DNA of 23,321 bases. It comes from a virus. The notes under the pieces are model-generated. The model was not told the DNA's origin and made no database searches. It was given only the letters and a program-made list of their open reading frames with translations. The translations under genes and the position numbers were made by a program. Positions 1 through 23,321 of the stretch are shown piece by piece. Within the stretch, counting starts at the first letter, position 1. Each line of letters opens with the position of its first letter. The DNA lies in the IMG/VR virus record IMGVR_UViG_3300019776_000552, positions 1 to 23,321 of that record; one strand, written 5' to 3'.

Positions 1-177
1 GTTTTCTTTGGCTTTCAATTCAGTTTGGCGTTGTTCCAACGTTTTACGAATTTTAACCGTTGCGGTAGCTTGTGCCACTTCGGAAGCGGTTAACGGTTGC
101 GGTGCTGTTACGCTTTTACGTGTTGCACGCTGTTTTGTCGTTGCGCTTGTTATTGCGCTGTTTTTCGCTGTTTTCAT
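1..177 (-). CDS. N-terminal part of an unknown Ala/Thr/Lys-rich protein (runs off the left edge)
   Basis: Reading the minus strand, an ATG at 177-175 opens a frame that stays open to base 1 (59 codons). The peptide begins MKTAKNSAITSATTKQRATR and continues with an Ala/Gln/Thr-rich, basic stretch ending in LEQRQTELKAKEN, which looks helical. No domain is recognisable and the rest of the gene lies outside the window. Base composition is clearly richer in G+C than the phage genes to the right, so it may belong to the host chromosome or to a different module. The plus-strand frame over the same bases (8-193) is Cys/Val-rich and looks like an antisense shadow. Start and strand are moderately secure, function unknown. 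Confidence 0.5.
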   Translation of the reverse strand, partial: MKTAKNSAITSATTKQRATRKSVTAPQPLTASEVAQATATVKIRKTLEQRQTELKAKEN

Positions 178-895
178 AATTTCAGATTTTTAAATGAACG
201 TTTGGCACTATTGCCGTTGAATTATGGTGCAATACTAAGGTGGTTATTTGAATTGAACAAAATTTTAACATAATTTTAACAAAATATTATTGTTTTGTAA
301 GGCAATGTTTACAATAATGCTTGTTTTGTAGGATTATTAGTGTAGGAATTTATCCTATGAAAAATCGTGCCGAAGAAGGTATTTTGTAAGAATGAATGTA
401 AGAAAAATTTATGTGTTTGTTGGGTTGGATTGTAGGGATTTTGTGCCGAAGTGATAAATATAATCTATGAAAGCCGTAAAACCTATAAATAAACTCTATA
501 CCAATTCATTATAATAGTTGTCTATCGTTTTTGAGTCTTTGATAAATTATTTTTATAGTGGGTGGTTGCCCACTATCGACAAGCACAAGCACAACCGCAA
601 AATGACAGCAACAAAAATGCAAAATGATATGACGATAGTCATCCGTTACGGTGGTCGCATAGGTAGGAAAAGGCAAAAAAGGTATGGCGAAAAGGCGAAA
701 AAGAGAGGTGGGGGAGTGTTTTGAAACGGTTTCCGGTGGAGGGATTGACTCGCGAAATGGTGGGGAATCTAAATGCCCTACATTTGTAATATCCCGAAAA
801 ATGTACAGACATATTAAACCTTATGTATTATTAGGATAAGAATTAATAAGTGTTTACATAGTAAAGTCTATATAAAAGTATGTACAAATAATGAT
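178..895. other. Long stretch without a convincing gene
   Basis: About 700 bases separate the minus-strand partial gene from the promoter of the gene at 908. It contains AT-rich DNA (240-500) with short direct repeats (AATTTTAACA in tandem at 261-281; TTGTTTTGTA at 290-299 and 321-330), then a GC-richer part (540-780). A TTG-started frame at 518-724 has no gene-like features. Two inverted repeats are visible: ATAGTGGG/CCCACTAT at 555-562 and 569-576, and TACATTT/AAATGTA at 779-785 and 799-805. Neither has a following T-run, so neither is a clear plus-strand terminator. I see no integrase, tRNA or RNA gene here. Confidence 0.5.
555..576. repeat. Inverted repeat, 8-bp stem
   Basis: ATAGTGGG at 555-562 pairs perfectly with CCCACTAT at 569-576 around a 6-base loop. 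There is no T-run on the plus strand. It lies in the GC-richer non-coding part left of the phage genes. It could be a protein-binding site or an RNA hairpin; the function is unknown. Confidence 0.4.
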
Positions 896-903
896 TATAT
901 TTG
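896..903 (+). promoter_or_regulatory. Bacteroidota -7 box (TATATTTG)
   Basis: TATATTTG fits the Bacteroidota -7 consensus TAnnTTTG exactly and is followed by CC. It ends only four bases before the ATG at 908, so the transcript would start at or within a few bases of the start codon. No clear TTG -33 element is visible at the expected distance. Confidence 0.55.
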
Positions 904-907
904 CCGT

Positions 908-1756
908 ATGATAAAGTATTCAATTATTAATAAAAGGGGGAAGAGTAAGGAGTTTGATTACCTATGGTTTTGGCCGGAAGGATATGAATATGTAGATGCA
1001 AGGTATTGTAATATTCGTGTATCACGTTCTTCTTCGTTATACAACTATAAAAGATACCTGTATAAGCTTTGGTATTTGAATCCTGATATGACAGAGGATG
1101 ATGCTGTGAATGATGGAATCAATATGATACAAACGCTTTTAAATGCAGATGTCAGCATACTTCTCGTTGATAGCGATATTTATGAGATAGCGTTTGAGGT
1201 ATTTAACGGAGACATTCCTGTAGATATAAGTGACATTGTAAAGGACGTTTCGAGGATAGAATGGAAGAAAGATATATCAGGCCTTATAAAAATGACAGAA
1301 GATGACTTCTATAAAATTCACGGAGAAGAATATAAAACTCAAAAAGAACTTTACTATGCATATATTGAATATGTAAGGTCAAAAAAAGTAACCGAAAGTC
1401 TAAAATGTATAAATATTATGAAGTTAAAAACAATGAAAGAAAAAGTTATGGCTACAATATTAGCTGTAAAACAGGAAAACGAAGGTGTGTGTTCAATATT
1501 AGATGTGTCAAGGGAGCTTAATATTAGCTTTAAAACTGCTCAGAAATATTGCGAAGCATGTATGCAAGATGTTACATTAGAGGAATATGTACTTGTTTCT
1601 AATAAAAACAACATTGCGAGAGATAACAGCTTGGCTACTATAACAGAATGTGTTAAAATATTGAATGCGGCTAATATGAAGGTCACAAAGTCTGCAGTAC
1701 ATAAAGCTACCGGCCTTTCAAGAGTTACAATCGATAAATATTGGGATAAACTATAG
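908..1756 (+). CDS. Putative DNA-binding protein with two C-terminal helix-turn-helix segments
   Basis: A 282-residue protein that I do not recognise as a named family. The N-terminal 140 residues are rich in Tyr, Trp and Asp. The C-terminal third contains two helix-turn-helix-like segments: SILDVSRELNISFKTAQKYC (about residues 196-215) and KVTKSAVHKATGLSRVTIDK (about 259-278), both with the usual Ala/Gly turn and a basic recognition helix. This suggests a phage regulator or another DNA-binding role (inference). The promoter -7 box sits immediately before the ATG, so the mRNA may be leaderless. The last codons overlap the end of a small minus-strand ORF. Confidence 0.7.
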   Translation: MIKYSIINKRGKSKEFDYLWFWPEGYEYVDARYCNIRVSRSSSLYNYKRYLYKLWYLNPDMTEDDAVNDGINMIQTLLNADVSILLVDSDIYEIAFEVFNGDIPVDISDIVKDVSRIEWKKDISGLIKMTEDDFYKIHGEEYKTQKELYYAYIEYVRSKKVTESLKCINIMKLKTMKEKVMATILAVKQENEGVCSILDVSRELNISFKTAQKYCEACMQDVTLEEYVLVSNKNNIARDNSLATITECVKILNAANMKVTKSAVHKATGLSRVTIDKYWDKL

Positions 1757-1897
1757 GTCTTCCTGCAGTATGTCAAGAACAACAAACCCTAAAAATCCTG
1801 ATATTTTGTCATTTAATTGGAATAAATATGTCATTTCTCCTGTTTCTTCGTACTTTTTAGTAAGTTCTTTGACTGTTTTTATGAATTCTTCTCTCAT
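1751..1897 (-). CDS. Small hypothetical protein (48 aa), convergent with the HTH gene
   Basis: The minus-strand frame from ATG at 1897-1895 to TAG at 1753-1751 gives MREEFIKTVKELTKKYEETG followed by a hydrophobic segment SGFLGFVVLDILQEDL. The composition (charged amphipathic helix, then hydrophobic C-terminus) looks like a real small protein and fills an otherwise empty gap. Its 3' end overlaps the stop codon of the convergent gene by six bases. No function can be given. It is short, so non-coding remains possible. Confidence 0.5.
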   Translation of the reverse strand: MREEFIKTVKELTKKYEETGEMTYLFQLNDKISGFLGFVVLDILQEDL

Positions 1898-1926
1898 TTT
1901 ATAGAATTTTAATATTTATTTCTTTA

Positions 1927-1934
1927 TATATTTG
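1927..1934 (+). promoter_or_regulatory. Bacteroidota -7 box (TATATTTG)
   Basis: TATATTTGCC matches the TAnnTTTG consensus and lies 27 bases before the ATG of the membrane protein gene at 1962. It probably drives the run that includes groEL and groES, because no other promoter or terminator is seen between it and 4482. Confidence 0.6.
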
Positions 1935-1961
1935 CCTCAACAAATTTAATCAAATTTCTAT

Positions 1962-2228
1962 ATGATTTTTATAACAATTTTATCCTCGTTTTTAATATTG
2001 GTTACGGCTTTCGGGCTAATCCTTTATTTTACAACTAATGATTTAGAAATCGAGGCTCAGGTTTCTCCATATCTATTTCTTTTTGGAGTGAATCTATTCC
2101 CTAAAGACGAAATCCTTCCTTATTGGGATTTCTCAATTTACCTTTTATGCTTAAAAGTATCTTTCTGTTGGGGATTCGATGAGGATGCTTACAGCGGAGA
2201 TGACTATAATAACTTTAACTTTAATTAA
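1962..2228 (+). CDS. Small membrane protein of unknown function (88 aa)
   Basis: Residues 1-26 are a strongly hydrophobic segment (FITILSSFLILVTAFGLILYF), either a membrane anchor or an uncleaved signal. The remainder is aromatic and hydrophobic and ends with the acidic/Asn tail DEDAYSGDDYNNFNFN. It is the first gene after the promoter at 1927 and ends two bases before the next start, so it is translated with the small protein and the chaperonin operon. I do not recognise a family. Confidence 0.6.
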   Translation: MIFITILSSFLILVTAFGLILYFTTNDLEIEAQVSPYLFLFGVNLFPKDEILPYWDFSIYLLCLKVSFCWGFDEDAYSGDDYNNFNFN

Positions 2229-2229
2229 A

Positions 2230-2427
2230 ATGAGCACATTTATTAGCAGACTTCTTGATGAACAATCAGAACTAAACAAAAAAATAATAAATCTCGAAGT
2301 ATTTACATTGGGAGATTTATTTCAAGACCTTGATGAAATACATCAGTCTTTACTTAAAATTCAATTAATATCAATGAAAACTTATGAACAGGTTTTATCA
2401 GAAAGAATTAAATACTTAAACCAATAA
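2230..2427 (+). CDS. Small conserved-type phage protein (65 aa), helical
   Basis: The protein MSTFISRLLDEQSELNKKI... ends with LLKIQLISMKTYEQVLSERI. Small phage proteins that begin with a F..RLL.E..EL.+KI helix and end with a LL..Q...M..Y...L..RI helix are common and uncharacterised (family memory, not searched). The upstream in-frame extension (from 2179) overlaps the previous gene and has an unlike composition, so the start at 2230 is chosen. It lies two bases after the previous stop and two bases before groEL. Confidence 0.65.
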   Translation: MSTFISRLLDEQSELNKKIINLEVFTLGDLFQDLDEIHQSLLKIQLISMKTYEQVLSERIKYLNQ

Positions 2428-2429
2428 AC

Positions 2430-3989
2430 ATGATTGAAAAACAAATTTTATTTGACAAAGATGCAAAAGAAAAGCTCCTTACCGGTGTAAATGCTGTGGC
2501 GGATGCTGTAAAGGTTACGCTTGGGGCGGCCGGAAGGAATGTGGCTATTGAAGATGAGAGAGGCCTTCCTCACTTAACTAAAGATGGTGTTACAGTTGCT
2601 AAGGCAATTACGTTGTCTGACCCGGTTGAGAATTTAGGAGCAAGTATCCTAAAGGAAGCATCGAGTAAAAGCACTGATTTGGCCGGAGATGGAACCACTA
2701 CTACTGCAGTATTAGCTCAGGGAATCATTAATAGAGCGATGCCTCAAGTAAATGAATCAACCAATATTACTTTATTGAAACGTGGTATGGAAGACGCATC
2801 GAAGGATGTCGTAGAGTACTTAGAAAAAAGCAGTAGGAAGGTTAGTAAAAAAGCATTGAAGTATGTTGCGAGCATATCTGCGAATAATGATTCAGAAATA
2901 GGAGGGCTTATATCTAAAGCATATTCTAAAGTTGGAATTAATGGAGAAGTTACAATGGAGGAGAGCTTGGATGGAAGGACATACGTTGAGATTACTGACG
3001 GTGTTAAAATCCGTAAAGGATACACTTCTCCATACTTGATTACTGACCAAGAGAAACAAGAATGTGTATTAGATGAGCCATTGGTGTTTATCTCAGACCA
3101 AAAGATTGACAGTATTGATGAGATTGAGGAAGTATTGAAAGCGGCTATTCAAAATAAAAGAAGTCTATTGATTATTTCTGATATTGATGACAGGGTAATG
3201 AATGTCTTAAATATAAATAAAGCCAAAGGAGTAATCAAAGTAAATGTAGTTTCTCCTGAGGGAATCGGAATTAAGAGATTCGAGCTTTTAGAAGACTTAT
3301 GTGCTTTAACGGGAAGTATCTTGGCTTCTGATGAAACAGGGAATGATTTGTCTGCAGTAGATGGAACTTTCTTGGGTCAGGCTAAAAAATGTATATCTTC
3401 ATCAACTAAGACAATACTTATTGTTGATAAGGCTGAAAATAAAGAGGCAATCGATGGACGTGTTAAAAGTGTAAAGGATTCTATCCTTGAAAGTGAGAAC
3501 AAACACAACTTGTGGCACTATAAAGACCGTCTTGGTAGATTATCAGGAGGTGTGGCTGTAATTCGTGTAGGAGCGAAGAGTGAAGTCGAAATGAAGGAGA
3601 AGAAAGACAGGGTCGATGATGCTATCAAAGCTACTAAGGCTGCTCTTGAAGAAGGTATTATTGCCGGAGGAGGTGTTGCATTGGCTCAGTTCAAAGAACC
3701 ATCGAGAGCAAATGATTATTCTGATTCTTATGAATTAGGGTATCAATCTGTTGTCGAATCTCTTAAAGACCCTTATTTTCAGATTCTAAAAAATGCGTCT
3801 ATTTTAGATTTCGGTATATCAAATACAGAAGATAGAGGTATAAATGTCATTACAGGGTTAGTTGTAGATATGTTTGAAGCAGGAATTATTGATTCTACTA
3901 AGGTAGCAAGAAACGCCGTTGAGAATTCTGTATCTGTAGCTTCATTGTTAATGACTACAGAAGTAACTATAACAAACAAAAGAGCTTAA
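2430..3989 (+). CDS. groEL: Phage-encoded GroEL chaperonin (Hsp60)
   Basis: ATP-driven protein-folding chamber, acting in the cytoplasm with GroES. The 519 residues align along the whole of GroEL, with key positions at nearly E. coli numbering: VTLGAAGRNV (29-38), KDGVTVA with Asp52, AGDGTTTT with Asp87, the RVDDA aspartate (397) and AGGGVAL (412-418). The apical peptide-binding face keeps Tyr198 and Tyr202 (GYTSPYL). It is shorter than host GroEL (about 545 residues) and lacks the GGM-repeat tail. It lies in an operon with a GroES-like gene, but groEL comes first, the reverse of the usual bacterial order. Phage chaperonins are known for some large phages; the likely client is a phage capsid or tail protein (inference). 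Confidence 0.95.
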   Translation: MIEKQILFDKDAKEKLLTGVNAVADAVKVTLGAAGRNVAIEDERGLPHLTKDGVTVAKAITLSDPVENLGASILKEASSKSTDLAGDGTTTTAVLAQGIINRAMPQVNESTNITLLKRGMEDASKDVVEYLEKSSRKVSKKALKYVASISANNDSEIGGLISKAYSKVGINGEVTMEESLDGRTYVEITDGVKIRKGYTSPYLITDQEKQECVLDEPLVFISDQKIDSIDEIEEVLKAAIQNKRSLLIISDIDDRVMNVLNINKAKGVIKVNVVSPEGIGIKRFELLEDLCALTGSILASDETGNDLSAVDGTFLGQAKKCISSSTKTILIVDKAENKEAIDGRVKSVKDSILESENKHNLWHYKDRLGRLSGGVAVIRVGAKSEVEMKEKKDRVDDAIKATKAALEEGIIAGGGVALAQFKEPSRANDYSDSYELGYQSVVESLKDPYFQILKNASILDFGISNTEDRGINVITGLVVDMFEAGIIDSTKVARNAVENSVSVASLLMTTEVTITNKRA

Positions 3990-3991
3990 TT

Positions 3992-4231
3992 ATGAAACAC
4001 TCAACAACAGCATTGCTAAACGATGAAGCAGGTCAATGGCAAAATCCTTCAACTGACAAGATATATTTCTCGAGAACATCAGAACCGGGTTCATCTTATT
4101 TTGTAGGTAAGGGAGAACAAATAGAGATTCATTCTTTAGATGCAGGAGGTTCTCCACAAAGTGCAATTCTTCCGGCCGGATTAGCATTAAAACTTATATT
4201 TGACGGATTAACTAAAATAAGAGAGAATTAA
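3992..4231 (+). CDS. Unknown 79-aa protein between groEL and groES
   Basis: It begins MKHSTTALLNDEAGQWQNPS and looks like a small beta-rich protein with a helical end (LALKLIFDGLTKIREN). It starts two bases after the groEL stop and ends two bases before the groES-like start, so it is co-translated with both. I recognise no family. The position suggests either a chaperonin accessory or a structural protein that is a chaperonin client (inference). Confidence 0.65.
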   Translation: MKHSTTALLNDEAGQWQNPSTDKIYFSRTSEPGSSYFVGKGEQIEIHSLDAGGSPQSAILPAGLALKLIFDGLTKIREN

Positions 4232-4233
4232 TT

Positions 4234-4482
4234 ATGAAGGCATACGGTAAAGCATTGATTATATCTGAGCTGAAAGAAGAAGTGAAAACTAAGATTGGTA
4301 TTGTTCTTCCAAACACAAAAGAAATTAGGTATAAATTAGGAGAAGTGGTCGGAATTGGAGATGTCAAAGATATTAAAGTCGGAGACAAAATATACTACGA
4401 TAAAATGGGGGAGAGTGAAATCAGGATTGACGGAAAGAAACTATTCGTTATAATGGAAAATGATGTAAGAGTCATTCTTTAA
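4234..4482 (+). CDS. groES: GroES-like co-chaperonin (Cpn10)
   Basis: The 82-residue protein has the Cpn10 pattern. A mobile loop contains the GroEL-binding tripeptide IVL at residues 23-25 (KTKIGIVLPNTKE). It is followed by LGEVVGIGDVKDIKVGDKIYY and the closing strand IDGKKLFVIMENDVRVIL. It is shorter than E. coli GroES (97 residues) because the N-terminal strand and roof loop are trimmed. It is the last gene of the chaperonin operon and is followed by a strong terminator. It would cap the phage GroEL, and possibly host GroEL. Confidence 0.85.
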   Translation: MKAYGKALIISELKEEVKTKIGIVLPNTKEIRYKLGEVVGIGDVKDIKVGDKIYYDKMGESEIRIDGKKLFVIMENDVRVIL

Positions 4483-4487
4483 AACAG

Positions 4488-4520
4488 AAGGAGGGAAATT
4501 TAATCCCTCCTTTTTTATTT
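4488..4520 (+). terminator. Intrinsic terminator after groES, shared with the convergent gene
   Basis: AAGGAGGGA at 4488-4496 pairs with TCCCTCCTT at 4504-4512 around a 7-base AT loop, followed by a T-run to 4520. It ends the chaperonin operon. The convergent minus-strand gene ends inside it (stop at 4517-4515), so it may also work in that direction, where the T-run is weaker. Confidence 0.85.
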
Positions 4521-5072
4521 TGTTCCAACTATTTTCTCTGCAGTACCATCTTCTTCTCTTTTTTTATTCATTTTCATAATTAACTTTCGGTATAGTTTCT
4601 CTGTATATGTTGGGTCATCTCCTTTGAATATTGGGTTAGCGATTGGATTTGTAGGAATTGGTTCGCCCTCAAGATGGTTGTAGAATTTCCTGCATGCAAT
4701 CTTGTATTTCTGAGACAAAGTGTACAAATGCTTATACCCCTTCTCATCTCTCCACACCTTTACAATTTCCTTTTTCTTTAGTTTTGAAAGCCAGTCGATA
4801 CTATTAAATCCCATTATACAAGAATAATCTAAAAATGTAGTTCTATCAAAGATATTTTCATCATAAAGGAAAAGAATCATTTCTAACTCATCTAATGAAA
4901 TGTTGTACTTTTCTTGAATATACTTCCTTACAACACGAAGATATTTCATATAGGTAGAAGCCTTTTCTTTGTAATAATAGTTAGCTCTTCCGCTTTTGAG
5001 CATCTCCATTCTATACAGTTCCGGCTTTCCTCCCTTTCTGTACATTTTTCTTCTTCCGGGTAGTCTTGACAT
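4515..5072 (-). CDS. Winged-helix-like putative DNA-binding protein
   Basis: From ATG at 5072-5070 the product is 185 residues, starting MSRLPGRRKMYRKGGKPELY. A very basic N-terminus is followed by NISLDELEMILFLYDENIFD, a helical segment, and WLSKLKKKEIVKVWRDEKGYKHLYTLSQKYK, which resembles the helix plus beta-wing of MarR-type winged-helix proteins. The longer frame to 5219 would run through the divergent promoter region and lacks phage-like composition, so the internal start just downstream of a TATATTTG box is preferred. It is the only sizeable minus-strand phage gene here and is divergent from 5145, so it may regulate that intergenic region (inference). Confidence 0.7.
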   Translation of the reverse strand: MSRLPGRRKMYRKGGKPELYRMEMLKSGRANYYYKEKASTYMKYLRVVRKYIQEKYNISLDELEMILFLYDENIFDRTTFLDYSCIMGFNSIDWLSKLKKKEIVKVWRDEKGYKHLYTLSQKYKIACRKFYNHLEGEPIPTNPIANPIFKGDDPTYTEKLYRKLIMKMNKKREEDGTAEKIVGTK

Positions 5073-5094
5073 GATTTTATTGAATTTACGATTA

Positions 5095-5102
5095 CAAATA
5101 TA
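5095..5102 (-). promoter_or_regulatory. Bacteroidota -7 box on the minus strand (TATATTTG)
   Basis: The minus strand reads TATATTTG over 5102-5095, a perfect TAnnTTTG box, 22 bases before the start of the winged-helix gene. It faces away from the TAACTTTG box at 5118-5125, so the two promoters overlap in a short divergent region. Confidence 0.6.
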
Positions 5103-5117
5103 TAGAGAAAAATCGTG

Positions 5118-5125
5118 TAACTTTG
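5118..5125 (+). promoter_or_regulatory. Bacteroidota -7 box (TAACTTTG)
   Basis: TAACTTTGCA matches TAnnTTTG and lies 19 bases before the ATG at 5145. It starts the run of small genes that leads into the lysis and tail-fibre genes. Confidence 0.65.
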
Positions 5126-5144
5126 CACGATAAACAAAACAGAT

Positions 5145-5480
5145 ATGCCTAACGTTAATAATAAGATTGCTCAAAGAAGAGTTGTTGAGCAAGACACAGT
5201 AAGGAAAAGTCCTCAGCAAAAAAGAGCAGAGATGGAAGCTATTACAAAAGCAAAGAGGGCTGAAATAGTTAGAAAAAAAGATTCTATACTAAATAGACAA
5301 GCTGCATCAAGGGGAATGACTCGTGAAGAACAAAGAGAACAACAAAAGAAAGATGCTAAAAAACCAAATGTTCAACTTGATGGAATGAACACAAGCTCTG
5401 CAAATAAAAGAGGAGAATCAAAAGGAAGTTGCTCTACAGGTCAAACTAATAAAGGAGAAAGTTTAAAAGATAATAAATAA
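5145..5480 (+). CDS. Basic, disordered protein of unknown function (111 aa)
   Basis: The protein is dominated by Lys, Arg, Glu, Gln and Ser, with a likely helix in the middle (QQKRAEMEAITKAKRAEIVR) and a low-complexity tail. One Cys is present. No family is recognised. It is the first gene after the promoter at 5118 and ends one base before the next start. A nucleic-acid-binding or virion-internal role would fit the charge, but this is only a guess. Confidence 0.6.
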   Translation: MPNVNNKIAQRRVVEQDTVRKSPQQKRAEMEAITKAKRAEIVRKKDSILNRQAASRGMTREEQREQQKKDAKKPNVQLDGMNTSSANKRGESKGSCSTGQTNKGESLKDNK

Positions 5481-5481
5481 C

Positions 5482-5688
5482 ATGATAAAGGAAACAAAAG
5501 AAACTACTCAGGATAGTATAAAACCTAAGTATAGTAAATTAAAGAAAACCACATCAAAAGATAGCCTTGATTATAAAAAAGGATTTGATGATGCTATTAA
5601 TGGTAAAAACAGATTATTCCCTAATAAAAGTAGATTAGGAGGATATACAGAAGCAAAAGAAAGAGGATTGAGGAAAAATAAAAAATAA
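5482..5688 (+). CDS. Small RMF/CrpP-like protein (68 aa)
   Basis: Residues 30-61 (DYKKGFDDAINGKNRLFPNK followed by SRLGGYTEAKERG) match the pattern of ribosome modulation factor and the related CrpP proteins: an aromatic-x-x-Gly-[YF]-x-x-A-x-x-G start, a Pro in the middle, then LGG[WY]xEA. RMF dimerises and silences ribosomes; CrpP-like proteins are small and of varied, debated function. The N-terminal 29 residues are a Lys/Thr-rich extension. The similarity is by eye only and short, so a ribosome-directed role is a hypothesis. It sits one base after the previous stop, in the early-looking small-gene cluster. Confidence 0.6.
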   Translation: MIKETKETTQDSIKPKYSKLKKTTSKDSLDYKKGFDDAINGKNRLFPNKSRLGGYTEAKERGLRKNKK

Positions 5689-5689
5689 T

Positions 5690-5866
5690 ATGAAATCTAA
5701 GGGATTAGGAGACTCAGTAGAAAAACTTACTAAATTCACAGGAATACATCCGATTGTAAAAAAATTAGTTAAGAATTGCAACTGTGAAGATAGAAAAGCA
5801 AGACTGAATAATCCTGAACTTCATATTAATAAATTATTATACGGAAAATCAAGGTATGGGAGATAA
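5690..5866 (+). CDS. Small phage protein with Cys motif (58 aa)
   Basis: This frame from ATG at 5690 to TAA at 5866 encodes MKSKGLGDSVEKLTKFTGIH followed by PIVKKLVKNCNCEDRKARLN and a short tail. The layout KGLGD-x-[VI]-EK-x-T-x-TGI, then a Cys-x-Cys, then RK-x-x-LN, resembles small proteins that recur in Bacteroidota phages near structural or lysis genes (from memory, not searched). The function is unknown. It starts one base after the previous stop and overlaps the next gene by eleven bases, typical of translational coupling. Confidence 0.7.
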   Translation: MKSKGLGDSVEKLTKFTGIHPIVKKLVKNCNCEDRKARLNNPELHINKLLYGKSRYGR

Positions 5867-6164
5867 TATAAGTAAAACAGCAAGGTATTATAGGGAAAAC
5901 CCCGAAGCTCGTGAAAAACATCAGAAATCCTCAAAAAAATGGAATCAATCTGATAAGGGTAAGGCGTATAAAAAAGCTAAAAATGCCACTCCTGAGGAGA
6001 AAAAGAAAAAAGCTGTTAGAGAGAAAGCAAGGTCTAAATTTAAAAATATACCGAAAGGTAAGGTTGTTGACCATAAAAAACCATTAGCAAAAGGAGGAAG
6101 CAATGAAAAATCTAATCTTAGAGTTGTTTCAGCAAGAACCAATAATACTAAAAACAAAAAGTAA
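5856..6164 (+). CDS. HNH-like small basic protein (102 aa)
   Basis: The C-terminal segment GKVVDHKKPLAKGGSNEKSN then LRVVSARTNNTKNKK carries the core of an HNH motif: Asp72-His73 on the first strand, Asn87-Leu88 and a final Asn96...Lys99 in place of the last His. The zinc-binding Cys pairs of many HNH enzymes are absent. The N-terminal 60 residues are Lys-rich and helical, similar to the N-terminus of small phage HNH proteins. It may cut or only bind DNA; HNH proteins often assist terminase, but here it is far from terL. The start overlaps the previous gene. Confidence 0.65.
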   Translation: MGDNISKTARYYRENPEAREKHQKSSKKWNQSDKGKAYKKAKNATPEEKKKKAVREKARSKFKNIPKGKVVDHKKPLAKGGSNEKSNLRVVSARTNNTKNKK

Positions 6165-6171
6165 TATAGGC

Positions 6172-6606
6172 ATGAGTTGGTTTGTAGATAATTGGTTAGA
6201 GATAATTGGCAGTACCGCTTTGAGTGGTGCTGTCGGATGGTTCTTCGGAGGAAAACAGGCGAAGAGAGTGGAATTGAAAAAAGGTAATGCTGATGCTACG
6301 CAGAGTATGGCCGATTTGTATGGTACATTCTTGGAAGACTATAAGGCTCGTATGGCTGAGGTTATGTCGGAATTAATTGAGGTAAAAAATCACAACAAGG
6401 AATTGCAACTACAATTCAACAAAATACAGTTGGATTATGCAAGAGAAGTTGAGAGGTCTCAAAATTGGGAGAAACTTCACAGAGAGATGAAAACTAAATA
6501 CGATGCTCTTGAAAAGGAGTATGATGAAATCAAGAAGGAGAATGAAAAGATGAGAGGGGAGATTGATAGATTGAAAAAAGAATTTAAAAAATATGAGAGT
6601 AAGTAA
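6172..6606 (+). CDS. Membrane-anchored coiled-coil protein (144 aa), lysis region
   Basis: From the ATG at 6172 the protein starts MSWFVDNWLEIIGSTALSGA, a single membrane segment ending in GWFFGGKQAKR, followed by about 100 residues of heptad-rich coiled coil. A longer frame from 6103 overlaps the HNH-like gene and is disfavoured. The gene overlaps the lysozyme start by 14 bases. A short N-terminal membrane segment next to a lysozyme suggests a holin-related or spanin-related part (inference), but the coiled coil is longer than in usual holins. Confidence 0.65.
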   Translation: MSWFVDNWLEIIGSTALSGAVGWFFGGKQAKRVELKKGNADATQSMADLYGTFLEDYKARMAEVMSELIEVKNHNKELQLQFNKIQLDYAREVERSQNWEKLHREMKTKYDALEKEYDEIKKENEKMRGEIDRLKKEFKKYESK

Positions 6607-7090
6607 TAACTGTATTAATCTAATTGTAAAGTTTGAGTCTTTACATGATGGAGATTTGTCAAAGATAGGATTACAGCCTAAGTTAGACCCTGTTGGGATT
6701 TGGACGGAAGGATATGGGAGGGCTATGCGTGATAAAAAAGGCAAGTTCATAAAGGGAAAGGAAAACAAAGAATTAGCCTATTCCTTAATTTCAATTCATA
6801 CGAAGGAAGATGCAATGTCGGCATTGAAGACAGACCTTAAACCGAGAGAGGAAATTGTTGCTCAAAATGTAAGGGTTCCTTTATCTCAAAACCAATTTGA
6901 TGCTTTAGTTTCGTATATCTATAACACAGGAGGGTCTCAGACATTATATAACCTGATTAATAAGAAAGCAGGAGATGTTGCAATTCGTAATTGGATGGAA
7001 ACAAAATATATTACAGGAAGCGGAAGTAAGAAACCTCTTCCGGGATTAATCAAGAGAAGAAAAGCTGAGGCTGATTTATTCTTCTCGTAA
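6593..7090 (+). CDS. Endolysin, T4-type lysozyme (GH24)
   Basis: Cleaves the glycan chains of host peptidoglycan for release of progeny. The 165 residues show the GH24 signature: IVKFESL with the catalytic Glu15, then LDPVGIWTEGYG with Thr38 and a nearby Asp32, matching the Glu-Asp/Cys-Thr triad of T4 lysozyme. Later come LSQNQFDALVSYIYNTGG and the typical ending GLIKRRKAEADLFFS. No signal peptide is seen, so it would need a holin to reach the cell wall. It overlaps the upstream membrane protein gene and is followed 12 bases later by a membrane protein gene, forming a lysis cassette. Confidence 0.92.
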   Translation: MRVSNNCINLIVKFESLHDGDLSKIGLQPKLDPVGIWTEGYGRAMRDKKGKFIKGKENKELAYSLISIHTKEDAMSALKTDLKPREEIVAQNVRVPLSQNQFDALVSYIYNTGGSQTLYNLINKKAGDVAIRNWMETKYITGSGSKKPLPGLIKRRKAEADLFFS

Positions 7091-7102
7091 AACAATAGAT
7101 AT

Positions 7103-7738
7103 ATGTTATTTTTGAATTTTTTAAAAAGAAATTGGCTTGCAGTATTGATTATTATTATATGGGCTATATCTTGCAATTATAAGCTGGTTAGTGAATATGA
7201 TTCCTCTATAAAAAAAAAGGAGGATAAGGTAAAAACTATTGAGGTAGAGAATAAGAAAATAGACTCTTCTATAACCAAAATCAAAAAAGAAGAATTAGAG
7301 GGAATTAAAAAGATTGACGGAATGAGTACTCCTAAAATCAAGGAAAATATAGAGAATAGATACCCTGATATTGAAGTAAAAAAAGACGAGGAGCTTATAT
7401 GTTTTCCTAAGCCTATTGTAAAACAGATAGCTTTTGATTTATACAGATATGACAATCTAAAAAAAATCGATAGTCTAAAAGATAAGAAAATTAGTAATCT
7501 TAATGGGATAATCTCATTGAAAGATGGAATTATATCAGATAAGGATAAAATTATAAATAAAATGTCTCGACCTAAGATAAATGGGTATTTGGGTGTCGAG
7601 TGCATTAATCTTCAACCGAACTCAATCTCTCCTTACGCCGGAGCAAGATTTGAGTATAAAAGAATAGCAGTTGTAGGAAAATATTACATAAACAACAAAG
7701 GAACATACGCAGTAAACGTAGAGTATAAATTGTTTTAA
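7103..7738 (+). CDS. Spanin candidate: N-terminal membrane anchor, coiled coil, beta-rich C-terminus
   Basis: Residues 10-23 are hydrophobic (NWLAVLIIIIWAISC). Residues 30-160 are Lys/Asp/Glu/Ser-rich and mostly coiled coil. The last 50 residues (from GYLGVECINLQPN to YAVNVEYKLF) alternate like the strands of an outer-membrane or outer-membrane-associated domain and end in an aromatic residue. With the lysozyme directly upstream, this layout could join inner and outer membranes in one chain, as spanins do, though known unimolecular spanins have an N-terminal lipobox and a C-terminal membrane helix instead. The role is inferred; the architecture is what the sequence shows. Confidence 0.6.
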   Translation: MLFLNFLKRNWLAVLIIIIWAISCNYKLVSEYDSSIKKKEDKVKTIEVENKKIDSSITKIKKEELEGIKKIDGMSTPKIKENIENRYPDIEVKKDEELICFPKPIVKQIAFDLYRYDNLKKIDSLKDKKISNLNGIISLKDGIISDKDKIINKMSRPKINGYLGVECINLQPNSISPYAGARFEYKRIAVVGKYYINNKGTYAVNVEYKLF

Positions 7739-7741
7739 CGA

Positions 7742-10534
7742 ATGAGGATAAAGAATTACGAAAAGGATACCTTCATAACCGGAAATGATAAGTGGATAGG
7801 AAGCGACTTTAATCAGGCTTGGAAGACTAAAAACTTCACGGCAAATTTAGTCGCTGAATATTTTAATACCGGTCAGGTTATTGATGTGGCAAATAATTTG
7901 CGTTATTTCTATCAAACAGTTGATGGAGGGGAAATTCGTGATGTAAATGGAAGCATTTCTTTTGCTACAGAAATTGGCCCTGTTATTCCATTTTCATCTG
8001 TGTCTGAGTTTATTTTGAGCAAGAGAACTCTAAAGCAGATAGATGTATCAAGCTATGTTGATTTCATGGTTGGGTCAAATGTTTTAATATCAAAAGCATC
8101 AACGCCTAATATATTCGGTTTTTATAGAATTACATCAGTAGAAGATTGGGTTTCTGATTCAAACTTCTTGAATATAGAGTTAACATTTATAAATGGTAAT
8201 GGGGATTTATTAGAGGACGAGGACTATATAATCACATTAATTGATAGTGCCGCATCTTTTATAGAGACCGACCCTGTTTTTCAAGCTTGGTTAGATTCTA
8301 ACCCAATAACAGTACCAACATTAGAAGAAGTGTTACAGCAAGGAGATGAGTCTATTACTCAAGACGCCTTGTTTAGACTTGATTCAGATTATTATTTTGT
8401 TTTAAATAGAGCAGAACAATTCTTAGATTTTTGGGATAAAACAATAAACGCTGTTGGCCCTGTAACAAGGTTAGGCGCTCATTCATTTGTATTAACTGAT
8501 GTTTCAGGAACATCTTCTTTTTCTACGGATGGAGAAATTACTATGTTAAATTATGGAGGAGGAAACTACATAAGGTTTGCAGGAACTCAAATGTTGATTC
8601 AAGACCCATCAAATAGTGTTTTATTTCAAACTACAGCATTAACGGTAGATGGAGGAGAATCGTATCAATATCCGTCAGGTGCTTCAAGCCAAATTGCTAC
8701 TATATTGGATATTCCTACTTTATTGTCGCAGTTGACAAATGATGTTCCTTATTTAACTCAGGAAGAAGTGTTGGAGTATGAAGATGAAGCAGGCCTTCCC
8801 GGCACAGGTGTTTCAGGAGTTATATATGTTGTGACACATGAATTGACAACAGGAATTCCTGAATATTATATTTGGAATGGTAGTTCTTATGTAACAACAG
8901 CACAACCTGTAACTGGAATCACAGGAAGTGGTCTAATTAATTACATACCGAAATTCACACCAAATGGAGTTACTCTTGGAAATAGTGGATTTGTTGATTT
9001 AGGAACAACACTTGGAGCAAATTATGCAAATAAAGTATTTTTTGTGCCTGGTGGGAATACATTTTTAAGACTAGATAGAAGTCAAAGCAAATTAGATTTT
9101 GTTTTAGGAAACCCTGTAATTGGACAAAATTCTTCTCAATTATCTACAAATACTCTTGGATATGAACTTCTGTCAAAAGGTTACACATTATTTAAAGTTG
9201 GTTCTTCAGATATAGAATCTCTTAGATTATTGTCAGATGGTAAAATAAGATTTACACAAACACCTGACACAGGTCTGACAAGCGATAAACTGTTAGTTAG
9301 AGATTCTTTTGGGGATATTAAAATAATAGATTATCCTGTTATAACTGTGCCTACACTTCAACAAGTAACAACAGCAGGAAGAACTTTTACAGAAAGCGCC
9401 ACAAATAATGTTTACGATTTAGAAGTCTTCCAAGGTACAGATTCAGGATTCGACCAGAAAAGATTCTTTTTGCAGACAAGAAATACAGCAAACACAATAA
9501 TTAGTTCGTTATCGTTTAAACGTAGTGGGTTTGCTTTAAAAATAAGCAGTTCTACTACGGATTCGTCAGAGATTAATGTGTTAGGTACATCTGCTGAACT
9601 AAAAAGAACAAATAGCAGTGGTTCAGTTTCAATCCGAACAGGTTCAAGATCCGTTGCTGGAAATACACTTTTTACTGCACCACAAAGATATTCTGCTGGA
9701 AATTATAATTTAGGTGTTGAAAGAGTATCAGTTGTATCTAATATAACTGCTAATTTCGGAGTTGATTATTCGTCTGAAAATAGTGTAGGAGGGACTAACA
9801 TATTCACTGACCCAACACCACCAAGTGTAAGTGCCCCATCTTGTTATTCAGTGCTTGTTGTTTATGGAGATGCTGTAATAGGTGGTATTACATATACAAA
9901 AGGTGCATATATTTTTAGATATTATGACGCATCTCTTGCTACATGGGCTTCATCTGTATACTACCCACCTTCACAGACAATAACCAACGGAGTAACAGAC
10001 AAATCGCCTAGCGAAGATGTAGTTGCTACAGCTTTAAATACTAAAGCAAATATTGATAAAGTAGAAACTTTTATTTATTGTAAAGGTGATGTTGCTATAA
10101 ATCACACAGGTACAACCGCGGAAACTATTGTTTTAACTTTAGATATTTCTGCAAATGAGTTTGCTATTGGGGATATTTTAAAACTTTTATTTGATGCTGA
10201 TAAGACTGGATCTGGTTCTTGTACAATGAGATTAAGAGCCGGAACAACCGGAACAACAGCCGACCCATTAATAGCTACAGCAATTTCGGGCGCTGCTACA
10301 TCTTGGGGAATCATAAGACAAAGAATGCATTTTGCATCAGGTAATTTATTAAGAACAATGCGTCAAGATACAAATTTAGTAAGTGACATGACAGCCTCAA
10401 CAAACAAGGCTTCGGCATTGACTACTTTAAATCCTACAACAGCTTGGAAGCTTTCTCTTTCTTTTGCATTAACTACTGATACTGATGTTGTTACTTGTAG
10501 ACAATATCAAGTAGGACGTATAAAATCATTTTAA
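7742..10534 (+). CDS. Tail fibre / appendage protein (930 aa)
   Basis: A long protein rich in Ser, Thr, Gly, Asn and beta-structure, typical of phage fibres. The N-terminal motif TGNDKWIGSD (13-22) followed by TKNFTANLVAEYF (29-41) is shared with the 170-residue protein at 20375, suggesting an attachment domain. The middle has repeating loops such as GSGLINYIPKFTPNGVTLGN, found where fibre proteins wind as trimers. The C-terminal 250 residues form a compact Gly/Thr-rich tip ending YQVGRIKSF, the likely receptor-binding end. It follows the lysis cassette by three bases and precedes a probable accessory protein. Confidence 0.8.
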   Translation: MRIKNYEKDTFITGNDKWIGSDFNQAWKTKNFTANLVAEYFNTGQVIDVANNLRYFYQTVDGGEIRDVNGSISFATEIGPVIPFSSVSEFILSKRTLKQIDVSSYVDFMVGSNVLISKASTPNIFGFYRITSVEDWVSDSNFLNIELTFINGNGDLLEDEDYIITLIDSAASFIETDPVFQAWLDSNPITVPTLEEVLQQGDESITQDALFRLDSDYYFVLNRAEQFLDFWDKTINAVGPVTRLGAHSFVLTDVSGTSSFSTDGEITMLNYGGGNYIRFAGTQMLIQDPSNSVLFQTTALTVDGGESYQYPSGASSQIATILDIPTLLSQLTNDVPYLTQEEVLEYEDEAGLPGTGVSGVIYVVTHELTTGIPEYYIWNGSSYVTTAQPVTGITGSGLINYIPKFTPNGVTLGNSGFVDLGTTLGANYANKVFFVPGGNTFLRLDRSQSKLDFVLGNPVIGQNSSQLSTNTLGYELLSKGYTLFKVGSSDIESLRLLSDGKIRFTQTPDTGLTSDKLLVRDSFGDIKIIDYPVITVPTLQQVTTAGRTFTESATNNVYDLEVFQGTDSGFDQKRFFLQTRNTANTIISSLSFKRSGFALKISSSTTDSSEINVLGTSAELKRTNSSGSVSIRTGSRSVAGNTLFTAPQRYSAGNYNLGVERVSVVSNITANFGVDYSSENSVGGTNIFTDPTPPSVSAPSCYSVLVVYGDAVIGGITYTKGAYIFRYYDASLATWASSVYYPPSQTITNGVTDKSPSEDVVATALNTKANIDKVETFIYCKGDVAINHTGTTAETIVLTLDISANEFAIGDILKLLFDADKTGSGSCTMRLRAGTTGTTADPLIATAISGAATSWGIIRQRMHFASGNLLRTMRQDTNLVSDMTASTNKASALTTLNPTTAWKLSLSFALTTDTDVVTCRQYQVGRIKSF

Positions 10535-10536
10535 TT

Positions 10537-10965
10537 ATGTATTACAGAATTAACGAAAATGGGTATTATTTAGGTGTTTTTTCAGAAAGCAATGAAGGCA
10601 TGGAATTTTATACTCAAACGCCAATAACAGGAAATTTTGTTAAACATAAATTTAATGGACAAAATTGGATAGAAGGAGCTACAGAAGAAGAGATATATGC
10701 TGATTATTTAAATAAAAATTTACCACAAGAAGTAGCTTTGTGGAGAGTCAGGGCTATATTATCATTATTAAACAAAGAACAAGATGTAATAAATGCTATA
10801 AATCAACTTCCTGAACCTCAAAAAACAGGAGCTTTGTATATCTGGAATTATGGTACTATAATTGAAAGAAATAGTCAAACAATTTTATTTATTCAAAATA
10901 TTTTACAAATGACAGATTTTGAAGTAAATGAAATTTTTATAAATGCTAATAATATCCAAATATAA
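10537..10965 (+). CDS. Fibre-associated protein, possible assembly chaperone (142 aa)
   Basis: It begins MYYRINENGYYLGVFSESNE, an N-terminal strand domain like that in tail-fibre assembly proteins. The C-terminal helical half contains PQEVALWRVRAILSLLNKEQ and later EPQKTGALYIWNYGTIIERN. Similar LWRVR...AI..L.EP.K..A...W.YG proteins often follow fibre genes in Bacteroidota phages (memory, not searched). It starts two bases after the fibre stop. A chaperone or fibre-tip role is inferred from position. Confidence 0.65.
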   Translation: MYYRINENGYYLGVFSESNEGMEFYTQTPITGNFVKHKFNGQNWIEGATEEEIYADYLNKNLPQEVALWRVRAILSLLNKEQDVINAINQLPEPQKTGALYIWNYGTIIERNSQTILFIQNILQMTDFEVNEIFINANNIQI

Positions 10966-10971
10966 TTTTAT

Positions 10972-11418
10972 ATGAAAAGATTTATACTTTTATTAATTAG
11001 TATATTTTTAATATCTTGCGAAAACGATGAGGAAATAATAATAGGTACGCCAATTGTAATAGAATACACTGATTATCAAAAAGAAGTATTAGATGAAATA
11101 AATTTATTAAGAAATGAATATAATTGTACTAATTTAATACCTGAAAAAATATTAACTGAATGTGCGACATCACACGCTGAATATATGGATAGTATAAATG
11201 CTATAAACCATGATTTTTTTTATAAAAGAGTTATTATTTCAAAAGCTAAACGTTTTGGCGAAGTATGCGCTTATAATTTTTTAAATGCAGCAAGTGAAAT
11301 TAGTGCTTTTGAAAATAGTGAACATCATAAAAACGCTATAATAAATCCAAATTACACGCATTGCGGAATATATAAGAAAGGAGATTTTCTTTGTATAAAC
11401 TTGGCGGGTTATAAATGA
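10972..11418 (+). CDS. CAP-domain (SCP/PR-1-like) lipoprotein
   Basis: The N-terminus MKRFILLLISIFLISCENDE is a lipoprotein signal with lipobox LISC (Cys16) and an acidic +2 to +5 region (ENDE), which in Bacteroidota fits surface export. The mature part has the CAP layout: NLLRNEYNC, a helix with His68 (SHAEYM), NHDFF with His80, GEVCAYNF with Glu97, then FENSEHHKNAIINPNYTHCG with His118/119. The two-His plus Glu cavity of CAP proteins thus appears complete. It is shorter than many CAP proteins. It follows the fibre genes and ends their operon. Phage lipoproteins often block superinfection or change the host surface; that role here is inference. Confidence 0.8.
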   Translation: MKRFILLLISIFLISCENDEEIIIGTPIVIEYTDYQKEVLDEINLLRNEYNCTNLIPEKILTECATSHAEYMDSINAINHDFFYKRVIISKAKRFGEVCAYNFLNAASEISAFENSEHHKNAIINPNYTHCGIYKKGDFLCINLAGYK

Positions 11419-11465
11419 TATAGTAAATCCTCAAAAACAATACAAGTAAAAAACTACAGAAAATC

Positions 11466-11490
11466 TTAGTTTAAAGAAGATATAAACTAA
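11466..11490. repeat. Inverted repeat just upstream of a promoter (possible operator)
   Basis: TTAGTTTA at 11466-11473 pairs with TAAACTAA at 11483-11490 around a 9-base loop. The -7 box of the next promoter starts at 11499, so the repeat covers the -33 to -15 region where a regulator could block RNA polymerase. There is no T-run on the plus strand; on the minus strand it would be followed by a short T-rich stretch. Confidence 0.4.
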
Positions 11491-11498
11491 AAAATGTG

Positions 11499-11506
11499 TA
11501 TTTTTG
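11499..11506 (+). promoter_or_regulatory. Bacteroidota -7 box (TATTTTTG)
   Basis: TATTTTTG matches TAnnTTTG and lies 21 bases before the ATG at 11528. It shows that the longer frame from 11504 cannot be the translated form. Confidence 0.55.
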
Positions 11507-11527
11507 TCGAAATTTAATCTAATTAAT

Positions 11528-11812
11528 ATGGAAAACAAAAGGAAAAGAAAGGTAACAAAAGAAGAACTTGGGAAATTGCGTGAATTAAACAATAACCATG
11601 TCTCTTTAAAAAACAAAATGGCAGACCTTGAAATCTCAAGTCAGGAAATAGCCATTGAGAAAATAAGAGTGTTTCAGAATATAAGAGGTAACAACTCTAA
11701 GTTTGGAGAGATTCAAAAAGAACTATTATCTAAATACGGAAATGTATCGATTAACATTGATACCGGAGTGATAGAAGAAAGGGAACCTCCTCAAGAAAAA
11801 GAAAATAAATAA
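11528..11812 (+). CDS. Small coiled-coil phage protein (94 aa)
   Basis: From ATG at 11528 (MENKRKRKVTKEELGKLREL) the protein is a helical hairpin with the segment LKNKMADLEISSQEIAIEKI, and ends with KELLSKYGNVSINIDTGVIE and an acidic tail. The ending pattern EL..KYG.VSI...TG.I.E recurs in small proteins of many Bacteroidota phages, whose function is unknown (from memory). It has its own promoter (11499) and is followed by a weak terminator, so it is probably a separate unit ahead of the head genes. Confidence 0.7.
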   Translation: MENKRKRKVTKEELGKLRELNNNHVSLKNKMADLEISSQEIAIEKIRVFQNIRGNNSKFGEIQKELLSKYGNVSINIDTGVIEEREPPQEKENK

Positions 11813-11834
11813 AAAGTAAATTAATTATTAATTT

Positions 11835-11866
11835 AAGCCATTGGGAGACCTTTGGCTTTTATTTTA
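11835..11866 (+). terminator. Probable intrinsic terminator
   Basis: AAGCCA at 11835-11840 pairs with TGGCTT at 11853-11858, with an inner GG/CC contact, followed by a T-rich run to 11865. It separates the small coiled-coil gene from the promoter of the head module. Confidence 0.6.
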
Positions 11867-11874
11867 TAATTTTG
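11867..11874 (+). promoter_or_regulatory. Bacteroidota -7 box (TAATTTTG) for the head module
   Basis: TAATTTTGCA matches TAnnTTTG and ends 23 bases before the ATG at 11898. It lies directly after the terminator at 11835 and starts the run of genes leading through terminase and portal. Confidence 0.65.
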
Positions 11875-11897
11875 CAGGAAATTAAATCAAATAAATT

Positions 11898-12119
11898 ATG
11901 GAGGGAGATATAAGAAAAGTTTCCATTGGAGTTGACTACAAAAACTCAATGCACTACATTGTAGGACAAAACGTATTAGATGGTAGAAATATACATGCCA
12001 TAACGAGAGACAAATCACGAGATTATTTTATTTGGACAGAGAAAGACGGAGAGGTTATTCTATGGAAAGAATTAAACCATAACCTACCTATTATTGTAGA
12101 GTACAATATTAATTTCTAA
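11898..12119 (+). CDS. Conserved-type phage protein of unknown function (73 aa)
   Basis: It reads MEGDIRKVSIGVDYKNSMHY and ends WKELNHNLPIIVEYNINF. This DIRKxSIGxDYKxxMHYxVGQ...EYNI.F pattern is one I associate with small proteins encoded next to the terminase in crAss-like and related Bacteroidota phages; it was not searched. It has no known function. Its stop overlaps the next ATG (TAATG), so the two are translationally coupled. Confidence 0.7.
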   Translation: MEGDIRKVSIGVDYKNSMHYIVGQNVLDGRNIHAITRDKSRDYFIWTEKDGEVILWKELNHNLPIIVEYNINF

Positions 12120-12673
12120 TGAGAAGTCCATATAATTTCATATTAACTCCTTTTGGGAGTGAGTACAATAATTCCAATGAGAATGGTATTGTAGTTAATG
12201 CGACTATAGAAGATTCTAAGTTTGTAAATAGAATTGCTATTGTCGTAGAGGTTCCATTAAATTATAGTGGATTAATTCAAAAAGGGGATAAAGTTGTAAT
12301 ACATCACAACGTATTTAGAACCTATTTGGATATGAAGGGAAATAAAAAAAAGAGTCGTGAATTTTTTAGAGATGACTTGTATATAGTTGACCCGTCAAGA
12401 ATATATCTTTATAATAATGGGGATGGATGGAATTCACATCTTGATTATTGTTTTATAAGGCCTATAAAGAAAATACAACACTCAGAGATATATAATCCCG
12501 GAAACGAGGAAGACCATATTGGAGAAGTTGTTTTCTCAAATAAATACCTCTCAAGTAATGGCATAAATATTGGAGACCGAATAGGATTTACTAAAAATAG
12601 TGAATACCTATTTGAGATAGATGGAGAGAATCTTTACAGAATGAGGAATAGAGACATTGTAATTAAATTTTAA
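12119..12673 (+). CDS. Protein with two GroES-like segments (184 aa)
   Basis: The N-terminal half (NFILTPFGSEYNNSNENGIV ... IQKGDKVVIHHNVFR) has the co-chaperonin order: a strand, a flexible loop with a GIVV motif, then KGDKVV. The C-terminal part (HIGEVVFSNKYLSSNGINIG then DRIGF ... FEIDGENLYRMRNRDIVIKF) repeats the G-x-V ... GD+I ... IDG...M...DI.I ending seen in the Cpn10 gene at 4234. It may be a fused double barrel related to GroES. Whether it caps a chaperonin or serves in the virion is unknown; its place beside terL favours a head-assembly role. It overlaps the preceding stop. Confidence 0.65.
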   Translation: MRSPYNFILTPFGSEYNNSNENGIVVNATIEDSKFVNRIAIVVEVPLNYSGLIQKGDKVVIHHNVFRTYLDMKGNKKKSREFFRDDLYIVDPSRIYLYNNGDGWNSHLDYCFIRPIKKIQHSEIYNPGNEEDHIGEVVFSNKYLSSNGINIGDRIGFTKNSEYLFEIDGENLYRMRNRDIVIKF

Positions 12674-12678
12674 TCGAT

Positions 12679-13062
12679 ATGAATTTAGAAGATAATGAAT
12701 TGCACAAGGAATTAAAGGATAAAATCATAGTTGCCGCATATAAGTCTGTTAATGAGCTTATAAAGGTTTTACAGAGTGAAATTATACCTGATGAAAATCC
12801 TCATAGTTTGGCTGATTTCAGATACCTTCAAGATGCAAGTGACGATGACATTCTAAAAATGTTAACAACATTTGCAAAAGAAGAGGCCGTTGCGGCCGAT
12901 AAGATGCGTAATGCTGTTATAGCAAAAAAGACAGCGTTAGATGACGCATTTTATATTTTAAATAAAATTGAGACAGAGAAAAATCTAATGGATGAAACTC
13001 TGCAAGAAGAAGAAAAAAATGGAGCAAAATTTAGGTCTTTCGCAGAAGGTAGAAGCAAGTAA
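12679..13062 (+). CDS. Acidic helical protein just before terL (127 aa), possible small terminase subunit
   Basis: Starts MNLEDNELHKELKDKIIVAA and is almost wholly helical, with an acidic middle and a basic tail (KFRSFAEGRSK). Its last 44 bases overlap the terL start. The position immediately upstream of the large terminase gene is where small terminase subunits usually lie, but no HTH is obvious. I therefore give this only as a possibility. Confidence 0.6.
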   Translation: MNLEDNELHKELKDKIIVAAYKSVNELIKVLQSEIIPDENPHSLADFRYLQDASDDDILKMLTTFAKEEAVAADKMRNAVIAKKTALDDAFYILNKIETEKNLMDETLQEEEKNGAKFRSFAEGRSK

Positions 13063-15301
13063 GGTAGAGGAAAATTTAAGCCTTTATAGAGTTGTGTCTC
13101 CGGTTCCTCAAAAAGAAATAGAGAAAAGGAATAAGAAAAAGTCGTGGGATTATGGTTATAATCAAGAGTTTGATATAATTGTAATTTCAAAGAATGGTAC
13201 TATTGGAGAGGTTTATGAAATTCAAAATTTAAAAGTAGCATTACCGGCCGTACCAAAAACAGGAATAAAAAAAAGAAGCACAAAGAAAGAGGAGCAATAT
13301 TGGGAGCCTGATGAAATGCCTAAAGAACTTCAAAAAATTCAAACTATATTTCATTGGAACACATTTCCAAATAGTTTTAAAGCTAAATGGACTCCGTACA
13401 TAGAGAGCGAGTTTGATAAAAGGGAAGATGGCCTTTTCTTTATGAATAATGGAGTTCCTTCTTATATCACAGGTAGTAATTATATGTACCTTCAATGGAC
13501 TAAAATTGACGTAGGTATTCCTGAATTCAGGGAAGCTAATAGAATATTTTGGATATTTTGGGAGGCATGTAAGGCTGATTACCGTTGTTTTGGTATATGT
13601 TTTCTTAAAAATCGTAGGTCAGGTTTCTCTTTTATGGCAAGTGCAGAGCTAATCAATAGGGCCACCATATCTAAAAAATCACGTCTTGGAATATTGTCAA
13701 AAACTGGGCCGGATGCTAAAGAAATGTTTACAGATAAAGTTGTTCCTATTTCAAATAATTATCCATTCTTTTTCAAGCCTATTATGGATGGTATGGATAA
13801 ACCGAAAACCGAACTATCATATCGTGTACCCGCATCTAAGATTACAAAAAACAATATGTACAATATTTCTGAGGATGAAATAGAAGGTCTTGATACTACT
13901 ATAGATTGGAACAACACGGGAGATAACTCTTATGACGGTATTAAAATGATTCTACTCGTTCACGATGAGAGTGGTAAGTGGTTGAAACCTTTTAATATCT
14001 TAAAGAATTGGAGGGTTACAAAAACCTGTTTAAGAGTTGGTAGGAAAATGATTGGTAAATGCATGATGGGTAGTACTTGCAACTCACAAGCCGATGGTGG
14101 TTCTAACTTTAAAAAATTATACTATGATAGTGATGTTTTAAAGAGAGACGGTAATGGAAGAACAGTTAGTGGGCTCTACTCTCTTTTTATTCCTATGGAG
14201 TGGAATTATGAGGGGTATATTGATATTTATGGATTCCCTATATTTTATACACCTAAAACTCCCATGAAAGATAATCAAGGAGAATGGGTTTACGATGGAG
14301 TAATAGACTTTTGGAATAATACAGTTGAGTCTTTAAGAGACAAATCAGATGACCTTAACGAATTTTTCCGTCAGAATCCAAGAACTGAGGGGCATGCTTT
14401 TCGTGATGAGTCAAAGAACAGCCTTTTTGATTTGACAAAAATATATGAGCAGATAGATTTTAATGATGGCCTTGAACTTAGTAAGGTTGTAAATGTTGGG
14501 AGATTCCAATGGAAAAATGGAGTTCAGGATTCAGAGGTTCAATGGATTCCTGATAAGAATGGAGATTTCAGAGTTACATGGTTTCCTAAGAAGGAGATGA
14601 GGAATAACGTTGATTTGAGAAATGATATTCGCTATCCGGGAAACTCACATATAGGATGTTTTGGATGTGATACTTATGATATTTCAGGCGTTGTTGGAGG
14701 AGGAGGTTCTAAAGGTTCTCTTCACGGATTTACTAAGTTCAATTTAGATGACGCACCAAGTAATCATTTCTTTTTAGAATACATAGCAAGACCTCGTACT
14801 GCAGAAGAGTTTTATGAGAACTGCCTTATGGCCTGTGTATTTTACGGCCTTCCTATTTTGATAGAGAACAATAAGTCGGGTCAATTAAAATATTTTCAAA
14901 GAAGAGGATATAGGGGATTCTCCCTTAACCGTCCTGACAAACATAAAAACGACCTTTCGAAATCAGAGAAAGAACTTGGAGGTATTCCTTCATCTGTTCA
15001 AACTATAGAATTACAAGAAAATGCGATTGAAGCTCATATAGACGATTATGTAGGAATTGACTATACCGGTAGAGTAAGAGAAGAAGGAAGTATGGGGCAC
15101 ATGTATTTTAACAGAACATTGAGTGATTGGGCGAGTTATGACCCTTCAAACAGAACAAAACATGACCCTACAGTAAGTAGCGGTTTGGCAATTATGGGTA
15201 CTCAAATTTATGTAACAAAGCCGATAAGAAACAATACGGAAATTAGTTTTAAATTTGCAAGATATAAAAACGAAGGATTACACAGCGAATTAATAAAGTA
15301 A
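13019..15301 (+). CDS. terL: Terminase large subunit (DNA-packaging ATPase/nuclease)
   Basis: Pumps DNA into the prohead and cuts the concatemer. The 760 residues contain a Walker A-like segment LKNRRSGFSF (196-205), a Walker B strand ILLVHDE (311-317) and the coupling motif GSTCN (351-355). A nuclease-domain start GCDTYD (about 550-554) is followed by a Gly-rich loop. Deviant Walker A loops and this length are usual in crAss-like phages. The start at 13019 is preferred over the in-frame ATG at 12992, which adds only MKLCKKKKK and overlaps more of the upstream gene. The portal gene follows after one base. Confidence 0.88.
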   Translation: MEQNLGLSQKVEASKVEENLSLYRVVSPVPQKEIEKRNKKKSWDYGYNQEFDIIVISKNGTIGEVYEIQNLKVALPAVPKTGIKKRSTKKEEQYWEPDEMPKELQKIQTIFHWNTFPNSFKAKWTPYIESEFDKREDGLFFMNNGVPSYITGSNYMYLQWTKIDVGIPEFREANRIFWIFWEACKADYRCFGICFLKNRRSGFSFMASAELINRATISKKSRLGILSKTGPDAKEMFTDKVVPISNNYPFFFKPIMDGMDKPKTELSYRVPASKITKNNMYNISEDEIEGLDTTIDWNNTGDNSYDGIKMILLVHDESGKWLKPFNILKNWRVTKTCLRVGRKMIGKCMMGSTCNSQADGGSNFKKLYYDSDVLKRDGNGRTVSGLYSLFIPMEWNYEGYIDIYGFPIFYTPKTPMKDNQGEWVYDGVIDFWNNTVESLRDKSDDLNEFFRQNPRTEGHAFRDESKNSLFDLTKIYEQIDFNDGLELSKVVNVGRFQWKNGVQDSEVQWIPDKNGDFRVTWFPKKEMRNNVDLRNDIRYPGNSHIGCFGCDTYDISGVVGGGGSKGSLHGFTKFNLDDAPSNHFFLEYIARPRTAEEFYENCLMACVFYGLPILIENNKSGQLKYFQRRGYRGFSLNRPDKHKNDLSKSEKELGGIPSSVQTIELQENAIEAHIDDYVGIDYTGRVREEGSMGHMYFNRTLSDWASYDPSNRTKHDPTVSSGLAIMGTQIYVTKPIRNNTEISFKFARYKNEGLHSELIK

Positions 15302-15302
15302 T

Positions 15303-17720
15303 ATGACTAACGATTTAGTAATACCAAACATATACTTTCCTAATCATTTGATGACGGATGAAGAGAAGAAAAGTGATGATTATGGAAGAAATGTAGCTCA
15401 CGCTATTCAAGGAGAGTGGTTTAGAAGAACCACGTCTTCCGGGTGTAGATTCTACACTAATAGAGACCAATTCCACAAACTAAGACTTTATGCAAGGGGA
15501 GAACAACCGGTTGGTAAGTACAAGAAAGAAATGTCTGTTAACGGAGATATTTCTTATTTGAACTTAGATTGGAGTCCTGTCCCTGTAATCCCTAAATTCG
15601 TTGATATTGTTGTAAATGGAATGTCAAATAGGCTTTATGAAATTAAAGCTGACGCAATCGATAGTATATCTTCAAATAAAAAAGACAGATATAAGAATGA
15701 TATAGAGAGAGCTATGAATGCCGCTCCTTTGTATAAAGATGCAAAAAATCTTTTAGGTAAAGATATGTTTCCTATTCCTGAGGAAGAAATGCCTCGAAAT
15801 AAGCAGGAATTAGATTTGCACATGGAATTCTACAAAGATGAGATTGAAATCGCTGAGGAGAAAGCCATAGAGAATGTATTAAAACTAAACAACTACGATT
15901 TAATAAAAAGAAGAATTGACGAAGATGCAACTGTTTTAGGTGTTTCTGCGGCAAAACATTCATTTGATACTCATAATGGAATTAGGATTGAATATTGCGA
16001 CCCGGCCAATATGGTTTGGAGCCCAACAGAAGACCCTACATTTGAAGACTGTTATTATTTCGGAGAAGTTAAGAATGTTGCTATAACTGAAATCAAGAAA
16101 ATAAATCCTAATTTATCTCAAGAAGACATTAAGGAGATTTCTCAGATAGCTTCAAAATGGGATACTTATCAAAATATTCAAGGAGGTAATGCTTCTAATA
16201 GCATTCAAAATAACTCCGCAACACTTTTATTTTTTGCATACAAAACAGACCTTAATATTGTTTACAAGAAAAAATATAATGATAATGGAGGAAGTAAGGT
16301 TATAAAAAGAGATGATACTTTTGAATCTCCCGAAGGAGATGATGCAAGATTTGAAAAACTATCTAAAAGAATAGATGTATGGTTCGAGGGGTGTTTGGTT
16401 TTAGGGACTAATATCTTATTGAAATGGGAGCTAATGAAGAATATGGTTAGACCTAAATCTTCTATATCTAAAGTTTATGCTCCATACGTTATGTCAGCGC
16501 CAAGAATGTATAGAGGTTCGATAGATAGTCTTGTTAAAAGAATGATTCCTCCTGCAGACCAAATTCAGTTGACACACCTTAAATTGCAACAGGTTATTTC
16601 AGGTATGAAACCGGATGGTGTTTTCCTTGATGTTGATGGATTAAACTCTATTAATTTAGGAAATGGACAGTCATATACTCCTGCAGAAGCTCTTAATATG
16701 TACTTCCAAACAGGTAGTGTATTAGGAAGAAGTTTTACAGAGGATGGAGAATTCAATAACGCAAGAATTCCTGTTCAGGAATTAACATCGTCAGGAGGAG
16801 GAAATAAAATACAATCTTTAACAGGAATGTATGATTACTACTTAAATATGATTCGTGCCGTAACAGGTCTTAATGAGGCAAGAGATGGAACTGTTCCAAG
16901 CGACGACAGTTTAGTTGGATTACAAAAACTTGCCGCACTTAATTCAAATACAGCAACAAAACACGTTCTTCAAAGTGGATTATTTACAACAAGAAGACTT
17001 TCTGAGTGTATATGCTATAGAATGTCTGATGTTCTCGAATTCTCTGATATGAAAGAGGATTTCGCTATGATGATTGGAGGTGGTAGTGTTGATGTAATTG
17101 ATAAAATAAAAGACCTTCATTTATACAATTTTGGTATCTATGTTGACCTTTTACCGGATGAAGAAGAAACACAACTTTTAAACCAAAACATTCAGGCCGC
17201 TATTGCCGCAGGTAATATTGAGGTTGATGACTCTATAGACATTAGAAATGTTAAGAATGTTAAAATCGCATCTCAGTTATTGAAGGTTAAAAAGAGAATG
17301 AAACAAGAAAGAGATGCTGAGTTAAAACAAAAAGATTTTGAAGCTCAAGCTCAAAGCCAAGCATCTTTAGCGGAAGCAACGTCAAATGAAAAAATAAAAG
17401 TTACTCAAGCTGAAACAGAAGGAAAAGCATATCTAACTAAATTGGAACACGATTTAGGTATGGAGAAAATGGCTAAAGAGTTTGAATATAAGTCTCAACT
17501 TTTGCTTGGTCAAATGCAGTTGCAAAATCAAGGAAAAGCGGAGCAACTTCAAATAGTTAAAGCTCAAGAGGATGACAAAGAGGATAGAAAAGATGCAAGA
17601 ACTAAGATTCAGGCTACTCAACAATCAAAGATGATTAAACAGAGAAACCAAGACTTAGACCCTATCGATTTTGATGAAGAAGATTCTATAGGAGAGGTTG
17701 ATTCTTTATTTGAAATGTAA
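15303..17720 (+). CDS. Portal protein
   Basis: The 805-residue protein forms the dodecameric DNA gate at the capsid vertex. The sequence shows an N-terminal segment FRRTTSSGCRFYTNRDQFHK with LRLYARGEQPVGKYKKEM, then SPVPVIPKFVDIVVNGMSNR, features typical of the large portal proteins of crAss-like phages (recognised by eye). The C-terminal 150 residues are a long charged, Gln/Ala/Lys-rich helix (SQASLAEATSNEKIKVTQAE), the barrel or core-contact part. It is directly downstream of terL (one base) and upstream of the scaffold-like and capsid genes, the canonical order. Confidence 0.87.
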   Translation: MTNDLVIPNIYFPNHLMTDEEKKSDDYGRNVAHAIQGEWFRRTTSSGCRFYTNRDQFHKLRLYARGEQPVGKYKKEMSVNGDISYLNLDWSPVPVIPKFVDIVVNGMSNRLYEIKADAIDSISSNKKDRYKNDIERAMNAAPLYKDAKNLLGKDMFPIPEEEMPRNKQELDLHMEFYKDEIEIAEEKAIENVLKLNNYDLIKRRIDEDATVLGVSAAKHSFDTHNGIRIEYCDPANMVWSPTEDPTFEDCYYFGEVKNVAITEIKKINPNLSQEDIKEISQIASKWDTYQNIQGGNASNSIQNNSATLLFFAYKTDLNIVYKKKYNDNGGSKVIKRDDTFESPEGDDARFEKLSKRIDVWFEGCLVLGTNILLKWELMKNMVRPKSSISKVYAPYVMSAPRMYRGSIDSLVKRMIPPADQIQLTHLKLQQVISGMKPDGVFLDVDGLNSINLGNGQSYTPAEALNMYFQTGSVLGRSFTEDGEFNNARIPVQELTSSGGGNKIQSLTGMYDYYLNMIRAVTGLNEARDGTVPSDDSLVGLQKLAALNSNTATKHVLQSGLFTTRRLSECICYRMSDVLEFSDMKEDFAMMIGGGSVDVIDKIKDLHLYNFGIYVDLLPDEEETQLLNQNIQAAIAAGNIEVDDSIDIRNVKNVKIASQLLKVKKRMKQERDAELKQKDFEAQAQSQASLAEATSNEKIKVTQAETEGKAYLTKLEHDLGMEKMAKEFEYKSQLLLGQMQLQNQGKAEQLQIVKAQEDDKEDRKDARTKIQATQQSKMIKQRNQDLDPIDFDEEDSIGEVDSLFEM

Positions 17721-17733
17721 GAAAAATTTATTA

Positions 17734-17741
17734 TACCTTTG
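17734..17741 (+). promoter_or_regulatory. Bacteroidota -7 box (TACCTTTG) before the capsid genes
   Basis: TACCTTTGCA matches TAnnTTTG, lies just after the portal stop and 22 bases before the ATG at 17764. It would give the scaffold-like and capsid genes their own strong transcript. Confidence 0.65.
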
Positions 17742-17763
17742 CAGAAATTTAATACAATATAAC

Positions 17764-18888
17764 ATGGGCGAATTAAAATTCAAAGTAATCGACCCAAATA
17801 GTGAGGACTTTAATAAATCCGTAGAGGGAGAAATTAAGGATGATAACACTAATTTGGAGGACATAGCCGACGATGGTAAAAAGAACAACGAAGGCGATTA
17901 TAACGGAAGCGGAGAAGGAGAAGGTTTAAAAAATCCTGTCGAAACAGAAGAGGAAGAAGTAGTAGTTGAAGATGATGTTGATGAATCTAAGATTTTAAAA
18001 TTCTTTAAGGAAAAATATCAAAAAGATTACGAGAAAATAGATGATGTTTTCATCGTTCCTGAGAAAGAAGAATTGCCGGAGGATATTAAGCGTCTAATTG
18101 AATATGGTGTTGATAACTATGTCAGAATAAATAAAGATTGGGACAAAGAGGATGATACCGCAGTATTGGTTGAATATTACAAGCAAACAAAACCTCATCT
18201 TGATAGAGATGATGTAAATACAATTTTAGAAGATTCTTATTCGTTTGATGAAGATTTAGATGACGAGAAAGATATTAAGAGAAAAAAGGTTTTGTTAAAA
18301 GAAGAATTGTTTAAAGCAAGAACGCATTTAAACGGTTTAAAGGAAAGTTTAAAAGTTGAATTAGAGTCTAAGACAACTGATATTCCTGAGAATTATAAAA
18401 AAGCGTTTGAGTTTTACCAAGAATACGAACAGAGTTCGAAATCACAAGGCGATAAAGCTGAGGCAAAAGCAAGAGTGTTTAGTGAGAAAACTGAACAATT
18501 ATTCTCTAAAGAATTCAAAGGTTTTGAGTTTGACTTAGGAGAGGATAACAAACAGTTTTATGTTCCTAAAAATGTTGATGAGACAAAACTATCTCAATCT
18601 GACATTTCAAAGGTAATCGCAAAACATCTTGACAAAGATGGTAATTTGAAAGATGCTCATCAATACCACAAAGCTTTAGCAATGTTTAGAGACCCGGATG
18701 GTTTTGCTAAGTTTTTCTACGAGCAAGGAAAGGCGAGCGCAACCGAGAGTGTGATTAAAGATGTTAAGAATATCTCAATGTCTGTGAAAGATATTAAGGA
18801 TACTAACATAAATAACGCCGGGCCGAAAATGAGAGTAGTGTCCAAAGATGATTTCGAAGGAGGTTTAAAAATTAGAAAAAGAACTTAA
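17764..18888 (+). CDS. Acidic scaffold-like protein (374 aa)
   Basis: From ATG at 17764 (MGELKFKVIDPNSEDFNKSV) the protein has a very acidic, low-complexity region around residues 30-75, with a run of Glu and Val. A long charged helical body follows, then a basic C-terminus ending GGLKIRKRT. Length, acidity, helix content and position between portal and capsid genes fit an internal scaffolding protein with a basic capsid-binding tail (inference). The longer frame from 17698 begins inside the portal gene and upstream of the promoter, so it is rejected. Confidence 0.75.
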   Translation: MGELKFKVIDPNSEDFNKSVEGEIKDDNTNLEDIADDGKKNNEGDYNGSGEGEGLKNPVETEEEEVVVEDDVDESKILKFFKEKYQKDYEKIDDVFIVPEKEELPEDIKRLIEYGVDNYVRINKDWDKEDDTAVLVEYYKQTKPHLDRDDVNTILEDSYSFDEDLDDEKDIKRKKVLLKEELFKARTHLNGLKESLKVELESKTTDIPENYKKAFEFYQEYEQSSKSQGDKAEAKARVFSEKTEQLFSKEFKGFEFDLGEDNKQFYVPKNVDETKLSQSDISKVIAKHLDKDGNLKDAHQYHKALAMFRDPDGFAKFFYEQGKASATESVIKDVKNISMSVKDIKDTNINNAGPKMRVVSKDDFEGGLKIRKRT

Positions 18889-18913
18889 TATTTAAAAAGA
18901 GAAAAATTAAAAA

Positions 18914-20290
18914 ATGGGACAAACTGCAAATTTTACAGCTAACACTATAACAGGGTTTCCTACATTGACTCCTGCTCCGGTTCCGGCTACATTATCAACT
19001 AATTATGTTAGTGATTTTGATTTTATGTCACACGAACTTCCTGATGTTTACGAGAAGGAATTCGAGAGATTCGGGAACCGTTCAGTTGCATCATTCCTTA
19101 GAATGGTAGGCGCTGAATTACCTTCTGCTTCCGATATGATTAAGTGGAGCGAGCAAGGTAGATTGCACATCTTCGGTACTGCGTCTAAAACAGACGTTAA
19201 TGAAGTTACTTTTGATGCTGATGCATTAGGTAATTTCCCTGCCGTTCGTGTGAACCAAACTGTTATCTTAAATGATACTACTACTAATGCTGTCGTAAAA
19301 GCTTTGGTTTTAACTGTAGCTGACGATGTTATCACAGTAGCTCCTTATTCTGCGGCCGATTTAACAGCTTTATCTGCAACTGCTTCTGCATTGAAGGTAT
19401 TTGTTTACGGTTCTGAATTCAAAAAAGGAACTGCCGGTATGCAAGGTTCAGTTGAGGCTAAATCAGAAATCCTTGACACATCTCCAATTATCATCAAAGA
19501 TAAGTACGAGGTAAACGGTTCTGATATGGCTCAAATCGGATGGATTGAAGTTACTACTGAGAATGGGGCAACAGGGTACTTATGGTACTTGAAATCTGAA
19601 CACGAGACTCGTCTTCGTTATGAGGATTACTTGGAGACTTCTATGGTTGAAGGAGAGCCTGCTGTTGCCGGTTCTGCCGCTTTAACTGCAGGGTACAAAG
19701 GTACAAAAGGTTTATTCTACGAAGTAGCCAACAGAGGTAACATCGGTACAGGTAACATTACTGATAGAGAAGATATTGAAAACATCATCAAAATCTTCGA
19801 CAAAGAGGGTGCTATCGAAGAAAATGTGTTGTTCGTAAACAGAAAAACATCGTTTGAGATTGACAAAGTATTAGCTTCTATTTCTAATGCTAACACTTCA
19901 TTGGCATCTTACGGTTTATTCGATAATGATGTTGATATGGCCTTGAACTTAGGATTCAAAGGATTTAACTTAGGATATGACTTCTATAAAACAGATTGGA
20001 AATATCTTAACCAAGCCGATACAAGAGGTGCCTTAACTGACATCGATGGTATTATCGTTCCTGCCGGTACAATGACAGTTTACGATGAGGTTTTAGGTAA
20101 AAACGCTAAAAGACCATTCTTACACGTTCGTTACCGTAAATCTGAGGCTGAGGATAGAAAATATAAATCTTGGATTGTAGGTTCTGCCGGTGGTGCTTCT
20201 AACACAGATGTTGATAGCATGTCTGTTAACTTCTTGTCTGAAAGAGCGCTTTGTGTACTTGGAGCTAATAACTTCATGTTGTTAAGATAA
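18914..20290 (+). CDS. Major capsid protein
   Basis: The 458-residue protein builds the icosahedral shell. Residues 45-85 (VYEKEFERFGNRSVASFLRM then VGAELPSASDMIKWSEQGRL) look like the conserved N-terminal part of crAss-like major capsid proteins. The C-terminus (RYRKSEAEDRKYKSWIVGSA ... ERALCVLGANNFMLLR) is the strand-rich axial domain. Codons are more uniform and C-ending than in the neighbours (for example many GGT, GAC and TTC), as expected of a very highly expressed gene. A strong terminator follows. Confidence 0.88.
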   Translation: MGQTANFTANTITGFPTLTPAPVPATLSTNYVSDFDFMSHELPDVYEKEFERFGNRSVASFLRMVGAELPSASDMIKWSEQGRLHIFGTASKTDVNEVTFDADALGNFPAVRVNQTVILNDTTTNAVVKALVLTVADDVITVAPYSAADLTALSATASALKVFVYGSEFKKGTAGMQGSVEAKSEILDTSPIIIKDKYEVNGSDMAQIGWIEVTTENGATGYLWYLKSEHETRLRYEDYLETSMVEGEPAVAGSAALTAGYKGTKGLFYEVANRGNIGTGNITDREDIENIIKIFDKEGAIEENVLFVNRKTSFEIDKVLASISNANTSLASYGLFDNDVDMALNLGFKGFNLGYDFYKTDWKYLNQADTRGALTDIDGIIVPAGTMTVYDEVLGKNAKRPFLHVRYRKSEAEDRKYKSWIVGSAGGASNTDVDSMSVNFLSERALCVLGANNFMLLR

Positions 20291-20311
20291 TCTTGACGAG
20301 AATATAAAACT

Positions 20312-20350
20312 AAGGGAGAGGGGATTAAATTCTCCCTCCCTTTTTTATTT
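20312..20350 (+). terminator. Intrinsic terminator after the capsid gene
   Basis: AAGGGAGAGGGG starting at 20312 pairs with TTCTCCCTCCCTT ending at 20342, with one mismatch and some G-T pairs, followed by a T-rich run to 20350. It closes the capsid transcript. Confidence 0.85.
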
Positions 20351-20374
20351 AACATATAAAACCAATTTTTAGAA

Positions 20375-20887
20375 ATGGGAAGAATTAAAGATGAAAGTAA
20401 GTACATTACTAAATCGATATTAACAGGTAATGAAAGACTTATAGGTACTGATGATGATACTCCGGGATTATTAACTAAGAATATCAAGACTTCTGATATT
20501 TTAGATTATGTTTCTGAGAATTTAGAGGATGTAGTTTCAGTTGGAAGTATAAATAGAGACAACTCAATAGAAACTGATTTTGTCGTTACAATTCAAGAGA
20601 CGAACGGATTTGAGTACGATATAAAGACACAAATACACGGAGGAAAAGTTTTTATATCCGGACATGTTTTGAATAATACAGGAGTAAATTTAACAGGTTC
20701 TAATAAGATTTTTGAATTTACAAGTGTAAATTATAACAACTCAGAACAAGTTATGATAGGTTATAAAGAGAATACTTTAGAGTCTATAATTACCCGAATG
20801 AATGGATTATCATTGTTTTTAGAATCAGACCTTGATGACGGAGAATTATTTTATATAGAAAGTTTTTATTTTATAGAAAACATATAA
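20375..20887 (+). CDS. Small appendage protein sharing the fibre N-terminal motif (170 aa)
   Basis: The N-terminus carries TGNERLIGTD (17-26) and TKNIKTSDILDYV (34-46), matching TGNDKWIGSD and TKNFTANLVAEYF of the 930-residue fibre protein. The rest is beta-rich (FDYVS... to ESFYFIENI) and resembles a compact tip. This suggests a head- or tail-attached small fibre that uses the same docking motif (inference). It lies between the terminator of the capsid transcript and the promoter of the tRNA array, with no obvious promoter of its own. Confidence 0.7.
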   Translation: MGRIKDESKYITKSILTGNERLIGTDDDTPGLLTKNIKTSDILDYVSENLEDVVSVGSINRDNSIETDFVVTIQETNGFEYDIKTQIHGGKVFISGHVLNNTGVNLTGSNKIFEFTSVNYNNSEQVMIGYKENTLESIITRMNGLSLFLESDLDDGELFYIESFYFIENI

Positions 20888-20897
20888 TTTTTTTGTT

Positions 20898-20905
20898 TAT
20901 CTTTG
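20898..20905 (+). promoter_or_regulatory. Bacteroidota -7 box (TATCTTTG) of tRNA cassette 1
   Basis: TATCTTTGCA matches TAnnTTTG. The ATG of leader 1 is 36 bases further on, giving a short untranslated leader. The same GTTTATCTTTGCA string occurs at the promoter at 22074. Confidence 0.7.
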
Positions 20906-20941
20906 CACAATAATTAAAGAATTACAAAGAAAAAAATAATA

Positions 20942-21025
20942 ATGATAGCATTAACAATAAATACCAATAGAACGATTGCGATTGTCGGAGGCGATAAGTC
21001 TTCTACGAGGGAATCTATGTGTTGA
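20942..21025 (+). CDS. Leader peptide 1 (27 aa) of the tRNA cassette for A- and G-starting codons
   Basis: ATG at 20942 to TGA at 21023-21025. The peptide begins MIALTINTNRTIAIVGGDK, so residues 5-19 consist only of Thr, Ile, Asn, Arg, Ala, Val, Gly, Asp and Lys. The ten tRNAs that follow the downstream terminator are those for Ala, Lys, Ile, Gly, Asp, Thr, Val, Arg, Met and Asn; every one has at least one codon in this ORF (Met is ATG near the end). The last codons (21007-21024) can pair with the region containing the terminator 5' arm. This is the layout of an amino-acid-biosynthesis attenuator, here placed before tRNA genes. I infer a regulatory leader, not a functional protein. Confidence 0.8.
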   Translation: MIALTINTNRTIAIVGGDKSSTRESMC

Positions 21026-21069
21026 TATTTATGTAAGATATTAAATTGTTCATAACGCATTAATCCCTC
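21007..21069 (+). promoter_or_regulatory. Candidate antiterminator of cassette 1
   Basis: GAGGGA at 21007-21012 pairs with TCCCTC at 21064-21069, the 5' arm of the terminator. ATGTGTTG at 21017-21024 pairs (two G-T) with TAACGCAT at 21053-21060. The two helices stack with a small internal loop and exclude the terminator. The 5' strand covers the last codons and stop of leader 1, so a ribosome finishing the ORF would block it and one stalled earlier would leave it free. Confidence 0.65.
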
Positions 21070-21100
21070 AGAAGTAAAGTTTTGAGGGATTTTTGTTTTT
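21062..21100 (+). terminator. Attenuator terminator of cassette 1
   Basis: AATCCCTCA at 21062-21070 pairs with TGAGGGATT at 21083-21091, followed by a T-rich run to 21100. tRNA-Ala begins at the very next base, so termination here would silence the whole first tRNA block. Confidence 0.85.
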
Positions 21101-21175
21101 GGGGGTACATGTTCCTTTGGCTGGCGAATTGGTTTTGCAAACCGATTGCGGAGAGTTCGAGCCTCTCTACTTCCA
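21101..21175 (+). tRNA. tRNA-Ala (TGC)
   Basis: Acceptor GGGGGTA pairs with TACTTCC (two G-T). The T-arm GAGAG/CTCTC has loop TTCGAGC. The anticodon stem TTGGT/ACCGA has loop TTTGCAA, giving TGC at 21136-21138. The D-arm is short (TTC/GAA). No encoded CCA. Confidence 0.75.
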
Positions 21176-21196
21176 CAATAAAAAATAAATAATAAG

Positions 21197-21232
21197 ATGA
21201 AAAAAGAATTTAAGAAATATAAACAGATATAA
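21197..21232 (+). CDS. Lys-rich mini-leader (11 aa) before tRNA-Lys
   Basis: ATG at 21197 to TAA at 21230-21232 encodes MKKEFKKYKQI, five Lys in eleven residues (codons AAA and AAG). It is followed directly by a 9-bp hairpin and then tRNA-Lys. The match to the next tRNA repeats the logic of the longer leaders at single-tRNA scale. It is very short, and the AT-rich context makes Lys codons likely by chance, so confidence is lower. Confidence 0.5.
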   Translation: MKKEFKKYKQI

Positions 21233-21253
21233 CACCTTCAAGTTTTGAGGGTG
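21233..21253 (+). promoter_or_regulatory. Hairpin between the Lys-rich mini-leader and tRNA-Lys
   Basis: CACCTTCAA at 21233-21241 pairs with TTGAGGGTG at 21245-21253 around GTT. There is no clear T-run, so termination would be weak. The 3' arm (GAGGG at 21247-21251) can instead pair with CCCTC at 21266-21270, inside the tRNA-Lys acceptor strand, so it may be a processing switch and not a terminator. Confidence 0.5.
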
Positions 21254-21264
21254 TGTAATTATAT

Positions 21265-21337
21265 TCCCTCTAAACATTGTTGGTGGATGTAGTAGACTTT
21301 TAATCTACGAAGATAGGTTCGACTCCTATAGGGGGAA
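21265..21337 (+). tRNA. tRNA-Lys (TTT)
   Basis: Acceptor TCCCTCT pairs with AGGGGGA. The D-arm is ACAT/ATGT, the anticodon stem GTAGA/TCTAC has loop CTTTTAA (TTT at 21299-21301), and the T-arm ATAGG/CCTAT has loop TTCGACT. Discriminator A. Confidence 0.9.
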
Positions 21338-21344
21338 CAAAAAT

Positions 21345-21418
21345 AGGCGGGTAATTCAGTCCGGTAGAAAGCAATCCTGATAAGATTGTATGCGTAGGTT
21401 CAAATCCTACTTCGCCTA
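21345..21418 (+). tRNA. tRNA-Ile (GAT)
   Basis: Acceptor AGGCGGG pairs with TTCGCCT. Anticodon stem CAATC/GATTG has loop CTGATAA (GAT at 21379-21381). T-arm GTAGG/CCTAC has loop TTCAAAT. Confidence 0.92.
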
Positions 21419-21427
21419 CAAAATAAT

Positions 21428-21504
21428 GCGACATTCGCATAGTGGTCGATTGCACCTGCCTTCCAAGTAGGAAATCATCGTGAGTTCGAATCTCACATGT
21501 CGCT
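21428..21504 (+). tRNA. tRNA-Gly (TCC)
   Basis: Acceptor GCGACAT pairs perfectly with ATGTCGC. Anticodon stem CCTGC/GTAGG has loop CTTCCAA (TCC at 21462-21464). T-arm GTGAG/CTCAC has loop TTCGAAT. Confidence 0.92.
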
Positions 21505-21550
21505 CAAACAGTTTGTTCGAAAGGTTCTTCTGTAAAAACGAGCCGCTATA

Positions 21551-21626
21551 GGTTGTATGAGCCCCACAGGTCGGGGAATTTGACTGTCACTCATCTAAAA
21601 TGAGGGTTCGAGCCCCTCTGCGACCG
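21551..21626 (+). tRNA. tRNA-Asp (GTC), divergent anticodon stem
   Basis: Acceptor GGTTGTA pairs with TGCGACC over seven pairs. The D-arm is CCCC/GGGG with loop ACAGGTC. The loop CTGTCAC is the usual Asp loop (GTC at 21586-21588). The T-arm is GAGGG/CCCTC with TTCGAGC. Discriminator G fits Asp. The anticodon stem TTTGA/TCATC has only three good pairs. Confidence 0.75.
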
Positions 21627-21635
21627 CTTAAAAAT

Positions 21636-21709
21636 GCCCTCGTAGCTCAATTTGGTAGAGCGCTTCCTTTGTAACGAAGTGGTTGCAGGTTCGATTCCTG
21701 TCGTCGGCT
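21636..21709 (+). tRNA. tRNA-Thr (TGT), imperfect acceptor
   Basis: Loop TTTGTAA gives TGT at 21670-21672. The anticodon stem CTTC/GAAG has an extra C-C next to the loop. T-arm GCAGG/CCTGT has loop TTCGATT. The acceptor GCCCTCG/CGTCGGC has two mismatches in the middle. Confidence 0.8.
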
Positions 21710-21714
21710 CAAAA

Positions 21715-21789
21715 TCCTTGTTAGCTCAGTTGGTTCAGAGCAACTCTTTTACACGGAGAAGGTCGTAAGTTCGAATCTTACACAAGGGA
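21715..21789 (+). tRNA. tRNA-Val (TAC)
   Basis: Acceptor TCCTTGT pairs with ACAAGGG (one T-G). Anticodon stem CTCT/GGAG has loop TTTACAC (TAC at 21750-21752). T-arm GTAAG/CTTAC has loop TTCGAAT. Discriminator A. Confidence 0.85.
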
Positions 21790-21794
21790 CAACC

Positions 21795-21868
21795 GGCCTA
21801 TTAGTTCAGTTGAATAGAACGCTTCCCTTCTAAGGATGATGTCGGAGGTTTGAATCCTTCATAGGTCA
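21795..21868 (+). tRNA. tRNA-Arg (TCT)
   Basis: Acceptor GGCCTAT pairs with ATAGGTC. Loop CTTCTAA gives TCT at 21829-21831, on stem CTTCC/GGATG with one mismatch. T-arm GGAGG/CCTTC has loop TTTGAAT. Confidence 0.87.
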
Positions 21869-21873
21869 CATAT

Positions 21874-21945
21874 CGTTCCGTAGCTCAATGGTGGAGCAAC
21901 GCACTCATAATGCGGAGGCTGAGGGTTCAAGTCCCTTCGGAGCAA
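21874..21945 (+). tRNA. tRNA-Met (CAT), elongator type with C1-A72 mismatch
   Basis: Acceptor CGTTCCG faces CGGAGCA: the first pair is C-A and the other six are good. The D-stem GCTC/GAGC has C11-G24, as in elongators, and the anticodon stem CGCA/TGCG lacks the three G-C pairs of initiators. Loop CTCATAA gives CAT at 21906-21908. T-arm GAGGG/CCCTT. Ile-decoding by a modified CAT cannot be excluded. Confidence 0.82.
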
Positions 21946-21952
21946 CTAATAT

Positions 21953-22026
21953 TTCCCGTTAGCTATAATGGTCAGAGCGGAAGTTTGTTAAACTTAGGGT
22001 TGGTGGTTCGAGTCCATCACGGGGAG
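21953..22026 (+). tRNA. tRNA-Asn (GTT)
   Basis: Acceptor TTCCCGT pairs with ACGGGGA. Stem AAGT/ACTT has loop TTGTTAA (GTT at 21987-21989). T-arm GGTGG/CCATC has loop TTCGAGT. Discriminator G fits Asn. Last tRNA of block 1. Confidence 0.88.
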
Positions 22027-22073
22027 CAAAATAAATATTTTACTTCATAGTAAAAATATTAAAAATAATTGTT

Positions 22074-22081
22074 TATCTTTG
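22074..22081 (+). promoter_or_regulatory. Bacteroidota -7 box (TATCTTTG) placed at a tRNA 5' end
   Basis: TATCTTTG matches TAnnTTTG and ends three bases before the first base of the initiator-like tRNA-Met (22085). Transcription would therefore begin at or next to the mature 5' end. The 17-base string AAAATATTAAAAATAAT at 22053-22069 lies 21 bases upstream, exactly as at the promoter at 22942. Confidence 0.75.
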
Positions 22082-22084
22082 CAG

Positions 22085-22158
22085 AGTGAGATAGAGCAGT
22101 TGGCCAGCTCGTCGGGCTCATAATCCGAAGGTCGGGGGTTCGAATCCCTCTCTCGCTA
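22085..22158 (+). tRNA. tRNA-Met (CAT), initiator-like
   Basis: The stretch GAGCAGTTGG...GCTCGTCGGGCTCATAA is very close to bacterial initiator tRNA. The D-stem is GAGC/GCTC, with the initiator-type A11-T24, and the anticodon stem TCGGG/TCCGA has G29-G31. CAT is at 22119-22121. Unlike true initiators, position 1-72 is an A-T pair (AGTGAGA/TCTCGCT), a weak pair that may still allow formylation. T-arm GGGGG/CCCTC. It stands alone between its promoter and leader 2. Confidence 0.88.
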
Positions 22159-22169
22159 CAAAAGAAATT

Positions 22170-22244
22170 ATGAAAAAAGGTTTAAGTTTATGTTCGTTTA
22201 GTTGGTTGTCGTATTTTAACGGCAAGGGATTTTACGTTCAATAA
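22170..22244 (+). CDS. Leader peptide 2 (24 aa) of the tRNA cassette for T-starting codons
   Basis: ATG at 22170 to TAA at 22242-22244. Residues 5-16 are LSLCSFSWLSYF, twelve in a row drawn only from Leu, Ser, Cys, Phe, Trp and Tyr. The seven tRNAs after the following terminator are Tyr, Phe, Leu(TAA), Ser(TGA), Ser(GCT), Trp and Cys, exactly these six amino acids. Both Ser isoacceptors are sampled (TCG and AGT), Leu mostly by TTA, and there is one TGG and one TGT. Codons 19-21 (AGGGATTT at 22225-22232) can pair with the terminator 5' arm. I infer a regulatory leader for attenuation. Confidence 0.85.
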   Translation: MKKGLSLCSFSWLSYFNGKGFYVQ

Positions 22245-22279
22245 ATTTGTCTTTTTGACATAGTTCGTTCTAAATCCCT
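22225..22279 (+). promoter_or_regulatory. Candidate antiterminator of cassette 2
   Basis: AGGGATTT at 22225-22232, inside leader ORF 2, is perfectly complementary to AAATCCCT at 22272-22279, eight of the nine bases of the terminator 5' arm. ACG at 22234-22236 can add pairs with CGT at 22266-22268. Forming it prevents the terminator. The 5' strand is near the stop codon, where a finishing ribosome would mask it. Confidence 0.7.
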
Positions 22280-22310
22280 ATTCGAAAGTTTAGGGATTTT
22301 TTGTTTTTAT
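22272..22310 (+). terminator. Attenuator terminator of cassette 2
   Basis: AAATCCCTA at 22272-22280 pairs with TAGGGATTT at 22291-22299, followed by a T-rich run to 22309. tRNA-Tyr starts at 22313. Confidence 0.85.
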
Positions 22311-22312
22311 AT

Positions 22313-22395
22313 TGTATTGATGGTAAGTGGGCGAAATCAGCGGTCTGTAAAATCGTCGTCGTTTGGCTATGTAGGTTCGAATCCTACCAATACAA
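22313..22395 (+). tRNA. tRNA-Tyr (GTA)
   Basis: Acceptor TGTATTG pairs perfectly with CAATACA. Stem GCGGT/ATCGT has loop CTGTAAA (GTA at 22347-22349). The variable arm is long, as expected for Tyr. T-arm GTAGG/CCTAC has loop TTCGAAT. Confidence 0.9.
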
Positions 22396-22401
22396 CATAA
22401 T

Positions 22402-22472
22402 GGATTCATAGCTGAGGGGTTTAGCGCACGGTTGAAGCCCGTGAGACGTTGGGTCGACTCCAACTGATTCCA
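22402..22472 (+). tRNA. tRNA-Phe (GAA)
   Basis: Acceptor GGATTCA pairs with TGATTCC, with one T-T mismatch. Stem CACGG/CCGTG has loop TTGAAGC (GAA at 22434-22436). T-arm GTTGG/CCAAC has the atypical loop GTCGACT. Confidence 0.85.
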
Positions 22473-22477
22473 CAAAT

Positions 22478-22552
22478 ACCTTCTTAGCCCAAATGGAAGA
22501 GGCATCGGGCTTAAAACTCGTGCAGGTGTGAGTTCGAATCTCACAGGAGGTA
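22478..22552 (+). tRNA. tRNA-Leu (TAA) with a short variable loop
   Basis: Acceptor ACCTTCT pairs with AGGAGGT. Stem CGGG/CTCG has loop CTTAAAA (TAA at 22512-22514). T-arm GTGAG/CTCAC has loop TTCGAAT. Only six bases (GCAGGT) lie between anticodon and T stems, whereas bacterial Leu tRNAs normally have a long variable arm. Confidence 0.8.
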
Positions 22553-22558
22553 CAAAAT

Positions 22559-22648
22559 AGAGATGCGTAATGCTGGCGTACTTATCGGTCTTGAAAACCG
22601 TGATGTCGGGGACAACCTGACGTGCAGGTTCGAACCCTGTCATCTCTG
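22559..22648 (+). tRNA. tRNA-Ser (TGA)
   Basis: Acceptor AGAGATG pairs perfectly with CATCTCT. Stem CGGT/ACCG has loop CTTGAAA (TGA at 22592-22594). It has a long variable arm, T-arm GCAGG/CCTGT and discriminator G. Confidence 0.92.
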
Positions 22649-22654
22649 CAATAT

Positions 22655-22738
22655 GGAAAGTAAACCTGTCGTGGGACGGGAACCGGTTGCTAACCGAATT
22701 GAAGGTAACACTTTGGGAATCGTGCTCTCTGCTTTCCG
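22655..22738 (+). tRNA. tRNA-Ser (GCT), divergent T-arm
   Basis: Acceptor GGAAAGT pairs with GCTTTCC; discriminator G. Loop TTGCTAA gives GCT at 22689-22691, with stem CGG/CCG only. It has a long variable arm. The T-arm GGGA/TCTC has loop ATCGTGC in place of TTCGANY, so it is a degenerate but plausible Ser tRNA. Confidence 0.7.
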
Positions 22739-22742
22739 CAAT

Positions 22743-22813
22743 GCGTCTCAGCGTAGGCTGTGTCGGTTGGTCTCCAAAACCAATCCGTGAAGGTTCGAAT
22801 CCTTCGGGATGCG
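22743..22813 (+). tRNA. tRNA-Trp (CCA)
   Basis: Acceptor GCGTCTC pairs with GGGATGC (two G-T). Stem TTGGT/ACCAA has loop CTCCAAA (CCA at 22774-22776). T-arm GAAGG/CCTTC has loop TTCGAAT. Discriminator G fits Trp. Confidence 0.9.
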
Positions 22814-22817
22814 CTAT

Positions 22818-22892
22818 GACTTCTTTGCTAATGTTGGGTATAGGCGATAGTCTGCAAAACTAAAAACATCGGTTCGATTCCGATAGAAGTCT
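22818..22892 (+). tRNA. tRNA-Cys (GCA)
   Basis: Acceptor GACTTCT pairs perfectly with AGAAGTC. Stem TAGT/ACTA has loop CTGCAAA (GCA at 22854-22856). T-arm ATCGG/CCGAT has loop TTCGATT. Discriminator T fits Cys. Last tRNA of block 2. Confidence 0.9.
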
Positions 22893-22920
22893 CAAAATAA
22901 AAATATTTTTAATTTATGTG

Positions 22921-22949
22921 AAAATATTAAAAATAATGTTATATATTTG
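22921..22949 (+). promoter_or_regulatory. Promoter of tRNA cassette 3
   Basis: The -7 box TATATTTG is at 22942-22949. AAAATATTAAAAATAAT at 22921-22937 repeats the string upstream of the promoter at 22074 with the same 21-base spacing. The leader 3 ATG is only five bases after the box, so this leader would be leaderless or nearly so. Confidence 0.75.
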
Positions 22950-22953
22950 CACC

Positions 22954-23025
22954 ATGAAAAATTTAGTACTTCATACACAACGTCTTCAAGAGCCGGAATT
23001 TACTTCGGGAGGAATGAGTGTGTGA
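22954..23025 (+). CDS. Leader peptide 3 (23 aa) of the tRNA cassette for C-starting codons
   Basis: ATG at 22954 to TGA at 23023-23025. Residues 4-15 are LVLHTQRLQEPE; the codons are mostly C-starting (CTT, CAT, CAA, CGT, CTT, CAA, CCG) plus GAG and GAA. After the following terminator the first two tRNAs are Pro and Glu, both represented; the window then ends. The shape (leader L-x-[IL]-[NH]-T-[NQ]-R near the N-terminus, Met near the end) resembles leader 1. CGGGAGG near its end can pair with the terminator 5' arm. I infer the same attenuation system. Confidence 0.78.
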   Translation: MKNLVLHTQRLQEPEFTSGGMSV

Positions 23026-23068
23026 ATATGTTAAAATAATATATTTTGTCATTGCTTTGAGCCTTCCG
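23006..23068 (+). promoter_or_regulatory. Candidate antiterminator of cassette 3
   Basis: CGGGAGG at 23006-23012 pairs (one G-T) with CCTTCCG at 23062-23068, which is nearly the whole terminator 5' arm. AATGA at 23013-23017 could extend it to TCATT at 23049-23053 across a bulge. Same geometry as in cassettes 1 and 2. Confidence 0.6.
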
Positions 23069-23090
23069 TAATTGGGAGGCTTTTTTATTT
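23061..23090 (+). terminator. Attenuator terminator of cassette 3
   Basis: GCCTTCC at 23061-23067 pairs with GGGAGGC at 23074-23080, followed by TTTTTTATTT to 23090. tRNA-Pro begins at the next base. Confidence 0.87.
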
Positions 23091-23164
23091 AAGGGTGTTA
23101 TGCAGAGGCTATACAACGTAATTTTGGAAATTACGGTTCGCAGGTTCGAATCCTGTTGCCCTTA
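23091..23164 (+). tRNA. tRNA-Pro (TGG)
   Basis: Acceptor AAGGGTG pairs with TGCCCTT. Stem GTAAT/ATTAC has loop TTTGGAA (TGG at 23125-23127). T-arm GCAGG/CCTGT has loop TTCGAAT. The D-arm is weak. Confidence 0.87.
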
Positions 23165-23173
23165 CTAACTTTT

Positions 23174-23248
23174 ACCGGTTTCGTCTAATTGGAATAGGAT
23201 GATTGGCTTTCAACTAATGTGATGCGGGTTCGAGTCCCGTAGCCGGTA
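23174..23248 (+). tRNA. tRNA-Glu (TTC)
   Basis: Acceptor ACCGGTT pairs with AGCCGGT. Stem ATTGG/CTAAT has loop CTTTCAA (TTC at 23219-23221). T-arm GCGGG/CCCGT has loop TTCGAGT. Confidence 0.92.
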
Positions 23249-23262
23249 CAAAATTTAAAACT

Positions 23263-23321
23263 ATGAAGACTAAAATTGATTATGTTCAGAGTAGCCTAAG
23301 TAACATTGGGCTATGGTATAA
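23263..23321 (+). CDS. Open frame starting after tRNA-Glu, cut by the window end
   Basis: ATG at 23263 opens MKTKIDYVQSSLSNIGLWY and is still open at the last base. It starts 14 bases after a tRNA, like the leader ORF at 22170, so it could be a further leader (Ser, Leu and Ile are frequent) or the first gene after the array. No promoter box is seen directly before it. Too little is visible to decide. Confidence 0.35.
   Translation, partial: MKTKIDYVQSSLSNIGLWY

Follow-up and report, generated by a model that had tools for sequence, protein, structure and literature searches.

Codon-matched leader peptides precede tRNA gene blocks in phages and probably act as transcription attenuators

Introduction

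Leader-peptide attenuators, such as those of trp, his, thr, ilvGMEDA, leu and pheA, consist of a short ORF rich in regulatory codons, a terminator and an antiterminator, and they allow read-through when the ribosome stalls. Those of ilvGMEDA and thr respond to two or three amino acids, and the pheST attenuator of E. coli places phenylalanyl-tRNA synthetase under leader-peptide control. The reason for the presence of tRNA genes in phages has been under debate for decades, and the expression of these genes is little known.

Phage tRNA arrays have been interpreted as codon compensation or as an escape from tRNA-cleaving defences (eLife 2023 e85183, PMC10264068; Nat Commun 2024, PMC11555353). These accounts concern the same kind of tRNA genes as those studied here and offer a plausible reason for needing them, but they do not involve regulation of the tRNA genes through the codons that the tRNAs read. 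In the available text of PMC10264068, none of the words attenuation, leader peptide and terminator occurs. In the open-licence literature we found no published account of tRNA genes under the control of a leader peptide, in agreement with a first-pass annotation of the locus, which knew of no such system.

Here, we analyzed a stretch of viral DNA of 23,321 nucleotides, hereafter the window (IMG/VR record IMGVR_UViG_3300019776_000552, positions 1 to 23,321), which carries a tRNA array at 20,898-23,321. We propose that each unit of this array is a ribosome-mediated transcription attenuator, in which a group of phage tRNAs is controlled by the decoding speed of the codons that those tRNAs read, and we regard this as very likely. 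Like the attenuators of amino-acid operons, the phage units have a leader ORF, an intrinsic terminator and an alternative antiterminator. Unlike them, they are phage-borne, lie before tRNA genes instead of biosynthesis genes, match up to ten amino acids per leader, and have a product that would directly relieve the stall. The pheST attenuator comes close in acting on the tRNA charging machinery, but its target is the synthetase of a single amino acid, whereas the phage units would control tRNA genes. T-box riboswitches also tie a terminator/antiterminator switch to tRNA status, but they bind uncharged tRNA directly and need no leader ORF. A search of 20300-23321 with Rfam gave no T-box match (E<=1), so the locus does not qualify as a T-box riboswitch, and the scores for His_leader and Phe_leader (26.4 and 26.5 bits) were below the gathering thresholds of 49 and 55.

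Organization of the tRNA array

Between 20942 and 23249 we identified three units, each made of a leader ORF, an intrinsic terminator and a tRNA block (Table 1). ARAGORN and Rfam recovered the tRNAs where the first-pass annotation had placed them, and its three-unit array was borne out by these calls together with the three leader ORFs and the three terminators. The tRNA-Ser(GCT) of block 2 was called only with a looser ARAGORN threshold. Block 1 also starts with tRNA-Ala in Cellulophaga phage phi4:1 and in the related loci L679, L722 and L724. A promoter had been assigned to each unit, and Bacteroidota-type -7 boxes are indeed found at all three places, but the box at 22074 lies directly before tRNA-fMet, with leader 2 downstream on that transcript. 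The three boxes have the form TAnnTTTG; of 47 leaders, 21 have this motif on their 5' side, where shuffles gave 2.0.

Table 1. Features of the three units and their coordinates in the window
Feature	Coordinates	Strand	Support or remark
Unit 1 promoter (inferred), Bacteroidota-type -7 box TATCTTTG	20898..20905	+	Sequence; TAnnTTTG enrichment before leaders
Leader ORF 1, MIALTINTNRTIAIVGGDKSSTRESMC	20942..21025	+	Homologous leaders in L679, L722, L724
Matched run of leader 1, TINTNRTIAIVGGDK	20954-20998	+	
Antiterminator strand 1 in ORF 1, CTTCTACGAGGGAA	21000..21013	+	Complementary to 5' arm of terminator 1
Intrinsic terminator 1	21062-21091; with T-rich tail 21062..21099	+	
tRNA-Ala(TGC), divergent	21103..21175	+	20.4 bits, Rfam cut-off 29 not reached
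K-rich mini ORF MKKEFKKYKQI before tRNA-Lys	21197..21232; hairpin to about 21256	+	Status unresolved
Remaining block 1 tRNAs: Lys, Ile, Gly, Asp, Thr, Val, Arg(TCT), Met, Asn	21265..22027	+	ARAGORN, Rfam
-7 box TATCTTTG	22074-22081	+	Sequence
Initiator-like tRNA-Met, no attenuator ahead	22085-22159	+	Same layout in L679
Leader ORF 2, MKKGLSLCSFSWLSYFNGKGFYVQ	22170..22244	+	Homologues in L679, L722, L724, L725
Matched run of leader 2, LSLCSFSWLSYF	22182-22217	+	
Antiterminator strand 2 in ORF 2, AAGGGATTTT	22224..22233	+	Complementary to 5' arm of terminator 2
Intrinsic terminator 2	22272-22299; with T-rich tail 22272..22303	+	
Block 2 tRNAs: Tyr, Phe, Leu(TAA), Ser(TGA), Ser(GCT), Trp, Cys	22313..22893	+	ARAGORN, Rfam
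Unit 3 promoter (inferred), Bacteroidota-type -7 box TATATTTG	22942..22949	+	Sequence
Leader ORF 3, MKNLVLHTQRLQEPEFTSGGMSV	22954..23025	+	Homologues in L679, L722, L724, L725
Matched run of leader 3, LHTQRLQEPE	22969-22998	+	Thr outside expected set
Antiterminator strand 3 in ORF 3, TCGGGAGGA	23005..23013	+	Complementary to 5' arm of terminator 3
Intrinsic terminator 3	23059-23082; with T-rich tail 23059..23088	+	
Block 3 tRNAs: Pro, Glu; block cut by window end	23091..23249	+	ARAGORN, Rfam

A fourth, smaller unit before tRNA-Lys had also been put forward. We considered it and found it unsupported as an attenuator: no T-run follows the hairpin of the mini ORF, and the K-rich ORF, which is also found at this position in L679, is not kept in phi4:1, where the ORF is not K-rich, or in phi40:1, where there is none.

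Leader residues match the downstream tRNAs

The matched run of leader 1 has 15 of its 15 residues within the set of block 1 (Ala, Lys, Ile, Gly, Asp, Thr, Val, Arg, Met, Asn), and the 12 residues of the run of leader 2 all lie within, and include all of, the set of block 2 (Tyr, Phe, Leu, Ser, Ser, Trp, Cys). The correspondence that the first-pass annotation had read from these leaders holds for the runs; the first residues of the leaders and those past the run are unrestricted. In leader 3, HTQRLQEPE predicts tRNAs for Gln, His, Leu(CTN) and Arg(CGN). The relative L246/L679 carries exactly these, block 3 continuing in relatives with Gln, His, Leu(TAG) and Arg(ACG). Residues outside the set do occur within some matched runs, e.g., Thr in HTQR of leader 3.

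To assess the match beyond the window, we scored a non-redundant set of 170 terminator-plus-tRNA units, drawn from IMG/VR loci chosen regardless of their leaders, from the window and from three Cellulophaga phage loci. As anticipated by the first-pass annotation, composition tracks the identity of the downstream tRNAs far above shuffled pairings: the summed score was 1316 against 821 (sd 28.6), a value reached in none of 2000 shuffles, and 22 units scored at least 15 where 0.75 were expected. Among units of canonical geometry, the sum was 1037.9 against 486.7 (sd 24.3), again with no shuffle as high; 30 units scored at least 12, against 1.42 in shuffles, and for 25 of 38 leaders their own block ranked first among 116. 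The match lies in the frame of the ORF in 47 of 47 leaders and never in the other frames. In these 47 selected leaders, 597 of 623 residues of the matched runs belong to the set of the block, and 43 leaders include every amino acid of their own block. The ORFs are short and rich in codons related to the function of the genes behind them, as expected of leader-peptide attenuators. A sample of cellular genomes gave no signal (92.2 against 93.6 in shuffles, sd 6.7).

One might instead suppose that the terminators merely insulate the tRNA blocks from upstream transcription, the short ORFs being chance occurrences or unrelated small genes. Terminators before tRNA genes without a matched ORF are common, most units of the 170-unit sample have no clearly matched leader, and only 28 score at least 12. 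Nevertheless, the permutation tests and the co-variation described below contradict this explanation, as do the frame control and the antiterminators, and we give it next to no credence.

Of 18 cases with Arg, 16 use in the leader the codon box of the tRNA isoacceptor (permutation p 0.004), while agreement for Leu and Ser is weak and not significant (p 0.17 and 0.33). This bears on the possibility that the leaders sense a general amino-acid starvation of the infected cell, and not a loss of host tRNAs, with the tRNA response as a by-product. Amino-acid supply governs the known leader-peptide attenuators, and a stall cannot separate a missing tRNA from an uncharged one. But the genes switched on would be tRNAs, which supply no amino acids, and sensing of amino acids alone would not require the Arg codon boxes to follow the isoacceptor. 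We consider starvation sensing unlikely, though less so than the other alternatives.

Terminator and antiterminator geometry

Judged from the sequence, the layout of the leaders is that of classic leader-peptide attenuation. An intrinsic terminator stands between each leader and its structural genes, and the stop codon lies 18-31 nt 5' of the terminator in 35 of 40 leaders. In the family of the window, the codons right past the matched run are complementary to the 5' arm of the terminator in all 14 leaders examined; across families, such complementarity is found at p<=0.05 in 32 of 40 leaders, relative to dinucleotide shuffles. An antiterminator that would exclude the terminator is thus present past the regulatory codons, as base-pairing potential. 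A stall within the run would therefore expose it and a ribosome at the stop codon would hide it. With the ribosome mid-run, the terminator arm is predicted to pair upstream with a mean probability of 0.74, against 0.46 in shuffled sequences. When the ribosome is instead placed on the final codon of the run, predicted exposure is barely above that of shuffled sequences (0.42 against 0.36, p 0.06). Even with a stalled ribosome, the terminator usually remains the thermodynamically favoured fold of the full RNA (median probability 0.90), and antitermination must therefore win by forming first.

The antiterminator complementarity was not part of the first-pass annotation and adds to the attenuation reading.

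Composition alone does not fix the sign of the control, and smooth translation of the leader could in principle promote read-through, tRNAs being made when decoding is good. Such a feed-forward scheme is very unlikely, given that the antiterminator strand lies past the matched run, where a ribosome that has arrived at the stop codon can reach it, and that the mean predicted pairing of the arm is 0.69 with a stalled ribosome and 0.10 with a ribosome at the stop codon. It is even harder to credit that the leader ORF stabilizes the tRNA precursor or helps to process it, or is a decoy that consumes tRNAs, without attenuation. Leader 2 of the window shares a transcript with tRNA-fMet, which implies some form of precursor processing, but coupling of this kind leaves unexplained why a terminator separates the ORF from the tRNAs, why the ORF contains a strand complementary to it, and why the spacing of the stop codons is narrow.

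Proposed mechanism

In the attenuation model, RNA polymerase would start at the promoter and a ribosome would translate the leader. If the cognate charged tRNAs were all plentiful, the ribosome would reach the stop codon and cover the antiterminator strand, which lies in the last part of the ORF. The terminator would then form and no tRNAs would be made. If any one of them were scarce, the ribosome would stall within the matched run, the antiterminator strand would pair with the 5' arm of the terminator, and the polymerase would enter the tRNA block. The newly made tRNAs would speed up translation of the leader and close the loop, and a single leader could report up to ten amino acids at once. 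As expected of a leader-peptide attenuator, the genes behind each leader, tRNAs for the matched amino acids, are ones that would relieve the shortage. Attenuation of the tRNA genes themselves, as put forward in the first-pass annotation, is supported by the shuffles, the co-variation and the antiterminators. The matched composition, the geometry, the base-pairing potential and the co-variation are observed in the sequences. Without RNA-seq, term-seq or ribosome profiling data, it is an inference that the leaders are translated, that stalling leads to read-through and that the switch operates during infection, as is any cause of the shortage or slow decoding.

Leaders with one codon per amino acid present a difficulty, in that a single hungry codon must hold the ribosome long enough.

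The units may further represent a widespread viral counter-defence sensor, in which codon-matched leaders detect tRNAs that anticodon nucleases, for instance, have destroyed or depleted in the infected cell, and activate only the operon that replaces them. We advance this codon-resolved tRNA homeostat, in phages of Bacteroidota and probably of other hosts, only as a tentative possibility. Under the attenuation model, the leaders are the phage's written statement of which shortage each tRNA group answers, legible from sequence alone, and leader-peptide attenuation would extend to tRNA genes themselves. The leaders also open direct tests of which tRNAs become short during infection of a given host, and of whether defences that cleave tRNAs are the trigger.

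Distribution and co-variation

Relatives of the window's major capsid protein were present at 80 loci, with identity in the best segment of up to 68%. These were expected to carry the array, but none has tRNAs nearby, and only one of 36 longer contigs had any tRNA match. Hence, we dropped synteny and used pattern scans instead. BLAST searches of the tRNA DNA against phages gave mostly unspecific tRNA matches. Our detector found no matched leader in Flavobacterium phage immuto, Prevotella phage Lak-C1 or crAss-like phage cr8_1. The same arrangement, with other peptides, is present in dozens of IMG/VR contigs, in huge uncultured phages, where a leader with seven Gln codons precedes four tRNA-Gln genes, and in the cultured Cellulophaga phages phi4:1, phi17:2 and phi40:1, which are open to experiment. 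The leaders stay open in related and unrelated phages; closed ORFs in relatives would have spoken against the first-pass reading.

Within one family, leader residues and tRNA genes are gained and lost together. L721/L722 lacks both tRNA-Lys and Lys in the run, and L679 and L724 have both; L694 lacks Ala and tRNA-Ala, and both are present in L692/L693. The place of Asn shifts with that of tRNA-Asn: it is found in leader 1 when the tRNA belongs to block 1 (window, L679), and for the most part in leader 2 when the tRNA belongs to block 2 (phi4:1, phi40:1). In L690 (full L106), Gln in the leader predicted a tRNA-Gln that was then located beyond the cut locus. Leader 3 also shows a compensatory change, GGGTGG/CCACTC versus GGGAGG/CCTTCC.

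Organization of the tRNA array

The window is a virus record 23,321 bases long and comes from a tailed phage, with PHROGs matches for GroEL, endolysin, terminase, portal, and virion structural protein. Its terminase is most similar to that of an uncultured Manatee Spring phage, listed as a podovirus (60.5%). Maribacter and Flavobacterium phages come next (around 41%), and the matches include Cellulophaga phages as well. The matches to phages of these last three genera make a host in the Bacteroidota probable.

Downstream of the structural genes there are three units. In each, an ORF of 23-27 codons (the leader) is followed by an intrinsic terminator and then by tRNA genes grouped in a block. 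Promoter boxes of the -7 type precede unit 1, the tRNA-fMet ahead of unit 2, and unit 3. The first-pass annotation had claimed three such units with leader residues matching the tRNAs behind them, and we found these in the window. We call matched run the stretch of a leader largely confined to the amino acids of the downstream tRNAs, and these amino acids its set.

We read directly the arrays of cultured Cellulophaga phages and found three units in each, with differing peptides. The array of phi17:2 repeats that of phi4:1, and phi38:1 has the gene order of phi40:1. ARAGORN made no assignment for one gene of the Tyr-first block of phi4:1, which on reading by eye looks like a tRNA-Cys. A few of these leader ORFs have been deposited, but only as hypothetical proteins.

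Leaders and other features of the window and of further loci (L-numbers: loci or contigs)
Locus	Position	Feature or leader peptide	tRNA genes behind
Window	2430-3989	GroEL chaperonin gene, full-length (PHROG 5725)	
Window	20942-21025	Leader 1, containing TINTNRTIAIVGGDK	Ala, Lys, Ile, Gly, Asp, Thr, Val, Arg(TCT), Met, Asn
Window	21103-23249	Three tRNA operons	
Window	21197-21256	Lys-rich mini ORF, hairpin without T-run	Lys
Window	22074-22159	Initiator-like tRNA-Met	
Window	22170-22244	Leader 2, containing LSLCSFSWLSYF	Tyr, Phe, Leu(TAA), Ser, Ser, Trp, Cys
Window	22954-23025	Leader 3, containing LHTQRLQEPE	Pro, Glu, then window end
Window	22972-22980	HTQ codons of leader 3	
L679	2534-2606, minus strand	Initiator-like tRNA-Met	
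L679		Leader 1, NNIKTIARVGDN	
L724		Leader 1, NIIKTIARVGDN	
L722		Leader 1, INTINMIARVGDN	
phi4:1		QRLHLQELEQP	Pro, Glu, Gln, His, Leu, Leu, Arg(ACG)
phi4:1		TKTGITVIDKTKGARA	Ala, Lys, Ile, Gly, Met, Asp, Thr, Val, Arg(TCT), Met
phi4:1		NYCTYNNSNWSFSY, one Thr outside set	Tyr, Ser, Ser, Asn, Trp, Phe, probable Cys
phi40:1		LLHQEPLEQLRLP, YNNFSWYSNCSFSSYN, MNIATDIRTKGVK	Corresponding blocks
		RQHTWFTFTQCPF	Pro, Cys, Thr, Phe, Trp, Gln, His, Arg
		QNHQWDNCEQNH	Trp, Cys, Glu, Gln, His, Asn, Asp
		TNTVNINVITITNCVN	Asn, Ile, Val, Cys, Thr
		YNAYQQYNQNQNQ	Asn, Tyr, Gln
LR756502 (642-kb phage record)		MTTSFQQQQQQQINRTD	Four Gln
LR745206		MTTTQQIQQQQINQTD	Three Gln
L713 (huge phage)	19416-19531	Leader	
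L713 (huge phage)	39354	Leader	
L714 (huge phage)	19887	Leader	
L712 (huge phage)	32525	Leader	

Leaders match their own blocks

Survey loci came from four pattern scans of IMG/VR that looked for a T-run a short distance upstream of a tRNA gene (Tyr, Ala, Lys, or Asn); leaders played no part in the choice. A detector then identified the terminator, the ORFs ending upstream, and the tRNA block behind, and scored the adherence of the ORF to the amino acids of the block. This resulted in 170 non-redundant scored units, including the window and three Cellulophaga loci. Their summed score was 1316, against 821 (sd 28.6) when blocks were shuffled among units, and none of 2000 shuffles was as high. 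The dependence of leader composition on downstream tRNA identity proposed in the first-pass annotation is thus upheld against shuffled pairings. Units scoring at least 15 numbered 22, against 0.75 in shuffles (one unit fewer without the window). With canonical-geometry ORFs only (116 units), the score was 1037.9, with a shuffled value of 486.7 (sd 24.3). For 25 of 38 leaders, it was the true block that ranked best among the 116. These sequence comparisons show that the matched composition is general. A cellular control gave no signal (92.2 against 93.6 shuffled, sd 6.7), with 111 contigs from the Tyr pattern and only 22 scorable units.

In 47 leaders selected by score, 597 of the 623 matched-run residues were inside the set, and 43 leaders had every amino acid of their block. 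The match is frame-specific: when the same DNA was read in the other two frames or on the reverse strand, none of the 47 showed it.

Leaders and blocks co-vary

Co-variation is shown among the relatives of the window (L679, L722, L724, and L725; terminases around 40% identical where found). Unlike the other relatives, L722 lacks tRNA-Lys in its block and has no Lys in its matched run, and no Lys was present among the ARAGORN-typed tRNAs in either of the two tRNA regions of its 75.7-kb contig. The place of the Asn codons goes with that of the tRNA-Asn gene: leader 1 has them if the gene belongs to block 1 (window, L679), and mainly leader 2 if it belongs to block 2 (phi4:1, phi40:1), with one Asn also in leader 1 of phi40:1. 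The matched-run Arg codons of the window family are AGA before tRNA-Arg(TCT) and CGN before tRNA-Arg(ACG). In another family, Pro and His are in both leader and block of L690, and in neither of L695. The L690 locus was at first cut short, and the Gln in its leader foretold a tRNA-Gln that proved to lie beyond it.

The tail of leader 2 in L725 changed from KYDTGF to YTVRDRY with the antiterminator core CGGGAT unchanged, and leader 3 of L722 has GGGTGG opposite CCACTC where relatives have GGGAGG opposite CCTTCC. Hence, the first half of the leader looks to be kept as codons and the second as RNA.

Predicted antiterminator

The potential for base pairing was also apparent. In 35 of 40 leaders, the terminator follows the stop codon at a distance of 18-31 nt. 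The strand with the best complementarity to the terminator 5' arm (the antiterminator strand) begins a median of 5 nt past the matched run, and its end is close to the stop codon. Its complementarity exceeds that of dinucleotide shuffles in 32 of the 40 (p<=0.05). In folding predictions that assume a ribosome edge of 14 nt, the mean pairing between this strand and the arm, at a stage when the 3' arm has yet to be made, was 0.69 for a ribosome in the run and 0.10 for one at the stop codon. For a mid-run stall, predicted arm pairing was 0.74 and that of shuffles 0.46, with 33 of the 47 leaders reaching the 5% level. All three window leaders are predicted to fold in this manner. Most full-length RNAs still favour the terminator, which is expected if the decision is kinetic.

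We infer that the leaders are translated and that loss of charged tRNA is the effective signal. A ribosome stalled in the matched run would leave the antiterminator strand free to pair with the 5' arm, causing read-through into the tRNAs; once the ribosome has reached the stop codon, the arm would not be paired with this strand.

Relation to known systems

Leader-peptide attenuation has long been known, and the switch itself is here identical in kind. New relative to the classic attenuator are the target (tRNA genes), the setting, and how many amino acids one leader covers. We found no description of tRNA genes under leaders of their own codons in a full-text literature search, which left subscription papers mostly uncovered, so that an unseen report is possible. 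A word search of papers on phage tRNAs, viral tRNA modification, or huge phages found no mention. Some phages are reported to evade tRNA-cleaving defences by producing tRNAs (PMC10264068, PMC11555353), and a defence reading of the leaders rests on this published escape.

Hosts and distribution

A TAnnTTTG box precedes 21 of the 47 leaders, while shuffles give 2.0, an indication that the hosts are Bacteroidota. Some contigs (L685, L699) have sigma-70-like sequences instead, so the leader type may not be restricted to one phylum. Matched or likely matched leaders without the Bacteroidota box, some with sigma-70-like sequences, occur in L685, L699, L090, and L686, whose hosts are unknown. Leaders are also present in huge-phage records (634-735 kb), including poly-Gln before tRNA-Gln clusters. 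Arrays are absent near the capsid-protein relatives of the window in IMG/VR (L002-L081), and their distribution is thus patchy.

Other features of the arrays

The initiator-like tRNA-Met genes of the window and of L679 each begin immediately after a -7 box of their own, without attenuator, with leader 2 downstream on the same transcript. This fits the scheme because a leader could not report on the tRNA required for its own start. A Lys-rich ORF is likewise located there in L679, but not in phi4:1 or phi40:1. The Thr beside His in leader 3 is kept in four of five relatives examined; tRNA-Thr is in block 1.

Across the three operons (window, L679, L722, L085, L083), tRNAs are for the most part sorted according to the letter with which the codon read begins: A-/G-first, T-first (plus Ser-GCT), and C-first (plus Glu). 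The third anticodon base also determines how tRNA position 37 is modified, which might be relevant. In all arrays of the window family, the tRNA that directly follows the terminator is Ala, Tyr, or Pro.
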